In this document: one piece after another, positions 1 to 64,000 of the stretch
How positions within the stretch are numbered: position 1 is the first letter of the stretch
Layout of the letters: each line of letters starts with the position of its first letter
From: Phycisphaerales bacterium
GTDB taxonomy: Bacteria > Planctomycetota > Phycisphaerae > Phycisphaerales > UBA1924
DNA: 64,000 nt
NCBI GenBank assembly: GCA_040221175.1
Contig: JAVJVK010000001.1
Location: forward strand, 434,001-498,000
Reading direction: 5' to 3'
Program-made: the position numbers and the translations under genes
Notes under the pieces: model-generated
What the model saw: only the letters and a program-made list of their open reading frames with translations
Told to the model about the DNA's origin: nothing
Database searches by the model: none

Positions 1-1012
1 CGCCCGTGCGAGGGTTGCGCCAGAAGGGGTCGATGAGTTTGCTGTGGCGGCGGACGGTAAAGGCGCCCACGGGCGTGCCGTCGTACTCGCCCAGCCCGAC
101 GGGGAAGGAGCGGACGAACACCCATTGATCCGTCTCGCCGGGAGGACCAACGTACACGTCCATGCGGAATGCGGTCTTACTCACTACTGCGTGGAACGGG
201 CCGCGGACGAGCTTGAGCTTCTGGCCCTTGTAGATGTTGTTCGGGTTGCTCATACGGTTGACGCGCTGGATGAGCAGGTACTCGGTGGCCACGCCTTCGC
301 GCTGGGCGATCTTGGCCAGCGAATCCCCGCCCTGCACCTCGTACACGGTCGAGAACGGGTCTCCGGGGTACACGCGGGGAGAGAAGATCAGGTCCTCGTT
401 GAGAGCCTGCATCTGCGACCGGATGGTCGCGCGGTCGCTCGCCGAGGCGCGCTCGCTCATGAGCGCTTGGTTGTAGAGCTCTCGCGCGGCGACGGGGTCG
501 TTGGCCTTCACCGCTTGCTCGGCTCGCTGCATCAGCGTGGCTACGGCGGCGCTGGGACTGACGACGGTCGAAGGGCCGGGCGTCACGGTCTCGGTCTGCG
601 TGGGCGTGGCCAATACGCCGCTGGCCTGCCGGGGCTCGGCCGGCTGGGTGGCGGGCGACTGTGTGGACGGCGTTGCCACGGAACGGCCCTGGGGCTGCTC
701 GATCTGCTCACGCTGCGGAGGCGGCGCGGCGCTCACGAGTCGGCTCTCGGCCTGTGCCGGCTCGGGGCGCGAGGTTGTCCTCGACGCCGTCGGCTCGGTC
801 GCGCCGCGGGCCAACTCGGCTCCAGCGATCGATTCGTCCGCCTGCGAGGCTTCGGGGCCGGGCTTGAAGGCCCAGACCAGCCCGCCGCCGATCGCAATGA
901 CCACGATGGCGGCGATCAACTTGCGTCCGCCGCCGCCCCCCCCGCGCCCACGACGCGAACGGCCACGCGTGGCTCCGCCGAATCCGATTCCGCCTTGCGA
1001 TGGCAGCGACAT
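1..1012 (-). CDS. LysM and L,D-transpeptidase (YkuD) domain protein, 3' end outside window
   Basis: This is probably a cell-wall enzyme that makes 3-3 peptidoglycan cross-links or attaches proteins. I translated 337 residues. They contain a basic/glycine-rich N-terminus, one membrane segment at about residues 32-48, a long Pro/Thr/Gln-rich linker, a LysM domain at about 222-270 (motif VQGGDSLAKIAQ, then NNIYKGQKLKLV) and the start of a YkuD domain (HAVVSKTAFRMDVYVG). The catalytic HG...SHGC(I/V)R region would lie beyond position 1, so activity cannot be judged. GGAGG lies six bases before the ATG at 1012. The gene opens a run of minus-strand genes. The topology suggests a membrane anchor with the enzyme domain outside the cytoplasmic membrane. 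Confidence 0.85.
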   Translation of the reverse strand, partial: MSLPSQGGIGFGGATRGRSRRGRGGGGGGRKLIAAIVVIAIGGGLVWAFKPGPEASQADESIAGAELARGATEPTASRTTSRPEPAQAESRLVSAAPPPQREQIEQPQGRSVATPSTQSPATQPAEPRQASGVLATPTQTETVTPGPSTVVSPSAAVATLMQRAEQAVKANDPVAARELYNQALMSERASASDRATIRSQMQALNEDLIFSPRVYPGDPFSTVYEVQGGDSLAKIAQREGVATEYLLIQRVNRMSNPNNIYKGQKLKLVRGPFHAVVSKTAFRMDVYVGPPGETDQWVFVRSFPVGLGEYDGTPVGAFTVRRHSKLIDPFWRNPRTG

Positions 1013-1077
1013 GCGACCTCCCTGCGTGCTGCGTGGGGGCTTCGTGCCCGCCACCGATCCGAACAGTTCGTTCCAGG

Positions 1078-1746
1078 TTATTGCGGCCCCCGGCGGGCCT
1101 CGGCTTCGAGCACCGCGGCGATCCGCGGGCCGTTGAACTCCAGCAGACGTCGCTCGGTGGCCAGGGCGTCCAGCCTGGCGTCGTGCGGCTCGGTTGGCAC
1201 CCGCGAGGCTAGTTGGGCCTCGAATCCGAACCCCAGCGACAGCCCCGTGCGGCGCTTGTCGGCCAGCAGCCGATCGTAGAACCCTGCGCCGCGTCCGAGG
1301 CGGAATCCGCGAAGATCAAAGGCCATGGCGGGCACGAGGATGACGTCGATCGTGTCCAGGGGCACGCCCGGCGCCGACGGGGCCGGTTCGGGCACACCAA
1401 GGTTTCCTTCGACGACGTCGGACATCGGGTCGGCGATCAAGGCCGGCGTGATGGTGCGGGTGTCCCACTCCACGCGGGGGCCGGCAACCTCGACGCCAGC
1501 CTCGAGCAAGCGCTCGATCAGGGCGCCCGTGCCGGCTTCGCCCGACATGGAGAGGTACACCATGACACGCGTTGCGCTGGCCATGGGAGCCCACGCCAGT
1601 ACGCGTTCGGCCAGAGCCTTTTCCTTCGTGCGCGCTTCGGCGGGCGCCATGCTCTCCATGGCGTGGCGCATCTTCTTCCGCAACGCGGATTTCTCGAGCG
1701 ACAACTCGTTGCCGGCGTCGGGCTTGCGTGTGGGCTCGTCGCGCAT
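1078..1746 (-). CDS. 5-formyltetrahydrofolate cyclo-ligase
   Basis: This enzyme converts 5-formyl-THF to 5,10-methenyl-THF using ATP, in cytosolic folate salvage. The family features are visible: an N-terminal Lys/Arg-rich helix (ALRKKMRHAM), the phosphate/substrate motif near MAFDLRGFRLGRGAGFYDRLLA, and a C-terminal TEPHDARLDALATERRLLEF segment. I chose the ATG at 1746 (MRDEPTRK), which gives 222 aa, close to the usual 180-210. The reading frame stays open further upstream, but that extension is not family-like. A structured non-coding element lies about 190 bp upstream. In many bacteria this gene follows 6S RNA, which makes that intergenic region worth attention. Confidence 0.9.
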   Translation of the reverse strand: MRDEPTRKPDAGNELSLEKSALRKKMRHAMESMAPAEARTKEKALAERVLAWAPMASATRVMVYLSMSGEAGTGALIERLLEAGVEVAGPRVEWDTRTITPALIADPMSDVVEGNLGVPEPAPSAPGVPLDTIDVILVPAMAFDLRGFRLGRGAGFYDRLLADKRRTGLSLGFGFEAQLASRVPTEPHDARLDALATERRLLEFNGPRIAAVLEAEARRGPQ

Positions 1747-1933
1747 GCGGTGGATCGTCGCAGAGGGATCAGAGTTGGACGCCGGGGCAATGGTGCTCAC
1801 ACCAAGCCTATCGGAACAGTACACGGGGTGACTGAAGCATCTCTTGGACGTGCCACGCAAAGTTCGCGACGGTCGCAAGCGACGCAAACCGCGTCGAGAC
1901 GACAGGAACCGACGCGTTATGCACGAGGTTGCT

Positions 1934-2035
1934 GGAGAGAGACCGCCAACGAAAGACCCCCGGCAGGCTCCTCCGCCCGTCGGGGGTCCATCCCATCCCG
2001 TCTTGGCCCGTGGGCCGCAGGGTGGCTCTCTCTCC
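1934..2035. ncRNA. candidate structured RNA upstream of the cyclo-ligase gene
   Basis: A 421-bp gap (1747-2167) holds a compact foldable element. Outer arms GGAGAGAGA (1934-1942) and TCTCTCTCC (2027-2035) pair perfectly. Inside, 1955-1988 forms a 14-bp stem with one mismatch and one G-T pair, closing a six-base loop that reads GGAGGA on the minus strand and TCCTCC on the plus strand. A further hairpin, CGCGTCG/CGACGCG, lies near 1890-1917. On the minus strand the internal hairpin is followed by TCTTTC. The position just upstream of the cyclo-ligase gene recalls 6S RNA, but at about 100 nt it is short for that family. On the plus strand the loop would resemble anti-Shine-Dalgarno sRNA loops. 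Strand and identity are not settled. Confidence 0.35.
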
Positions 2036-2167
2036 GCGGTTCAAACGGTAGCAGGCAAAATCCACGCAAATCGCGGTGGATTGCGTGAATTGGTCAAATA
2101 TTCACAACGATCGATGCCATGTGAAGCTGGGTAAGACCGGTGCCGGGGGCCCGACGTCAGCGGTCGG

Positions 2168-3850
2168 CTACCAGATGAACCGCAGCCGACCAAACCCCGG
2201 CACTGGAACGGGCCCGGCACGCTCGACGGCGGGAAAGTACACAAAGAATGCACGACCGAGCATGAGCTCGCTCGGAACGATGCCAGCGGGGGCGCCGAGT
2301 GGGGAAACCCATGGGCTCGGGGCCCCCAGCAGCCGGCTGTCCTGGCTGCTGGCCGAGTTGTCGCCGCACACGAAGAACTGGCCTTGATCCAGCACGGCGA
2401 GGTCGAGGGCGGGATGGCTGCCGCGGACGGGGAGTTGGCTGTCGCCGCGGGTGGTCTGATAATAGAGGTCGCGATCGAGCCCCAGCCGGTGGAGCTTCAC
2501 CGGGCCCACCAGCGCGATAGCCGGCCGAGCCGATCGGTAGGCCGACGGCGGAGGCACGATCGGCGCGCGGGCGTCGAGCGGCTGGTTCGTGGCCAGTTCG
2601 AAGCGTTCCATGGGCCCCCAGTCATAGGTGGCGTAGGCCACGCGCTTGCCGCCAACGAACAGCCACAGGGCCTGGTCGACGTGCCAGAACTCGACGTCGG
2701 TAACCTGGCCCGCCGGCAGTTGGCGGACTTGCGCTTCGTCGAGCAGTTCCCACGCAGAATCGTCGGCTTCCAGCGGCCGCATCTCGATGCGGGCGGTTCC
2801 ATCGACGAGCAAGGCCCGGAACGCGTGCTCGCGCGCGTCGATGCGGATCGCAAGGCGTTCAAGGCTCTGGTCGACCGGCTCGACGCCCATGCGGATTCGT
2901 ATATCGCCCACGCCGAAGGTGGGGGGCACCAGCGGTCGCAGGGTGTCGCCCGCGCGGCGGTATCGCTCGTTATACGGGTAGTAATCGACGATGGGCCAGG
3001 CCTCGGTGTTCCACTCCAGGCGGGTCGTACCAGGCAGGGTGTGCTCGGGCGTGGGGGTATCCAGGCCTTCCCAGCCCGGCAGGGCCCGTCCCTCGGGCGA
3101 GACGGGCACCCACGGCGGGTTGTACCAGTCGTATCCGTCGCGGATGGGCGCCACCGGTGCGCGGGCGGTGTCGTGCACGGTCATCCACACGGCGCGCTGG
3201 GCGTGCTCGGGCTTGCGGGCGATGGACCAGCCGTCCATGGCCCACGTGCCCCCGGGCTGGTCGAGGTCTTCGTCGCCGGGGGCGACCAGCACGCCGTTGC
3301 GCTCGGGCAACGGCCGGGTGAAGACGTCGCCGTCGACGATGGCCAGCTGCTCGCCGGGCAGGCCGGTTAATCGCTTGATGTAGTTGACCGTGGGCTCGGT
3401 GGGGTTCTTGAAGACCACCACGTCGAAGCGTTTGGGCTCGAACAGCAGGGGCAGGTACTTCAGCACCAGGATGCGATCGCCGGCACGGAGTCGCTCGACC
3501 TCCGTGTCGATCTGGTAGGCCTGGCTTCGCGCGGCACTGACGCCCTGATCGACCAGCGCGGGCGGGTTGCTGGCGGTCATCGGGTCGTGCACGGTGTAGC
3601 GGCTGACGGCCTGGTTGCCGTCGGTCCAGGGCCCGACCTGCCATCGGGCGCCGGTCTGATCGCTCACGATCTCGACGTGCTGGCCCAGAAGGGTGGGGGC
3701 CATCGACCCCGTGGGGATCACGAAGGCCTCGATGACGAAGGCGCGGAAGATGAACGCCATCGCGAAGGCGATGATGATGCTGCTGAAGGTCTCGCGGATG
3801 GAGAACTTGCCGGTTTCCTTGTCGGCGGGCCTGGCCCGGGTGTCTGCCAT
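2168..3850 (-). CDS. lepB: signal peptidase I, long form with large insertion
   Basis: This membrane serine protease cleaves signal peptides from exported proteins. At 560 aa it is roughly twice the usual length. A membrane segment covers about residues 22-42. The catalytic Ser is in PTGSMAPTLLG (S49), the catalytic Lys in NYIKRLTGLPGE (K159), and the C-terminal box CGDNSASSQDSR is at about 495-506. Between K159 and that box lie roughly 330 residues, including a beta-rich stretch (GVGDIRIRMG... TDVEFWHVDQALWLFVGGKRV) that looks like a jelly-roll or ConA-type domain. The many exported GC-dockerin proteins in this window are likely substrates. The catalytic residues are all present, so I expect an active enzyme. 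Confidence 0.92.
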   Translation of the reverse strand: MADTRARPADKETGKFSIRETFSSIIIAFAMAFIFRAFVIEAFVIPTGSMAPTLLGQHVEIVSDQTGARWQVGPWTDGNQAVSRYTVHDPMTASNPPALVDQGVSAARSQAYQIDTEVERLRAGDRILVLKYLPLLFEPKRFDVVVFKNPTEPTVNYIKRLTGLPGEQLAIVDGDVFTRPLPERNGVLVAPGDEDLDQPGGTWAMDGWSIARKPEHAQRAVWMTVHDTARAPVAPIRDGYDWYNPPWVPVSPEGRALPGWEGLDTPTPEHTLPGTTRLEWNTEAWPIVDYYPYNERYRRAGDTLRPLVPPTFGVGDIRIRMGVEPVDQSLERLAIRIDAREHAFRALLVDGTARIEMRPLEADDSAWELLDEAQVRQLPAGQVTDVEFWHVDQALWLFVGGKRVAYATYDWGPMERFELATNQPLDARAPIVPPPSAYRSARPAIALVGPVKLHRLGLDRDLYYQTTRGDSQLPVRGSHPALDLAVLDQGQFFVCGDNSASSQDSRLLGAPSPWVSPLGAPAGIVPSELMLGRAFFVYFPAVERAGPVPVPGFGRLRFIW

Positions 3851-3883
3851 GGCCGGAGGGTAGGTGGAACGCCCGCCCGGGGC

Positions 3884-5215
3884 TCAGTCGTCTGTGGAAG
3901 GGCCCGATCGTCCAGCGGGGCCACCCTCGCCGCCGCCGGGCTTCTTTCGCTGGCGCTTGCGTCGCTTCTTCTTACGCGGGGCGCCGTCCGCTTGCGGCGC
4001 TTCGGGCGAATCGCTCCGTGGCGGCGCGGCTTCCGGCGAGCCGGTGGGCTTCTTCTTGCGACGTCGCTTCTTTTTCTTCCGCACGGGAGCGTCGGTGTCG
4101 GCCCGGTCTGTGGCGTCGGGCGAGCGGGCGGGCCGCTGCTGTGCGGCGGCCCGGGCGGCGGGATCGGGCGCCTCGCTCGGGTCGATCAGTTCCTCAAGCG
4201 GGACGGCGATCTCACGGCCGTCGAATTCGAGCTTCACGAGCACGAGCTGGGTCAGGATCTGCGTATCCATGACCAGCCCCACGCCCTCGGTGGTGCCCAC
4301 GCGGGTCTTGCGATGCGGCAGACGGGCGGCAAGTTCTCGATAGCTCTCGTCCTCATAGCGCAGGCAGCACATGAGCCGGCCGCAGCGGCCGGAGATCTTG
4401 AGCGGGTCGAGCGTGGCCTTCTGCTGCTTGGCGGCGCGCATCGGCACGGGCTTCAAGACCTTCAGGAAGTTCTTGCAGCAGCAGTGCTGGCCGCATCGCT
4501 CGTAGTCGGCGGTCAGGCGCGCCTCGTCGCGGGCGCCGACGGGGCGGACCTCGACGCGGGCGCCGTCTGGGGCTTCCTTCTGGAGCGCGTCGCGCAGGTC
4601 GCCGGCCTGCAGGCGCGGGTCCCGGCCGCGATGGTTGTGGTTGCCGCCCTTCTGCTGGCCGGGCGGGCCCTCGCCTGCTTCGGCCAGGTAGTAGTACGTC
4701 AGCGTCTCGCCTCCCAGGATGCCCTCGGCCTGGACGATGCGGATGCCCACGCCGATCTCGTCGGCCACGGTGCGCGCGCGGAGCTTGAGCTCGTGGGCCG
4801 ATTGCTCGAGTTTGGCCTGGGCGTCCATGTCCTCACGCGTGGCGACGCGGAGGATGCGGCCCTTGTCGTAGAAGGGGTAGTCGCGACCGCCCGAGTGCTC
4901 GATGTACTCGAGCATTTCCTTGCGGCTGATGCTCTTGCCGCAGCCGCTGTTGGGGCAGGTGCTGGTGAGCATCTCGCCCATCTCGGTGCCGCGGAAGGTG
5001 CGCGCCACGAGCTTGCTGCCGCAGCCGGGCGTGACGTCGAGCGTGTAGCGGAACTCGCCGATGAGCTTCATGGCCCCGAAGCGGCAGACGACCGTCTTGG
5101 GCGGCGTGAGCTTTTCACGCGCCAGGCGGTCCTGCTCGTCGGTGTACTCGGCGAGGTCCTTCTCGAATTGTGGAAGCGGCACGATGGGCATCGGGAGACG
5201 GTCGCTCCATGTCAC
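3884..5215 (-). CDS. PSP1/RicT-family regulatory iron-sulfur protein
   Basis: This belongs to the PSP1 C-terminal family typified by B. subtilis RicT (YaaT), a subunit of an Fe-S complex that affects RNase Y and mRNA turnover. The Cys-rich signature is intact: CGQHCCCKNFLK (C241, C245-247) and ISGRCGRLMCCLRYE (C278, C283, C284). An extra N-terminal pair of Cys motifs (TCPNSGCGKS) occurs at about 87-94. The C-terminus is an unusual basic tail with several KKKKRRRKKK-type clusters, suggesting nucleic-acid contact. The GTG at 5215 is the longest start; AGGAGG lies somewhat far upstream (about 18 bases), and an in-frame ATG at 5191 is an alternative. It sits just upstream of lepB. Confidence 0.82.
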   Translation of the reverse strand: MTWSDRLPMPIVPLPQFEKDLAEYTDEQDRLAREKLTPPKTVVCRFGAMKLIGEFRYTLDVTPGCGSKLVARTFRGTEMGEMLTSTCPNSGCGKSISRKEMLEYIEHSGGRDYPFYDKGRILRVATREDMDAQAKLEQSAHELKLRARTVADEIGVGIRIVQAEGILGGETLTYYYLAEAGEGPPGQQKGGNHNHRGRDPRLQAGDLRDALQKEAPDGARVEVRPVGARDEARLTADYERCGQHCCCKNFLKVLKPVPMRAAKQQKATLDPLKISGRCGRLMCCLRYEDESYRELAARLPHRKTRVGTTEGVGLVMDTQILTQLVLVKLEFDGREIAVPLEELIDPSEAPDPAARAAAQQRPARSPDATDRADTDAPVRKKKKRRRKKKPTGSPEAAPPRSDSPEAPQADGAPRKKKRRKRQRKKPGGGEGGPAGRSGPSTDD

Positions 5216-5270
5216 GCGAGCGCGGGCGTGCGGCCTCCTGAGAGAAGAAGCCGCGAAGGAGCGTTGAAGA

Positions 5271-5630
5271 CTACCTGCCCCCGCCGCCGGCCGCGGCTCG
5301 GGCCTGGGTGAATACCTGGGCGAGGTCCTCGCTGCGCTGGAAGACCAGCGAGCGGCCGTTCTCGACGCGATAGACCATGAGCCGTTCGGCGCGCTGGTCG
5401 AGCACGTAGAGCAGTTCTTCGCTCGAACTCTGGCCCTGGGTGGTCATGGCCGCGTATCCGCCGCCAACGACGGCCATCTCGGCCAGCGCCGCGGCGGGCG
5501 ACACGGGCGAAGACTGTCCGGCGCGGCCCGCCTGGAGCAGCACGAGGGCCGCCAGCACGAGCGCGCTGGCGAGCAGCGGGAAGACGCCCGGGCGCGAGGC
5601 CGCAGCATCGGTGTTGGTGCGCGTGTTCAT
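5271..5630 (-). CDS. small membrane-anchored protein of unknown function (119 aa)
   Basis: I do not recognise a family. The protein has a short polar N-terminus (MNTRTNTDAAASRPG), one hydrophobic segment (FPLLASALVLAALVLLQAG, about residues 16-34), an Ala/Ser-rich stretch, and a small domain with SEELLYVLDQRAERLMVYRV, which looks like a beta-propeller-blade or sensor-like strand pair. It ends in a glycine-rich tail. The ATG at 5630 overlaps the stop of the preceding gene as ATGA, so the two are translationally coupled. The domain is probably outside the membrane. It lies upstream of the RicT-like gene in the same direction. Confidence 0.7.
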   Translation of the reverse strand: MNTRTNTDAAASRPGVFPLLASALVLAALVLLQAGRAGQSSPVSPAAALAEMAVVGGGYAAMTTQGQSSSEELLYVLDQRAERLMVYRVENGRSLVFQRSEDLAQVFTQARAAAGGGGR

Positions 5631-5965
5631 CGGCGACCTCCTTGCTGCGTGCCGGCCTGCGCGTCCTCGCGCAGGTTGCGGAAGCCGATGCCCTCGAACG
5701 CCTGGCGCGACTGGTCCCACTTGAGCGTGACCATTTCCTGGTTGGACGTGTCGATGACGTGCACGCCGCTGCTGGGCGAGCCGGTCATCTGGCCGCCCAG
5801 CAGCAGGTACTCGCCGCGCGGGCGCTGGGCCTGCTGGGCGGTTGCGGCGGGGGCGAGCGTTACGACGCCCAGGGCCAGCAGGAGGCCGGCGTTGACGGCA
5901 AGCAGCGCGACGCGCGGGTCGGCAAGCCGGGCCGGGCGCAACGGACGGGTGCGGGTGGATTGCAT
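5627..5965 (-). CDS. small exported protein of unknown function (112 aa)
   Basis: The protein has a long signal sequence (residues about 19-43, ending APAATAQQA) followed by a domain with RGEYLLLGGQMTGSPSSGVHVIDTSNQEMVTLKWD. This again suggests one or two beta strands, similar in style to its downstream neighbour (a value paired with YVLD/VIDT). The stop overlaps the next ATG by four bases. The likely role is in the periplasm or at the membrane, together with the 119-aa partner. No function can be assigned from sequence. Confidence 0.7.
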   Translation of the reverse strand: MQSTRTRPLRPARLADPRVALLAVNAGLLLALGVVTLAPAATAQQAQRPRGEYLLLGGQMTGSPSSGVHVIDTSNQEMVTLKWDQSRQAFEGIGFRNLREDAQAGTQQGGRR

Positions 5966-5990
5966 GGGAACTCCCTGGTGCGGGGTTGGT

Positions 5991-6257
5991 TCAGTCCTGG
6001 TGGCCGCGCTTGGCGGGGATCACCGTGGCCGCCACGATGCCGATGACCACGACGCCGGCGACCAGGAAGTTGGTGATGACCGGGGGCTTGGCCGGCTGGG
6101 TCGGGCGCGGCGGCCGCAGGGCCTCGCCCTGGGTCTGGCTGGCGGCCTGGGCGCTCGCCGCCTGGGGAACGGCCAGCGTGAGCGAACCGGCGAGCACGGC
6201 GGCGGCCAGGCCCGTGCGGAGCTGGTTGCGAAGAAGGTTGGCATGCGGTCGGGTCAT
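5991..6257 (-). CDS. small double-hydrophobic protein of unknown function (88 aa)
   Basis: The protein starts with a signal-like segment (LRTGLAAAVLAGSLTLAVPQAASAQAA), has a Pro-rich linker and ends with a membrane helix (ITNFLVAGVVVIGIVAATVIPAKRGHQD) with a basic end. The likely mature form is a tiny protein held by a C-terminal helix. It is the first gene of a three-gene minus-strand set (6257 to 5271) whose members are all small and exported, so they may form one envelope complex. The ATG at 6257 was chosen because GGGAG lies just upstream and residues before it are not protein-like. Confidence 0.65.
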   Translation of the reverse strand: MTRPHANLLRNQLRTGLAAAVLAGSLTLAVPQAASAQAASQTQGEALRPPRPTQPAKPPVITNFLVAGVVVIGIVAATVIPAKRGHQD

Positions 6258-6393
6258 CGGGCGGGCTCCCTGGTGGGTGTCCTCGTGGTCGGCCTGGTGG
6301 GTGTCCAAGGGGCAGTACCGCGGCACGGCCCGGATCGTTGCAGAGTGTACGGGGCCCGGGCGGCCGGGGATGCCTCTGAAGGTATCATCTGCG

Positions 6394-6852
6394 ATGCGCA
6401 CCGTGTCCCGCTCCCGCCGCGTCCTGTTCACCCCTCTGGCCCTTGCGGCGCTGCTTCTCCTGGGCGGGCTCACCGGCTGCACGGGTCCGGGTTCGACCGG
6501 CCACGCGGGTCAGCAGCGGCCGGTCACGGCCGGCGTTGCGCCCGAGTCCCTGGTCGGCCGGTGGCGCATCGACCTGCGCCCCACGCCCGATGCCGAGCCC
6601 TACGAGCAGGAACTCGTGGTCGATTCGGTGGCGGGGGGCCGCTTTACCGGCACGTTCTACGGCTCGCCGGTGCGCGAGGCCAGGCTCAACGGCGACTGGG
6701 GCGCGCTGCGGTTCTCGTTCGTGACCGAGGACGGCTCGGGCCCGTACCTGCACGCGGGCGTGCTGCGCGATGGCCGGCTCGAGGGCATGTCCAACGCCAC
6801 CGGCCGCGACTTCCTCATGGTCTGGCGCGGCCGCCGAGCGGGCGGGCCCTAA
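6394..6852 (+). CDS. lipoprotein with small beta-barrel-like domain (152 aa)
   Basis: An N-terminal signal with lipobox LTGC (Cys at about residue 28) marks a lipoprotein. The mature part (LVGRWRIDL... GGRFTGTFYGSPVREARLNGDWGALRFSFV... GMSNATGRDFLMVWRG) has the alternating strand pattern of small lipocalin-like or META-like domains that begin with G.W. I cannot assign a ligand. Its stop codon TAA (6850-6852) overlaps the stop codon TAG of the convergent cupin gene (plus-strand bases 6849-6851), so the two genes end inside each other. Confidence 0.75.
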   Translation: MRTVSRSRRVLFTPLALAALLLLGGLTGCTGPGSTGHAGQQRPVTAGVAPESLVGRWRIDLRPTPDAEPYEQELVVDSVAGGRFTGTFYGSPVREARLNGDWGALRFSFVTEDGSGPYLHAGVLRDGRLEGMSNATGRDFLMVWRGRRAGGP

Positions 6853-7304
6853 GCCACGCTCATGCCGTGGCGTTCGATGAGGCTCACCAGGCGCACCGGG
6901 TCGATGTTCGCCCCGCCGGGGAAGGCCGCGTCGCACGCCTCGAAGAAGCGCTCCAGCCCGCCGGGAGCGGTGTGGACCAGGGCGGTCACCGGTCGATCCG
7001 TGCGGTTGGCGAAGCCGTGGATGACGCGGCGCGGGCCGTGGGCGGCCTGGCCGGGGCCGACCGTGACGGGGATCGAGCCCACGGTGATCTCCAGTTCGCC
7101 CTCGAGCACGAAGAAGGTCTCGTCCTCGAACCAGTGCACGTGGGGCGGGTTGGTGAACCCCGGCGGCACGGTGATGCGGAACGAGCTGCACGCCCCCTGG
7201 GTCTCTTGGGCGCTCAGGAGAATCTCGGTGGCAACGCCCATGACGTTCAGGGCGCGCCTGGACGACCCGTTGGTGGAATCGGCGGACGCTTCGGCGGTGA
7301 CCAT
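6849..7304 (-). CDS. cupin-domain protein (quercetin dioxygenase-like)
   Basis: This 151-aa single-domain cupin has cupin motif 1 as PPHVHWFEDETFFVLEGELEITVG (metal-binding His, His, Glu) and motif 2 as HGPRRVIHGFANRTDRPV (His). The pattern is that of small dioxygenase-like or sugar-binding cupins, whose substrates vary widely. The ATG at 7304 was chosen because upstream residues look non-coding. Its end overlaps the convergent lipoprotein gene. No pathway is implied by the neighbours. Confidence 0.8.
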   Translation of the reverse strand: MVTAEASADSTNGSSRRALNVMGVATEILLSAQETQGACSSFRITVPPGFTNPPHVHWFEDETFFVLEGELEITVGSIPVTVGPGQAAHGPRRVIHGFANRTDRPVTALVHTAPGGLERFFEACDAAFPGGANIDPVRLVSLIERHGMSVA

Positions 7305-7416
7305 GGCGCGACGGCCTCCATGCCGGCCCGGGTCGGTCGCCGGCGGCCGGAACCCCCCGGCGCGCGGGTCCCTCCCGTCGGCGCAGCATGGATGATGCGC
7401 CGGCCGCACCGCGCCG

Positions 7417-8217
7417 TCAACTCCCCCCGATCAGGTCCCCCAGCCCGCCCAGCACGCTGCCCTCGCCCTTGCGGCTGCCGCCCTGCGATGGCGCGGCGGC
7501 GATGACGCGGTCGGCCAGGCGGCTGAAGGGCAGGGTCTGCAGCCACACCGTGCCCGGCCCGGTGAGGCTGGCGTAGAAGAGCCCCTCGCCGCCGAAGATC
7601 TTGTTGCGGATGCCCTTGACGAACTCGATGGTGTAGTCGACGCTGCTGTCCAGCGCCACCAGGCAGCCCGTGTCGACGCGGAGCTTCTCGCCGGGCGCGA
7701 GCTCTTTGACCAGCGTGGTGCCGCCGGCGTGCAGGAAGCACTGGCCGCGGCCGGTGTCGCTGGAGAGCTTCTGCATGATGAAGCCCTCGCCACCGAAGAA
7801 GCCCACGCCGATGCGCCGCTGGAAGGCGATGTCGACGTTGATGCCTCGGGCGGCGCACAGGAAGGCGTCCTTCTGGCAGATGAGCCTTCCCCCGTGGTCG
7901 CCCAGCTCGATGGGCACGACGTGGCCGGGATACGGCGCGGCGAACGCGCAGTCGCGCCGCTGGCTGCCGTGGTTATGGAAGTAGGTAATGAAGAAGCTCT
8001 CGCCCGTGACGGTGCGCTTGCCGGCCTCGAAGAGCTTGCCCAGCAGCCCGCCGCCTTCCTTCATCGAGAGCTGGGTGGCCATCTCGATGTCGGGCTCGAG
8101 GTACATCATCGCCCCGGCCTCGGCGACCATGGCCTCGCCGGGGTCGAGGGTGACGATGACGGCCTGCATGTCGTCGCCGATGATGGTGTAGTCGATGATG
8201 TCCGGGTCTGTTGGCAT
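7417..8217 (-). CDS. TIGR00266/AIM24 family protein
   Basis: This belongs to the AIM24 family (266 aa), found across bacteria and in yeast mitochondria, with unclear biochemical function. Typical features: a start DYTIIGDDMQAVIVTLDPGE, then AEAGAMMYLEPDIEM, GESFFITYFHN, a glycine-rich FGGEGFIMQKL segment and a second FGGEGLFYASLTGPGTVWLQTLP. These are two similar beta-helix/jelly-roll halves. AGGAGG sits seven bases before the ATG at 8217, settling the start. The last about 25 residues are Gly/Ser-rich. Family members have been proposed to act at membranes. Confidence 0.9.
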   Translation of the reverse strand: MPTDPDIIDYTIIGDDMQAVIVTLDPGEAMVAEAGAMMYLEPDIEMATQLSMKEGGGLLGKLFEAGKRTVTGESFFITYFHNHGSQRRDCAFAAPYPGHVVPIELGDHGGRLICQKDAFLCAARGINVDIAFQRRIGVGFFGGEGFIMQKLSSDTGRGQCFLHAGGTTLVKELAPGEKLRVDTGCLVALDSSVDYTIEFVKGIRNKIFGGEGLFYASLTGPGTVWLQTLPFSRLADRVIAAAPSQGGSRKGEGSVLGGLGDLIGGS

Positions 8218-8302
8218 GGGGTCCTCCTGCGGGCGTTGTTGGGAGGGTACACGGGTGGTTTTCGGGAGGCACGGCAGGCCGGAGCGTCGATGCCAACGAC
8301 AA

Positions 8303-8328
8303 CGCCCGGGCCTTTGCAAGCCCGGGCG
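8303..8328. terminator. hairpin between AIM24-family and Fn3-like genes
   Basis: CGCCCGGGC (8303-8311) and GCCCGGGCG (8320-8328) form a perfect 9-bp stem with loop CTTTGCAA. It lies downstream of the minus-strand gene ending at 8360 and upstream of the one starting at 8217. It has no T-run, so it may be a transcription attenuator or a weak terminator. Confidence 0.4.
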
Positions 8329-8359
8329 CCATCGACTCGTGGGGGTTTGGTTGGAGCGC

Positions 8360-9076
8360 TTATCCCGCGCTCTTTTGGTCCTCGGCCTTCACCGGCACGA
8401 TGCTGCCGGCGGTGATCTGGGTCTGCGGGCTGCCCTGGGTGCCGAAGCTGAAGCTCACGGCGTTGCTCCACGGGCTGACGGCGCCGGTGCTGAGCTGGGC
8501 GCTGACGCGGTACTCGACCTGCGAGAGGCCAACCGGCACGCCCTGGTCCTCGAAGGTCTTGTCGGTGAGCACGCCCACCACGGTCCACGGGCCGGTGGCG
8601 CCCGCCAGCGTGGTGTCGCGACGCTGGAGCTGGTACTGGGCCCCGCCGCCGCTGACCACGGTGAAGCTGCCGCGGATGAAGCCCGCTCCGGTCTGGACGA
8701 GCTCGCCGAAGACCGGCGCGGGCGGCGCCTCGCGGCCGCTGGGGTCCTTGGGCGCGGGGATCTGGGCGAGCACCCAGACGTTGGGGTCCCTGGTGGCCTT
8801 GGCGAAGGCGTCGATGGTGTCGATGTCGCCGCCGATGACCGCCTGCAGGGTCGCCATGGCGTTGTCCTTGGCTTCAGTCGCCGCCTTGCTCGCATCACGC
8901 GCCGCCAGGGCCGCGGCGTAGGCCGCCTCTGCGGCGTCAACGGCATCGCTCGTTTCCTGCAACTGCAAACTTGACAACCCGATCACGGGGGGCCCTGCCT
9001 GCCCGCCGCTCCAGATGGTGTAGTGCTGGCGGGCGAAGGCGATGTACGCCTGTTCCGTTGTTGGGGTCCTGCTCAT
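8360..9076 (-). CDS. helical plus fibronectin-III-like protein of unknown function
   Basis: The 238-aa protein has no signal peptide. Residues about 1-75 include MSRTPTTEQAYIAFARQHYTIW and an Ala-rich helical stretch (AAEAAYAAALAARDASKAATEAKDNA). Residues about 120-235 look like one fibronectin type III or similar beta-sandwich domain (TGPWTVVGVLTDKTFEDQG... LSQVEYRVSAQLSTGAVSPWSNAV). GGGAG precedes the ATG at 9076. Function unknown; such proteins are often surface- or envelope-associated, but nothing here shows export. Confidence 0.65.
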   Translation of the reverse strand: MSRTPTTEQAYIAFARQHYTIWSGGQAGPPVIGLSSLQLQETSDAVDAAEAAYAAALAARDASKAATEAKDNAMATLQAVIGGDIDTIDAFAKATRDPNVWVLAQIPAPKDPSGREAPPAPVFGELVQTGAGFIRGSFTVVSGGGAQYQLQRRDTTLAGATGPWTVVGVLTDKTFEDQGVPVGLSQVEYRVSAQLSTGAVSPWSNAVSFSFGTQGSPQTQITAGSIVPVKAEDQKSAG

Positions 9077-9330
9077 CTCGATGCTCCCAGGTGGGTTGAC
9101 CGGTCGGTCAAAGATTCGCGACCCGGCCGCCGGCCCCGTGCCGATCGTGCCGCCCGCAGGGGGTGTATCGAGCGGATTGGAAGGGCACTTCACTCCGTGA
9201 GTGAGGTTTGGGGTGAAAAAGTGGGGGTGGCGGGGGAAATCGGACCTGGGGGGGCGTGAGGGGGGTTTTTATTGGGCCACGTGGATCATGATCCGCTAGA
9301 GCAAGGAGGCAGCGGGCATCCACGTTCCAG

Positions 9331-12276
9331 CTATCGATAGAGGCCCGACGGCGACAAGTCGAAGATCGCCGCAATGACGAAGGGCCAGAGGATCCAACTA
9401 AACACGGTCACGGTCTTCGCGAGCAAGTCAAAGGTGAATTGACGGCTGAACCAATTTGAGTCGCTTCGTTGCCAGTCTTTCTTCCACATCGCCATCAATG
9501 GCCGGTCGCTAGCCCGCAATTCACGGCCAACGAGCGAAACCGGTGGCACAACATGTCGTATCGCGAGGAAGGCCCGGTCGGCCACTAGCCATGGCATGCG
9601 ACTCTTGCCTCGGGTGTCAGTGTCAAGAGACTCCTTATTCTCGGCCGCGTCGCGCGAAAGATTGAAGACTAGAAAGAGGCCGAAGAACATGAAGATAAGC
9701 GTCCAAAACATCCTCCCCAATGCTGTGCCATACCCATAGAAGGCGAGGATCGGGTGCCACCACGCGTGGTCCTTCCTCTCCTCGTGCGCCAGGTACACGC
9801 TGTGAGATTCTGGCACGAGTCCGTCGCGCCGAAGCGCTTGCTCGACGGTCCTGTAGTTGTCGCGCATGCGCTCGTCCTTGGGCATGCGCTCGAGCAATGG
9901 CATGAACCGCTCCCTGTCGTGGGAGCTGTTGACGATCGCGATCCGGCCGAAGGAGCTGTCGACGAGGTTGATCGCACTATCGCCACCAGGGGGCAACGCC
10001 CATTCCAGGAGCGACGCGTTCGATCGCCGGATCTCGATCGCGCCGCTCGCCTCTCCACCGGGGAGGAACAATTCGCCGGCCCTTCCGCCCTCCATCTTGA
10101 ACTCGTCGAAATCTTGTTTGGAGAGATCGATGACGCCCTGGCCGCGAATGCCATTTGCAACGATCGAACCAAGAGTCCCTCGCCGGACGCGCAGCCGACC
10201 TTCCAGTCGCATGTCGGTCAAGTCGACGAGGCCAAGTGTGGCACCCGATATGGTCACGTCGTTCGCGAACTGCCCGTCCGTGAGCTCGACGATCCAGCGG
10301 CTCGGTGGCTCGTCGCAATCGGCCTGAGGCATGGCGTCGAGTCGCACCCGATCTTCGAGCGCCGCTGAAGCCATGCTGATGCGCGTCTCGCGTGAGCGAT
10401 TGAGCTTCAGATCGACCGGGCCCGATACGCGTGCCCCATCCAAGGTGATGGTGAGGGCCTGTTCTTCCTCGGGCTTCGTCGAGTCCAACACTGTTAAGCG
10501 AACACCGATGATTGCTTGCTGCAGTTGCACCGAATCGGGAAGCCCGGATCCCAACAAGACATCGTCTGCCAGCAGTTGGGGTGCGATCAGTGCTTCAACT
10601 CTCGACAGCTTGAGGCCAATGAGTGTGCCGAGCTTCGCACGTCGCAGCACGATCTCTTTCGCTTGGATCGCCGCGAGCCTGGCTTCTCCGATGTCCGCGT
10701 TGCTTGCATCCAGAGTGGTGCACTTCAGTGCGATGGCTGTAGAAGAGTTGTTGCCGTCGGGATTGACCTGCAAGAGTTCAAGGGATGCGTCTTGCAGCAG
10801 CACAGCGCCCGCTGCGTCTACCTTCATGATGTTTGCCTCGAACGCGTTCGCCCGGGTCATGTTGAGGCTATGCCCGTCTCCGTTCCTTCCGATCACCGCG
10901 TCACGGATGAAGAAGTCTCGATCCAACCGAGCATTGCTGATGTTGACGCCGCGCGCCACTCGGATCCCTTCTATGGACATCCGCTGGGCCGTGTTCACGG
11001 GCGCGTGGACTCCCCCCTCAACATCAGTGTTGCGCATCACCATTGCGCCGCTCACGCGATTCCCAAAGGCGCTAAGCGTGCCTCCCACAAAGTCGCGCAC
11101 TTGATCAGAGCTAAAGCCGTTGCCCGTGGGAATGTTCGCGATATTGGCCTGCAGAGTGCGCAGGTCGATCATGGGGCGATCGGCCCTCGGGACAACGCCG
11201 ATGGTCAGATCACCTCCAACCTGGTTCGCGAGGATTATGCAATGGCCCTCCACCAAGCAGTTCTCGATCCTGAGGTCGCCGTCGATCGAACCGTTCGTCA
11301 TCGCTAGCGAGGCGGACTCCCGGCCCGGGTTCGCCGGGAGCAATAAAGTCAGATCGCGGCTGCGGATCCGATGCATCACCTTGTCACGGTTGGTTACACC
11401 CAGGATGCGGACGCTTTGCAGACGCGCCGTTCCGCACTCAAACCACAACATCGAGAGCGAACCCTCGACGGTAAGTGGCCCGAGACGGATCTCGGTCCCG
11501 ACGCTAATGTCGTCGAGCACAACAGTCTGGCCTTCGAGCGATTCCGAAGGGCTGGCTCCAAGAGCTTGATGGTGCGCCGGCGATTTGCGGACGACAACCC
11601 CAGTGATCACCAACTGTCCGCCGATCTCGGCACCGGAGGCCAGGATTGGTCCGGTGTGCGTGTGGTCGCGTGTCGCGTCCGATGAGCCGCTCAATTGGCG
11701 CGTATTCAGCGAGACGCCTCGTATCTGGACATAGCCTGACGTGCGTAGATTGGTAAGGTCAAGAAAGCCCTCATTGAGCAGGGCGAAGATCGTCAGGTTC
11801 CCGTTGATCGAGCACGAGCGGAGGTCGAGGCCAGAGATAGCCTCGTCCAGATTGGCGTCGGCGTTGTTTGCCTCCGGCCATCGCACCTCGCAGTACTCGA
11901 ACCCGACGCGATCGGAGAACGTTGTGCCATGGAACGAGACGCCCTGCTTGAACTCGCAGTTGCGGAAGTACACGCGGCCGAGTTGGCACGATATGAACTC
12001 GACAGGCTCGGTGAAGACACAGTCATTGAAGATGATGTCAGCGGGGTGCTCCAAGCCGCCAAACCTGATGGATTCCGTCACGCGGCGCTTGGCTCCCACC
12101 TCGTGGGCTCGGACCCAGGTCATCGTGTTGGGCCGCCTCAGCATTTCCCGGACGCTCAAGTCGGGATCCGCGGCGGCCTGCCATGCCGAGGCTGAATGTC
12201 CCGTAGTGGCAACGCAGCCGGAGAGAAAGACTGCGAGCGACACGCAGATGGCTAGGACCACCTCTTGTCGGAACAT
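9331..12276 (-). CDS. large pentapeptide-repeat-like lipoprotein with two C-terminal membrane helices
   Basis: The 981-aa protein starts with a lipoprotein signal (VVLAICVSLAVFLSGC). Most of the rest is many imperfect repeats of the kind FNDCVFTEPVEFISCQLGRVYFRNCEF and LDLTNLRTSGYVQIRG, pointing to a right-handed beta-helix of pentapeptide-repeat type. Near the C-terminus, YRTVEQALRRDGLVPESHSVY resembles the helical segment that often follows such repeats. Membrane segments lie at about 855-873 and 955-972. Having both a lipobox and C-terminal helices is unusual. By eye the gene has lower GC and less biased third codon positions than its neighbours, so recent transfer is plausible. The ATG at 12276 follows GGGGG. 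Confidence 0.7.
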   Translation of the reverse strand: MFRQEVVLAICVSLAVFLSGCVATTGHSASAWQAAADPDLSVREMLRRPNTMTWVRAHEVGAKRRVTESIRFGGLEHPADIIFNDCVFTEPVEFISCQLGRVYFRNCEFKQGVSFHGTTFSDRVGFEYCEVRWPEANNADANLDEAISGLDLRSCSINGNLTIFALLNEGFLDLTNLRTSGYVQIRGVSLNTRQLSGSSDATRDHTHTGPILASGAEIGGQLVITGVVVRKSPAHHQALGASPSESLEGQTVVLDDISVGTEIRLGPLTVEGSLSMLWFECGTARLQSVRILGVTNRDKVMHRIRSRDLTLLLPANPGRESASLAMTNGSIDGDLRIENCLVEGHCIILANQVGGDLTIGVVPRADRPMIDLRTLQANIANIPTGNGFSSDQVRDFVGGTLSAFGNRVSGAMVMRNTDVEGGVHAPVNTAQRMSIEGIRVARGVNISNARLDRDFFIRDAVIGRNGDGHSLNMTRANAFEANIMKVDAAGAVLLQDASLELLQVNPDGNNSSTAIALKCTTLDASNADIGEARLAAIQAKEIVLRRAKLGTLIGLKLSRVEALIAPQLLADDVLLGSGLPDSVQLQQAIIGVRLTVLDSTKPEEEQALTITLDGARVSGPVDLKLNRSRETRISMASAALEDRVRLDAMPQADCDEPPSRWIVELTDGQFANDVTISGATLGLVDLTDMRLEGRLRVRRGTLGSIVANGIRGQGVIDLSKQDFDEFKMEGGRAGELFLPGGEASGAIEIRRSNASLLEWALPPGGDSAINLVDSSFGRIAIVNSSHDRERFMPLLERMPKDERMRDNYRTVEQALRRDGLVPESHSVYLAHEERKDHAWWHPILAFYGYGTALGRMFWTLIFMFFGLFLVFNLSRDAAENKESLDTDTRGKSRMPWLVADRAFLAIRHVVPPVSLVGRELRASDRPLMAMWKKDWQRSDSNWFSRQFTFDLLAKTVTVFSWILWPFVIAAIFDLSPSGLYR

Positions 12277-12556
12277 GCGACCCCCGATGCGTACGAGATT
12301 AGGCGGACTCAGGTGCGCATTGCGCCACCTTTGCATGAGAGCGTAAACCGAGGAGCGCCCACGCAGAACCCGCGTTTAATTTAGGCAACATGGGAGGACG
12401 AAGGAGCGCACTGCCACACTGCGTTCGCCTAATGAACGGCGTTGCGATGCGTGCCCGCCGGCTGCCCGCAAGTCGTAGTGTCGGATAGCTCGGGTCCGAT
12501 CACAAAAACCGCCCTGGCGCCCCCAAGAAGCGTTCCTACCCGTGTCGGAGGAGTTC

Positions 12557-12787
12557 TTGACGCTGCAAGAGCTCCTCTTGACGCGTCAAGAACTCCTCCC
12601 GACGCTGCAAGAACTCCTCCCGACGCGTCAAGAACTGCTCCTGACGCGTCAAGAGCTCCTCCTGACGCTGCAAGAACTGCTCCTGACACGTCAAGAACTG
12701 CTCCTGACGCTGCACGAACTCCTCCTGACACGTCAAGAGCTTCTCCTGACGCGTCAGGAGCCCCTCCCGACGCGTCAGGAGTTCCTC
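12557..12787. repeat. 11 tandem copies of a 21-bp near-self-complementary repeat
   Basis: Eleven units of exactly 21 bp run without gaps. Core variants are YTGACGCGTCAAGA followed by RCTCCTC, alternating with GACGCTGCAAGA forms. Each unit is close to its own reverse complement (TTGACGCGTCAA and CTCCTGACGCGTCAGGAG are perfect palindromes), and all six frames stay open. On the plus strand from GTG 12542 the frame encodes heptads such as LTRQELL, and on the minus strand heptads such as LTRQEEF. A plus-strand 122-aa product with a leucine-zipper-like N-terminus is possible, but there is no clear ribosome site. The unit length is a multiple of three. Confidence 0.85.
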
Positions 12788-13000
12788 TCCGCACGCCCGG
12801 GGCACGCCCCATGGCGGGGCGCGGCGGGTCGCGTTGGGGCGGGGGCGCTGGCCGGGTTGACACGCCGCGGCGCGGCGCGAGAATCGCGCGGAGGGCCGGT
12901 GGCTGGATGAGCCCGGCCCGACGGACACCCCCCGGAGGAATCGCACCCCCACCCAGCCCACAAGGACCCAATCCCCACCCAATCCAGAAGGAGGCCCGCC

Positions 13001-13396
13001 ATGCGCATCGCCAGCACCGACATCCCCGTTCGCATCGACGCGCCCGGCGCCACGGCGCGGCAGCAGACCGGCTTCGGCGACGTCAGCGGCTACACCACCA
13101 TGGGGGCCGAACGCTTCAGCTTCGACGCGGGGGCGGACATCACGGCGCTGCTCGAGGGCCTCGATGGCGACTGCTGCCACTGCCCGCACTGGGGCTACGT
13201 GATCAAGGGCGCCATCACGGCCATGTACACCGAGGGTGAGCTCAAGGGAACCGAAGAAACGTGCCGCCAGGGCGACATCTTCTACTGGCCCCCCGGTCAC
13301 AGCGTGCGGGCCGAGGAAGACACCGACATCGTCATGTTCAGCCCAGAGCACGAGCACGGCCAGGTGATGGACCACATCCAGGAGAAGCTGGGCTAG
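13001..13396 (+). CDS. small cupin-domain protein (131 aa)
   Basis: A strong AAGGAGG lies a few bases before the ATG at 13001. The protein has a cupin-like core: DGDCCHCPHWGYVIKGAITAMY (Cys/His-rich in place of the usual HxH), then GDIFYWPPGHSVRAEEDTDIVMFSP. The C-terminus HEHGQVMDHIQEKLG is short and helical. The pair Cys-His-Cys-Pro-His could bind metal. It stands alone between two repeat regions. No substrate can be given. Confidence 0.8.
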   Translation: MRIASTDIPVRIDAPGATARQQTGFGDVSGYTTMGAERFSFDAGADITALLEGLDGDCCHCPHWGYVIKGAITAMYTEGELKGTEETCRQGDIFYWPPGHSVRAEEDTDIVMFSPEHEHGQVMDHIQEKLG

Positions 13397-13455
13397 GCGC
13401 GCGGTGCGCCGTGCTTGGGGGGTGCACGGTGGGTTGGGCGCGCCGTGCTTTCTGT

Positions 13456-13672
13456 GTGCACGGTGGCTTGGGCGCACCGTGCTTTGGCGGTGCGCCGAAG
13501 GTCGACGCCCCGGCGGAGCGCCCCTCAAGACAGGGTCGCTGCGCCGGGGCTCGCTCAATGTTGGTGTTCTTGAGGCGCTCGCGTTGCTCGCTTGACGGGC
13601 TGCGCCCGGGCGGCCGCCTCGCCTCCGCATGCGCTTTCGCTCGAAGACTCGCTCGGCGGATGCTGCGGCGCC
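13456..13672 (+). repeat. GC-rich interspersed element, copy A
   Basis: This copy runs from GTGCACGGTGGCTTGGGC through CGACGCCCCGGCGGAGCG and GTTGGTGTTCTTGAGGCG to GCGGATGCTGCGGCGCC. It matches copy B (13688-13911) over nearly its full length and copy C in reverse. All frames are open by chance, but no protein-like product is seen. Shorter relatives of the first about 45 bases also lie at 13403-13455. Confidence 0.8.
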
Positions 13673-13687
13673 ATCGTGCTGTGAGAA

Positions 13688-13911
13688 GTGCACGGTGTGT
13701 TGGGCGCCCCGTGCTTTGGCGGTGCGCCGATGTTCGACGCCCCGGCGGAGCGCCCCTGAAGACAGGGTCGCTGCGCCGGGGCTCGCTCAATGTTGGTGTT
13801 CTTGAGGCGCTCGCTTCGCTCGCTTGCGGGCTAACGCCCGGGCGGCCGGGGGGCCGCCTCGCCTCCGCATGCGCTGCGCTCGCGGACTCGCTGCGCGGAT
13901 GCTGCGGCGCG
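13688..13911 (+). repeat. GC-rich interspersed element, copy B
   Basis: This is a direct repeat of copy A with small indels (for example an extra GGGG stretch around 13845-13855). The shared blocks include GACAGGGTCGCTGCGCCGGG, CTCGCTCAATGTTGGTGTTC and CCGCCTCGCCTCCGCATGCG. Confidence 0.8.
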
Positions 13912-13966
13912 GGGGCAGGGCGCGCGTGGGCGTGCACGGTGGGTTGGAAGCGCCGTGCTTCAACGG

Positions 13967-14205
13967 TGCGCGGTGGCGCCGGAGCATCCGCCGAGCCGGT
14001 CTGCCGGCGACAGCGCATGCGCAGGCGAGGCCCGCCAGGGCCCGGCCGAAGGCCGCCAAGCGAGCAACGCGAGCGCCTCAAGAACCCCCATTTTGGTCGA
14101 GCCGAAGCGCAGCGGACCGTCTTGTCTGGTGGGGGGCGGGCCGCTCCGCGCAGGCGTCACCCGTCGGCGCACCTGCGAAGCCAACGCACACGCCCCACCG
14201 TGCAC
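13967..14205 (-). repeat. GC-rich interspersed element, copy C (inverted, diverged)
   Basis: In reverse orientation this copy shares GGCGGATGCTCC, GCATGCGCTGTCGCC, CTTGAGGCGCTCGCGTTGCTC and a terminal GTGCACGGTGGGGCG with copies A and B. It is more diverged in the centre, where GGTTCTTGAGG is followed by different sequence. The unique spacer to the VOC gene is short. Confidence 0.65.
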
Positions 14206-14266
14206 CCCCGACGCGCAACGCCCCCCGCGCCGGGCGCAGCCCGCGCCCGGCCCCGCTGGCGAAGCG

Positions 14267-14674
14267 TCAAGTTGAACTCTTCTGGTAGATCATCACCAGG
14301 TTCCCGCACGTGTCGTCAAGGGTCGCCATGATCGTGCCGGCCATCTCCGCCGGCTCGCCCCTGAACGCAACGCCCAGCTTCTTCAGGCGCTCGTACTCGG
14401 CCTTGCAGTCGTCGACCTCGAAGGCGGTGATGGGGATGCCCTCGGCGACCAGCGCGGCCTTGTAGGCCTTGGTTGCCGGGTGCTCGCCGGCGGGTTCGAG
14501 CATGAGTTCGGTGGGGCTCGCCTCGTCGGCATCCTCGGGGCTGACGACGGTGAGGAAGCGGGCCTCGCCGCCCATCGGGATGTCCTGCTTCTTGACGAAG
14601 CCGAGCTTTTCCGTGTAGAACCGCAGGGCGTGGTCCTGGTCGCTGACCGGGACGCTCTCGAGCTTGATGCGCAT
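14267..14674 (-). CDS. VOC (glyoxalase/bleomycin-resistance fold) family protein
   Basis: This 135-aa single-domain protein has the paired beta-alpha-beta-beta-beta pattern: MRIKLESVPVSDQDHALRFYTEKLGFV, then AYKAALVAEGIPITAFEVDDCKAEYERLKKLGVAFRG and a final DTCGNLVMIYQK. Family members bind metal and act as dioxygenases, isomerases or resistance proteins. Substrate cannot be told here. The ATG at 14674 begins the classic motif. Confidence 0.88.
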   Translation of the reverse strand: MRIKLESVPVSDQDHALRFYTEKLGFVKKQDIPMGGEARFLTVVSPEDADEASPTELMLEPAGEHPATKAYKAALVAEGIPITAFEVDDCKAEYERLKKLGVAFRGEPAEMAGTIMATLDDTCGNLVMIYQKSST

Positions 14675-14716
14675 GGCGTGGTCCCCCAAGGCGTACGCGT
14701 ACGCGTACGCGGGACG

Positions 14717-15805
14717 CTAGGGCCTCGATGCGTCGCCGTCCTCGCCCTTGCGCGTGTGGCGGATCGAGCCGTAGTTCAGCAGGGCCACGAAGATCGACCC
14801 GCCCAGGAGGTTGCCCACGATGGCGATGGCCAGCGAGCCCACGGCGTGGCCGAGCGAGAGGTCGGCGCCGGTGAACGCGGCGGCCAGCACCTCGGCCGTG
14901 CCCGCGATCGAGTGGTGCAGCCCGCCCAGGCCGATGAGGAACGTGACGAAGTAGATCAGCAGCACGGTCGCCGGACCGGGTGGCGTGCTGAGCACCAGCC
15001 AGCCGCCCAGGGCCATGAGCCAGCCCGCCAGTACCGCGCTGGCCAGCGTCGCGGCCGCGGTGGGCTTCAGGAAATGCTCGGCCGCCCACGCGTAGCCCGG
15101 GGCGGCGCCGGTCACGCCCTCGGCCGCGGCCAGCAGCAGCGCCCCCAGCAGGCAGCCGAGCATGTTGCCCAGCAGCACCGTGCCCCACAGGCGGCCGAGG
15201 GCGCGGGCCCGCAGCCGCTTGTCGAGCACGGGGTAGACCGCCAGGGCCGTGTGCTCGGTGAAGAGCTGCGTGCCGCTCATGAGGCACAGGACGAAGCCCA
15301 GCGGGTAGACCAGCGCGACCAGCACGGTGCGCAGCATCGCGGGCTGGACCGATTCGGTGGCGGTCGCCAGCACGCCCACGGCCAGGGCGGTGAAGGCCAT
15401 GGTGCCGCCCGCGCCGATCGAGGACAGCAAGAGCGAGAGCCAGCGGCGGTCGGCCTGCTCGACGCCTTCCTCGATGGCCAGTTGCAGCGTGTCGTCGGGG
15501 TGGCGCAGGGCGATGTCGGTGCGCTTGAGGATGACCGGCTGGTAGTCGCGGTCCTCGCTGGAGCGCCGCGTCTGGCGGATCGTGTCGGGGGCGGTGTCGG
15601 GGGTGGGGCCAGTTCGGCCGTCTTGATCAGGTGGGTCGGCGATGCGGCACCCCTTTCGGGCAATCCGGCGGGCAATCCGATGGGCAATCCAAGGCGCGCT
15701 GGGATGCCCGCGCGCGCATGAAACTTTCTTCGCGCAGGAAACGCACGCCCGCGGTGGCCCTAGGAAGCCTCCGGAGGCACACGCCCGAGAAAGGAAGGTT
15801 CGCAT
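14717..15805 (-). CDS. formate/nitrite transporter family protein (YfdC-like), start uncertain
   Basis: This membrane channel-like protein has six hydrophobic segments typical of the FNT family. The region LLLSSIGAGGTMAFTALAVGVLATA and then LVYPLGFVLCLMSGTQLFTEHTALAVYPVLD closely resembles YfdC, including the conserved QLFTE(H/N)T segment. A second half (FLIGLGGLHHSIAGTAEVLAAAFTG and LGGSIFVALLNYGSIRH) completes the fold. No ATG, GTG or TTG occurs between the ATG at 15805 and the first membrane segment. The ATG at 15805 would overlap the divergent gene's start and add a Cys/Arg-rich tail of about 80 residues. The real start may be a rarer codon near 15,600. Confidence 0.8.
   Translation of the reverse strand: MRTFLSRACASGGFLGPPRACVSCAKKVSCARGHPSAPWIAHRIARRIARKGCRIADPPDQDGRTGPTPDTAPDTIRQTRRSSEDRDYQPVILKRTDIALRHPDDTLQLAIEEGVEQADRRWLSLLLSSIGAGGTMAFTALAVGVLATATESVQPAMLRTVLVALVYPLGFVLCLMSGTQLFTEHTALAVYPVLDKRLRARALGRLWGTVLLGNMLGCLLGALLLAAAEGVTGAAPGYAWAAEHFLKPTAAATLASAVLAGWLMALGGWLVLSTPPGPATVLLIYFVTFLIGLGGLHHSIAGTAEVLAAAFTGADLSLGHAVGSLAIAIVGNLLGGSIFVALLNYGSIRHTRKGEDGDASRP
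15658..15692. repeat. three tandem 12-bp units (GGGCAATCC core)
   Basis: CGGGCAATCCGG, CGGGCAATCCGA and TGGGCAATCCAA follow one another in the region between the divergent FNT and NAD(P)-binding genes. They could be an operator array or just slippage; in the FNT frame they encode IAxR repeats. Confidence 0.6.
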
Positions 15806-16478
15806 GCGCACGCTCGTCATCGGGGCCAACGGGGATACGGGGTTCAAGGTTGTTCAGCAGCTCAAGGCCGGCGGACGGCACGAGCCGGTGGCGATGATCC
15901 GCGACGAGGGCCAGCAGCCCCGCTTCGCCGGGGCGGGCGTCGAGACCGTCATGGGCGACCTGCTGCATCCGATCGATGACGCGATGCAGGGCTGCGAGGC
16001 GGTCGTCTTTGCCGCGGGCTCGGGCGGCAAGACCGGCAAGGACATGACGGTGCTGATCGACCAGCTGGGCGCCATCCGCGCGGCCGTGGCGGCGCTCAAT
16101 GCGGGCGCGAAGCGCTTCGTGCTGCTCAGCGGCCTGAACACCGACCGCGACGCGACGCAGGACCCCATCCCGCACTGGCGGCGGGCCAAGGGCCGGGCCG
16201 ACGACTTCGTGCGCACGATGCCCGAGGCCTTCGATGGCAAGGGCCTCAACTACACCATCGTCTGCCCGGGCGCGCTGCACGACGACGACGAGGAGCCCAC
16301 GGGCGTCAAGCTCGTCTCACCCGACGGCAAGGGCCTGAGCAAGCCGCGCACCAGCCGGGCCAACACGGCGGCGGTGATGGTGGCCAGCCTGGACGAGGAC
16401 GCGGCCACGCGGCAGACCATCGGGGTGATCGATGGGGATGCGCAGGCGGGTGCGGCGGTCAGGAACTGGAAGGGCTGA
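15804..16478 (+). CDS. atypical SDR / NAD(P)H-binding protein
   Basis: The protein has 224 aa with a Rossmann start MRTLVIGANGDTGFKVVQQL, a GANGxTG NADPH motif, and later FVLLSGLNTDRDAT and LNYTIVCPGAL. It matches the NAD(P)-binding group of atypical short-chain dehydrogenases (YwnB/YhfK-like), often of unknown substrate. AGGAAGG lies just upstream of the ATG at 15804, fixing the start. It is divergent from the FNT gene. Confidence 0.88.
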   Translation: MRTLVIGANGDTGFKVVQQLKAGGRHEPVAMIRDEGQQPRFAGAGVETVMGDLLHPIDDAMQGCEAVVFAAGSGGKTGKDMTVLIDQLGAIRAAVAALNAGAKRFVLLSGLNTDRDATQDPIPHWRRAKGRADDFVRTMPEAFDGKGLNYTIVCPGALHDDDEEPTGVKLVSPDGKGLSKPRTSRANTAAVMVASLDEDAATRQTIGVIDGDAQAGAAVRNWKG

Positions 16479-16494
16479 GTTCGTCGGGCCGGGC

Positions 16495-17256
16495 TCAGGC
16501 CAGCCAGCGGCCGCCATCGAGGCGGATGACCTCGCCGTTGACGTAGGTGTGGTCCAACGCCAGCGCGGCGACGAGCTTCGCGGCGTCTTCGGGCGTGCCG
16601 GCGCGGTGGAGGGGGACGCGCTTGAGGTAGGCCTGCTGGGCGTCTTCGTCGCTCTCGTAGCCGCTCTCGGGCCAGGCGACGACGCCCGGGGCGACGGCGT
16701 TGGCGCGTGCCCCTGGCGCCAAAGCGCGGGCGAGGGTGCGGACAAGCTCGGTCAGGGCGGCCTTGGACATGCTGTAGGCCGCGAAGTCCTTCCGTGGGCG
16801 GCCCATGGCGTGGATGTCGGCCATCGCGACGACGGCCCCGCCCCCGGGCAGCGCCGAGGCGCGCAGCCGGTCGGCCAGCGCGGCGGTGATCAGCAGCGGG
16901 CTGGCGGCGTTGATCGCGTAGAGCCGCTGCGTGGTGGCCCAGTCGAGGTCGCCGTCCAGGGGCGTTGGGAAGTAGGCCGAGGCGTTGTGGACCAGCACGT
17001 CGAGCCGGCCGGCATCGCGCACCGCGTCGGTGCACGCCCTGGCCGCGGCATCGGGATCGGCCAGGTCGCACGCGAAGGTCTTTACGCGCACGCCGTGGTC
17101 GCGCTCGAGCTTCTTCGAGAGCGTGCCCGCCTCGTCGCCGCTGGTGTTGTAGGTGATCAAGAGATCGAGTCCGCGGCGGGCGAACTCGGTGGCGATGGCC
17201 GCGCCCACGCGCCTGGCGCCGCCGGTGATGAGGGCGACGGGTCGGTTACCGCTCAT
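16495..17256 (-). CDS. short-chain dehydrogenase, pteridine-reductase-like (FolM type)
   Basis: This 253-aa classical SDR has TGGARRVG, the cofactor motif typical of pteridine/dihydromonapterin reductases (an Arg-rich variant of TGxxxGIG that prefers NADPH). The catalytic residues YSMSKAAL (Tyr, Lys) and a preceding MADIHAM segment are visible. The C-terminus GEVIRLDGGRW is standard. It overlaps the end of the small membrane-protein gene by 11 bases. The likely role is in reduced pterin or folate metabolism, but sequence alone cannot exclude another carbonyl substrate. Confidence 0.85.
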   Translation of the reverse strand: MSGNRPVALITGGARRVGAAIATEFARRGLDLLITYNTSGDEAGTLSKKLERDHGVRVKTFACDLADPDAAARACTDAVRDAGRLDVLVHNASAYFPTPLDGDLDWATTQRLYAINAASPLLITAALADRLRASALPGGGAVVAMADIHAMGRPRKDFAAYSMSKAALTELVRTLARALAPGARANAVAPGVVAWPESGYESDEDAQQAYLKRVPLHRAGTPEDAAKLVAALALDHTYVNGEVIRLDGGRWLA

Positions 17257-17521
17257 GATCGTCCTCGCCCAGCAGGTCGCTTGCGCTCGGGTCGGGCACG
17301 GCCCGCTTGCCCGATTCGGTCCACGCGTCGACGTGGGGCGTCCTGGTTGGCGACTGGCCGCGGCGCGTGCGGCGGAGGCTGGCCAGCACGAGGAGCCCGA
17401 CCGTCAGCACGATGGCGGCCAGCGCCAGGCCCAGCAGCAAGAACCAGCCGCGGGCGAGCGGGCTGGTCGGACCGGGGCCGGGGCTGGCCTGGGCGAGCAG
17501 GGTGAAGAACGCGTCGATCAC
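17246..17521 (-). CDS. small single-helix membrane protein (91 aa)
   Basis: One hydrophobic segment (GWFLLLGLALAAIVLTVGLLVLASL, about 25-49) is followed by a basic cytoplasmic tail (RRTRRGQ) and an acidic end. GTG is the start (17519-17521) and overlaps the stop of the preceding gene as GTGA. It belongs to the sigma-factor operon. Function unknown; it may be an assembly partner for the membrane protein encoded upstream. Confidence 0.7.
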   Translation of the reverse strand: MIDAFFTLLAQASPGPGPTSPLARGWFLLLGLALAAIVLTVGLLVLASLRRTRRGQSPTRTPHVDAWTESGKRAVPDPSASDLLGEDDHER

Positions 17522-18078
17522 ATCGGACGGTATGGCCCAAGGGCGGCCAGGGTTGCGGATGCGTCGGGCTCCATGCCGCTGGGGCCAAGGTCCGTCTCGG
17601 GCCGCTCGTGGTACACCAGCGTGACGCGGCCGCCGATGCGGATGATGCCCGCGGGGGTGCCGGCTTCTTTCAGTAGGGCGAGCGCCTGCTGGTCGGTCAG
17701 CCGGTCGGCCATGTCGATGGGGGTGGTTTCGACGCGTGCGACCGTGGGCGTGGGGGCGATGGCTGCGATGCGCTGCGCCGAGCCTGCGGGCTCGGCGGCG
17801 AGCGTGGCGGCCAGGCCGGGCGTGGTGGCCACGCGGGTGACGATAATCGTCGGCTCGGCCGCGTCGCCCGGGCCGGTGGCGACGGGCAGGGTCGACGGCG
17901 CGATGCGGACCGGCGCGAGCGCGTAGGCCAGCACGGTGGCGCCCGCGGCCAGCAGCACCATGGCCGCGGCGTGCCGGCGGGCGCGGCGACGCGCGCCACG
18001 ATGCGCGACGGCCTGCTGGCCCAGACGCAGGATCTCGGCCTTGCGGGCGGCGATGGCGGGCATGGGCAGGTCAGTCAT
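17518..18078 (-). CDS. putative anti-sigma or sigma-linked membrane protein (186 aa)
   Basis: The N-terminus is short and basic (about 20 residues plus RRRARRHAAA), followed by one hydrophobic segment (AMVLLAAGATVLAYALAP, about 39-56) and a periplasmic part with Ala/Thr-rich linker and DRLTDQQALALLKEAGTPAGIIRIGGRVTLVYHERP. The start overlaps the sigma-factor stop by eight bases. The position and topology are those of anti-sigma factors, but the cytoplasmic part is short and I see no zinc-binding HxxxCxxC motif, so the role is inferred from context only. Confidence 0.6.
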   Translation of the reverse strand: MTDLPMPAIAARKAEILRLGQQAVAHRGARRRARRHAAAMVLLAAGATVLAYALAPVRIAPSTLPVATGPGDAAEPTIIVTRVATTPGLAATLAAEPAGSAQRIAAIAPTPTVARVETTPIDMADRLTDQQALALLKEAGTPAGIIRIGGRVTLVYHERPETDLGPSGMEPDASATLAALGPYRPM

Positions 18079-18655
18079 GGGTGTCTCCCTTCGGTTCGGC
18101 TCGCATGCTGGCGGTCAGCGTGGCCAGGCCGCGGCGGACCAGGCCGTGCGCGGCGTGGCGGCTGAGGTCCATCGCGCGCCCGACGGCCGAGAGCGACAGG
18201 CCCGCGCCCATGTGCAGTCGCAGGGCGCGCCACTGCTGGTCGTCGAGCTGGGCGATGGAGCGTGCCATGAGGTCGGCGAAGTCCGACTCGGCCTGGGTGT
18301 GGGCACCGGGCGACCGGTACCGGGCTTCGCGCCGTTCGCGGGCGGCCTCGGCGCGGATCCGGTCGACGGCGCTGCTGGCGATGGCGGTCTTGAGCCAACT
18401 CCGGCAGGCGCCCCACGAGTCCATGGGCGGCAGCCGCTTCGCCGCTCGCACGTACGCGTCCTGCACGGCGTCGAGGCAGAAGCTTTCGTCCTTGCCGGTC
18501 AGCCGTCGCGCGTCGGCGAGCGCATCGTCGAACGTGGCCTCGTAGAACACGGCGAATGCGTCCTGGTCTCCCCTGGCGAAGCGCGTGGTGATGGCCCGGG
18601 CGTCGGGGAGTTCGCCCGGGCCATCGAGTTGGTGCAGCGGGGCCGCTGGGGGCAC
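18071..18655 (-). CDS. ECF-type RNA polymerase sigma factor
   Basis: This 194-aa protein has region 2 (DQDAFAVFYEATFDDALADARRLTGKDESFCLDAVQDAYVRAAKRL) and region 4 (IAQLDDQQWRALRLHMGAGLSLSAVGRAMDLSRHAAHGLVRRGLATL), in which ALVG-type helix-turn-helix signals are clear. It starts with GTG at 18655, seven bases after the STN-domain gene ends. It is translationally coupled to the next membrane-protein gene. Target promoters are unknown; auto-control of the operon is likely. Confidence 0.85.
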   Translation of the reverse strand: MPPAAPLHQLDGPGELPDARAITTRFARGDQDAFAVFYEATFDDALADARRLTGKDESFCLDAVQDAYVRAAKRLPPMDSWGACRSWLKTAIASSAVDRIRAEAARERREARYRSPGAHTQAESDFADLMARSIAQLDDQQWRALRLHMGAGLSLSAVGRAMDLSRHAAHGLVRRGLATLTASMRAEPKGDTHD

Positions 18656-18662
18656 GGCCGGC

Positions 18663-19601
18663 TCAGTTGCCGCCCCGGTCGCGCTCGTCGGCGCGTCGGC
18701 GGTCGAGTTCGGCCTGCAGGTTGATGATGTGGGTTTGCAGTTCGGCGATGGTGCGTTGCAGTTCGAGCACGCGGTTGCGCATCTCGTCGGCTTCCTGGAT
18801 CCGCTTGACGAGTTCTCCGGTGTTCTTGACCCCGGTCATCTGGTAGATGTTCTCGACCTGGGACTTGGACTCGCCGCGCAGCCGAGCCTCCATCGAGCGG
18901 CGCAGGTTCACCAGCGTCTGCTCGATGACGCCGCCCTGATCGTGCGTGACGCGGGCGAAGACAAGGCCGGTCTCTTCGTGGTAGCGGATCTCGGCTTCTT
19001 CGGCGGCACCCGCGATAGAGAGGGCGGCTTGGATGGCGCTCAGCACGGCGTCGGCGGACATCGCACCGCCGCCGGTGGTGAGTTCGGTGATGGAATGCAC
19101 GGCGGTGATGCGGTCGGACTGGCCCACGAGCATCTGGCCCCTGGGCGTGGAGATGTACTGCGGCGAGTTGTCGAGCGTCACGGCGTAGACGCCGTCGCCG
19201 ACCGGGGCGATTTCCCACCGCACCGTGCGGCCGGCGCTGAGCGTCGTGGGGCTGCCCGCCGAGGTGTAGGCGAGGCTCTGCAGCGTCGATCGCAGTTCCG
19301 CGTCGGCGACCTCGAAGGGCGGGATGGGGATGTTGGCCGCCTCGGAGCTGTAGAGGATGTTGACCGGACGCTGGGGCGAGGCGGCCTTCAGGGCGTCGAC
19401 CAGATCGGCCAGCGTGCCGCCTTCGAAGTCGATGGTGATGAGGTGGGGCTGTTCGGCTGGCCGGGCGCCGCTCGACGCCTGGCTCCGCTGGGTCTGGGGT
19501 TGGGTCCGCTGAGTTTCGGATTGGGTTCGCTGAGCCAGCACCGGCTGGGCGTGCGCGGTGACGAGCAGGGCGGCGGCGGTCAAGGCTGCAATGCGTCGCA
19601 T
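18663..19601 (-). CDS. exported STN (secretin/TonB N-domain) protein with coiled-coil C-terminus
   Basis: The 312-aa protein has a signal peptide (MRRIAALTAAALLVTAHAQPVLAQ), a Gln/Thr-rich linker, an STN-type domain (HLITIDFEGGTLADLVDALKAAS... ADAELRSTLQSLAYT), a middle beta-rich part (SAGRTVRWEIAPVGDGVYAVTLDN) and a C-terminal coiled coil at about 265-305 (EADEMRNRVLELQRTIAELQTHIINLQAEL). It starts at ATG 19601 with GGAG upstream. STN domains carry signals or bind partners in secretins and TonB receptors. Here the domain is in a periplasmic protein encoded directly before a sigma factor, suggesting an envelope sensor. Confidence 0.75.
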   Translation of the reverse strand: MRRIAALTAAALLVTAHAQPVLAQRTQSETQRTQPQTQRSQASSGARPAEQPHLITIDFEGGTLADLVDALKAASPQRPVNILYSSEAANIPIPPFEVADAELRSTLQSLAYTSAGSPTTLSAGRTVRWEIAPVGDGVYAVTLDNSPQYISTPRGQMLVGQSDRITAVHSITELTTGGGAMSADAVLSAIQAALSIAGAAEEAEIRYHEETGLVFARVTHDQGGVIEQTLVNLRRSMEARLRGESKSQVENIYQMTGVKNTGELVKRIQEADEMRNRVLELQRTIAELQTHIINLQAELDRRRADERDRGGN

Positions 19602-19761
19602 GTCGTTCTCCTTCGGCTTCGGTTCGGGGCGTTTCTCTCTCCACATGGATGAACGGAGCCGACGCCCCCGCGCGGCGCGGGTGGAACAGATTTTTCCGCC
19701 CGGCCCGCTACCATCCCCCTTCCCCAGTCTCCGACACGTGATTATCGCAGGATGGACCACC

Positions 19762-20866
19762 ATGCACTTTGACGCCCACCAGCCGGTCATTGACGACCTC
19801 GAGGCGCGGATCTTGACAATCCGCGACTCTCTTTAACTACGACAGCAAGCACGAGAAGCTCACCGAGCTCGAAAACAAGATGGGCGAGGCGACGTTCTGG
19901 GATGATCCCGACACTGCCCAGAAGACCGTGGCGGAGTTGAAGGTCATCAAGGCCCAGATCGCCCCGCTCGACAAGGTCGTGGAAGCCTTCGAGGAGGCCC
20001 AGGTCGCCTACGAGATGGCCCGCGAGGGCGACGACAAGGACCTGCTGGCCGAAGCCGACCAGGCGCTGTACGAGCTCCAGGAGTCGATGGACAAGGTCGA
20101 GATGCAGAGCCTGCTCAGCGGCAAGCACGACCACCGGAATTGCTATTTCACCATCCACGCGGGCGACGGCGGCACCGAGGCCAACGACTGGGCCGAGATG
20201 CTCTTTCGCATGTACCTCTACTATTTCGAGAACATGGGCTTCAAGGTCGAGGAAGTCTCCAAGGGCTACGGCGTGGAGACCGGCATCGACCACATCACCC
20301 TGCACATCAAGGGGCCGTTCGCCTTTGGCTACCTGAACTGTGAGCGCGGCACGCACCGGCTGGCACGGGTGAGCCCCTTTAACGCCCAGGGCAAGCGGCA
20401 GACCAGCTTTGCCACCGTCGACGTCACGCCCGAGTTCGAGGACATGGACGTGCAGATTCCCGACAAGGACCTGGAGATCACGTTCTTCGCGCGGTCGAGT
20501 GGGCCGGGCGGGCAGAACGTCAACAAGGTCGCCAGCGCCTGCCGCGTGGTGCACAAGCCGACGGGGCTGATGTACGTCGCATCGAGCCATCGCGACCAGC
20601 CGCAGAACAAGGCCCAGGCGCTCACGCTGCTCCAGGCCAAGCTCGAGCAGATGGAAGAGGAGAAGCGCAACGCCGAGATCAAGGAGGCCGCCGGCGGCGA
20701 TCTGAATCGCGGTTGGGGCACGCAGATTCGCAGCTACGTGCTCTACGACAACCGCGTGAAGGATCACCGAACGAACGTCGAGGGCAACCCCACCGACGTG
20801 CTCAACGGCAAGATCGACAAGTTCATCGACGCCGAGCTGAAGCGGCGGCGGTCGCAGAAGAACTGA
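19762..20866 (+). CDS. prfB: peptide chain release factor 2, needs +1 programmed frameshift at UAA
   Basis: RF2 ends translation at UGA and UAA. The first 24 codons (from ATG 19762, MHFDAHQPVIDDLE...) end at an in-frame TAA (19834-19836) directly after CTT. Skipping one T and continuing at 19835 gives NYDSKHEKLTELE and the whole RF2 body, total 367 aa. The SPF stop-recognition motif (204-206) and GGQ (249-251) are in the expected places. The site reads CTTTAACTAC, identical in layout to the classic CTTTGACTAC but with UAA instead of UGA. The Shine-Dalgarno-like AGGGGG that normally lies upstream is absent. Confidence 0.93.
19831..19837 (+). promoter_or_regulatory. prfB frameshift site CTT TAA C
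   Basis: The slippery CTT (19831-19833) is followed by TAA C. A +1 shift moves the ribosome from CUU to the overlapping UUU and then reads AAC. The upstream bases GACAATCCGCGACTCT contain no AGGGGG or GGAGG spacer element. Confidence 0.85.
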
Positions 20867-20884
20867 TCGTTCAGCGGCCCCGAG

Positions 20885-21943
20885 TCAAGACGAAGCCGCG
20901 CCGTACATCTTCTCGTAGTAGTCGCGGTACGCCCCGCTGCGGACGCGCTGCCACCACTGGGCGTTGTCCTGGTACCACGTAATGGTGTCTTCCAGGCCCT
21001 TGGGCCAAGCGCTGCGCGTGGGTTGCCAGCCCAGCTCGCTCTTCATCTTGCTTGCGTCGATGGCGTAGCGGCGGTCGTGGCCCAGCCGATCGGCCACGGG
21101 GCGGATCATCTCCTTGCCCTTGCCCATGACATCGAGGATGGCGTGGGTGAGCTCGAGGTTGCTGCGCTCGTTGTTGCCGCCGATGTTGTAGACCTCGCCC
21201 GCGCGGCCTCCCTCGAGCACGGCCAGGATGGCCTCGCAATGGTCGACCACGTGCAGCCAGTCGCGCACGTTCTTGCCGTCGCCGTACAGCGGCACCTGTT
21301 CGCCCTGCATCAGGTTGGTGACGAACAGCGGGATGACCTTCTCGGGGAACTGGTACGGCCCGTAGTTGTTGCTGCACCGCGTGACCAGCACGTCCATGCC
21401 GAAGGTGCGGTGGAATGCCATCGCAAGCATGTCGGCGGCGGCCTTGGAAGCCGAGTAGGGGCTGGACGGATCGAGTGGTGTCGATTCGGTGAAGAGTTCC
21501 TCGGGCTCGTCTATGGGCAGCGAGCCGTAGACCTCGTCGGTGCCCACTTGGAGGAAGCGGCCGGCCTTGCCGTCCTCGCTCCACGTGTTGCGGCAGGCTT
21601 GCAGCAGCACCTGCGTGCCCAGCACGTTGCTGGTGATGAAGGGCGACGCATCCTGGATCGACCGATCGACATGGCTCTCGGCGGCGAAGTTGACCACCGC
21701 GTCGCAGTCGCTCACCAGCGATTGCACCAGCGGGCCATCGGTGATGTCGCCCTTGACGAAGGTGTATCGCTCGTGTCCCTCGATGTCGGCGAGGTTCTCA
21801 AGGTTGCCCGAGTAGGTGAGGGCGTCGAGGTTGGTGATGCGAACGCCGGGCCGCCACTCGAGCACCGAGCGCACGAAGTTCGAGCCGATGAAGCCGCAGC
21901 CGCCGGTGACGAGCAGGTGCTTGAAGGTCTTCTTTTCAGGCAT
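20885..21943 (-). CDS. rfbB: dTDP-glucose 4,6-dehydratase
   Basis: This enzyme makes dTDP-4-keto-6-deoxyglucose, the second step of dTDP-rhamnose synthesis. At 352 aa it has GGCGFIGSNFV (NAD), FAAESHVDRSI, TDEVYG (catalytic Asp/Glu), YSASKAAAD (Tyr/Lys) and CSNNYGPYQFPEKVIPL. AAGGA precedes the ATG at 21943, which overlaps the end of rfbD by eight bases. It is the last gene of the rhamnose operon (24093 to 20885) and ends only 18 bases from prfB in convergent orientation. Confidence 0.95.
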   Translation of the reverse strand: MPEKKTFKHLLVTGGCGFIGSNFVRSVLEWRPGVRITNLDALTYSGNLENLADIEGHERYTFVKGDITDGPLVQSLVSDCDAVVNFAAESHVDRSIQDASPFITSNVLGTQVLLQACRNTWSEDGKAGRFLQVGTDEVYGSLPIDEPEELFTESTPLDPSSPYSASKAAADMLAMAFHRTFGMDVLVTRCSNNYGPYQFPEKVIPLFVTNLMQGEQVPLYGDGKNVRDWLHVVDHCEAILAVLEGGRAGEVYNIGGNNERSNLELTHAILDVMGKGKEMIRPVADRLGHDRRYAIDASKMKSELGWQPTRSAWPKGLEDTITWYQDNAQWWQRVRSGAYRDYYEKMYGAASS

Positions 21944-22799
21944 TGGTGGTTCCTTCCGGCACGCGACGCAGCACGTCGGCCAGGTTGTCCTTCCAGTGGG
22001 GCATGGGGCCCAGTTCGGCTTCGGTCTGGCTGATGTCCAGCACGCTGTAGGCTGGCCGTTTGGCGGGGCGTGGGAATTGATCGCTGGTGCAGGGCTCGAT
22101 GGTGGCGGGGGCGCCGGTGAGGCGCTTGATTTCCTGGGCGAACTCGTACCAGGCGCACTCGCCGCCGTCGGTGGCGTGCCAGTGGCCGCGGGCGCCGTTG
22201 ATCGCGAGGTTGATGGCGCACCGTGCCAGGTGCTCGGCGGACGTGGGCCGGCCGCGCTGGTCGTCGACGATCGACAGCGAGGGTTTCTCGGCAAGGAGCT
22301 TGCGCATCGTCAGCACGAAGTTCCTGCCCCAAGGTGCGTATAGCCAACTCGTGCGCAGGTGCAGCCAACGGCTTTCGTCTGCGGCCTCCATGGCCTCTTC
22401 GCCGACGGCCTTGGAGCGGCCGTAAGCATTCAAGGGCGCGCGGTCGTGGTCAACGGGGTAGGGCTCTTGTCCCCGACCATCGAATACGTAATCGGTGCCG
22501 AAGGTCACGAGTACGTCGGCCTTGCCGGCCTCCAGGACCTGTCCGATCGCGTGGCCGTTTGCCTGGGTCGCCTCGGCCTCGTGCGATTCGGCCCCATCAA
22601 CGTCGGTCCATGCGGCACAATTGAACAGGACGTCGCACGCCTGCATGCTCGCGATGCTGTCGGGGTTGGACAGATCGACGTCATCGCGCGAAAGCGCCGT
22701 AAAGGGCGTGCCTTGCGCAGCAAGTTCGCTCATGACGGCTCGGCCGAGCATGCCCGTGCCTCCGAGCACCAAAATCGACTTGCCGCCCAGTTCGCTCAT
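21936..22799 (-). CDS. rfbD: dTDP-4-dehydrorhamnose reductase
   Basis: This enzyme reduces dTDP-4-keto-rhamnose to dTDP-L-rhamnose. At 287 aa it has the GGTGMLGRAV cofactor loop, TDYVFDG, AYGRSKAVGE (Tyr, Lys) and LRTSWLYAPWGRNFV. The ATG (22799) overlaps the end of the epimerase gene as ATGA, so translation is coupled. Confidence 0.93.
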   Translation of the reverse strand: MSELGGKSILVLGGTGMLGRAVMSELAAQGTPFTALSRDDVDLSNPDSIASMQACDVLFNCAAWTDVDGAESHEAEATQANGHAIGQVLEAGKADVLVTFGTDYVFDGRGQEPYPVDHDRAPLNAYGRSKAVGEEAMEAADESRWLHLRTSWLYAPWGRNFVLTMRKLLAEKPSLSIVDDQRGRPTSAEHLARCAINLAINGARGHWHATDGGECAWYEFAQEIKRLTGAPATIEPCTSDQFPRPAKRPAYSVLDISQTEAELGPMPHWKDNLADVLRRVPEGTTNA

Positions 22800-23332
22800 C
22801 CGTGCTGCACGCTCCACGGGAATTGCTCGACGGCATCGTGGGCCATGCGAAATTCATCCGGCGTGCTCGGGTCGTACTGGTGCGTGACGTAGTACAAAAG
22901 GCCCGCGGGCTCGTGGCCGACGGTGGCGCAGCCGTGCCAGAGTGGCGGGGGGATGATCACCACGCCCGGGCGACGCTCGCCGACGACGGCCATCCAGCGG
23001 CGGCCGTCGCTCTCGCGGAAGACGCCGGTCTTGACGTGGCCGTTGATGCACAGCCAGAAGTCGGTCTGCTTGGTGTGACGGTGCCAGGCCTTGATGACGC
23101 TGGGGTACATCACCGAGTAGTTGATCTGTCCCGCCGGCCCGAGGACGCCCTGCATGAGGTTCATGACCGACCAGCCGCGATCGTCGGCAAAGATCGACGC
23201 GGGGATCAGCAGCGGCTCGAGTTCTTCCTTGGCCATTTCGAAGGCCTCGGCGGGCGAAAGCTGGACCGTGCGGATGGGCTCGGGCTTGCGCGCCTCGGCG
23301 GCGGTGGGCATGTCGGCGATCGAACTGGTCAT
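22796..23332 (-). CDS. dTDP-4-dehydrorhamnose 3,5-epimerase-like protein
   Basis: This 178-aa cupin-fold protein sits in the rhamnose operon where the epimerase (rfbC) is expected. It contains IFADDRGWSVMNLM and VIKAWHRHTKQTDFWLCINGHVKTGVF, with the His-Arg-His segment of RmlC-type active sites. It differs from classical RmlC elsewhere (VGERRPGVVIIPPPLWHGCATVGHEPAGLLYYVTHQYD), so it is the related branch seen in planctomycetes and others. ATGA overlaps link it to both neighbours. Confidence 0.85.
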   Translation of the reverse strand: MTSSIADMPTAAEARKPEPIRTVQLSPAEAFEMAKEELEPLLIPASIFADDRGWSVMNLMQGVLGPAGQINYSVMYPSVIKAWHRHTKQTDFWLCINGHVKTGVFRESDGRRWMAVVGERRPGVVIIPPPLWHGCATVGHEPAGLLYYVTHQYDPSTPDEFRMAHDAVEQFPWSVQHG

Positions 23333-24093
23333 GCGTTCGCTCCGGCGGGCAGGCGCACGTGGTTGGCCCCGCCCTCTTTGACGAGGTTGGACGCGCGGTG
23401 CAGGCTCTCGAAGGTACCCGCGTCCGTCCACCAGCCCTCGAGCGTCTCGTAGGTCAGGTCGCCGCGCTTGAGGTAGAAGTTGTTCACGTCGGTGATCTCG
23501 AGTTCGCCTCGCGCGCTGGGCTCGAGGCCGTCGCACATCTCAAACACGTCGGCGTCGTAGAAGTAGATGCCCGTGACGGCGCTGTTGCTGGGCGGGTCGC
23601 TGGGCTTCTCGATGATCTCGGCGACCTTCTGGTCTTCGCCTTCGCCCTCGAAGCGGACCACGCCGAAGCGTTCGGGGTCGTCGACGGTCTTGAGCAGCAG
23701 TTTGGCGCCGCTTTGCTGGGTGAAGAAGTCGCCGGCGGCCTTCTTGATATTGCCCTCGATGATGTTGTCGCCCAGCACCACGCAGATCTTCTCGCCGTCG
23801 GCGAAGTCTTTGGCCAGGCGCAGCGCGTCGGCGATGCCGCCCTCGCCCTCCTGATAGGCGTAGGCCAATCGCTTCACGCCAAGATCATGCCCGTTCTTGA
23901 GCAGCTTGAGGAAGTCCCCGGCGTGCTCGCCACCGGTGACGATGAGGATCTCGGTGATGCCGGCGTTGAGCAGGCACTGGATGGGGTAGTAGATCATGGG
24001 CCGGTCGTAGACCGGCAGCAGGTGCTTGTTCGTCACCAGGGTCAGCGGCCGGAGCCTCGTCCCGAGCCCGCCCGCCAAGATCACACCCTTCAC
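23329..24093 (-). CDS. rfbA: glucose-1-phosphate thymidylyltransferase
   Basis: This enzyme makes dTDP-glucose from dTTP and glucose-1-phosphate. At 254 aa it has the nucleotidyltransferase signature GVILAGGLGTRLRPLT, with LVTNKHLLPVYDRPMIYYPI, LGDNI (catalytic Asp) and EKP. It is about 35-40 aa shorter than full RmlA, matching the short form without the C-terminal helical extension. The GTG at 24093 has GAGGAGG upstream. It is the first gene of the rhamnose operon. Confidence 0.93.
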   Translation of the reverse strand: MKGVILAGGLGTRLRPLTLVTNKHLLPVYDRPMIYYPIQCLLNAGITEILIVTGGEHAGDFLKLLKNGHDLGVKRLAYAYQEGEGGIADALRLAKDFADGEKICVVLGDNIIEGNIKKAAGDFFTQQSGAKLLLKTVDDPERFGVVRFEGEGEDQKVAEIIEKPSDPPSNSAVTGIYFYDADVFEMCDGLEPSARGELEITDVNNFYLKRGDLTYETLEGWWTDAGTFESLHRASNLVKEGGANHVRLPAGANA

Positions 24094-24345
24094 TGCCCAC
24101 CTCCTCGTGGTTGGTCCCGGTCCCGTTATCGACCATCAATTGGATCGACTCGCGTCGGGCCGAAGACGGGATATCCCCACGCCATGCGCATCGGCGGATG
24201 CGGTATTGTTGACCGGGCGTGAGCCTAAACCCGTTTTGAGTTCCGAAGTTGGCGCGGACGGGGCGGGCCGGTATCCTGCATCCCCAGGAACTGGACCATG
24301 CCCGGGTGGGCCCGACCGACCCCCCTTCCGAAAAGGAGGCCAGCG

Positions 24346-26130
24346 GTGAGTGCAAACAGAATCCTATCGACTGTGACGGTGGTGACCGCGATGCTGCTGG
24401 CGTCGCTCGCCCCGGCCCAGCAGACCGTCCTGCGCCTGCCCATGAGGACGGCCGGCCCCAACACGCTCGACCCAGCCCAGGGCTCGACCACCTACGAGAA
24501 CATGGCCGTGTCGCAGGTCTACGAGACCCTGCTGCAGCCAAAGTACACCGACCCCAACGAACTCGAGCCGCTGCTGCTTGCCGAGATGCCCACCAGCTAC
24601 ACCGACGACCAGGGCCGCAAGGTCTGGAAGTTCAAGCTGCGTGAGGACGCCAAGTTCCACGACAACGCGTGCTTCCCCGATGGGGAGGGGCGTCAGGTGA
24701 CGACCGACGACGTGTTCTACTCCTGGAAGCGTCTGGCCGACCAGCGCGCCAGCGAGGGCAAGAACTGGTGGCTGCTCAAGGACACCATCGTCGGCTTCGA
24801 CGAATACAAGGCCCGCCAGGACCAGGCGCCCGAGTTCGACTACGACGCACCGGTCGAGGGCCTGCGCAAGCTCAGCGACACCGAATTCGAGGTCGTGCTC
24901 CAGCAGCCGGTGTACCGCTTCATCTGGGTCCTCCAGATGTTCCAGACCTCCATCGTGCCACGCGAGGCCGTCGAGCACTACAACGCCAACGGCCAGAACG
25001 GCTTCTCGGCCAACCCCGTGGGCACGGGACCGTTCATGTTCCGCGAGTGGCGGCCCAAGCAGTCGTACGTGGTGGTCAAGAACCCCGAATATCGCGAGGT
25101 CTACTACCCCAGCGAGGGCTGGTCGGCCGAGGACGTCGAGCGCGGCCTGGCCGATGCCGGCGGCAAGCGAATTCCGATGGTCGACCGCCTCGAGTTCGCG
25201 ATGTACGTCGAGAACAACCCGCTGTGGCTCGACTTCGAGAACGAGAAGCTGGGCTACATCGAGCTGCCCTATGACTTCTTCGAGAAGGCCTTCAACGCCC
25301 GCACCAAGCGCATCGACCGTGGCCTCAGGCGCAAGGGCGTGACCTACGTCGTCGAGCCGCAGCTGGACTTCATCTTCCGCTCGTTCAACATGGAAGACGA
25401 ACTCGTGGGCGGGTACACGCCCGAGAAGGTTGCACTTCGCCGCGCCATCAGCCTGGCCAGCGACCTCAACGAGATCAACGAGTCGTTCTACGCCGGTCTG
25501 TGCACCATCTACGACGGTCCCATTCCGCCGGGCCTGGACGGCCACCCCGAGGGGCACAAGGTCGAGGACAGCTGGATGGGGCCCAACCTCGAAGCCGCTC
25601 GCGAGCAGCTCGAGCTGGCAGGCTATCCCAACGGCCAGGGCCTGCCGCCCATCGAGTACGTCACCAGCCGCGGCGGCCAGAACAAGGAAATGACCGACAT
25701 GCTGGTCCGCCAGCTCTCGCAGGTCGGAATCCGCCTTGAGCCCGTGCTGGTCGACTTCCCTGATCTCATCGCTCGCGTCAACCGCCGCGAGGTTCCGTTC
25801 TTCGGCTTCGCCTGGGCCAGCGACTACCCCGATGCGGAGAACAACCTGGCGCTCTTCTACTCGCCCAATGCCTCGCCGGGCAGCAACCACGGCAACTACA
25901 GCCGGCCCGAGTACGACGCGATGTACGAGAAGGCTCGGCTCATGGAGCCCGGGCCGGAGCGCACGGCGATGTACGAAGAGATGCGTGACATGATCATCGC
26001 CGACGCGCCGTTCGTCGGAGCGCTCGCGCGGAACCGCTACTTCCTGATCAACGACCACATGAAGAACGCCAAGCCCACCCAGCGGTTCTGGTCGTGGTTC
26101 AAGTACTGCGACACCGACCAGACCCGCTAA
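24346..26130 (+). CDS. peptide ABC transporter substrate-binding protein (Opp/Dpp family)
   Basis: This periplasmic binding protein (594 aa) captures peptides or similar ligands for the following permeases. It has a signal peptide (ILSTVTVVTAMLLASLAPAQQ), then LRLPMRTAGPNTLDPAQGSTTYENMAVSQVYETLL (typical Opp opening) and WKFKLREDAKFHDN... TTDDVFYSWKRL. AAGGAGG lies right before a GTG at 24346, which I take as the start. Ligand cannot be told. It is followed by two permease genes in one operon. Confidence 0.92.
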   Translation: MSANRILSTVTVVTAMLLASLAPAQQTVLRLPMRTAGPNTLDPAQGSTTYENMAVSQVYETLLQPKYTDPNELEPLLLAEMPTSYTDDQGRKVWKFKLREDAKFHDNACFPDGEGRQVTTDDVFYSWKRLADQRASEGKNWWLLKDTIVGFDEYKARQDQAPEFDYDAPVEGLRKLSDTEFEVVLQQPVYRFIWVLQMFQTSIVPREAVEHYNANGQNGFSANPVGTGPFMFREWRPKQSYVVVKNPEYREVYYPSEGWSAEDVERGLADAGGKRIPMVDRLEFAMYVENNPLWLDFENEKLGYIELPYDFFEKAFNARTKRIDRGLRRKGVTYVVEPQLDFIFRSFNMEDELVGGYTPEKVALRRAISLASDLNEINESFYAGLCTIYDGPIPPGLDGHPEGHKVEDSWMGPNLEAAREQLELAGYPNGQGLPPIEYVTSRGGQNKEMTDMLVRQLSQVGIRLEPVLVDFPDLIARVNRREVPFFGFAWASDYPDAENNLALFYSPNASPGSNHGNYSRPEYDAMYEKARLMEPGPERTAMYEEMRDMIIADAPFVGALARNRYFLINDHMKNAKPTQRFWSWFKYCDTDQTR

Positions 26131-26165
26131 GACCGGTCACGAGCACGAAAGGCGGCTGAACCGGC

Positions 26166-27755
26166 ATGTGGGCGTACGTCCTCCGACGCATCCTGTACAA
26201 CATCCCCGTGTACATGGGGGTGATCCTTTTTCTCATGATCCTGCTGCGCCTCACCGATCCCGTGACGGCGTACCTGGGCAAGTATCCGACCTACGACCAG
26301 TACACCACCAAGCGTTCGGACTTCGGACTGGACAAGCCGCTTCTGGGCGACTGGCAGATCGGTGGCCGAACGTGGGAGTCGCGTGAAGGCGGTCTCGGCG
26401 GGAGCTACCTGGAGAAGGGCCGCGGCACCGGCAAGGCCCACGTGCAGTGGACCTTCGACCTGCCCGCGGGCACGTACAAGGTGCAGGCCACCTGGCCATC
26501 GATCGAAGACAACGATGGCAACGCGCAGTCGGTCGGAGAGGCGGGCCTGGTCTGGGTGCGCCTCATCGAGGGCGACATCGCGCTGCGCACGGTTTCCATG
26601 GATCAGACGCGTCCTCCACGTTCGATCGAGGTTGATGGCACGGGTTGGGCCGATCTGGGAAGCGTGGACTTGTCGTCGGGCGACCCGTTCACGGTGCGCG
26701 TGCTCGATGATTCGAGCAAGGGGGTGGTCATCGATGCCATCCGCATCGAGCCCGTTCGCGTCGCCACGGGTGAAGTTCCAGGGCCCATGGTTGCCGACGC
26801 GGATCCCGACGCCCCGAACGTCGAGATCGTGGACGATCCCTGGACGGTCGGGGGATGGGCCCGCAGCCTGTGGGACAATCAGTATTTCGCCGCATTAGGC
26901 CGCATCGTGACGCTGCGATTCAATCAGAAGAGTTGGTCGGTCGAGAGCCAGAGCGTGGGCGAGATCATCGCCACGTCGATCGTGCCCAGCCTCTCAGTCA
27001 CCCTGCCGGTGCTCGTGCTGACCACGCTCATATCAACGAGCCTCGGCCTGCTCGCGTCGTTCAATCGTGGTAAGCCGCTCGATCGCGGCGTGATGTTCCT
27101 GGCCGTGCTGGGCATGAGCATCAGCTACCTGGTATACGTGATCGTGGGGCAGTACTTCGGCGCCCAGTGGCCTCGCCTGGCGTTCGATCTGGAGATCTTC
27201 TCGACTTTCGGGTACGAGCCGGTGCTGCCGATCTGGTCGCAGGTGAAGCAGGGCCTGATCGATAACGGGGTCGAGGATCCGGGCTTCTTCAACATCCTGC
27301 TGTCGTGGTTCGGATCGGTGCCCAAGTCGCTGAGCAAGTGGCCCTATTACTGCCTCCTGCCGGTCATCATCGGCGTTATCGTGGCGATGGGCTACGACAC
27401 GCGGTTCTATCGCGCCGTGATGGTCGAGGAGTGCAACAAGGACTACATCCGCACGGCCCGCGCCAAGGGCGCCAGCAATCGGCGGGTGATGTACCGCCAC
27501 ATGCTGCGAAATGCGCTCATTCCGATCATCACGCGCGTGATGATTTCGTTGCCCTTCATCATCATGGGCTCGCTGCTCGTGGAGATCTACTTCGGCATTC
27601 CGGGCATGGGCCAGCAGCTCTTCACGGCGATCACGAACAAGGACTTCCCGGTCGTCGAGGCCATCACGGCCCTGCTGGCGGCGCTGTTCATCATCACCAA
27701 CATCCTGACCGACGTGCTCTACGCCGTGGTCGATCCGCGGGTGACTCTGAAGTGA
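26166..27755 (+). CDS. Opp-type ABC permease B with periplasmic golvesin/CBM-like insertion
   Basis: One of two membrane subunits of the transporter. TM1 is at about 9-28, followed by the usual loop (YDQYTTKRSDFGLDKPL). Then residues about 61-237 are inserted before the normal QYFAALGRIVTLRFNQKSWS segment. The insert contains HVQWTFDLPAGTYKVQATWP, VSMDQ, WADLGSVDLSSGDPFTV and GVVIDAIRIEPV, closely following the golvesin/xanthan-lyase CBM pattern. The permease core returns with TMs from about 275, an EAA loop (EECNKDYIRTARAKGASNRRVMYRHMLRNALIP) and terminal helices. At 529 aa it is about 190 longer than standard OppB. Confidence 0.9.
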   Translation: MWAYVLRRILYNIPVYMGVILFLMILLRLTDPVTAYLGKYPTYDQYTTKRSDFGLDKPLLGDWQIGGRTWESREGGLGGSYLEKGRGTGKAHVQWTFDLPAGTYKVQATWPSIEDNDGNAQSVGEAGLVWVRLIEGDIALRTVSMDQTRPPRSIEVDGTGWADLGSVDLSSGDPFTVRVLDDSSKGVVIDAIRIEPVRVATGEVPGPMVADADPDAPNVEIVDDPWTVGGWARSLWDNQYFAALGRIVTLRFNQKSWSVESQSVGEIIATSIVPSLSVTLPVLVLTTLISTSLGLLASFNRGKPLDRGVMFLAVLGMSISYLVYVIVGQYFGAQWPRLAFDLEIFSTFGYEPVLPIWSQVKQGLIDNGVEDPGFFNILLSWFGSVPKSLSKWPYYCLLPVIIGVIVAMGYDTRFYRAVMVEECNKDYIRTARAKGASNRRVMYRHMLRNALIPIITRVMISLPFIIMGSLLVEIYFGIPGMGQQLFTAITNKDFPVVEAITALLAALFIITNILTDVLYAVVDPRVTLK

Positions 27756-27768
27756 GAGGGGCGAGGCG

Positions 27769-29208
27769 TTGAGCGGATCGTTGCTGGACCGCAAGATCGA
27801 AAGCGAACTGGCCGAGGGCAAGGTCGGCTGGTTGAAATCGCTGCGCCGCTCACGGGCGTTCCGGACCTTCGTGCGCGACAAGGCGGCGGTCGTCGCCCTG
27901 TGCGTTATCGCCGTCTATATCTCGATCGCCGTGCTGATCGTCGGGTCGCAACTGGCCAACAAGATCTCGGGTGGTCGCCTGTCGGACACGTTTATCGTCA
28001 AGGAGCTTTCGCTCGAGCGCTCGACCGAGCGCGTGGGCCCAGACAGCCTGCCGGGCTTCTTCGAGCAGGCTGGCCCGGCCAAGCAGATCGAGCACGCCGA
28101 CTTCTACATGTCCGACATCGAGCGTGCCCTCAGCCGCCAGGATCCGCAGGTCGCCCTGGATGCGATCTCGTTCGCCGAGCGCGACGTGGCCGAACTTCCG
28201 GTGGAGGAACTGCGCGAGTTGATGACGCAGGCGCGCGATCAGCTCGAACTGGTCGACCAGCTCTACCTCGATCTGGAGCTCTTCCGGGAAGATCTCGCGT
28301 ACGCACGCGACGACCTGGAGTTGGCCGAGACCGAGGAAGAAGCCGAAGAGCTGCGGGCCGAGATCGAGGCGCTTGCCGCGTCGATCCCCGAAGCGAAGAT
28401 AGAGCTGGACGCGGCCATCGAGCAACTGCAAGCCGACGTACGGGCGCTGCTGCCCGACCCGACGGGGTTTGACGGGATCATGTACGACCTGCGGCTTTCG
28501 CTGGGCACCGACACGGCGGGGCGGTCGATCCTCTGGCGAGCGATCTACTCGATTCGCGTGGCAACGCAGGTTGGGCTGGTGTCGGCCATCATCGCCGTCG
28601 TGGTGGGGGCCTTCCTGGGCGCGACGGCTGGCTTCTTCGGCGGCTGGGTCGATCACTCGATCGTGTGGCTCTACTCCACGCTTTCCAGCGTGCCCTACAT
28701 CGTGCTGCTCACCGTTGTGGCGTTCGTGTTCGGCTCGATGGAACTCACCGTGCCGTTCACCGACGGCATCAAGGTGCACCAGACGCTCATCCCGATGTAC
28801 GTGGCCTTCGGTGTCACGTTCTGGATCGCGCCATGCCGGCAGATCCGCGGCGAGGCGCTGAAGATTCGCTCGCTCGACTACGTCCAGAGTGCCACGGCCC
28901 TTGGCGCAGGGCGGTTCTATATCCTGCGCAAGCACATCATTCCCAACGTGCTGTTCCTGGTGTTCATCAACTTCTCGCTGATCTTCATCGGCGCCATCAA
29001 GAGCGAGGTCATCCTCAGCTTCCTGGGCATCGGCGTGCAGGGCCAGCCGAGTTGGGGCGTGATGATCAGCGAGTCTCGCAGCGAGGTGCTGAACCAGTTC
29101 TTCTGGCAGATCGGCACCGCCACAGCGTTCATGTTCGGGCTGGTGCTGGCGTTCAACGTCTTCAGCGATGCGCTGCAAGACGCGTTCGACCCCAAGCACG
29201 CCCGCTAG
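27769..29208 (+). CDS. Opp-type ABC permease C with extracytoplasmic coiled-coil insertion
   Basis: This is the second membrane subunit (479 aa; usual about 300). It starts with TTG at 27769 after GAGGGGCGAGG. After TM1 (about 41-60) residues about 110-228 form an acidic helical hairpin or coiled coil (VEELRELMTQARDQLELVDQ, then ETEEEAEELRAEIEALAASI). The normal core resumes with SLGTDTAGRSILWRAIYSIRVATQVG and an EAA loop (GEALKIRSLDYVQSATALGAGRFYILRKHIIPNV). The insertion lies in the same loop as in permease B, so both face the binding protein. No ATPase gene is in the operon. Confidence 0.9.
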   Translation: MSGSLLDRKIESELAEGKVGWLKSLRRSRAFRTFVRDKAAVVALCVIAVYISIAVLIVGSQLANKISGGRLSDTFIVKELSLERSTERVGPDSLPGFFEQAGPAKQIEHADFYMSDIERALSRQDPQVALDAISFAERDVAELPVEELRELMTQARDQLELVDQLYLDLELFREDLAYARDDLELAETEEEAEELRAEIEALAASIPEAKIELDAAIEQLQADVRALLPDPTGFDGIMYDLRLSLGTDTAGRSILWRAIYSIRVATQVGLVSAIIAVVVGAFLGATAGFFGGWVDHSIVWLYSTLSSVPYIVLLTVVAFVFGSMELTVPFTDGIKVHQTLIPMYVAFGVTFWIAPCRQIRGEALKIRSLDYVQSATALGAGRFYILRKHIIPNVLFLVFINFSLIFIGAIKSEVILSFLGIGVQGQPSWGVMISESRSEVLNQFFWQIGTATAFMFGLVLAFNVFSDALQDAFDPKHAR

Positions 29209-29231
29209 GTCCGCAAGTACCAAATAAAAAC

Positions 29232-29263
29232 CACACGCTCTCGCCTTCCCGCAGGAGCGTGTG
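29232..29263 (+). terminator. hairpin after the permease operon
   Basis: CACACGCTC (29232-29240) and GAGCGTGTG (29255-29263) form a 9-bp stem 24 bases after the permease C stop. A second hairpin (AAACACG at about 29283-29289 with CGTGTTT at about 29313-29319) follows. The first lacks a good T-run on this strand; the second ends in TTT. Confidence 0.55.
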
Positions 29264-29440
29264 ATTGCATCTGCGCAGAAAAAAACACGACGTCCGACAG
29301 CAACCGGGCGCCGTGTTTAGGAGGAGAGAGACAAGACAAGACAAATATGCGCCGGTTTTTCTGGCACGCCAGCCATTCTTGAAAGAAAATGTTCAGAGGG
29401 TTGGATCCTGGCGATCCTGCGAGCGAGAGGGGCGAGCGAG

Positions 29441-32050
29441 ATGCTGATCGGGCGTCGTATTTCCGTCATGGCGGGCTTTGTGCTCGCATTTTGTCTGGCA
29501 TGGCCGCTCTCGGCGGGCGTGCGGGTGACTTCGCCCGATGCGCGACTGATCATCGCCTCTGAGACGCTGCCCGGCACGATCGACACCGGCCAGTGGTCGC
29601 TCATGGTGTGGGTCTTTGCCCAGGAAGCCACGACCGAGCCCAACTCGATCCTCACCGTCGGCGGCCATCTGGCGGTGGTTGCCGCCCCCGATGGGATCGA
29701 GGTCACCGCTCAGCACGATGCATACCAGGCCTCGCTTCGGCTCGACACGCCCTTGGAGCCTGGCCGCTGGCACCTGCTCGCGGTGTCAGTCGATTATCGG
29801 GCCAGACTCGCGGCCGCATGGCTGGCCACCGATCAGGGAGACGTGAGCGAGTCCGAGATCGGATCGGCTTCCGATCGCCTTCGCCGAGCGACCGATGCCC
29901 GGCAATTTGCCCGTGATCGCCAGCAGGTTGGACGGCCGCAGGTCGGGCCGCGATCGGCGGTTCGGTCCCTGGGTCTTGGTCAGGCATCGCTCGACGCGCC
30001 CGACCCGATGCTCGTGCCTGACGGCTCGGGCCTGCAGCTGGGCGCCTCGCCGCTGGGGCTTCCTTCGGCAATGCTGGTGTTCGATGCATTGGCGATCCGC
30101 AACCACCCGCTGAATGACACCGACGTTCGACGGGTCTGGCTCAGCCGCGATTACTACGCGCCGCACGGCCTGGACACGCGCGACGACGGGGGGCGGATGG
30201 ACGGGTGGCGTGGTTGCGAGTTCCTTGCGTTCCACGCCGTCGGCCCCGGACCCATTGGTCCGGGCCTGCCAGATGACAAGGCCTCGTACGTAGGCGGGCC
30301 GGTCAGGCCGACCAATGTCATACTCCTCACGCAACCCAGAGAGCGCATCGAGCCGCTGAGTTACGCATTCATGACGGTCGTGCCCGTGCCATACGCGGCG
30401 GGCCTTGTTCATTCCAGCCGGCTCGAACCTGACCTGGACGGATTCTTCGAGATCGAGCGTCCGCCCTTCGATGCGCCGACGGAAGCCATCGGTCCGCTCG
30501 GCGAAAAGGGCCGCATGCTGGCCACCGAGCCCACCGGCCTCCTGCGCGTGCTCGTCAGTGCAAATAGCCGGGGCGTTCGCGGTACGCTGGGGCCGCAGCC
30601 CTGGCCCGAGGGCTTTGCGCATGGGTTCGTGCAAGCCCTCTTACCGCGCATGGCGGGGGTGCTGATGCGGCCAGCGACTGTGATCGACGTTCGCGGTGGC
30701 TGGTTTGGCCTGGATACGTCACAATCCACGCCTGACGTGACGCTCGTCCGCCCGCTGCACGCGCGCACCGACGCCTGGGCAGACTGGACACGCTTTGGCA
30801 GCGGGACCCTGCCCGCCGTCAGCCGAGGACCGGGGCCGGCAATGAGCATCTCGCCCGGCGGGGTGTATCGGCTCAGGTGCGGACCGGTGGACGGCAGCCT
30901 GCTCCGGGCCGATGAGCCGCTGGTGGTACGTTCGACGCTACTTGCCTTCCCGGGCTCAAGCACGCTGCTGTGGACGCCCGAGCGTGGCTTCATGCAACAC
31001 GGCGAGGGCCTGCCGACCGGTGGGCAGGCTGAGGTTCCGCTCGATACCACGCGCGTTGCGCTCACGTTTACTGACGACGATCGGTTCATCGGCGAAACCC
31101 TGCTCGTGCTCGGCAGGGTGGTCGACGTACGTCCGGGCGACGCGGTGGTCGTGATCGCCGGCCCGGCTCGCGGGTCGGTTTCCGTCGTGACTGCAGCCGA
31201 AGTCGCCAACGGCGTGACATCCGTGACGTTGTCTCACCCGTTTGGTCATCGACCCGAGGCGGGGGCCGAACTTCGGATTGGTCCGTGGCGCTTCGTTTCC
31301 GTGGAGCATCGATTCGAGCCGGTGCCCGCCGGCGACGATCGCAACTGGCGCGGTCAGGTGCTTCGTGCGGCGGACGACGATCTGCTGGGCCTGATGCACT
31401 ATGCCACCAGCGCATGGCGACCGGACGTGGATGGGTACCTCTTCGGGTCGGCCGGCCAGAGCGGCCAGGGCTACACGCCGCAACTGGAGAGCGCTTTTCC
31501 GGGTTCGCTCGCTGCGTGGGCCGTTGAATCTCAGGTGGACGTGTGGATCCAGGGCCTGGCCCAGCAAAGCTCTCAACCCAGCGTCATGCGCGAGTACCTT
31601 GATCGATTGCGCGTGGGCCTGGGCGAAGATGCCGAGATCATCTGGGCCAGCGATGGGGTGCATGCGCATACGACCCATCATGCGTGGCATCGCTATCTCG
31701 AAGAAAACGCCGCCGATGCGGGCGTCGCGGCGATCTTCGCCGTGGGCCATCCCAGGGTGGGCTCGTACTTCGCCCAGGCCGCCAGCGGCATGCGGACAGA
31801 CGATGCACACTTCTCGAGCTTCGGAAGCCGGGTCATCGCCGAAGCCTGGCTCGACCAGTTGCGGGACCTGACCGGGGGCCCTTGCGAGCGGGCCGATCAC
31901 AACCGCGACGGCGTGGTCGACGTGTTCGATCTTCTGGCGTTCCAGTCGGACTGGCAGGACCGCAATCCCAGGGCCGACCTCGACGGCGACGGCGAGTTCT
32001 TGATCTTCGACTTCCTCCTGCTTCTGACCGCTATCGACCAATGTCGGTGA
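29441..32050 (+). CDS. secreted LamG-like / SGNH-hydrolase-like protein with dockerin-type tail
   Basis: The 869-aa protein has a signal peptide (VMAGFVLAFCLAWPLSAG), then a LamG/ConA-type domain (WSLMVWVFAQEA... LEPGRWHLLAVSVDYRARLAAAWL). A region around 620-810 looks like an SGNH hydrolase: GSAGQSGQG near the start (possible nucleophile Ser), and DDAHFSSFGSRVIAEAWL near the end (Asp-x-x-His). The C-terminus (about 815-869) carries two half repeats, HNRDGVVDVFDLLAFQSDW and DLDGDGEFLIFDFLLLLTA, ending IDQCR, a variant of the GC-dockerin tail. The substrate could be an acetylated polysaccharide. GAGGGGCGAG precedes the ATG. Confidence 0.7.
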   Translation: MLIGRRISVMAGFVLAFCLAWPLSAGVRVTSPDARLIIASETLPGTIDTGQWSLMVWVFAQEATTEPNSILTVGGHLAVVAAPDGIEVTAQHDAYQASLRLDTPLEPGRWHLLAVSVDYRARLAAAWLATDQGDVSESEIGSASDRLRRATDARQFARDRQQVGRPQVGPRSAVRSLGLGQASLDAPDPMLVPDGSGLQLGASPLGLPSAMLVFDALAIRNHPLNDTDVRRVWLSRDYYAPHGLDTRDDGGRMDGWRGCEFLAFHAVGPGPIGPGLPDDKASYVGGPVRPTNVILLTQPRERIEPLSYAFMTVVPVPYAAGLVHSSRLEPDLDGFFEIERPPFDAPTEAIGPLGEKGRMLATEPTGLLRVLVSANSRGVRGTLGPQPWPEGFAHGFVQALLPRMAGVLMRPATVIDVRGGWFGLDTSQSTPDVTLVRPLHARTDAWADWTRFGSGTLPAVSRGPGPAMSISPGGVYRLRCGPVDGSLLRADEPLVVRSTLLAFPGSSTLLWTPERGFMQHGEGLPTGGQAEVPLDTTRVALTFTDDDRFIGETLLVLGRVVDVRPGDAVVVIAGPARGSVSVVTAAEVANGVTSVTLSHPFGHRPEAGAELRIGPWRFVSVEHRFEPVPAGDDRNWRGQVLRAADDDLLGLMHYATSAWRPDVDGYLFGSAGQSGQGYTPQLESAFPGSLAAWAVESQVDVWIQGLAQQSSQPSVMREYLDRLRVGLGEDAEIIWASDGVHAHTTHHAWHRYLEENAADAGVAAIFAVGHPRVGSYFAQAASGMRTDDAHFSSFGSRVIAEAWLDQLRDLTGGPCERADHNRDGVVDVFDLLAFQSDWQDRNPRADLDGDGEFLIFDFLLLLTAIDQCR

Positions 32051-32148
32051 ACCCACGCCATCCTGCCGCCATATATCCTCTCCGCCGCCGATAGCCGATG
32101 TAGCCCTTGGCGATCGGTTCTTGCACGGTTCGAGGGGAGCAGGCGTTC

Positions 32149-33957
32149 ATGGGTATCGAAGCCGTCATCGTGCTGGGCATCGTGGCGGCGGTGCTGCTGG
32201 CCCTGATGTTCACCCGGATCGCGGCCGACGCGATCATGGTGTCCGCATTGACGGCCCTCCTGGTGGTGCCCGTACCGACCGATACGGGCATAAAGCTGGG
32301 CGTGTTGGATCCCGGTCAGGCCATCGGTGGATTCGCGAGCACGGGCCTGGCGACGGTGGCGGTGCTCTTCGTCGTCGTGACGGGCCTGAGAGAAACCGGC
32401 GGCATCGACTGGATCTCGGCCCGCGTTTTGGGTCGGCCGCAGTCCATGCGGACGGGCATGGTGCGCATGACGCTTCCGGTTGCGGGCATGAGCGCCTTCC
32501 TGAATAACACGCCAGTGGTCGCCCTGATGATCCCGGCTGTCTCCGACTGGTGCAAGCGCACGGGGTTGTCGCCGTCCAAGTTCATGCTGCCGCTGAGCTA
32601 TGCGGCCATCCTCGGCGGCACGTGCTCGCTCATCGGCACCAGCACGAACCTGGTCGTGGCGGGGATGGTCATCGATCAAGTTGATCCGGACCAGCTTGAT
32701 CCCATCGGCATGTTCGACATCACCTGGGTAGGCCTGCCATGCGTGGTGGTTGGCCTTGCCTTCCTCCTGCTCCTGGGGCCCAGATTGCTGCCGAATCGCG
32801 GCTCGCCGGCCAGCGTCATGGCCGATCCCAGGGAGTACACGCTCGAGATGATCGTGCCAGAAGGCAGCACGCTGGCAGGAAAGACCGTGGAGGCCGCGGG
32901 CTTGCGGAATCTGCCCGGGTGCTTTCTGGTGGAAGTCGAGCGCGAGGGTGGTGTGATGGCGGCGATGGGGCCCCACACCGTGCTCCGCGCAGGCGATCGC
33001 CTCGTGTTTGCGGGCGTCGTCGAAGCGATCAAGGACCTCCAGGCGTTGCGCGGATTGACGCCGGCGACCGACCAGGTGTTCAAGCTCGATTCTCCTCGTT
33101 TTCGCAGACGCTTGTTCGAGGCGGTCGTCTCGCGCACGAGTCCCGCGGCTGGGCAGACGATCCGTGCCGGTCGGTTCCGCAATACCTACGACGCGGTGGT
33201 CATCGCCGTGGCAAGAGAGGGCGAACGGTTGAAGGGCAAGCTGGGCGACATCGAGCTCAAGCCCGGCGACACGTTGCTGCTCGAAGCAGACCCGGGCTTT
33301 GCCGACCGACACCGCAATTCGCGCGACTTCCTGCTTGTCAGCGCGTTGGAAGACTCGGCGCCACGGCGCCACGCCCGCGCGCCGCTGGCGGCCGTGTTCC
33401 TTGCGGGAATGGTTGCGCTTGCCGCCCTGGGCGTGCTCGATATGCTCGCCGCCGCCCTGGTGGCCGCCGGGCTGATGGTGGTCACGCGGTGCTGCACCAT
33501 CACCGAGGCCCGTCGCAGCATCGACTGGTCGGTCCTCATCGTCATCGGCGCGGCCCTGGGGCTCGGTGAGGCGCTGCGCGTATCTGGCGCTGCGGCCGGC
33601 ATTGCCGACGTCATTCTCGGCACCGTGGGACAACATCCGTGGATGGTGCTGCTTGCGATCTACGTGATCACGAGCCTGGCAACGGAGGTGATCACGAACA
33701 ACGCGGCGGTCGTACTCGTGTTTCCGATCGCCGTCGATGCCGCGACACGGATGGACGTCAGCCTGATGCCCTTCGTGATCGCCATCATGATCGGTGGCTC
33801 GGCCAGCTTCGCGACGCCACTGGGCTACCAGACCAACCTGATGGTCTACGGCCCGGGAGGTTACCGATTTGCTGACTTCCTGCGCGTCGGCATTCCGATG
33901 AACGTGATTATCGGGATTACGGCCGTAATTCTCGCGCCACTCGTCTTCCCGTTCTGA
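32149..33957 (+). CDS. SLC13/DASS-type transporter with two TrkA-C domains
   Basis: The 602-aa protein has two groups of membrane helices separated by two cytoplasmic RCK-C (TrkA-C) domains: about 210-300 (EYTLEMIVPEGSTLAGKTVEAAGLRNL... AGDRLVFAGVV) and about 310-395 (VVSRTSPAAGQTIRAGRFRNTYDAVVIAVAREGERL). The repeated substrate/sodium motifs FLNNTPVVALMIP and ITNNAAVVLVFP are present. Substrates in this family include sulfate, phosphate and dicarboxylates; sulfate would suit the nearby sulfotransferases, but that is only inference. GGGAG precedes the ATG at 32149. Confidence 0.88.
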   Translation: MGIEAVIVLGIVAAVLLALMFTRIAADAIMVSALTALLVVPVPTDTGIKLGVLDPGQAIGGFASTGLATVAVLFVVVTGLRETGGIDWISARVLGRPQSMRTGMVRMTLPVAGMSAFLNNTPVVALMIPAVSDWCKRTGLSPSKFMLPLSYAAILGGTCSLIGTSTNLVVAGMVIDQVDPDQLDPIGMFDITWVGLPCVVVGLAFLLLLGPRLLPNRGSPASVMADPREYTLEMIVPEGSTLAGKTVEAAGLRNLPGCFLVEVEREGGVMAAMGPHTVLRAGDRLVFAGVVEAIKDLQALRGLTPATDQVFKLDSPRFRRRLFEAVVSRTSPAAGQTIRAGRFRNTYDAVVIAVAREGERLKGKLGDIELKPGDTLLLEADPGFADRHRNSRDFLLVSALEDSAPRRHARAPLAAVFLAGMVALAALGVLDMLAAALVAAGLMVVTRCCTITEARRSIDWSVLIVIGAALGLGEALRVSGAAAGIADVILGTVGQHPWMVLLAIYVITSLATEVITNNAAVVLVFPIAVDAATRMDVSLMPFVIAIMIGGSASFATPLGYQTNLMVYGPGGYRFADFLRVGIPMNVIIGITAVILAPLVFPF

Positions 33958-34001
33958 GGTGGATCCCGGCTCGTCCGCACGCCGGGCGCTAGGCTCGGCA
34001 C

Positions 34002-34862
34002 ATGTCCGCGGGAGAGGACTTGCCCGAAGCGATCGGATCGCCGCTTCCGGCCGGTGTGCGGCCCGTGGTGGTCGCATCGCATCGCCGCTCGGGCACGCAC
34101 TTGATGCTCGACTTCCTCCGCCGGCAATTCGAGGCGTGTTGCCCACCGTTCCGCCTGGGCGTCAACCCGCATCGATACCTGTACTTTGTCATCGATCGCT
34201 TCCGACCCGAGCATCGATCGCATGTGGGCGTGCAGGCGTGCCAGCGCATGATGGCCACGGCGCCCATGCCGGCGTTGAAGACCCATAGCACGCCCGATTT
34301 TCCGGGCATCATCGCCGAAGCCAGGCCTTTGTGCGAGGCGGCCCTGCGCGAGGGCGTGGTGCTCTACTGCGTCCGCGACGTTCGGGCGGTGCTCGCGAGC
34401 CTTCATGCGTTCGAGCGTGTGACGAAGGAAACAGCGGCAAGATCATTATCGGACTACATCAGACAGGATGTTGGCGGGCGGAATCGCGTTCGATACTGGG
34501 CCGACCATGTCCAGGCTTGGTCGAACCTGTCGCCCGCGGCTCAGGTCATTCGATACGAGCACATGGTCGGTGATCCGGGGTCCATGCTCGCTCACCTTGC
34601 TGCCTGGCTCGGTCAGGAACCACGACGCCGAGAGCCCCTGCTTCCGCCCAAGCTCAAGTATCGCCAACAGTTGTGGCTCGCCCGTCTCACGGGTATCCCA
34701 GAGAGCACCAATGTTATGGGACGAAAACTGGGCGTCCGGCCTCACGACTGGCGGACCGCCTACACCGACGCCGACTTAGCCTTCCTGGAAGAGCATGCCG
34801 GAGACACCATGCGAACGTTGGGGTACATCTCTGGCGACGATTGGAATGCCAGCCCGGCATGA
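34002..34862 (+). CDS. sulfotransferase (PAPS-dependent family)
   Basis: The 286-aa protein begins with the PAPS-binding motif VVVASHRRSGTHLMLDFL and has the 3'-phosphate-binding segment YCVRDVRAVLASLHAFERV. The C-terminal half (VIRYEHMVGDPGSMLAHLAAWLG) has the family's helix after the EDL-type motif. It marks the start of the polysaccharide locus. Substrate unknown; a sugar chain or nucleotide-sugar intermediate is plausible. The supply of PAPS is not encoded in this window. Confidence 0.88.
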   Translation: MSAGEDLPEAIGSPLPAGVRPVVVASHRRSGTHLMLDFLRRQFEACCPPFRLGVNPHRYLYFVIDRFRPEHRSHVGVQACQRMMATAPMPALKTHSTPDFPGIIAEARPLCEAALREGVVLYCVRDVRAVLASLHAFERVTKETAARSLSDYIRQDVGGRNRVRYWADHVQAWSNLSPAAQVIRYEHMVGDPGSMLAHLAAWLGQEPRRREPLLPPKLKYRQQLWLARLTGIPESTNVMGRKLGVRPHDWRTAYTDADLAFLEEHAGDTMRTLGYISGDDWNASPA

Positions 34863-35021
34863 ACACGGCGACCCCGCCGGGCGAACCAGCGATCCGGCGG
34901 ACGATCGTGCGAAGGTGTGTTCCGGACGACGAGCGCTCTAGCATCCGTCGACCCCGCGAGACGGCCTGAGATCGCGGGTTGTTTTTGTGTCATCGAGGCT
35001 CAGGTCCATCGAGGAGCGGAC

Positions 35022-36071
35022 ATGCCGGGCGAGTTGGTTGTAGTTGCGGGCGGTGGTGGTTTCATCGGCGGGCACTTGGCTGCGGACCTGCTGCGTCAGG
35101 GTTTCCGAGTGCGTTCGGTCGATCGCAAGCCGATGGAAGAGTGGTACCAGGTCCACAACGACGCCGAGAACCTCGTGGCCGACCTCAACGGCATCGATGC
35201 CTGCCGACAGGCCTGCCAGGGGGCCGACCAGGTCTACCAACTCGCCGCCGATATGGGTGGCATGGGCTTCATCGAGACCCACAAGGCCGAGTGCATGCTC
35301 AGCGTGCTGATCAATACGCACATGCTCATGGCCGCCCGTGACGCGGGGGTCAAGAAGTTCTTCTACAGCTCCTCGGCGTGCGTCTACAACGGCGACAAGC
35401 AGACCGACGAGGACGTCGTCGCCCTGAAGGAAGAAGACGCCTACCCCGCCCTGCCCGAAGATGGTTACGGGTGGGAGAAGCTCTTCAGCGAGCGCATGTG
35501 CCGACACTTCCGCGAGGACTATGGCATGTACACCCGCGTGGCCCGCTACCACAACGTGTACGGCCCCTTCGGCACCTGGGAGGGCGGCCGCGAGAAGGCG
35601 CCCGCCGCCATGTGCCGCAAAGTAATCGAGGCCAAGCTCAGCGGCGATCATTCGATCGAGATCTGGGGCGATGGCAAGCAGACCCGTTCGTTCATGTACA
35701 TCGACGACTGCGTCAACGGCAGCCAGAAGATCATGAACAGCGACAGCATCGAGCCGCTGAACCTGGGCAGCAACGAGCTGGTGACCATCAACGGCCTGGT
35801 CGACATCGTCGAGGACATCGCCGGTATCAAGCTCGACCGCAAGTACAACCTCGACGCGCCTAAGGGCGTGAACGGCCGCAACAGCGACAACACGCTCATC
35901 GAGAGCGAGATCGGCTGGTCACCCTCCATCCGCTTGCGCGACGGCATGGAAAAGACGTACAAGTGGATCTACGACGAGCACATGAAGAAGTACAACGGCA
36001 AGGTGCCTCAGCGCGAGGCCGCCCCCAAGGGCGCTCACGTGGGCAAGGCCAAGGCGGGCGCTGCCGGTTGA
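35022..36071 (+). CDS. GDP-mannose 3,5-epimerase, plant-type
   Basis: This enzyme converts GDP-D-mannose to GDP-L-galactose or GDP-L-gulose. The 349-aa sequence follows the plant GME pattern closely: GMGFIETHKAECM, SSSACVY (C120), DGYGWEK (Y149, K153), NVYGPFGTWEGGREKAPAAMCRK (K192) and IWGDGKQTRSFMYIDDCV. The residues match the catalytic Cys, Tyr and Lys of the Arabidopsis enzyme. The NAD motif GGGGFIGGHLA is at the N-terminus. The C-terminal tail KGAHVGKAKAGAAG is Lys/Ala-rich. GAGGAG precedes the ATG at 35022. In this locus it likely supplies an L-sugar for the polysaccharide. Confidence 0.9.
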   Translation: MPGELVVVAGGGGFIGGHLAADLLRQGFRVRSVDRKPMEEWYQVHNDAENLVADLNGIDACRQACQGADQVYQLAADMGGMGFIETHKAECMLSVLINTHMLMAARDAGVKKFFYSSSACVYNGDKQTDEDVVALKEEDAYPALPEDGYGWEKLFSERMCRHFREDYGMYTRVARYHNVYGPFGTWEGGREKAPAAMCRKVIEAKLSGDHSIEIWGDGKQTRSFMYIDDCVNGSQKIMNSDSIEPLNLGSNELVTINGLVDIVEDIAGIKLDRKYNLDAPKGVNGRNSDNTLIESEIGWSPSIRLRDGMEKTYKWIYDEHMKKYNGKVPQREAAPKGAHVGKAKAGAAG

Positions 36072-36100
36072 GAGCGGCAAGGTACGAGGGAGAGATTGAC

Positions 36101-37162
36101 GTGAGTACGCGAACACTATCTATTCTCGCGGCGATGGCGATCGCCACGATCGGCGCGCCGCTGGTCATTGCGCAGGGTGAGGCCGAGCCAGCGATCGCGA
36201 CGCCGGCACAAGACCTGCATCCTGCCGCGATGAAGATCGCCGAACAAGTGGTCAAGGCGCTCGGTGGCCGCGACCGCGTCGCCGCAATCAAAACGCTCCG
36301 GGTCGTGACGCACGATGCCGAGCACGCCAGCCTGAAGTACGAGCATCACTGGTCCCGCAACGGCGGCTGGGCGCTGAAGGTACTCCAGGAGGAGTATCCT
36401 CCGCAGATCACCGCATCCTCGGGCGACCTTTCGTGGCGGCAGAATGCACTCGACGAGGCGCCATCGCTCATCAGCGGGGAGCAGGTCTCGTCGGCGCGTC
36501 GCTCGGTTGACTCCCATGTGAGGCTCGCGACGCTGCCGTCGTACGCCCGCGAACGATTCGCCTCGTTCACGGTGGGCGAGCCGACCGAGTTCAACGGCGC
36601 CGGCGTCACGGTCCTGCAATTCGAGGAGAAGGACAGCGATGCGTCCGGCGTGATCTATGTCAACGCCGATTCGATGATGCCCGAGGGTTGGCAGCGGTTC
36701 TGGCCCAAGCAGGGCGGCGGCCGGCACACGATGCTGGAAATCTTCCACGAATGGGCGCCGACCGAGGGCGTGCAGTTCTTGCGGAAGTGGACGACCCAGT
36801 CGGACATGTTCGGCATGGAATCGCCGGTGACTGTTGTTGAGACGGTCGAAGTTAATACGCTCAAGGCCACCGACTTTGAACCGCCCGCAGAACTCAAGGA
36901 GCAGGTCCGGCGTGCCGCAGAAGCGGCCAAGACGGAGGGCGACGAGCCGATCGCGTTGGAGGACTTGGACGATGCTTCACGCGAGCAGGCGAAGGCGATA
37001 TTGAACGATCTCCGATCGCTCGACGCGGACACCAAGCGAGAGGCCTTGAACGAAGGCCAATCAATGCTTGATCAGGTCGACGATCCTCAGCAGCGCCTCA
37101 TGGTTCGCTACGTCATTCAAGAATTGAAGGCCATGCTGGAAGCCGAGGATGGCTCTGGCTGA
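36101..37162 (+). CDS. exported LolA-fold-like protein, first of two paralogs
   Basis: The 353-aa protein starts at GTG 36101 with a signal peptide (LSILAAMAIATIGAPLVIAQG). It contains AAMKIAEQVVKALGGRDRVAAIKTLRVVTHDAEHASLKYEHHWSRNGGWALKV and alternating strands, similar to LolA/RseB-type half-barrels. The C-terminal part is helical (DDPQQRLMVRYVIQELKAML). Residue pattern and the end (M-x-RYVIQELK) are shared with the next gene, so these are tandem paralogs. Function is unknown; binding of a lipid or polysaccharide component is possible. Confidence 0.65.
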   Translation: MSTRTLSILAAMAIATIGAPLVIAQGEAEPAIATPAQDLHPAAMKIAEQVVKALGGRDRVAAIKTLRVVTHDAEHASLKYEHHWSRNGGWALKVLQEEYPPQITASSGDLSWRQNALDEAPSLISGEQVSSARRSVDSHVRLATLPSYARERFASFTVGEPTEFNGAGVTVLQFEEKDSDASGVIYVNADSMMPEGWQRFWPKQGGGRHTMLEIFHEWAPTEGVQFLRKWTTQSDMFGMESPVTVVETVEVNTLKATDFEPPAELKEQVRRAAEAAKTEGDEPIALEDLDDASREQAKAILNDLRSLDADTKREALNEGQSMLDQVDDPQQRLMVRYVIQELKAMLEAEDGSG

Positions 37163-37249
37163 AGACGACCGGATTCGCAGAATTCGGTCGCCCAGCACTC
37201 ATCGCCGCATACGCGGTGTACCACCAACACGATCCGAAGGGAGAATCCC

Positions 37250-38314
37250 ATGCAACGACTTAATTCGACTTCCCTGGCCCTGTGCCTCCTGCTTGCCGCC
37301 GGTGCTCCGACACTGGCCCAGAACAGCGGCAGCATCGGCCAGCAGGCGGCGCCTTCGGCCAAGCAGGACAGCAACCTGCCCAACATTGACAAGGTCTTGA
37401 GCAGCGCTGTCGAGTCCATCGGCGGTCGCGAGAAGCTCGAAGAGATCAAGAACCTGCACACCGTGATGACGATGTCGGTGATGGGTTCAACCATTACCAC
37501 CGAGAACAAGTGGTCGCGTGAGGGCGGCCGATTCAACTCGAGCCAGAGCCCCTTCGGGAACTCGGAGATGGGCACCGACGGCAAGGTCGCCTGGATGAAG
37601 ATGCCCGGCGATCGATACGTGATCATGGAAGAAGAGCAGGCCAAGCAGTTGGACGGCCAGGCCTCGCTGCACATGAACCTGCTCGATCCCAAGCGGATGC
37701 GCGAAGACATGGAAACGCTCGAGGTCGTGGCGCAAGAAGAGTTCAACGGCAACGCCGCGTACAAGGTCCGCTTCGTGCCCAAGGACAACCAGGGCAGCGG
37801 CTTCATGTACTTCGATGCCCGCGACGGTCGGCCCCTGGGCATGACCCAGACCGACGAGACGCCCATGGGCAAGCAGACCACCACCATCACCCTGGGCGAC
37901 TGGAAGACGATCGAGGGCGTCCAGTTCTTCCACAAGATGACCATCGAGTCGCCCAACATGCCCGGCGGCTCGGTCGAGATGAAGGTGACCAAGCTCGAAG
38001 TGAATGCTTTGGACGAGTCCACCTTCGAGCTGCCCGAGCAGGTGAAGGAACTGGCCGCGAGTGAGGAGGCCGGCGAGGGCGAGGGCGAGGGCGACCAGGG
38101 CTCGGCCAACGCGGGCGATGAGATCAAGCTCGAAGATCTCGCCGAGGCCCACCAGGAGCGGGCCAGGATGATGGTGGAGCAGATGAAGTCGGGCGGCAAG
38201 GAGGCCATCGATCGCATGTTGCCTCGCCTCGAGCAGACGCTCGAGAGCATGCCCGAGGGCGATGACAAGCTCACCATGCGCTACGTCATCCAGGAACTCA
38301 AGAAGGTAAAGTAA
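37250..38314 (+). CDS. exported LolA-fold-like protein, second paralog
   Basis: At 354 aa, it has a signal peptide (LALCLLLAAGAPTLAQ) and begins VLSSAVESIGGREKLEEIKNLHTVMTMSVMGSTITTENKWSREGG, parallel to its neighbour. After the domain comes a Glu/Gly-rich stretch (SEEAGEGEGEGDQG) and a helical end (MRYVIQELKKVK). GAAGGGAG lies before the ATG. Both paralogs may act on the exported polymer, but I see no catalytic motif. Confidence 0.68.
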   Translation: MQRLNSTSLALCLLLAAGAPTLAQNSGSIGQQAAPSAKQDSNLPNIDKVLSSAVESIGGREKLEEIKNLHTVMTMSVMGSTITTENKWSREGGRFNSSQSPFGNSEMGTDGKVAWMKMPGDRYVIMEEEQAKQLDGQASLHMNLLDPKRMREDMETLEVVAQEEFNGNAAYKVRFVPKDNQGSGFMYFDARDGRPLGMTQTDETPMGKQTTTITLGDWKTIEGVQFFHKMTIESPNMPGGSVEMKVTKLEVNALDESTFELPEQVKELAASEEAGEGEGEGDQGSANAGDEIKLEDLAEAHQERARMMVEQMKSGGKEAIDRMLPRLEQTLESMPEGDDKLTMRYVIQELKKVK

Positions 38315-38352
38315 CTCGCCGAAGAGAAGCACGTGCTGCGAAGGGAGCGGGC

Positions 38353-39276
38353 ATGATCGGACGCATCAAGGCGGCCTTGCCCGCTTCTCTTGTGAAATTC
38401 AATCGCGTGAGTCAGCGATTCGGGGCCACCGTGCTCCCGAACCACTTCTACTCCGAGATTCCCGATTTCAATGAACTCAGGCGGTCGACCGGCTGGCGAG
38501 CGCCGATGTCGATGACCGGCATCGATGCGGCATCGCTCGATGATCAGATCGCATCATTGCGTTCGTGGCTGGAGGAAGGGGGGCGCGCGGGCGACGTAGC
38601 CGGCGTGCACGGCCGGGCGTGCGACGCAAACGGCGAGGGCGGATTCGGGCCGATGGAGGCCCAGGCGATCTATTCGTTTATCGTCCATCAGAAGCCGGCG
38701 AAGATCGCGCAGGTCGGCTGCGGCGTGTCCACCGCCATCATCCTCGAGGCGGCGCGCGATGCCGGCTATGAACCGACGCTCGTGTGCGTCGAGCCCTATC
38801 CCACGCCCATGCTTCAGGACTTTGCACGCCAGGGCAGGCTGACCCTCCACAGCGCCAAGGCGCAGGACGTGCCGCGCGACGAACTGGCGTCCATGGCCGA
38901 TGGCGGCTTCCTGTTCGTCGACTCGTCGCATACTCTGCGGCCGGGCAGCGAGGTCATCGTGCTCATCAGCGAGATCCTGCCGCGGCTGTCCGAAGGAACC
39001 TGGGCCCACTTCCACGACATCTACTTCCCCTTCGATTACGGGCCGGCATTGCTCGACGAAGGGATCTTCCAGTTTCGGGAGAACACGCTGCTCTACGCGT
39101 ACCTCGTCGACAACGCACGCTGGCGGGTGGAAGTCTGCATGTCGATGCTCCATCACCAACGGCAGGACGCGCTGAAGGGCGTGCTGCTCGACTACCGGCC
39201 CATGCCCATGAACCAGGGCTTGCGAGCGGGCGAGGGGCACTTCCCTGCTTCGGCGTACATCCGGGCCGCCCGTTGA
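38353..39276 (+). CDS. class I SAM-dependent methyltransferase (Methyltransf_24 type)
   Basis: The 307-aa protein has AKIAQVGCGVSTAIILEAARDAGYEPTLVCVEPYPTPML, the SAM-binding GxGxS segment and the acidic strand end, then FLFVDSSHTLRPGSEV and THFHDIYFPFDYG-type sequence (WAHFHDIYFPF). This branch often lies in polysaccharide or secondary-metabolite clusters. Its N-terminal about 90 residues are extra. The substrate is not inferable. Confidence 0.8.
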   Translation: MIGRIKAALPASLVKFNRVSQRFGATVLPNHFYSEIPDFNELRRSTGWRAPMSMTGIDAASLDDQIASLRSWLEEGGRAGDVAGVHGRACDANGEGGFGPMEAQAIYSFIVHQKPAKIAQVGCGVSTAIILEAARDAGYEPTLVCVEPYPTPMLQDFARQGRLTLHSAKAQDVPRDELASMADGGFLFVDSSHTLRPGSEVIVLISEILPRLSEGTWAHFHDIYFPFDYGPALLDEGIFQFRENTLLYAYLVDNARWRVEVCMSMLHHQRQDALKGVLLDYRPMPMNQGLRAGEGHFPASAYIRAAR

Positions 39277-39293
39277 CCGATATACCATCCGCG

Positions 39294-40601
39294 ATGCCTG
39301 GGTCTGACGACCAGAACAAGCCGGTGTTATTGGTCCTGAGCCAGGTCTATGTGCCCGATCCGGCCAGCGTGGGCCAACACATGCACGACGCCGCCGCGGA
39401 GATGGCGCGACGCGGCTGGCGCGTCATGGTGTATGCCGCCGCCAACGGGTACGAAGACGCGTCGGTTCGCTACGAACGCAGCCAGACGCTCGATGGCGTC
39501 GAGATCCGCCGGCTCCCGCTGTCGAGCTTCGGCAAGAAGGCCCTACCGATTCGCGTGCTGGCGGGCGTGCTGTTCCTGATCCAGGCCATCCTGCTCGGGC
39601 TGCGGGTGCGCAACGTCCAGGCGGTACTCGTCAGCACCAGCCCACCGTTCACTGGCGCGTTCGGTACGGTGCTGGCACGGCTGAAGCGGGCGGCCCTGGT
39701 CTTCTGGGTCATGGACCTCAATCCCGACCAACTCATCCAGACCGGCGCCATCGGGCCTCGCCACCCCGCGGCCGTCGTCTTCGATGCCGGCAATCGATTG
39801 ACCCTGCGACGCTGCGATGGCGTCGTCGCGCTCGATCGATTCATGGCCGAGCGAGTCAATCGGAAGGTCGACGTGCGTGACCGCATGGCGATCCTGCCGC
39901 CGTGGCCGCACGAGGACCACATCGAGCCGGTCGAGCACGAGGACAACGACTTTCGCAAGCAGCACGGCCTCGACGGCAAGTTCGTGGTCATGTACTCTGG
40001 CAACCACGGCATGACCACGTCGGTGACCACCGTACTGGATGCGGCGCTGCGATTGCGCGATCGGGAAGACATCGTCTTCATGTTCATCGGCGGCGGCGTG
40101 GGCAAGGCCGACGTCCGTCGCGTGATCGAGGAACACCAGCCGGCAAACATCATCGATCTGCCCTACCAGCCCTTCGAGCGGCTGCGATACTCCCTGTCGG
40201 CGGCCGATCTCCACGTGGTCACGATGGTCGACGCGGCGGTGGGCTGCATCCATCCCTGCAAGGTCTACGGGGCAATGGCGGTGGGGCGACCCATCCTGTT
40301 CGTGGGGCCAAGCCCCAGCCACGTGACCGACCTTCTCGACGGTCAGGGCGTCGGCTGGCGCGTGGCCGACGGCGACGGAGAAGCGTGTGCCCGGCAGATC
40401 GAGGCCATTGCCGCCACGCCCCGCCAGGAACTCGCCCAGATGGGCCGCCGGGCCCGTTCGTACATCGACGAGCGCTACACCCAGGCACGGCTCCTGGGGG
40501 CATTCTGCGACGAAGTCGAGAAGGCCGTGAGGCGCCGCAAGCCCGACCTTCGGCCTGCAACGCCACCGGCCCAATCGGACCGAGCGCAGGCCGGCGTCTG
40601 A
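39294..40601 (+). CDS. glycosyltransferase family 4 (WcaI-like)
   Basis: The 435-aa protein has an N-terminal domain with VLLVLSQVYVPDPASVGQHMHDAAAEMARRGWRV and a membrane-contacting helix pair (IRVLAGVLFLIQAILLGL). The C-terminal domain has FVVMYSGNHGMTTSVTTVLDAAL and FMFIGGGVGKADVRRVIEE, with CIHPCKVYGAMAVGRPILFVG at the donor site. The start (39294) lies 18 bases after the methyltransferase stop. The likely acceptor is a lipid-linked sugar. Confidence 0.88.
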   Translation: MPGSDDQNKPVLLVLSQVYVPDPASVGQHMHDAAAEMARRGWRVMVYAAANGYEDASVRYERSQTLDGVEIRRLPLSSFGKKALPIRVLAGVLFLIQAILLGLRVRNVQAVLVSTSPPFTGAFGTVLARLKRAALVFWVMDLNPDQLIQTGAIGPRHPAAVVFDAGNRLTLRRCDGVVALDRFMAERVNRKVDVRDRMAILPPWPHEDHIEPVEHEDNDFRKQHGLDGKFVVMYSGNHGMTTSVTTVLDAALRLRDREDIVFMFIGGGVGKADVRRVIEEHQPANIIDLPYQPFERLRYSLSAADLHVVTMVDAAVGCIHPCKVYGAMAVGRPILFVGPSPSHVTDLLDGQGVGWRVADGDGEACARQIEAIAATPRQELAQMGRRARSYIDERYTQARLLGAFCDEVEKAVRRRKPDLRPATPPAQSDRAQAGV

Positions 40602-40658
40602 CCGATCTTGGAACAGGCGGACAACGTAGGGAGGGCCGGATGGACGCCGCTGAGGCGT

Positions 40659-40698
40659 ACGATCGCTTCCTTGCGAGAGCGATTGGCGATCGTTTTTT
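40659..40698 (+). terminator. intrinsic terminator after the GT4 gene
   Basis: ACGATCGC (40659-40666) pairs with GCGATCGT (40686-40693), and six Ts follow (40693-40698). It separates the GT4 gene from the FkbH-like gene, which may start with a promoter just downstream (TTGGCG, then TATGTG 16 bases later). Confidence 0.6.
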
Positions 40699-40728
40699 GT
40701 TTGGTATGTGTGGTGCGGGAGTTGAGCG

Positions 40729-42681
40729 TTGTCTGAGCGAGGAGAGGGTCAGCCCCAGCCCAAGTCACGGGCCGAGGTCGAGCAGGACATCGGTGCAGCT
40801 CTCGCGCAGCCCGACGAGGCTTCTCGTGCCACGCGGGCTCGACTGGCGTGCCACGGGCTGATGTCCGTATGGCGGGCTAATCCGGCCGCGGCGCCTTGGG
40901 TAGCGGCTCGATTCCAGGAACTCGCCCCGGCGCTCGCGGCGCCCACGTGTGATCTGCTCGTGCTTCGCAGTTGTACATTCGAGCCGGTGACGCCCTTTGC
41001 TCGGGCGTGTGCGGCGGAGTTCGGCCTCGTTCTGCGCATTCGCTTCGGGGAATTCAACGCCTGGACGCAGGAGATGCTCTCGCCCGCGTCGGTGGTGTAT
41101 CGAGATCCGTCGCCCGACGTCGTGCTCGTGGCGGTGCAAACACGCGACGTGTCGCCCGCGCTGTGGTTCGATGCCGCGACGCTTGATGCCGATACCCTGG
41201 TTGAAGAAGCGGACCGTGCCGTCGAGAGCTTGCTGGGGCCGCTCCGTACGCTGCGGGAGCGCAGCCGGGCGGCCATCATCATTCATTCGCTCGAGAAACC
41301 GCCGCAGGCCTCGATGGGGGTGTTGGAATCAACGACGCCGGGCGGCCAGAGCCAGTCCGCCGCGATCGATCGCATCAATAGCCGCCTTCGCGAGGCCGCC
41401 GCCGAGATGTCGGGCGTGTACGTTCTGGACTACGACGGCCTGATCGCGCGTTTCGGTCGAGATCGCTGGTACGACGAAGACAAGTTCTTGACCGTCCGCC
41501 TGCCGATGATCGCCGAGGCGCTGCTGCCGCTGGCCCGGGAATGGACGCGGTACCTGATGCCGGTGATGGGCCGACAGGCCAAGTGTCTGGTTCTGGATCT
41601 GGACAACACGCTCTGGGGCGGAGTGATCGGCGAAGATGGACTGGAAGGCATCAAGCTGGGCGTGGAGTATCCCGGGGCGCATTATGCTGCCATTCAGCGG
41701 GTCTCGCGAGACATGGCACAGCGTGGAATTCTGCTGGCGCTGTGCAGCAAGAACAACCCCGATGACGCCATGGAACCTTTCGAGAAGCACGCGCACATGG
41801 TGCTCAAGCCTGATCACTTCGCAGCGGTTCGCGTGAACTGGGTCGACAAGGCCCAGAACCTGCGGGAGATCGCATCGGAGCTGAATATCGGCATCGATTC
41901 GCTGGTCTTCCTCGACGACAATCCGATCGAGCGCGAACTGGTGCGAAGCCTCGTTCCCGAGGTCACCGTGCTCGAGCCGGCCAGCGACCGACCCCAAGAC
42001 CTGCTGACGGCGCTGCGCGCATGTCCGCTCTTCGAGCGACTGGCGCTGAGCGACGATGATCGCAAGCGCGGCCAGATGTACGCCCAGCAGCGACAGCGAA
42101 CCGAACTCCAGAGCAGCGCGGGTTCCATCGAGGAGTACCTGCGATCACTCGAAATGGAAGCCGATATCGGCTTGCTGGATGCAAACGCCAACGCCGCGGT
42201 GATCGAGCGCGTGGCCCAGTTGACGCAGAAGACCAACCAACTGAACATGACGACGCGCCGTTATGCTGTTCAGGACATCCAGGCGATGGCCGGCGACGCG
42301 GCGTATCGGGTCTATTGGATCAGCGTGCGTGACCGCTTCGGGGACAATGGCATCGTTGGCGTGATGATCGTGACCGTCGGCGAACGCGCGTGGGAGTTCG
42401 ACACGTTCCTTATGTCGTGCCGAGTCATCGGCCGGACGGTCGAAACGTCGATGCTCGCGACCGTGGCCGAGCATGCCCGACAGGCCGGTGCGTCGACCTT
42501 GCAGGGCTGGTTCCTGCCGACGAGAAAGAACCCGCCCGCCGAGGCAATCTACCGGGATCATGGGTTCGAGGCAGCGCAGCATGACGAGCAGGGCGTACTC
42601 TGGACGCTCGACCTCGAGCACGCGTCGATCGAGCATCCCGAGTGGATCACCCGTCGCGTAATGCTGCCAACGCCAGCCTGA
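40729..42681 (+). CDS. FkbH-like HAD-IIIC family enzyme
   Basis: In known cases FkbH enzymes take 1,3-bisphosphoglycerate, remove phosphate and load the glyceryl group on an acyl carrier protein. This 650-aa protein has the FkbH-type N-terminal domain (to about 260), a HAD domain with CLVLDLDNTLWGGVIGEDG and FLDDNPIERE, and a C-terminal GNAT-like domain (about 470-640). The start is TTG at 40729, after GGGAG. The ACP gene follows after 25 bases. In this locus the loaded group is probably a polysaccharide decoration. Confidence 0.87.
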   Translation: MSERGEGQPQPKSRAEVEQDIGAALAQPDEASRATRARLACHGLMSVWRANPAAAPWVAARFQELAPALAAPTCDLLVLRSCTFEPVTPFARACAAEFGLVLRIRFGEFNAWTQEMLSPASVVYRDPSPDVVLVAVQTRDVSPALWFDAATLDADTLVEEADRAVESLLGPLRTLRERSRAAIIIHSLEKPPQASMGVLESTTPGGQSQSAAIDRINSRLREAAAEMSGVYVLDYDGLIARFGRDRWYDEDKFLTVRLPMIAEALLPLAREWTRYLMPVMGRQAKCLVLDLDNTLWGGVIGEDGLEGIKLGVEYPGAHYAAIQRVSRDMAQRGILLALCSKNNPDDAMEPFEKHAHMVLKPDHFAAVRVNWVDKAQNLREIASELNIGIDSLVFLDDNPIERELVRSLVPEVTVLEPASDRPQDLLTALRACPLFERLALSDDDRKRGQMYAQQRQRTELQSSAGSIEEYLRSLEMEADIGLLDANANAAVIERVAQLTQKTNQLNMTTRRYAVQDIQAMAGDAAYRVYWISVRDRFGDNGIVGVMIVTVGERAWEFDTFLMSCRVIGRTVETSMLATVAEHARQAGASTLQGWFLPTRKNPPAEAIYRDHGFEAAQHDEQGVLWTLDLEHASIEHPEWITRRVMLPTPA

Positions 42682-42706
42682 AAGTTCGCCAGATCGGAGT
42701 TCGTGC

Positions 42707-42937
42707 ATGCCCGAATCAACGCTCGAGACCACTTGTCAGATCATTGGCGACGCGCTGGGCCTACCGCCTGTTCCCGAGGACGCGTCACCCGAGTCGATCG
42801 AGGCGTGGGACAGCATCGCGCACCTGAACATCGTGATGGCGCTGGAGGGCGCCTTTGGCGTGACCTTCGACCCCGATGAGATCCCTGAATTGGTCTCGCC
42901 CCGAGCCATCGCGACCAGGGTGGAGGCCAAGCGCTGA
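42707..42937 (+). CDS. acyl carrier protein
   Basis: A 76-aa protein with the phosphopantetheine site as AWDSIAHLNIVMALEGAFG (Ser36), in the DS(L/I) form used by FkbH partners and type II carriers. It sits between the FkbH-like and GNAT genes, so it probably carries a C3 acyl unit between them. Its stop codon overlaps the likely CTG start of the following gene. Confidence 0.92.
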   Translation: MPESTLETTCQIIGDALGLPPVPEDASPESIEAWDSIAHLNIVMALEGAFGVTFDPDEIPELVSPRAIATRVEAKR

Positions 42938-44037
42938 CGAAGACCGCCGCCAGGACGGGCATCCGCCGGGCGACGCCCGACGATCTGGACGGTATCGCCC
43001 AGTTGCTGTCGGAGCGCGACGGCCATCAATTGGACGCGTCCCAGGTTGGCTCTGCGCTGGCTGATCTGGACGAGCAACGCATCGCCATGTGGCTCGGCAC
43101 CGTGGGTGATGTTCCTGCCGCCAGCACCGCAATGTATCTGCGATCGCTGCGGCACCCAGATCAGGATGAGCCGCTGCCCATCGGGTACTGGGCCCACCTC
43201 TTTGTCTTACCCGAGCATCGCAAGTTGATGCTCTACCCACAACTCGTGTTCACCATGCGCCGGGCGATGGGCGAACTCGGCATCGAAGCCATCCTGACGG
43301 CGATGCGCCGGCCAAACGTGACCGAGGGCCACCTGAAGCTTGGCTTCAAGGTCGTGTGCGCCTGGTCGGTGCTCATCAAGCCCCTCAAGCCATTCGCGTT
43401 GCTGGCCAAGCACAAGGGCCTCCCGGCGCTGGCGGCTCTGGCGCCGGTGGGAGATGGGCTCTGGCGCGCCGGACAATCGCTGCGCAGCGGTCGACCCGAG
43501 GGCAGCCTGCGGGTGCAGCGCACGCCCGCCAGCAATGTTCGGGACGATCCAAAGCTCCTGGACTCGCTGGCCGAACTCATGCACAGGGGTTCGCAGGACC
43601 GGATCGCGACTCGATGGACGTCCGAACTTCTCCGCAGTCGGCTTGGTGGAGGTGTCGACGGCAAGCCCTATTCGGTCGTGCTTGTTCATGATGAAGCCGC
43701 ACTTGTCGGATTTGCGATCTGTCGACTTGCGGTACGCGGAAACGGCATCCAGACCGGTGTCATTCTCGACATGGTGGCGCACGATGAAGACGAGCGGGTG
43801 CTGCGAGCGTTGGCCCAAGCATGCGAGGCTCAGGTCCGTTCAGAGGGGGCTGAGGGCGTGCTGTGGCTCGATGGCGCGGGCGAAGTAACCTCACGCGTGC
43901 TGCAGCGCAGAGGCTTCCGCGTGGCCACGAGCGAGACGTACCGGCTCATTGCCTTCACGGGTGAAGAGGCAACGCCGCTGATGACCGAAGACCCCGCGGC
44001 CTGGCGGTTCACGTTCCTCGATCATGATGCGTTCTAG
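42934..44037 (+). CDS. GNAT-fold acyltransferase, likely CTG start
   Basis: The reading frame has a family-like N-terminus (GIRRATPDDLDGIAQLLSERD) only if it begins before the first TTG at 43003. A GGAGG at 42922-42926 stands seven bases before CTG 42934, so I propose a rare CTG start (367 aa). The sequence has two GNAT-like halves: GYWAHLFVLPEHRKLMLYPQLVF and a second after residue 210 (YSVVLVHDEAALVGFAICRL... LDMVAHDEDERVLRALAQACE). The adjacent ACP suggests an acyl-ACP donor and a sugar acceptor. Confidence 0.72.
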   Translation: MTKTAARTGIRRATPDDLDGIAQLLSERDGHQLDASQVGSALADLDEQRIAMWLGTVGDVPAASTAMYLRSLRHPDQDEPLPIGYWAHLFVLPEHRKLMLYPQLVFTMRRAMGELGIEAILTAMRRPNVTEGHLKLGFKVVCAWSVLIKPLKPFALLAKHKGLPALAALAPVGDGLWRAGQSLRSGRPEGSLRVQRTPASNVRDDPKLLDSLAELMHRGSQDRIATRWTSELLRSRLGGGVDGKPYSVVLVHDEAALVGFAICRLAVRGNGIQTGVILDMVAHDEDERVLRALAQACEAQVRSEGAEGVLWLDGAGEVTSRVLQRRGFRVATSETYRLIAFTGEEATPLMTEDPAAWRFTFLDHDAF

Positions 44038-44052
44038 TGTCGGAGATCTCAG

Positions 44053-44985
44053 ATGCCCGAGCCAGCCGACATGACGCACGCCCTGTCCTTCGATATCGAG
44101 GACTGGTTCCACATCGTGCAGGTCAAGGGGCTCGAGGCCGATCAATGGGACGACCTGACGACGCGTCACTCGTTGGTCGAGTCGAGGACCGAAGAGATCC
44201 TGGAAATCTGCGATCGCCATCGCGTCCGAGCCACGTTCTTCGTCTTGGGATGGATTGCCGAGCGATACCCCGCGCTCGTGCAAGGCATCGCCAAGGCCGG
44301 GCACGAGATAGCGTCACACGGCCACATGCACGATCGTGTGGGCGAACTCGGCCCGGAGCGATTTGCCGAGGACCTGCGCCGCTCGCTCGATGCGATCAGC
44401 AATGCGTCGGGCGCTCGTGTGCGCGGGTATCGCGCACCCTCGTTTTCGATCGTGCCCGGCTGCGAATGGGCCTTCGATGTGCTCGCCGATGCGGGAATCG
44501 AGTGGGATTCGAGCCTGTTTCCGGCGCCGCGCGGCCACGGCGGGTATCCATGCCCTCGAGAGCCGCACGTCGTCACCGCTCCCAGCGGCGAGACCATCCG
44601 GGAACTGCCGATGTCCGTGTGGTCGCCCTTGGGTTCGAGAACCCGCATGGGTTTCTCTGGCGGCGGCTATCTGAGGCTGCTGCCGTATCGGGCCCTCCGT
44701 GCCGCGATCCGCAGCGAGGCCCGGGTCGGCCGGCCCACGGTGGTGTACCTTCATCCGCGCGATCTCGCCCCGGATTGTCCGCGATGGCCGATGCCCCCGC
44801 ACCGTCGCTTCAAGTGCTACGTGGGATTGGCGTCGACTCGGCCAAAGCTGGAGCGTCTCTTGGCCGATAATGCCTGGGAGCCGTGCGGGGCGGTGCTGGA
44901 TCGCTTCCTCTCCAGTGCCTCTGTCAATGCGGGCGAAGAGCCCGCGAACCACTCGAACGCGACCGGCCGGAGTGCTGCATCATGA
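44053..44985 (+). CDS. polysaccharide deacetylase (XrtA-associated, DUF3473 type)
   Basis: The 310-aa NodB-fold enzyme starts HALSFDIEDWFHIVQ, the hallmark of deacetylases found in exosortase/EPS loci. The metal site has Asp in this motif and His pair in ASHGHMHDRV; GYRAPSFSIVPGCEWAFDVLADAG follows. The C-terminus (ARVGRPTVVYLHPRDLAPDCPR) is the DUF3473 type. It acts on N-acetylated sugars of the polymer, either during assembly or outside. No exosortase gene is in the window. Confidence 0.92.
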   Translation: MPEPADMTHALSFDIEDWFHIVQVKGLEADQWDDLTTRHSLVESRTEEILEICDRHRVRATFFVLGWIAERYPALVQGIAKAGHEIASHGHMHDRVGELGPERFAEDLRRSLDAISNASGARVRGYRAPSFSIVPGCEWAFDVLADAGIEWDSSLFPAPRGHGGYPCPREPHVVTAPSGETIRELPMSVWSPLGSRTRMGFSGGGYLRLLPYRALRAAIRSEARVGRPTVVYLHPRDLAPDCPRWPMPPHRRFKCYVGLASTRPKLERLLADNAWEPCGAVLDRFLSSASVNAGEEPANHSNATGRSAAS

Positions 44986-46034
44986 CCATCGCCGAAGCAC
45001 GCACGACCGAACAGGTCCATCCGCATCCTGCCGATGCGCAGCCCATGCCATTGCACGAGGACCTTGAATCGCATCGTGCGGTTCTCGCCGAGCTTCCGGC
45101 GGTCGAGGGCTATCCGCCTGATGGCAGCGTGCCCGTCAGCGTGCTGGTGCCCGTCAAGAACGAGCAGGACAACATCGCCGCGTGCGTCCGCCGGCTGGCA
45201 TGGGCCGAGCAGGTCACGGTGATCGATAGCCAGTCGACCGACGACACCATCGTGCTGTCCCAGGCACTGGGGGCGGAAGTCTACCAGTTCCATTACGACC
45301 GCAGTGCCGGCTGGCCAAAGAAGAAGAATTGGGCCCTCGAGCACGTGCCCTGGAGACACGATTGGGTCCTCATCGTCGATGCCGACGAGCACATCACGCC
45401 CGAGCTCGCTGCCGAGATTGAGGCAGTCGTTACGGGCAAGTACGAGCCTGATGGCAATGGGTGCGGCGACGGTTATTGGATCAATCGCAAGTTCATGTTC
45501 CTTGGTCGCTGGCTCAAGGGCGGCGGCTGGTACCCGAGCTGGAACCTCAGGCTCTTCAAGCATCGCGTCGGGCGGTACGAACGCATCGGCAATCTCGGCG
45601 ATACCGGCTCGGGTGACAACGAGGTCCACGAGCACCCGGTGCTGTTGACCGGCGAGGCAGGCTACCTGAAGCACGACATGCTTCATTACGCCTATCGCGA
45701 TCTCACGACGTGGATCGAGAAGCACAATCGCTACACCACATGGGAAGCCCACGCCTGGGGCGCCAAGGACGCAGGCGGCGTCAAGGCCAGGCTCTTCGGC
45801 AGCACCATCGAGCGACATCGCTGGCTAAAGAAGCACGCGCGAAACCTGCCGGGCAGGCCCTTCCTCCGTTTCGGCTTTGACTACTTCTTCCGGCGCGGCA
45901 TCCTGGATGGCTATCCCGGCCTCGTCATGGCGACCAACATGGCCTGGTACGAGTTCATGTCCGTCGCCAAGCGACGCGAGATGGAGATCGCCAGGCGTCT
46001 GGGACAGCGTTATAGCGGAGCGCCGCCCGCATGA
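44982..46034 (+). CDS. glycosyltransferase family 2
   Basis: The 350-aa protein has VPVSVLVPVKNEQDNIAACVRRL, then VIDSQSTDDTIVLSQALGAEVYQFHYD and DWVLIVDADEHITPEL (DxD). The C-terminal half (LHYAYRDLTTWIEKHNRYTTWEA) resembles the LgtF/KdtX-like subgroup. The ATG overlaps the deacetylase stop as ATGA. It is followed by the acetyltransferase at another ATGA overlap. Confidence 0.9.
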   Translation: MTIAEARTTEQVHPHPADAQPMPLHEDLESHRAVLAELPAVEGYPPDGSVPVSVLVPVKNEQDNIAACVRRLAWAEQVTVIDSQSTDDTIVLSQALGAEVYQFHYDRSAGWPKKKNWALEHVPWRHDWVLIVDADEHITPELAAEIEAVVTGKYEPDGNGCGDGYWINRKFMFLGRWLKGGGWYPSWNLRLFKHRVGRYERIGNLGDTGSGDNEVHEHPVLLTGEAGYLKHDMLHYAYRDLTTWIEKHNRYTTWEAHAWGAKDAGGVKARLFGSTIERHRWLKKHARNLPGRPFLRFGFDYFFRRGILDGYPGLVMATNMAWYEFMSVAKRREMEIARRLGQRYSGAPPA

Positions 46035-46651
46035 CCGAGCAGCCCTCCCAGCGCATGCGCGCCAGTGATTATGTCGACCAAGGCGCCGACCCCAACGACC
46101 GGGGCAAGAGTCCGTACACGCTCAAGGCGAAGATAGCGCGCGTGCTGTGGGGCGTCGTGCAGGCAACGCTGTTTCGTGGGTCGTTCCACAACTGGTATGG
46201 GTTGCGACGGGCTTTGCTCTCGCTCTTTGGCGCGCAATTACACCCCACGGTGCGCATTCGCCGAACGGTTCACATCGAGATCCCGTGGAACCTGACCATG
46301 GGCGAGGACAGTTCTGTCGGCGATCGCGCCATCCTCTATTGCCTGGGGCCTGTCACGATTGGCAGTCGCGTGGTCATCAGCCAGGGCGCACACCTGTGCG
46401 CGGGCTCGCACGACTACACCCTCCGCTCCATGCCATTGCTGCGACCACCCATCGTCATTGAAGACGACGCATGGATCGCCGCCGATGCATTCGTCGGGCC
46501 AGCGGTTCGCGTACAGGAGGGCGCCATCCTCGGATCGAGGGCATGCACCATGCGTGATCTCGAGCCTTGGTCAATCTACGTGGGCAATCCCGCCGAGCGC
46601 GTCAAGGATCGTCCACCCTATCGCGATCAGCCTGGAAGCGATGCCCCATGA
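46031..46651 (+). CDS. hexapeptide-repeat acetyltransferase (WcaF-like)
   Basis: The 206-aa protein has left-handed beta-helix repeats (LHPTVRIRRTVHIEIPWNLTMGEDSSVGDRAILY... PVTIGSRVVISQGAHLCAGSHDYT), the last including the family's catalytic-type His segment. It transfers an O-acetyl group from acetyl-CoA to a sugar. The N-terminal DYVDQGADPNDRG is extra. ATGA overlaps link it on both sides. Confidence 0.88.
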   Translation: MTEQPSQRMRASDYVDQGADPNDRGKSPYTLKAKIARVLWGVVQATLFRGSFHNWYGLRRALLSLFGAQLHPTVRIRRTVHIEIPWNLTMGEDSSVGDRAILYCLGPVTIGSRVVISQGAHLCAGSHDYTLRSMPLLRPPIVIEDDAWIAADAFVGPAVRVQEGAILGSRACTMRDLEPWSIYVGNPAERVKDRPPYRDQPGSDAP

Positions 46652-47832
46652 GCCCGCGACGCATCGTCCATGCGATCGGCGACCTCGACCCCGCCGGTGG
46701 CGGACCGCCCGTGGTGGCCGCCCGGCTGGCCGCGGCCCAGGCCGCGATGGGATGTGACGTGACCATCTTCTCGTACCGCTCGCAAGAGGGTGGCGCACGA
46801 GCCGACGCGCTGATGGCCGAGACACCGCACGGCGAACTGGTGCGACAGAAGTCGATCAGCGATCCCGGCAGGCTCGAGCGTGTGACCGGCCGCGCGGCCG
46901 CTCGGGCATTCGAAGCCATGGTTGGTCAGGGCGTCGACGTCCTGCATACGCATGGCATGTGGGAGCCGATGATGCCAGCCATGGCTGCCGTCGCTCGAAG
47001 GCGTGGTGTGGCCTACGTCGTGACGCCCCACGGCATGCTCGACCCTTACACGCTCTCGGTGAAGCCAACCAAGAAGCGCATCGCCCTGGCGACCACGCAC
47101 AAGAAGTTTCTCGAGCGAGCCTCCTTCGTGCACATGCTGAACGCCGACGAGGCAAGCTTGGCCGCGCCGGTGTTGCGAGGTGCTCCCACACGCGTTATTC
47201 CCAACGGCATCTTCCTCGAGGAGATCGAGCATCTGCCGCCGGCCGGCGCGTTCCGCAGCCAGCATCCCGAGATCGGCGACCGCCCGTACGTGCTCTTCCT
47301 TTCCAGGCTGGCGCACAAGAAGGGGCTCGACTACCTGGCCGATGCGTTCGCGCTGCTCCACGAACGAATGCCCAGCGTCGAACTCGTCGTTGCCGGTCCC
47401 GATGACGGCCAGCGTGCGGACTTCGAGGCCCGGATCGCGGCGCATGGGGTGGGAATTCGCGTCCATCTCGTCGGCCCGCAGTACGGAGCCGATAAACTCG
47501 CCGTACTGCGGGACGCTGCCGTGTTCTGCCTGCCAAGCCGTCAGGAAGGCTTCTCGATCGCCATCACCGAGGCGCTGGCGATTGGCTTGCCGGTCGTGAT
47601 CTCACGAGCCTGCCACTTTCCCGAAGTCTCCGAGGTGAACGCCGGCATCGAAACCGATCTGGACCCGCGTGAGGTCGCCGATGCTCTCGAACACGTGCTC
47701 TCGGATACCGCCCGTGCCCGCAGCATGGGCCTGGCGGGTGCGACCCTCGTACGTGAGAGATTCACCTGGCCGAAGGTGGCCGCCCTGACGATCGAGTGCT
47801 ACGAGCAGTTCATTTCCGGAGCGACGGGCTGA
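46648..47832 (+). CDS. glycosyltransferase family 4
   Basis: The 394-aa protein has AIGDLDPAGGGPPVVAARLAAAQAAMG (GGGPP donor-side loop), DVLHTHGMWEP, YVVTPHGMLDPYTL and the C-terminal PYVLFLSRLAHKKGLDYLADAF, then FCLPSRQEGFSIAITEALAIGLPVV (EX7E). It starts in ATGA overlap with the acetyltransferase. Probably a polymer-chain mannosyl- or galactosyltransferase; sugar is not inferable. Confidence 0.9.
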   Translation: MSPRRIVHAIGDLDPAGGGPPVVAARLAAAQAAMGCDVTIFSYRSQEGGARADALMAETPHGELVRQKSISDPGRLERVTGRAAARAFEAMVGQGVDVLHTHGMWEPMMPAMAAVARRRGVAYVVTPHGMLDPYTLSVKPTKKRIALATTHKKFLERASFVHMLNADEASLAAPVLRGAPTRVIPNGIFLEEIEHLPPAGAFRSQHPEIGDRPYVLFLSRLAHKKGLDYLADAFALLHERMPSVELVVAGPDDGQRADFEARIAAHGVGIRVHLVGPQYGADKLAVLRDAAVFCLPSRQEGFSIAITEALAIGLPVVISRACHFPEVSEVNAGIETDLDPREVADALEHVLSDTARARSMGLAGATLVRERFTWPKVAALTIECYEQFISGATG

Positions 47833-48722
47833 TGCTTCCGACCTTTCTCATCATCGGCGCACAGAAGAGTGGCACCACCACGCTCTATCGAGACCTCCTG
47901 ACACAGCCGGGGGTTTATTTTCCGTATGAGAAGGAGCCGACCTCGCTCGCGCACGATGCCGTGCTGACGCCTGCGGGCCTGGCTGAGTACGAATCGATGT
48001 TCGACGGCGCGAAGCCAACCGATGCACGGGGCGATGCCTCGACCGGGTACACCAAGATCCCCAGGTTCACCAACGTTCCCGCACGGGCCCGCGAAGTTCT
48101 TGGCCCGGACATCCAGTTGATCTACATCCTCCGCGAGCCGATCAGCCGGATCGTCAGCCACCACCATCACACCATCACCAACCAGCCCGGCCCGGCCACG
48201 GTCGAAGAGTTCATCGAGGCCGACCATACCGCCATCCCATTCAGCAAGTACGCCTTCCAGGCCCGGGCGTGGCTCGAGCACTACCCACTCGAGCGGCTGC
48301 ACGTCTTGCTCCTGGATGAATACGTCAAGGATCGTCCAGGACACATCGAGCGGTTGGGCCCAATCCTCGGCTTCACCGCTCGACCGGAGAGGATCGATCC
48401 TCAGTCCAAATTCAATACGGCTGAGGATCGATCGTCCGATCGCGGGCTGTTCATGCGGTTGCGGCGTACATGGCCCTACCAGAAGCTTCGGCCGATGTTG
48501 CCGGTTGCCACGCGCGATCGGTTGCGACGCATGTTGACCGCCAAGGCTCCGCCGCCACCGCCGCCACCGTCGGAGCAGTGCGTCGAGCGACTACTGCGCG
48601 AACTCGAAGGAGATCACCGGGAACTGGCCGAGATCATCGGGCGTCCATATCCAATCTGGGATCCCGACGCCGTCCGCGAACGATTCGCCAGGAAGCGGCA
48701 GAACGCTGCGGCGAGTGGTTGA
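47832..48722 (+). CDS. sulfotransferase, second of the locus
   Basis: The 296-aa protein has IIGAQKSGTTTLYRDLLTQPGVYFPYEKEP (PAPS loop), YILREPISRIVSHHHHTI and DASTGYTKIP, typical of heparan/chondroitin-like sulfotransferases. Its start overlaps the GT4 stop as TGATG. A Pro-rich run (PPPPPPP) lies near residue 240. Two sulfotransferases in one locus suggest a sulfated product. Confidence 0.9.
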   Translation: MLPTFLIIGAQKSGTTTLYRDLLTQPGVYFPYEKEPTSLAHDAVLTPAGLAEYESMFDGAKPTDARGDASTGYTKIPRFTNVPARAREVLGPDIQLIYILREPISRIVSHHHHTITNQPGPATVEEFIEADHTAIPFSKYAFQARAWLEHYPLERLHVLLLDEYVKDRPGHIERLGPILGFTARPERIDPQSKFNTAEDRSSDRGLFMRLRRTWPYQKLRPMLPVATRDRLRRMLTAKAPPPPPPPSEQCVERLLRELEGDHRELAEIIGRPYPIWDPDAVRERFARKRQNAAASG

Positions 48723-48728
48723 ACGCAT

Positions 48729-50048
48729 CTAGGCCAACTGCGCGGGCCGCCGCAGCAACATCGTCGCCGCTGCGGGCTGTTCGCGACGGAAGCGCGCTAC
48801 CTCGCCCGCCCACGTGAGGAACAGCATCGACAACAGGAGATGCAGGAAACCCCACGTGTTCGTGCCGAGATAAATCATGTGGTTCGCCATTCCCTGCGCA
48901 TAGATCATCACCATGAACGCAGCCAGCGTGCTGAGAAGCAGGGGGTCGACGTCCAGGAGCATCCGATATCGCCAGACGTACGCCGCAGCTGCGAGGCTGA
49001 GCGCCGCGAGCACAACGTATGGAACCGCCAGCACCAGGCCGCCCACGTACGCCTGTTTCAGGTACGCGTTGTGTGCGTGATACCCGAGCGTGTCGTCGGC
49101 CTCAGCCCGCAGCCCCCGGGTGCCCAGAAGGCCCGTCAGAGGACGCTGAGCGATCGATTCGCGGATGTACTCGACCGCCTGAGCGCCACGCGCCGTCTCA
49201 AGCGTCCTGTAACGAGCGAAGGGGTTGCTGTCGACGCGACCGAGCACGACGGCGATACCGACGAGCATGATTCCGATCATCGGCACCGCCAGCACCGGCT
49301 TGCGAAGCATGTAAAACCCTGCCGGTGCGCACACGCCCATCATCGTGATGACCACCGATCGGCTGCCCGAGAGCAGCGCCATGCCCGCCGCCGCGGCAAC
49401 CGTTCCGACCCACACAATCCGCATGGGGATGATCTTGTCCCGTAGCGCGAAGTACAGCGCCAGGCCCACGGTCATCGTGAACACCATGCCGATCTGGAGC
49501 GACGAAGCGCCATACGGTTCGAATCGCGAGTGGCCGCTGTGCGTCCAGTTGCCCGACAGGAGCGCGCTCATCAGGATGGGCGTGTCGATGACGAAGCCGA
49601 TCGCCAGATACTTCAGCACGCGCAGGAGCGCCGGCGCGTCCACGATCGTCCTGGCAACTTGCATCACCGCCAGGACCATGCAGATCCATTGCACCGAGTG
49701 CAAGAGCGGGAACAGGTTGTCCTCAGTCGTGACCAGGAAGATGGGACCGACCAGGGCCAGCGGCACGTAGGCGTAGCAGAGCGGGTTGAGCTTGCGCTTG
49801 CCCCCGGGGGCGAGGAAGGCCGCTGCCGCAACGGCCAGCAGCATGGCAAACCCCAGCGCCTTGGCCCCCAACGCCGGAGCCCCGAGCAACGGCAAGCGAC
49901 CGACGAGCAGGAACGGCGGCAAGATGATCAGGGCCGCGGGAAGCCGCAGCCTGGCCGGACAGAGCAGGAACACCACCCCAAGCAGAATGGGCGCCATGAG
50001 CAGCACGGGCAGTGGGACGACATCGGTGTACTGCTCGAAGCTGAACAA
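48729..50048 (-). CDS. O-antigen ligase / Wzy-like membrane protein
   Basis: The 439-aa protein has about ten to twelve hydrophobic segments and a loop with YHAHNAYLKQAYVGGLVLAVPYVV, the pattern (H...NxxL) seen in O-antigen ligases and polymerases. The start is TTG at 50048, after AGGAGCAAGGGAT; an ATG at 50156 in frame would add a non-membrane tail. It is the only minus-strand gene inside the locus. It likely polymerises or ligates the exported polysaccharide. Confidence 0.85.
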   Translation of the reverse strand: MFSFEQYTDVVPLPVLLMAPILLGVVFLLCPARLRLPAALIILPPFLLVGRLPLLGAPALGAKALGFAMLLAVAAAAFLAPGGKRKLNPLCYAYVPLALVGPIFLVTTEDNLFPLLHSVQWICMVLAVMQVARTIVDAPALLRVLKYLAIGFVIDTPILMSALLSGNWTHSGHSRFEPYGASSLQIGMVFTMTVGLALYFALRDKIIPMRIVWVGTVAAAAGMALLSGSRSVVITMMGVCAPAGFYMLRKPVLAVPMIGIMLVGIAVVLGRVDSNPFARYRTLETARGAQAVEYIRESIAQRPLTGLLGTRGLRAEADDTLGYHAHNAYLKQAYVGGLVLAVPYVVLAALSLAAAAYVWRYRMLLDVDPLLLSTLAAFMVMIYAQGMANHMIYLGTNTWGFLHLLLSMLFLTWAGEVARFRREQPAAATMLLRRPAQLA

Positions 50049-50292
50049 ATCCCTTGCTCCTGACCGTCCTGCTGGGCTGCGGCGTCCGGCAAGGTCCGTA
50101 ACGACGAACCGGTGGACAAGGTTCGCCCTCGCCGAATGCACAGCCCCTATGACCAATTCGGCTGTTGAGGCGGCCGACTTGTTCCGCTCTGGGCATACCC
50201 CGTCCGAACCGATCTACCGCAGGCGATCATCGTATCGTGCTGGTGCAGCGTCCACGATCCGATCGAGCGCCGTGCGTCTTAGGAGTGAATCT

Positions 50293-51516
50293 ATGGTAGC
50301 TATGTGTTCGGGTCAACCGAATCGGCCGTCCAAGCGATGGGGGCGTGGCGTGCTGGCTGCGGTGACCGGCTTGACAGTAGTGGCGGCGATGAGCGCGTCG
50401 GGGCCCGTCGTCACCTTTACAGGCAACAAGAACAAGACGCTCGAGGCGGCAGGCGACCGCAACTTCAAGTTCTATCTCGAAGCCTTCTCGGTTGATAGCC
50501 TCATCGACGAGTTCGGGGGTGTCGATCCGGTCCATACGACCGATCTGACCGGCACGCCATTCTCCAAGGACGTCATCGATATCGCCGGCTGGCGGCTCGG
50601 TCGGTACCGGCGCCAGGGACCGCACCTGATCGCGATGCAGAACCCGAGCCTGGCCACGCACATGGCTGAGCTCGAGGCGCACGTTCCCAAGCTCGTCCCC
50701 GTGGACTTCACCGGACCGGTGGTCATCGACTACGAGCCCTGGTGGGCGCTCTGGGCGCGTACGCCCAACTCGCCGTCCAGTGCGCCCGTCGACGCGCTCG
50801 ATGGCGATTACAAGGACGACTGGCGCGACTACATCCGGGAGAACCGTCCATACCTGCTCAATGGTCTGAGTGCCGACGAGCAGGAACGCGTGTTCCAACG
50901 CACCTATGAGGCGTTCGTGCGCACCTTCCTCCTGGCCACCTACTACAAGTGCAAGAGTCTGCGCCCACGGGCGCAGTGGTCTTTTTACAACTACCCGCAG
51001 GTGCTGATCAACAGCGATCTCACGCCCCCGGGCGTGAAGGGCTACGGCGACCTCACCCACGAGGCCAGCGAGCTCAATGACACGAACGACTGGTTTTACG
51101 AGGCAGTCGACTTCGTGGCGCCGCGCATCTATCCCGCGCTGAAGGTGCCCGAGCAGTGGCCCCCCGCCGAGCGCCAGCCCGGCGAAATCAGTCCCCGCGT
51201 TCACGAGGCGTGGCTGAGCTCCATGGTCCGCGAAAGCGTGCGGCTGGCGCGTGGCAAGCCCGTGCTGCCGATCCACTCGGCCATCTACTTCTCCTCGCAT
51301 CCCTTCGAGCACGAGCCGGTAACGGCCTACCAGCACGAGGAAGTCTTCCGCATCCTGGCCGAGAACGGGGCGGCGGGCATCATCGTCTGGCACGGCGTGA
51401 AGGACCGCGAAGAGCTCGACCAGTGGCGGCAGCTCTGGCAGAACGAGCTCAAGCCCGCCGGCATCAACTCCGACCGGCTCATCAATGGCTCGGGGAGCGG
51501 CGGCTCGGGGTCCTGA
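50293..51516 (+). CDS. exported GH56 (hyaluronidase)-like protein
   Basis: The 407-aa protein has a signal segment (VLAAVTGLTVVAAMSASG). The core has PVVIDYEPWWALWARTPNS, matching the hyaluronidase pattern VIDxExWxPxW, with acid residues D146 and E148 placed as in bee hyaluronidase. Then QRTYEAFVRTFLLATYYKCKSLRPRAQWSFYNYPQ matches the conserved segment (F...T...RP...WGFYxxP). VDFVAPRIYP and HSAIYFSS follow. Animal GH56 enzymes act on hyaluronan. Here it may trim the locus polysaccharide. AGGAG precedes the ATG. Confidence 0.72.
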   Translation: MVAMCSGQPNRPSKRWGRGVLAAVTGLTVVAAMSASGPVVTFTGNKNKTLEAAGDRNFKFYLEAFSVDSLIDEFGGVDPVHTTDLTGTPFSKDVIDIAGWRLGRYRRQGPHLIAMQNPSLATHMAELEAHVPKLVPVDFTGPVVIDYEPWWALWARTPNSPSSAPVDALDGDYKDDWRDYIRENRPYLLNGLSADEQERVFQRTYEAFVRTFLLATYYKCKSLRPRAQWSFYNYPQVLINSDLTPPGVKGYGDLTHEASELNDTNDWFYEAVDFVAPRIYPALKVPEQWPPAERQPGEISPRVHEAWLSSMVRESVRLARGKPVLPIHSAIYFSSHPFEHEPVTAYQHEEVFRILAENGAAGIIVWHGVKDREELDQWRQLWQNELKPAGINSDRLINGSGSGGSGS

Positions 51517-51562
51517 GGGGTCGGGAAGTCCCCTGGATACCGTCTGATCGGTCACAACAAAA

Positions 51563-51592
51563 GCGGGGCACCATCGTTGGACGGCACCCCGC
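51563..51592 (+). terminator. weak hairpin after GH56-like gene
   Basis: GCGGGG (51563-51568) pairs with CCCCGC (51587-51592). No T-run follows. Between here and 51868 I see no gene; the region is richer in A/T near 51640-51660 and 51840-51870. Confidence 0.35.
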
Positions 51593-51817
51593 TGGAGGAG
51601 AGAGAGAGATCTGAGATGATAACCTGTTCATCGGCCAAATTCGCTCTTTGATCGTCGCTTCTTGTCGCTTTGATAGGGTAAACAGGCACTGACCATCGCG
51701 TCTGTCCGATAGGGTAACGTTCGGAGTGGCGTGCGGCCTGAGCTTGGCAGCCGCTGCGTTTCCCAGCAATCTTGTGGGTTTTTCGAAGTCGCCGTTCGTT
51801 GTTCAGGCGACGAAGAA

Positions 51818-51842
51818 AGCCCACCTGATTCGGCGGGCCTTC
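51818..51842 (-). terminator. terminator of the Arg-rich protein gene
   Basis: On the minus strand GGCCCGCC and GGTGGGCTT pair with a short loop (51818-51842 in plus coordinates) and are followed by TTTCTTC, typical of intrinsic termination. Confidence 0.55.
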
Positions 51843-51868
51843 GAGAAGAAAGCAGAATATTTTTTCGT

Positions 51869-52930
51869 TTATCGCGGCGGACGGACAGACGAATCCTGCC
51901 GCGCATCGCCCAGCAGGCGTTCCAGGAGTTGCTGGCGGGCTTCGGGGCTCATGCCCGCGAAGCGTTCTGCCAGTGCGGCCCGCCGCTCTTGCGGAACCAA
52001 CTCCAGCCGCTGGCGGACCCTGCGCTGCATGTCCTCGGGCAACTCGGACAGCCACCGGCGCAATTCCGAGGCGCCCGAATCCTGGCCCCCGGCCGCCCCG
52101 CGTCGATCAACGTCGCGAGCGGGCCGTTCTCCCATCTCATCGAACCGGTTGCCGATCTCGCGGCGGTACCGCTCCCGCATGCGATCCATCTGCTGCTCGG
52201 ACTGGTCCGCCCGCCAGGCCTCGATGGCCTCGTGAACGTGGTGCTGCTGCGCGGCACTCAACTCGGCCCAGACCCGGTGCTGCAACTGCGCGACGGCCCG
52301 CACGTTTCGTGCTCGAGCGGCTTCACCCGTGCGCCCCGCACCTTCCCGACGCTCGATGCCGGGGCGATTGCCATCGATTGGCGCACCCCGCTGGCCGCGC
52401 CCCTCACGTGCAGGCCGTTGGGGCCGCTCGTCGCCGCCTTCACCGGCCATCGGTCGAGCGGGACGCTGTGGACGATCCGTCATGGCGTCACCATCGAGTC
52501 GACGCCGGCGGGGCGGCTGGCCATCGTTGATGCCAGGGCGTCCTTGGCGACGATTGCCCGCTCGTTCACCGCCCCCGGCTTCCCGCTCGAAGGCGCGGAC
52601 ATGGTTGGCGATCCGTTCGCGCTGCTCGGCTGAGAGACGGATCTCCAGGGGCGCGTCCTCGGCCATCAACTCGCCCAGAACCCGCCGGAAGATCTGCGGT
52701 GGGACGAAGGCGTTGGCGGCCCGTCGACCCTCTTGGGCGCCTTGCGAGAATCCGCTTTCGATGCCGGGCATCCGGCGCTCGCGGACCTGAGGGCCCGAAA
52801 GCACAGGGCGTTCCCGCCGGGCCTCGGGGGCATCGCGCCGGGCCTGCTGCGCGTGGGTGCTGCCGGCGGCCAGCGCCAGCCCGACGATGGCGGTGAGCGC
52901 CAGGGCGTTGCTGCGGGGGCGATTGAGCAT
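51869..52930 (-). CDS. exported Arg/Glu-rich protein of unknown function (353 aa)
   Basis: The protein has a signal peptide (LALTAIVGLALAAGSTHAQQ) and a long charged body: one helical part at about 75-120 (QIFRRVLGELMAEDAP... SAEQRERIANHVRAFERE), a disordered Arg/Gly/Pro-rich middle (QRPARPMAGEGGDERPQRPAREGRGQRG) and a helical end (LSELPEDMQRRVRQRLELVPQERRAALAERFAG). The ends have the style of Spy/CpxP or DUF3106-type proteins. It is divergent from the Mrp gene. Role unknown. Confidence 0.65.
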   Translation of the reverse strand: MLNRPRSNALALTAIVGLALAAGSTHAQQARRDAPEARRERPVLSGPQVRERRMPGIESGFSQGAQEGRRAANAFVPPQIFRRVLGELMAEDAPLEIRLSAEQRERIANHVRAFEREAGGGERAGNRRQGRPGINDGQPPRRRRLDGDAMTDRPQRPARPMAGEGGDERPQRPAREGRGQRGAPIDGNRPGIERREGAGRTGEAARARNVRAVAQLQHRVWAELSAAQQHHVHEAIEAWRADQSEQQMDRMRERYRREIGNRFDEMGERPARDVDRRGAAGGQDSGASELRRWLSELPEDMQRRVRQRLELVPQERRAALAERFAGMSPEARQQLLERLLGDARQDSSVRPPR

Positions 52931-53071
52931 GGTTGTACCTCCAATGGCTTGCGTAACCCCCGAAGAACGAACGGCAACGCTGATCCATTGCAACGCCGGC
53001 GATACGATTCCTCAGCCGTCCGAGAAGCCCCCTTCGCGGCGGACAAGATCACTCAGCATCCACGAGGCGAT

Positions 53072-54271
53072 ATGGCGATTTCCGAAGAGAACGTGCGACG
53101 ATGGCTCGGGGCCGTCAAGCCCGCGGGCGAACCAGCAGACCTCGTCCAGTCGAAGCGGCTGGAATGGGTTTCGGTGCTCGAGGACGCTATCTCAATCAAG
53201 TTGCACATGCCCGACATCGCTTCGGACGAGCGCGCCATGGAGGCGATCGCGGGAGCTTGCCTCGAGGCGGTGCGGCAAGGGGCGGTCCGAGCCGGCGAAC
53301 GCGTGCGGTCGTTGCGGGTTCGCTTCGTCGACCGCGACGGAGACGTCGTACGGGAGAGCGCGTTCGAAGCGTCGCCCAAGGGCGCCTTGCGGCCCGCGGG
53401 GGCGCCGCCGGTTGAGCCGAAGTCAGGTCCTCCGCCGCAGGCCCAGTCTGCTCCGGCCATTCCCGATGTCGCCCACACCATCGCGGTGGGGGCGGGCAAG
53501 GGTGGCGTGGGTAAGAGCACGATCGCCGCGAACATCGCCGTCGGCCTCGCGAGACGCGGCCACGCCACTGGACTCCTCGATGGCGACATCTATGGCCCCA
53601 GCCTGCCAACCCTGATGGGCCTGGCGGGCATGGAGCCCAACGTCATGGACGGCCGATTCCAGCCGTTCTTGACGCATGGCGTGAAGTCGATGACCGTGGG
53701 CAAGCTCGTCGAAGCCGACAAACCCTTGATCTGGCGTGGTCCGATGGCGCACGGCGCCTTCAAGCAACTGACCGAAAAGACGCAATGGGGCGAACTCGAC
53801 CACTTGATCATCGACCTGCCGCCAGGCACGGGAGACGTCCCGCTGACGATGGCGCAGAACCTCGACCTTACCGGCGCCATCATCGTCTGTACGCCGCAAC
53901 GTGTCGCCCAGGACGATGCCGTCCGGGCGGCCAAGATGTTCGAACAACTGGGCGTTGAAGTTCTCGGCGTAGTCGAGAACATGAGCGTGTTCGTGGCGCC
54001 CGATGGCAACGAGTACGACATCTTCGGCCGTGGGGGCGCCCAGCAGATGGCCCAACGGCTGGGGCTGCCGTTCCTCGGTGCCCTGCCGATCACCATGGAG
54101 CTGCGCGCCAACAGCGACGCGGGCGACCCGACGGCCAACTTCGAGGGCGATAGCCCCGCCCAGCGACGCTGGCAGAAACGCTTCGATGAACTTCTGAACA
54201 ACCTCGAGAGCCAGCTCGCGCTCGCGTCGGTCCGCAGGGCGAAGAACACGCCATCGCTGACCATTCGCTGA
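53072..54271 (+). CDS. Mrp/ApbC-type ParA ATPase (Fe-S carrier family)
   Basis: The 399-aa protein has an N-terminal FeS-assembly (MIP18-type) domain, a Pro-rich linker, then GAGKGGVGKST (deviant Walker A), LLDGDIYGPSLPTLMGL, LIIDLPPGTGDVPLTMAQ and GVVENMSVFVAPDGNEYDIFGRGG. It would bind and transfer Fe-S clusters in the cytosol. The CxxC that usually follows ENMS is replaced by APDG, so the known cluster-bridging cysteines are missing. It ends before a strong bidirectional terminator. Confidence 0.88.
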   Translation: MAISEENVRRWLGAVKPAGEPADLVQSKRLEWVSVLEDAISIKLHMPDIASDERAMEAIAGACLEAVRQGAVRAGERVRSLRVRFVDRDGDVVRESAFEASPKGALRPAGAPPVEPKSGPPPQAQSAPAIPDVAHTIAVGAGKGGVGKSTIAANIAVGLARRGHATGLLDGDIYGPSLPTLMGLAGMEPNVMDGRFQPFLTHGVKSMTVGKLVEADKPLIWRGPMAHGAFKQLTEKTQWGELDHLIIDLPPGTGDVPLTMAQNLDLTGAIIVCTPQRVAQDDAVRAAKMFEQLGVEVLGVVENMSVFVAPDGNEYDIFGRGGAQQMAQRLGLPFLGALPITMELRANSDAGDPTANFEGDSPAQRRWQKRFDELLNNLESQLALASVRRAKNTPSLTIR

Positions 54272-54340
54272 GGTTTGTGCGCGGCCGGATCACCGCCTCT
54301 GGCTTCGGCGTCTCATGCCGACTCACCTGGCGCAAAAAGA

Positions 54341-54372
54341 CAGGCCCCCGCGATGTGCATCGCGGGGGCCTG
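54341..54372. terminator. bidirectional terminator between Mrp and first GC-dockerin gene
   Basis: CAGGCCCCCGCGAT (54341-54354) and ATCGCGGGGGCCTG (54359-54372) form a perfect 14-bp stem with loop GTGC. AAAAAG lies at the left (giving a T-run for the minus gene) and AGAGTTTCTC at the right. Confidence 0.8.
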
Positions 54373-54410
54373 AGAGTTTCTCTACCTCTGACGAGGATTC
54401 GAGTGGGCTC

Positions 54411-55226
54411 TTAGCAGCCCATGTCGAACTCGTTCTGGAAGGTGAGGAAGTCGAAGATGGTCAGGCTGCCGTCGCCGTCGAAGTCGGCGGCGGGGTCGCC
54501 CGAGTCAAAGAGGTTCTGGAAGGCCAGGAAGTCGAAGATGGTCAGCGAGCCGTCGCCGTCGAGGTCGACGCGGCAGCCCATGCCGCCACCCTCTTCACCC
54601 TCAGCGATGATGATGAAGTGGGCGTCGGTGAAGCCGAAGTCGGCCACGTCGGTCGGATCGACGATGCCGCAGCCGATGGGCGAAGCCACGTAGCTGGGGG
54701 CGGTCTGGCCGAAGCTGTTGCCACCGATGAAGAAGACGTCACCGAACTCCCCACCCGAAAGGGTGAGCAGGTCCTCGGACTCGACCTCGACCATCAGGGC
54801 CGAGCCGGCATCGACGCTACCGTCGACGTCCATGATGATGACTTCCAGGGCGCGCTCGCCGCTGGTCATGCTGGCGCTGCCAACCAGGGTGGCGCCGGTG
54901 ATGGGCGGGCTGCCCGCGGGCACCTGGTACAGGTTGACCGTGATCTCGGTCTCGATCAGCGTCGGCAGACGCAGGCTCTCAACGCCGAACTCGACGGTGT
55001 TGACGGTGAAGCCATCCGACACGCCGAAGTCGGCCAGCGTGAAGCTGCGCGACCAGAAGTTGTCGGTGGTGGTCTGCGGACCGGCGGTGCCGCCGGTGGC
55101 GCAGGCGATGCCAGCGCCGGCCGTGACGAGGAACTCCTCGACGTTGTGCGACAGGCGGGTCTGGGCGCTGGCAGCGGTGGCCAGGCCAGCAACGGCGATC
55201 GTGGCGAAAGCAAACTTCTTCTGCAT
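54411..55226 (-). CDS. GC-type dockerin-domain-anchored secreted protein 1
   Basis: The 271-aa protein has a signal peptide (FAFATIAVAGLATAASAQ), a beta-sandwich of about 180 residues (SFTLADFGVSDGFTVNTVEFGVE... ITVNLYQVPAGSPP) and a C-terminal pair of repeats beginning RVDLDGDGSLTIFDFLAFQ and ADFDGDGSLTIFDFLTFQN, ending FDMGC. The DxDGDG loops match calcium-binding dockerin halves, and the last two residues Gly-Cys are shared by the family. GGAGGA precedes the ATG. Confidence 0.88.
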   Translation of the reverse strand: MQKKFAFATIAVAGLATAASAQTRLSHNVEEFLVTAGAGIACATGGTAGPQTTTDNFWSRSFTLADFGVSDGFTVNTVEFGVESLRLPTLIETEITVNLYQVPAGSPPITGATLVGSASMTSGERALEVIIMDVDGSVDAGSALMVEVESEDLLTLSGGEFGDVFFIGGNSFGQTAPSYVASPIGCGIVDPTDVADFGFTDAHFIIIAEGEEGGGMGCRVDLDGDGSLTIFDFLAFQNLFDSGDPAADFDGDGSLTIFDFLTFQNEFDMGC

Positions 55227-55450
55227 GGTATTCCTCCCCAGGGATAACACTCTAGCAAAGTCCTGACAGAACTGAGGCGCGGTGCCTCTGCAAACACGCC
55301 CGCGAAATGCGAGCGTCTCGGTTAATGTACCCCAAAATCAAGCAGAATGAAAGCGAATATGGAGAGTTTCCTGAGAAAACGTGGTCCTATAACGCCGCAT
55401 TCAACCCAGTTTTGACAGATTGGGTGTTATCGCCCGCGGGATAATGACAG

Positions 55451-55489
55451 CCGGGCCCGCGACAACCCCGTAGTGGCGTCCGGGCCCGG
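55451..55489 (-). terminator. hairpin downstream of GC-dockerin protein 2
   Basis: CCGGGCCCG (55451-55459) pairs with CGGGCCCGG (55481-55489), 9 bp. On the minus strand it lies just after the stop of the gene at 55514; the T-content that follows (TGTCATTATC) is modest. Confidence 0.45.
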
Positions 55490-55513
55490 ATTTGGGTCGT
55501 GGCCCCAGGCGGA

Positions 55514-56374
55514 TCAGCAGCCAGCGTCGAATTCGTTCTGGAACGCCAGGAAGTCGAAGATCGTCAGGTCGCCGTCGCCATCGAAGTCGGCAGTCAGATC
55601 GCCGGCATCAAACAGGTTCTGGAACTGCAGGAAGTCGAAGATCGTCAGGTCGCCATCGCCGTCGAGATCGACCCGGCAGCCCGTGCCCCCGTCGCCCTCG
55701 GCGGTGATGAAGAGCTTGGGCCCCTCGCGCCCCTCGAAGGCCTCTTGGCCCCGATAGGTCGCCGAGACGTTGGGGTCGGTATCGTCGACGAACACCAGGG
55801 TCAGGAAGTCGTCGGTCTCGATGTCGGCCTTCAGGGCGTCGATGAGCTCAAGGGCCTCGCTCCGGCCGCCGGGGCCGCCAGCCTGGTCGTATCGATCGAT
55901 ATCGCCGGTGGCGGTCTGGAAGTACAGGAAGCTGAGGATCGGGTCAGGATCGCCCAACTCGAGCTGCGGCACGCCCATGTCAAAGAAGGGGAAGAAGAGG
56001 TCGCTGAGGGCCGTCTTGATGTCGGCGGTGTCGTCGATCGAGTAGTAGACCGCCACGAAGCCGTCGTTGGAGAAGGCGGCGTTATCCTGGGTCAGTTCCA
56101 GGGCCAGGCCGGTCACGTCCCACCCGCCGGGGAACAGGGCGTCGAACTCGTCGCGGACGCTGGTGAGATCCCAGCGGGCCACGCCGTAGGAGTCAAAGGT
56201 GCCGCCGCCGCTGGCGGTGCCCTGGATGTTGAAGAATCGGTCGCCGCCGCTTGGGCCGCGGGGACCGTCGGGCCGGATGGTGCCGGTTTCGGCGGCCACC
56301 GACGAGCGGGTCTCCTGGGCAACGGCGGTCGAGGCGACGGCGATGCCGCACAGCGCGATGATCGTCCTGGTCAT
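55514..56374 (-). CDS. GC-type dockerin-domain-anchored secreted protein 2
   Basis: The 286-aa protein has a signal peptide (IIALCGIAVASTAVAQ), then a beta-rich domain (GVARWDLTSVRDEFDALFPGGWDVTGLALELTQDNAAF) that looks like the DNRLRE-type or similar extracellular module, and the two-repeat tail (CRVDLDGDGDLTIFDFLQFQ; ADFDGDGDLTIFDFLAFQ) ending FDAGC. AGGGAGA precedes the ATG. No enzyme motif is seen. Confidence 0.88.
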   Translation of the reverse strand: MTRTIIALCGIAVASTAVAQETRSSVAAETGTIRPDGPRGPSGGDRFFNIQGTASGGGTFDSYGVARWDLTSVRDEFDALFPGGWDVTGLALELTQDNAAFSNDGFVAVYYSIDDTADIKTALSDLFFPFFDMGVPQLELGDPDPILSFLYFQTATGDIDRYDQAGGPGGRSEALELIDALKADIETDDFLTLVFVDDTDPNVSATYRGQEAFEGREGPKLFITAEGDGGTGCRVDLDGDGDLTIFDFLQFQNLFDAGDLTADFDGDGDLTIFDFLAFQNEFDAGC

Positions 56375-56624
56375 GTCAGTTGTCTCCCTGATTCGTCCTG
56401 GTCTCTGACGCGGTGCAGGCCTTCGGGCCCAAATTCGGCGGAGCAGCTTTTCCCGCGTGCGAGAATTCTGGCGCGATGGTAGAAGTGGTGGACGCCACGA
56501 TGGCCGACCAACGCATTAGGAGTTGGTGAAATCACCGGCGTTTCATGCGTGTTCTCGGGCGTGAAGCTGGGTTGACGCGCAGGCGTCGCGGCGTTAACGC
56601 GACCCAGGAGTGACCGTAAGAAAA

Positions 56625-56658
56625 GCCACGCACGGGATTTGCACATCCCGTGTGTGGC
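56625..56658 (-). terminator. intrinsic terminator of GC-dockerin protein 3 gene
   Basis: A 14-bp stem with one G-T pair joins GCCACGCACGGGAT (56625-56638) to ATCCCGTGTGTGGC (56645-56658). On the minus strand TTTTCTTAC follows. From here to 56374 I see only upstream sequence of protein 2. Confidence 0.8.
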
Positions 56659-56688
56659 GTGCTTGCAAACGACAGGGATCGGGTGGGA

Positions 56689-57420
56689 TCAGGCGCAGCC
56701 GGCGTCGAACTCGTTCTGGAACGCGAGGAAGTCGAAAAGCGTCAATTCACCGTCGCCATCGAAGTCGGCGATGGGGTCACCCATGTCGAACGCGTTCTGG
56801 AATGCCAGGAAGTCGAAGATGGTCAACTCGCCGTCGCCATCGATGTCGGGGCGGCAGCCCGCGTCGGGCTCGCCCTCGATGAAGACGCTGACGGTGGCGC
56901 CCTCGCCGCCGGGCTGCCATTCGCCGGTGTCGAAGCGGGTGGTGGAGGTGTAGCCCGTGACGCCGACGGCCCAAGTCCAAACCGGGTTCTCGGCCGCCGG
57001 GTAGTCGCTCTCGGCGACGATCCAGTAGGCCTGGCCGGCCTCGAGCAGCGTGTCGCCGCTGGCGTCGACGGTATCGAGCTGGGGGTCCCAGCCGATGGCG
57101 GTGACATACAAGTCCATGACCTCGAGCTCTTCGCCCGAAGGAATGAACGCGTCGCCGACCGCCTGGTCGGTCTGCACGCTGAGGCGAACGGGTCGGTCCA
57201 GCGGTACGCCCGCGTTGCTCATGAAGTACGCCGACACGCTGGTCAGTCGATAGTCCTGATCGGGCACGAAGCGGACGGCGACCGACTGGTTCGTGAACAC
57301 GTCGAACCCGATCAAGCCGAACGGGCCGCCGAAGGGCTCGGCGGTCTCGAAGATGGTGTCGGCCAGGCCGACGGGCGCAAGAGCGGCCAACGCGAGGGCC
57401 GCGGTCGTGGCACGGAACAT
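56689..57420 (-). CDS. GC-type dockerin-domain-anchored secreted protein 3
   Basis: At 243 aa it has a signal peptide (TTAALALAALAPVGLA), a domain of about 165 residues (FTNQSVAVRFVPDQDYRLTSVSAYFMSNAG; AGQAYWIVAESDYP) resembling choice-of-anchor beta-sandwich modules, and the two-repeat tail (DIDGDGELTIFDFLAFQN; ADFDGDGELTLFDFLAFQN) ending FDAGCA (one residue beyond Gly-Cys). Confidence 0.87.
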   Translation of the reverse strand: MFRATTAALALAALAPVGLADTIFETAEPFGGPFGLIGFDVFTNQSVAVRFVPDQDYRLTSVSAYFMSNAGVPLDRPVRLSVQTDQAVGDAFIPSGEELEVMDLYVTAIGWDPQLDTVDASGDTLLEAGQAYWIVAESDYPAAENPVWTWAVGVTGYTSTTRFDTGEWQPGGEGATVSVFIEGEPDAGCRPDIDGDGELTIFDFLAFQNAFDMGDPIADFDGDGELTLFDFLAFQNEFDAGCA

Positions 57421-57518
57421 GCGAATCTCCTTGTTCTTCGGAGGCGGGTTGGGGGAGGGCCTCCGGCTGTGGGATCGTATGGTTCGCGAGGGCCATGCAA
57501 CGGTTCCATTCGAACAGG

Positions 57519-57560
57519 ACGCGTCCGGATCGGCCGATTGGGCGGCGTTTCCGGACGCGT
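57519..57560 (-). terminator. hairpin downstream of GC-dockerin protein 4
   Basis: ACGCGTCCGGA (57519-57529) pairs with TCCGGACGCGT (57550-57560), 11 bp. On the minus strand little T follows, so termination is not certain. Confidence 0.45.
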
Positions 57561-57594
57561 CGGTATGGGTGGTTCGGAGCCTTGTCGGGTGGGC

Positions 57595-59193
57595 TTACGG
57601 GCAGCCGGCAGCGAAGATGTTGGAGAACATCAGGAAGTCGAAGATGTCCAGCACGCCGTTGCCGTCCAGGTCGGCTTCGCAGCCGACGTTGACCGAGACC
57701 ATGTCGCCGCCACCGTTGCCGCTCGGAGCGAAGCACCCGACGCGGGCCTTGTCGGCGACGCGGAGGCGAACGGTGTAGGCGCACCGATCCAGCCCTTCGG
57801 TGTCCCACACGGAGATGACGCCGCCGGCGGGGATGTTGTCGGTGCCGCTATCGATGCGGGTCCAACCACGGCTTGAGCCTCCGGTGTACTCGAGCACCCA
57901 CGAGGCGATGTTCTTGTCGAAGACCTCGCCCTTGATCTCGACCTTGCCGTTCACCCACTCGCAAGGCGCCAGCGAGGTGATGCGGCCCACGGGGGCGGTG
58001 TTGTCGATCTCGTACGTGCGCACGACGTCGGCGGTGTTGCCGCAGATGTCGCTGACCCGCACGCGGACCTGATAGTCCCCGTCGAGCACGGTGCGCGTAT
58101 TCCAGAACGCGATGGGGTCGTTGATGACCCGGCCGGTGTAGATCGGAGACGAGCCATCGACGGGCATGTATGAGCCGCCGCCGGCGGGACGAAAATCGAC
58201 GCGGTAGTTGCTGAAGCAGTCTTCGCCCACGGTGCCGTCCAGGCAGGTGTTGCCACCGATGATCTCGCCATCGACGGGCGTCCGGATGCTCGCCGGGCTG
58301 GCGGCGGTATTCAGGCGAAACTCCAGGGCGGCGGTAGAGACCAGGCCGACCTGATTCACCGCTTCGAGCTCGACGATGTAGTCGCCAGCGGGCTGGCCCG
58401 TGGCGTTCCACTGTGCGAGCAACCCGGGAGAACACCGCTCGGTGGTGGTGGGTGTGAGTTCGATCCAGCCGGTGCCGTCGGCGCCGCTCGAACGACGGAC
58501 ACGCATGCGGTAGGTCATGTCGCTCTGGAGATCGCACGCCTCACCGCTGAAGCTCACGACTCCCATCGCTTCGGGGCACACGCAGGCCTCGGGGCTCGGG
58601 CTGGTGATGCGCACCTCGGGTGGCGTGGTGTCGATGATGGGGGCGGACAACTGAATGGTGGTGCTGCTTCCGTCTTCGAGTTGGAGGGTCATGCTTCCGT
58701 TGAGCGCGAACTGATCGGCGTCGGTGGTTGCGAAGAAGAACCTGGACTCTCCGCCTCGGAAGATGGGTGAGAAGCTGAAGCTGTAGTCGATGTCGTCGCC
58801 GTCGCCCGTGCGCGTCGCGTTGGTAGGAGCGCCGGAGCCCAGCCCGCACGTCAGCCAATCCACGTCGGTGGAAAAGCCCGTGAAGCCCTCGTGGATGACG
58901 CGGCTGATGCCCAGTGCGCTACTGCCCGAAACGTTACGGATGCGCGGGCTGAACCTCAACGACCCATCTGCCAGACGGAGGATGCGATCTTGCACGGTTC
59001 CACTCAGCGTGAGGCCGAAGCGATCCCGGATGGTGAATGGCACCGCCGTATCGCGAACGATCACGCCTCCAGCCGGGCAACTGCCCGGGAGCGAGACCGA
59101 GCCGCCCGGCGGCAGCGGCACGGCGATGGCGTGCCCGGCAGCGAGCGTGATGGCGGCGGCGACGAGGGACGACTGCATCGAAACGCGGGGCAT
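57595..59193 (-). CDS. GC-type dockerin-domain-anchored secreted protein 4 (large, Ig-like repeats)
   Basis: At 532 aa it has a signal peptide (SLVAAAITLAAGHAIA), then several Ig-like or Fn3-like beta domains (TTPPEVRITSPSPEACVCPEAMGVVSFSG; NTAPVGRITSLAPCEWVNGKVEIKG) separated by Cys-bearing loops. The C-terminus has only one DxDGNG repeat (ADLDGNGVLDIFDFLMFSNIF) ending AAGCP. Many Cys residues suggest disulfides in an extracellular protein. No catalytic motif. Confidence 0.82.
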   Translation of the reverse strand: MPRVSMQSSLVAAAITLAAGHAIAVPLPPGGSVSLPGSCPAGGVIVRDTAVPFTIRDRFGLTLSGTVQDRILRLADGSLRFSPRIRNVSGSSALGISRVIHEGFTGFSTDVDWLTCGLGSGAPTNATRTGDGDDIDYSFSFSPIFRGGESRFFFATTDADQFALNGSMTLQLEDGSSTTIQLSAPIIDTTPPEVRITSPSPEACVCPEAMGVVSFSGEACDLQSDMTYRMRVRRSSGADGTGWIELTPTTTERCSPGLLAQWNATGQPAGDYIVELEAVNQVGLVSTAALEFRLNTAASPASIRTPVDGEIIGGNTCLDGTVGEDCFSNYRVDFRPAGGGSYMPVDGSSPIYTGRVINDPIAFWNTRTVLDGDYQVRVRVSDICGNTADVVRTYEIDNTAPVGRITSLAPCEWVNGKVEIKGEVFDKNIASWVLEYTGGSSRGWTRIDSGTDNIPAGGVISVWDTEGLDRCAYTVRLRVADKARVGCFAPSGNGGGDMVSVNVGCEADLDGNGVLDIFDFLMFSNIFAAGCP

Positions 59194-59441
59194 AGCTGTT
59201 CTCCTTTTCTGGCCGCACCCTGGGGAAGGGTTGCTGTTGCCAGCAGCGGGAGAACGGCGACTCGCTCACGCCACACTTCGAGATAACTTGCTGTCGACTG
59301 AACCTCGCCTCGCCAGCGTGGCTCGTGTGGTATCCAGGCTAATGGGGGGAGCCCCTGATCTGACTCGACGGAACGGCGGACCGATTTCTCATTGGCTACG
59401 GTGGAAGCTCTTCGACATCCCTCATGCACAGGAGTTTCGAC

Positions 59442-60035
59442 ATGGCCGATGCTCAGCCCAAGATCCTCGTCTTCGCCGGCAGCTTGCGCACGGAGTCGTT
59501 CAACCACAAGCTTGTCGTGGCTGCGTCGAAGGGGGCCGAGCAGGCCGGGGCGATCGTGACGATCATCCGGCTGCGCGAGTTCCAGCTTCCGCTGTACGAC
59601 CAGGAGATCGAAGACCACCAGGGATTGCCGGAGAACTGCCTGAAGCTCAAGGAACTCTTCAAGGCTCATCACGGCTTCCTGATCGGCTGCCCGGAGTACA
59701 ACAGCTCGATCAGCGGCGTGCTCAAGAACACCATCGACTGGGTCAGCCGCCCGCACGAGGGTGAGGCGCCGCTGGAGTGCTTCGACCGCAAGGTCATTGG
59801 GCTAACCGCAGCCTCGCCCGGCGGGCTGGGCGGCATCCGCGGCCTGCCCATCGAGCGCATGCTCTTTGGCCACATCAAGGCGATCGTGCTGCCCGATCAG
59901 TACGCCCTGGCGGGCGCCGACAAGGCATTCGACGACGACGGCAATCTGAAGGACGATAAGCAACGGGCGATGGCCGAGGGGGTTGGCAAGGCGGTCGCGG
60001 AGGTTGCGGCGAGGGTGGGCAAGGTGACGGCGTAG
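59442..60035 (+). CDS. NAD(P)H-dependent FMN reductase family protein
   Basis: The 197-aa flavodoxin-fold protein has KILVFAGSLRTESFNHKL (FMN phosphate loop) and GCPEYNSSISGVLKNTIDWVSR, both characteristic. Members reduce FMN, quinones, azo dyes or chromate. AGGAG precedes the ATG at 59442. It separates the minus-strand GC-dockerin group from a fifth one on the plus strand. Confidence 0.9.
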   Translation: MADAQPKILVFAGSLRTESFNHKLVVAASKGAEQAGAIVTIIRLREFQLPLYDQEIEDHQGLPENCLKLKELFKAHHGFLIGCPEYNSSISGVLKNTIDWVSRPHEGEAPLECFDRKVIGLTAASPGGLGGIRGLPIERMLFGHIKAIVLPDQYALAGADKAFDDDGNLKDDKQRAMAEGVGKAVAEVAARVGKVTA

Positions 60036-60088
60036 CACTTCCGCTGGCACGTCCTAGAACCTGTGGTACACTCAAGACAGGGGGTGCC

Positions 60089-61201
60089 ATGAGAGCCTTC
60101 GCTGCCGCCATTGCCCTTGCCGTCGCGTCAACGTCGTTTGGCCAATGTGAACCAATTGTCCTGTCGGAAATCCCGACACGCGCGCGGGCAATGGTACTGG
60201 ACGAGCGCGGGTACCTCTATTTCATGGGTAGGGGGCTGGAGGTCGCTGACGTTCGTGATCCGGCGCACCCTCGGATCGTGGTGACCGGCCTGCCAATCGG
60301 CAGCCCGTACTTCGATCTGGCACTGCGTGTACAACGTTTGTTCGCACTGCATGGCGATGACTTCCAATGGGGTGAGTTCTCCATCTTTGACGTTTCCATA
60401 CCCGAGGGGACGCACCGCATCTGGGGGCCGTGGCTCACCGGATACAGCCGTGGGACCATTGGTGGCGATTGGTACTACCAACTATTCTTCGAAGGGCCTT
60501 TAGGCGTCCTGCGAGTGTATGACATTTCCAGCGGTGCGTTCGTGGATCGGGGAGAGGCGGTGAGGCTTGATGCAGACGCCCAACGCGTGTCGGCCTTTGG
60601 TGATCGCGCTTACGTCAGCACCACGGTGGATGTCCGAGTCTTCGACGTTCGTGGCGATGGCGTGCCCGAAGCTACGGGAAGCATCCCAATCGCTGGCAAG
60701 CTGAACCCGACGGCGTCCACCGGTTCCGTGCTATACGTGGTTGCGCGTGACGAAAGGCTTCTGCACACCGTGGACGTGCGCCGCCCTGCGGCCCCGGCGT
60801 TGCTCGGTTCCATGGAGTTGTCGGGGTATGCCGGGGACATCGCCATTAGCCAGGGGCTTGCACTCGCCGTGTCTGATGCGCTCCACATCGTTGACGCGAC
60901 CGATCCTGCCACGCCGACCGAGATCGGCTCCCTCGGATTCGATAGCTTGCCGAGACGGGTAGTCGTCGAGAGAGGCTTGGCGATCGTTGCCACCGACGAC
61001 TCGATCCTGATTATCGACCTCTCCTCCTGCCTCCCCTGCCTGCCGGACATCGATCGCGACGGCGCCCTCGATCTCTTCGACTTCCTTGAGTTCCAGCGCC
61101 TCTTCTCGGCCGGCGACGTGCGAGCCGACTTTGATGGCGACGGGGCGCTGACGGTCTTCGACTTCCTGGCGTTCCAGAACGCGTTCCAGGCTGGCTGCTG
61201 A
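60089..61201 (+). CDS. GC-type dockerin-domain-anchored secreted protein 5, probable beta-propeller
   Basis: At 370 aa it has a signal peptide (FAAAIALAVASTSFG), then repeating blades of the LVIVD type (GRGLEVADVRDPAHPRIVVTGLP; LLHTVDVRRPAAPALLGSMEL; ALHIVDATDPATPTEIGSLGF). A short Cys pair (CLPCLPDID) leads into two dockerin-like repeats ending FQAGC. Codon use appears less GC-biased than its neighbours. The function may be ligand or surface binding. Confidence 0.83.
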   Translation: MRAFAAAIALAVASTSFGQCEPIVLSEIPTRARAMVLDERGYLYFMGRGLEVADVRDPAHPRIVVTGLPIGSPYFDLALRVQRLFALHGDDFQWGEFSIFDVSIPEGTHRIWGPWLTGYSRGTIGGDWYYQLFFEGPLGVLRVYDISSGAFVDRGEAVRLDADAQRVSAFGDRAYVSTTVDVRVFDVRGDGVPEATGSIPIAGKLNPTASTGSVLYVVARDERLLHTVDVRRPAAPALLGSMELSGYAGDIAISQGLALAVSDALHIVDATDPATPTEIGSLGFDSLPRRVVVERGLAIVATDDSILIIDLSSCLPCLPDIDRDGALDLFDFLEFQRLFSAGDVRADFDGDGALTVFDFLAFQNAFQAGC

Positions 61202-61267
61202 GGTCCCGCGCGGCTTGCTCGAAATCCCCGACGGCCACGCCCGGCCTGCGCATCCTCGGTGGCCACG

Positions 61268-62605
61268 ATGATCCGACGGGTGGTCGAGCGAGTGGTGGCG
61301 TTTGAAGAGGGCGAGTTGACGCCCGCGGCGCTCTCGGCGGCGTACTTCTTCTGCCTGCTCTTTGGCTACTTCATGCTTCGCCCGCTGCGCGACGCCATGG
61401 GGTTGGCAAGCGGGGTCGACAGCCTGCGGCTGCTGTTCCTGGGCACCCTGGCTGTCATGATCGTGGCCAACCTCGTCTTCGCCGCCATCGCCTCGCGCGT
61501 GCCGCGGCGGGTCTTCGTGCCGCTGGTGTACGGCTTTGGCGTGGCGTGTCTTGTCGCATTCCTGCTCGCGTTCCTTGTCCTGGGCGAAGCGCGGTCCGAA
61601 ACGGTGGGCAAGGTCTTCTACGTCTGGCTGAGCGTCTTCAACCTGATGGCGACCGCCGTATTCTGGGGCTTTATGGCCGATATCTTCAAGAAGCCGCAGG
61701 CCGCGCGGTTGTTCGGCTTCATCGCGGTGGGGGGCACGGCCGGCGCAATCTGTGGTTCGGCATGGACGGGGCTGCTGTCGGAAGCAATCGGGACCGTCGG
61801 CTTGTTCGCCGGCGCATCGTTCCTGATCCTGTGCGCAGGGGCGCTGGCGATCGTGCTGGATCGCTTGGCCGAAGGTCGCCGCATGGGCTCGGCGGGGCAC
61901 ACGCTCGACGCGGGCGGCGCCCTCGGCGGAACGAGCTGGCAGGGCGTGGTCGACGTGCTTCGATCGCCGTATCTGATGGGCATCGCCTGCTACGTCGCGG
62001 CCTTCACCATCGGTTCCACGCTGCTGTACTTCGAGAAGATGCGCATCATCGAGGGCTTTGCCGAGACGATCGAGTCGCGCGCGCAGGTATTGGCGTGGAT
62101 CGAGCTGGGCGGCCAGACGCTCACCGTCCTGCTGCAGCTCTTCGTGACCGGACGCCTCATGCGCCGCCTGGGCGTTGGGGCGCTGCTGGCAGTGGTGCCG
62201 ATGGTCACGGTCATCGGGTTCGTGGGCCTTGCCGCGGCCCCGGTGCTGCTCGTGCTGGCGGCCTTCGAGGTCGCTCGGCGAGCGAGCCACTATGCGCTGA
62301 GCAAGCCAGCACGCGAGGCGCTCTTCACGACCGTGCCCAGGACCGACAAGTACAAGGCCAAAGGCATCATTGACACGTTCGTCTACCGCGGCGGCGACAC
62401 GGCGGGCACCGTTGCCGATGCGGCGCTGGCCGCCGCGGGCCTGGCCGCCGCTTGGCTGGCTGTGCCCCTGGGCATCGGGTCGCTCGTCATCGGCGTCTGG
62501 CTGGGCCGGCGTTCGAACGATGCCGAGCCTGCCGCGTCACCTGCTCCCAATGTGCCTGGAGCCGCGCCCGCATCCCTGGCCAGCCCCGCGAACACCCACG
62601 TATAA
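61268..62605 (+). CDS. Npt1/Npt2-like (ATP/ADP antiporter-fold) membrane transporter
   Basis: The 445-aa protein (ATG 61268; GTG at 61259 is possible) has about twelve membrane segments. FLLFGYFMLRPLRDAMGLASGVDSLRLLFLGTL matches the opening of the NTP/NDP exchange group, and VFYVWLSVFNLMATAVFWGFMADIFK and LGVGALLAVVPMV fit it. Free-living planctomycetes carry such proteins, whose substrates are often not ATP. A Pro/Ala-rich tail follows the last helix. Confidence 0.75.
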   Translation: MIRRVVERVVAFEEGELTPAALSAAYFFCLLFGYFMLRPLRDAMGLASGVDSLRLLFLGTLAVMIVANLVFAAIASRVPRRVFVPLVYGFGVACLVAFLLAFLVLGEARSETVGKVFYVWLSVFNLMATAVFWGFMADIFKKPQAARLFGFIAVGGTAGAICGSAWTGLLSEAIGTVGLFAGASFLILCAGALAIVLDRLAEGRRMGSAGHTLDAGGALGGTSWQGVVDVLRSPYLMGIACYVAAFTIGSTLLYFEKMRIIEGFAETIESRAQVLAWIELGGQTLTVLLQLFVTGRLMRRLGVGALLAVVPMVTVIGFVGLAAAPVLLVLAAFEVARRASHYALSKPAREALFTTVPRTDKYKAKGIIDTFVYRGGDTAGTVADAALAAAGLAAAWLAVPLGIGSLVIGVWLGRRSNDAEPAASPAPNVPGAAPASLASPANTHV

Positions 62606-62626
62606 CACCCCGATGAGGATTACGCC

Positions 62627-64000
<1,374 letters not shown>

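Follow-up and report, generated by a model that had tools for sequence, protein, structure and literature searches.

A conserved hairpin as the probable stimulator of prfB frameshifting at a UAA stop in a Phycisphaerales bacterium

Programmed +1 frameshifting has its standard example in prfB, the gene for release factor 2 (RF2). In E. coli, the Shine–Dalgarno (SD)-like element of the message pairs with the anti-SD, and this helix, lying by the E site, helps tRNA-Leu to slip from CUU to UUU as long as the stop codon is waiting. The prfB gene considered here lies in a window of 64,000 nucleotides (positions 434,001–498,000 of contig JAVJVK010000001.1, GenBank assembly GCA_040221175.1) from a Phycisphaerales bacterium. 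Its shift site departs from the usual one both in the stop codon and in the sequence upstream, which raises the question of what would stimulate the shift here and what release-factor control it would provide. A survey of more than 12,000 genomes found the prfB SD-like element and UGA to be almost universal (PMC12421855), and the internal SD is described as a major, highly conserved stimulator of prfB frameshifting in a review (PMC5009743).

The split prfB gene

The first-pass annotation of this DNA had described prfB as split by CTT TAA C after a leader of 24 codons, with correct SPF and GGQ motifs in the body. The ORF coordinates (19762–19837) bear out the split and both motifs are intact in the translation (Table 1). 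The two ORFs overlap, and the second, which holds the motifs, is assigned to prfB by the NCBIfam model TIGR00020 (399 bits; cut-off 370). CUU U is immediately followed by a stop that RF2 can read and then by C, an arrangement kept in relatives. The stop is TAA and not the RF2-specific UGA, and a hairpin occupies the place, about three nucleotides upstream of CUU, of the SD-like stimulator. We regard the site as a variant, since such a stimulator is typical of, and not strictly required for, the family.

Table 1. Features of the prfB shift region (positions in the window)
Feature	Positions	Strand	Basis or remark
prfB leader ORF, 24 codons, ending CTT TAA	19762..19836	+	ORF reading; start ATG kept in 96% of relatives
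Putative stimulator hairpin, 5' arm CGCGGAT	19805..19811	+	fold, pairing, covariation
Hairpin loop, 7 nt, CTTGACA	19812..19818	+	varies between relatives
Putative stimulator hairpin, 3' arm ATCCGCG	19819..19825	+	fold, pairing, covariation
Spacer of 5 nt, ACTCT, from stem to P-site codon	19826..19830	+	includes E-site codon TCT 19828-19830
Slippery site and premature stop, CTT TAA C	19831..19837	+	CTT 19831-19833, TAA 19834-19836, then C
RF2 body ORF in +1 frame, 343 codons + stop TGA 20864-20866	19835..20866	+	first codon AAC 19835
SPF, RF2 stop-codon recognition motif	20372..20380	+	body translation, intact
GGQ catalytic motif	20507..20515	+	body translation, intact

The nearest upstream stop in the body frame is TGA at 19814–19816, and between it and the ATG at 19880 this frame contains no ATG, GTG or TTG; lacking a canonical start upstream of that ATG, it needs the shift to yield the full N-terminus of RF2. 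Production of RF2 without a frameshift, through internal initiation or with a leader that goes unused, is very unlikely. The ATG at 19880 does lie in the body frame, but a start there would drop the first part of the N-terminal domain, and conservation extends over both the slippery heptamer and the body codons ahead of 19880. Moreover, in the 15 Phycisphaerae genomes of the sample with a continuous prfB, the stop has been lost and the two frames join precisely where the shift used to take place. On the minus strand, the longest form of a divergent ORF (18663–19790) overlaps the start of prfB; the signal-peptide-like MRRIAALTAAALLVTAHA further inside it suggests that its true start is nearer 19600.

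A hairpin in the place of the SD-like element

The annotation had further noted that an AGGGGG-like element is absent upstream of the shift site. This stands: the computed pairing of the stretch before CTT with the 16S tail amounts to about +0.4 kcal/mol, the Phycisphaerales median. Its reading that the stimulator is simply missing has to be given up, as a conserved, covarying hairpin lies in that place. Computed pairing is about −4 kcal/mol in other families of the class with CGGGAC in the 3' arm. For other classes of Planctomycetota that have the frameshift the values run from 0 to −7.4, most of them between −3 and −7, and the SD-like stretches are AGGGAC, AAGGTG and similar; the E. coli prfB site gives −10.6. 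An altered anti-SD in the 16S rRNA was considered as the cause of the SD absence and rejected, the 16S rRNA of the genome ending in the canonical CCTCCTT.

The hairpin (19805–19825) has a stem of 7 bp and a loop of 7 nt, and a spacer of 5 nt separates it from the slippery CTT. For the 41-nt stretch the folding energy is −14.6 kcal/mol (z −4.6), a value reached by none of 200 shuffles, and the aligned leaders of relatives share the almost invariant block GAGGCGCGGATYTTRACSATCCGCGACTCTCTTTRAC. In the fold the stem extends to 10 bp (GAG...CTC); the class does not conserve the outer pairs, and the 7-bp core alone is claimed. In the genome, a covariance model of the hairpin finds a single good match (E 4e-13), the next one having E 1.65, and a search of the curated Rfam families gave no match to the hairpin with E up to 1. 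What is found, in sum, is a stable and conserved helix that covaries and keeps a fixed distance 5' of the shift site, as would be expected of an upstream stimulator.

A stem of this kind may also come from the protein. CGN-ATH...ATH-CGN can form four pairs with itself irrespective of the third bases (CG.AT....AT.CG). The R-I-x-x-I-R that the leader encodes therefore accounts for four of the seven pairs, and the inverted repeat could be a by-product of this motif and of high G+C, with no functional RNA hairpin; R-I/V..I/M-R also partly persists in genomes without the frameshift. Such an origin is nevertheless quite unlikely, because the pairs left unfixed by the protein covary at synonymous positions, the stem codons are nearly fixed relative to background and the protein-independent pairs are lost along with the frameshift.

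Three pairs are protein-independent: 11–31 (Ala2–Asp1), 12–30 (Ala3–Arg3) and 15–27 (Arg3–Ile3), the last two each joining third codon positions. Among the 111 protein-retrieved Phycisphaerales frameshift sites, a set free of the loci retrieved with the hairpin model, the first six stem pairs (11–31 to 16–26) are kept in all and the seventh in 109. At the 188 distinct frameshift sites of the class, which are in part drawn from a biased sample, the 57 class loci found through the hairpin model, pair 12–30 is formed in 184 (shuffled mean 113.5, maximum 131), as GC 127, CG 46, GU 8, UG 2 and AU 1. Pair 15–27 is formed in 183 (shuffled mean 170.9, maximum 176), as GC 168, AU 6, GU 6 and CG 3. At two sites (L035 and L281) the Ile codon has become one for Met or Leu, with a matching change in the Arg codon. 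When the partner is slid by 1–3 nt, pairing falls from 97.6% to 22–43%, and cells in which both sides have changed number at most 11 instead of 58, figures that likewise rest partly on these 57 loci. Independent contrasts on the RF2-body tree, again with some of the 57 included, are concordant in 2.9 of 3 and 3.6 of 5 and discordant in 0.0 and 0.2; with so few pairs they are underpowered on their own.

Codon usage was compared in 80 dereplicated genomes, nearly all Phycisphaerales, that were retrieved by protein without structure-based retrieval and hence without the 57 loci. The stem codons are near-fixed in comparison with the body of the gene: Ala GCG stands at 99% (29% in the body), Arg CGG at 100% (24%) and CGC at 95% (53%). 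The codons of the loop vary. The E-site codon TCT occurs in 80% of relatives as against 4% of the Ser codons of the body, and this weak E-site codon may help the shift. Within the loop, a Leu codon is TTG or TTA far more commonly than in the rest of the gene (TTG 82% versus 6%); this bias, seen in the window and in its counterparts L005–L064 and L167–L246, gives the loop a +1-frame TGA or TAA, which in the window is the TGA at 19814–19816.

The presence of the helix follows that of the frameshift. All three protein-independent pairs form in 181 of 188 frameshift genomes versus 1 of the 15 with a continuous prfB, a contrast to which the 57 hairpin-model loci contribute in part. Folding energy overlaps between the groups, with a frameshift median of about −14.5 kcal/mol in the order versus −5 to −16 for genomes without the frameshift. 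A second alternative is that the hairpin is real and serves some other role (mRNA stability, leader translation or protein binding), CUU and the stop sufficing for the shift. The review describes CUU U with a weak stop as slippery by itself (PMC5009743), yet we consider this alternative unlikely, given that the distance to CUU is fixed, that hairpin and frameshift are lost together in independent lineages and that the hairpin sits exactly where the SD does in other classes. The frameshift losses in Phycisphaerae are L019/L186, L188, L190, L192, L060, L061, L064, L274–L280 and L291; on the tree there are 8 changes between presence and absence of the prfB frameshift, some of which look recent, with hairpin remnants left.

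The hairpin is kept through much of the class Phycisphaerae: its model matches 221 of 397 class genomes and almost none elsewhere in the phylum. Some families of the class retain an SD-like GGGAC or AAGGAC with a weak or absent hairpin, and the hairpin is therefore not needed throughout the class. Outside the class, a shorter or imperfect stem precedes CTTTGAC in L105 (CCCGC...GCGGG), L103 and L106, which may be a relative of the hairpin or an independent case. On comparative sequence evidence, the hairpin is conserved and under selection at the RNA level, is tied to the presence of the frameshift and is reciprocal to SD strength.

The UAA stop and its readers

The annotation had allowed for a G/A miscall at the stop codon and had proposed that the leaders of relatives be compared, in case these all have UGA. 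They do not: all seven genomes belonging to the genus have TAA, as do most others in the family and the order, and this rules out a miscall. An RF2 gene was found in 60 of the 61 genomes of genus, family and order, and the 56 sites of this set with slippery CTTT have TAA (38) or TGA (18). Named relatives, mostly labelled Phycisphaerae or Phycisphaerales and nearly all metagenome assemblies, added 55 further distinct frameshift sites, 44 of them with TAA. Since many relatives are metagenome assemblies, an error of sequencing or assembly (A in place of G, or an indel) might be suspected; its probability is next to nil, as TAA is present in 85 of the 188 distinct frameshift sequences of the class, from unrelated assemblies.

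TAA thus predominates in Phycisphaerales (82 of the 111 protein-retrieved prfB frameshift sites) and is rare in the rest of the class, where TGA is predominant. It is a derived state, common in the order, and the RF2 tree shows about 21 TAA/TGA changes. TAA at the shift site also occurs outside Phycisphaerales in the same class, in L290 (family f18) and in L138 and L164 (family f11), so that it probably arose more than once. Across bacteria, UAA at the prfB shift site amounts to 1.4% and is not fixed in particular clades (PMC12421855), a pattern to which Phycisphaerales come close to being an exception.

The annotation had expected weaker or different feedback with UAA, a stop that RF1 also reads. 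Absence of RF1, which would make UAA specific to RF2, was considered and rejected: the genome has a prfA-like gene with a P-A-T motif, its score lying slightly under the curated cut-off. With RF1 present, UAA is in principle readable by either factor and the expectation is a logical one. RF2 has been argued to read most UAA in many taxa (PMC12421855), and the loop may respond to RF1 and RF2 together, RF1 also reading UAA. An estimate of stop usage from 48 long ORFs of the window gives TGA 28, TAG 12 and TAA 8. A coupling of UAA to the SD-less type of hairpin (83 of 136 GC-type sites versus 2 of 48 CG-type) was unsupported once the tree was considered. The hairpin is kept under both TAA and TGA, and the two stops interchange on the tree; the hairpin hence does not require UAA.

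Proposed mechanism and known systems

The prfB site of the window is very probably an autoregulatory +1 programmed frameshift at which, judging from sequence comparison, a natural 5' hairpin replaces the SD:anti-SD duplex as stimulator. From the position of the hairpin, its covariation, its linkage to the frameshift and the in vitro precedent we infer that it stimulates the shift, as well as the manner of action and the release-factor control in this bacterium. With the ribosome at CUU UAA C, the stretch of mRNA that has just cleared the E site would fold into the 7-bp hairpin, which would substitute for the SD:anti-SD duplex, strain or pull the mRNA and favour loss of the E-site tRNA. With the stop awaiting a release factor, the peptidyl-tRNA-Leu would then slip from CUU to UUU, and AAC would be the next codon. 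At high release-factor levels, termination at UAA would end the leader at 24 residues; at low levels, full-length RF2 would be made.

A plausible path leads from SD only, through an SD inside the 3' arm of the hairpin, to a G–C swap at pair 12–30, which would destroy the SD and keep the helix. The fuller scenario, in which the class exchanged the rRNA-based stimulator for the hairpin through a stage with both (a weak SD, GGGAC, in the 3' arm) and Phycisphaerales moved to UAA, sensing RF1 and RF2, is tentative, and we would give it slightly less than an even chance.

In vitro precedent comes from an artificial upstream hairpin at CUUUGA on 70S ribosomes, which gave about 60% of the SD effect, only without RF2, and stimulated more strongly with a more stable stem (PMC6321510). 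In the open-access literature we found no report of a natural hairpin stimulator at prfB. If true, the present case would be a first example from nature of a bacterial +1 frameshift that a 5' hairpin drives. The hairpin clade offers a natural test of how an upstream duplex acts, whether through the rRNA pairing itself or as any helix in the exit path, and the clade-wide UAA tests the need for RF2-specific stop reading in the feedback. Motif scans that demand AGGGGG or TGA will miss or mis-annotate prfB of the Phycisphaerales type.

Compared with the canonical E. coli-type prfB (PMC12421855, PMC5009743), the present site shares the gene, a shift about 24–26 codons in, CUU U, a stop followed by C, the +1 direction and an RF2 body after the shift. 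It differs in that the canonical site has AGGGGG three nucleotides before CUU, whereas a 7-bp hairpin stands five nucleotides before it here, and in that the canonical stop is UGA, whereas in Phycisphaerales it is mostly UAA. The artificial hairpins, built to refold upstream and to imitate an internal SD (PMC6321510; related work in PMC3639245), likewise lie just 5' of the shift site, but their stem is a synthetic, GC-rich one of 12 bp in a reporter, whereas the present 7-bp stem is natural and kept across much of a class. The natural 5' stem loops in the passages covered from the review (PMC5009743) are only those of T4 gene 60 bypassing and of some viral −1 sites. There, the stem loop of T4 gene 60 is described as forming on exit of the mRNA from the ribosome, with a presumed pull on the message; it belongs to another gene, in a phage, and serves translational bypassing, not a +1 shift. 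The same text describes a SARS coronavirus stem loop, 4 nt 5' of the −1 site, which is natural as well and stimulates +1 frameshifting in synthetic tests, but which in nature attenuates −1 frameshifting, in a eukaryotic virus.
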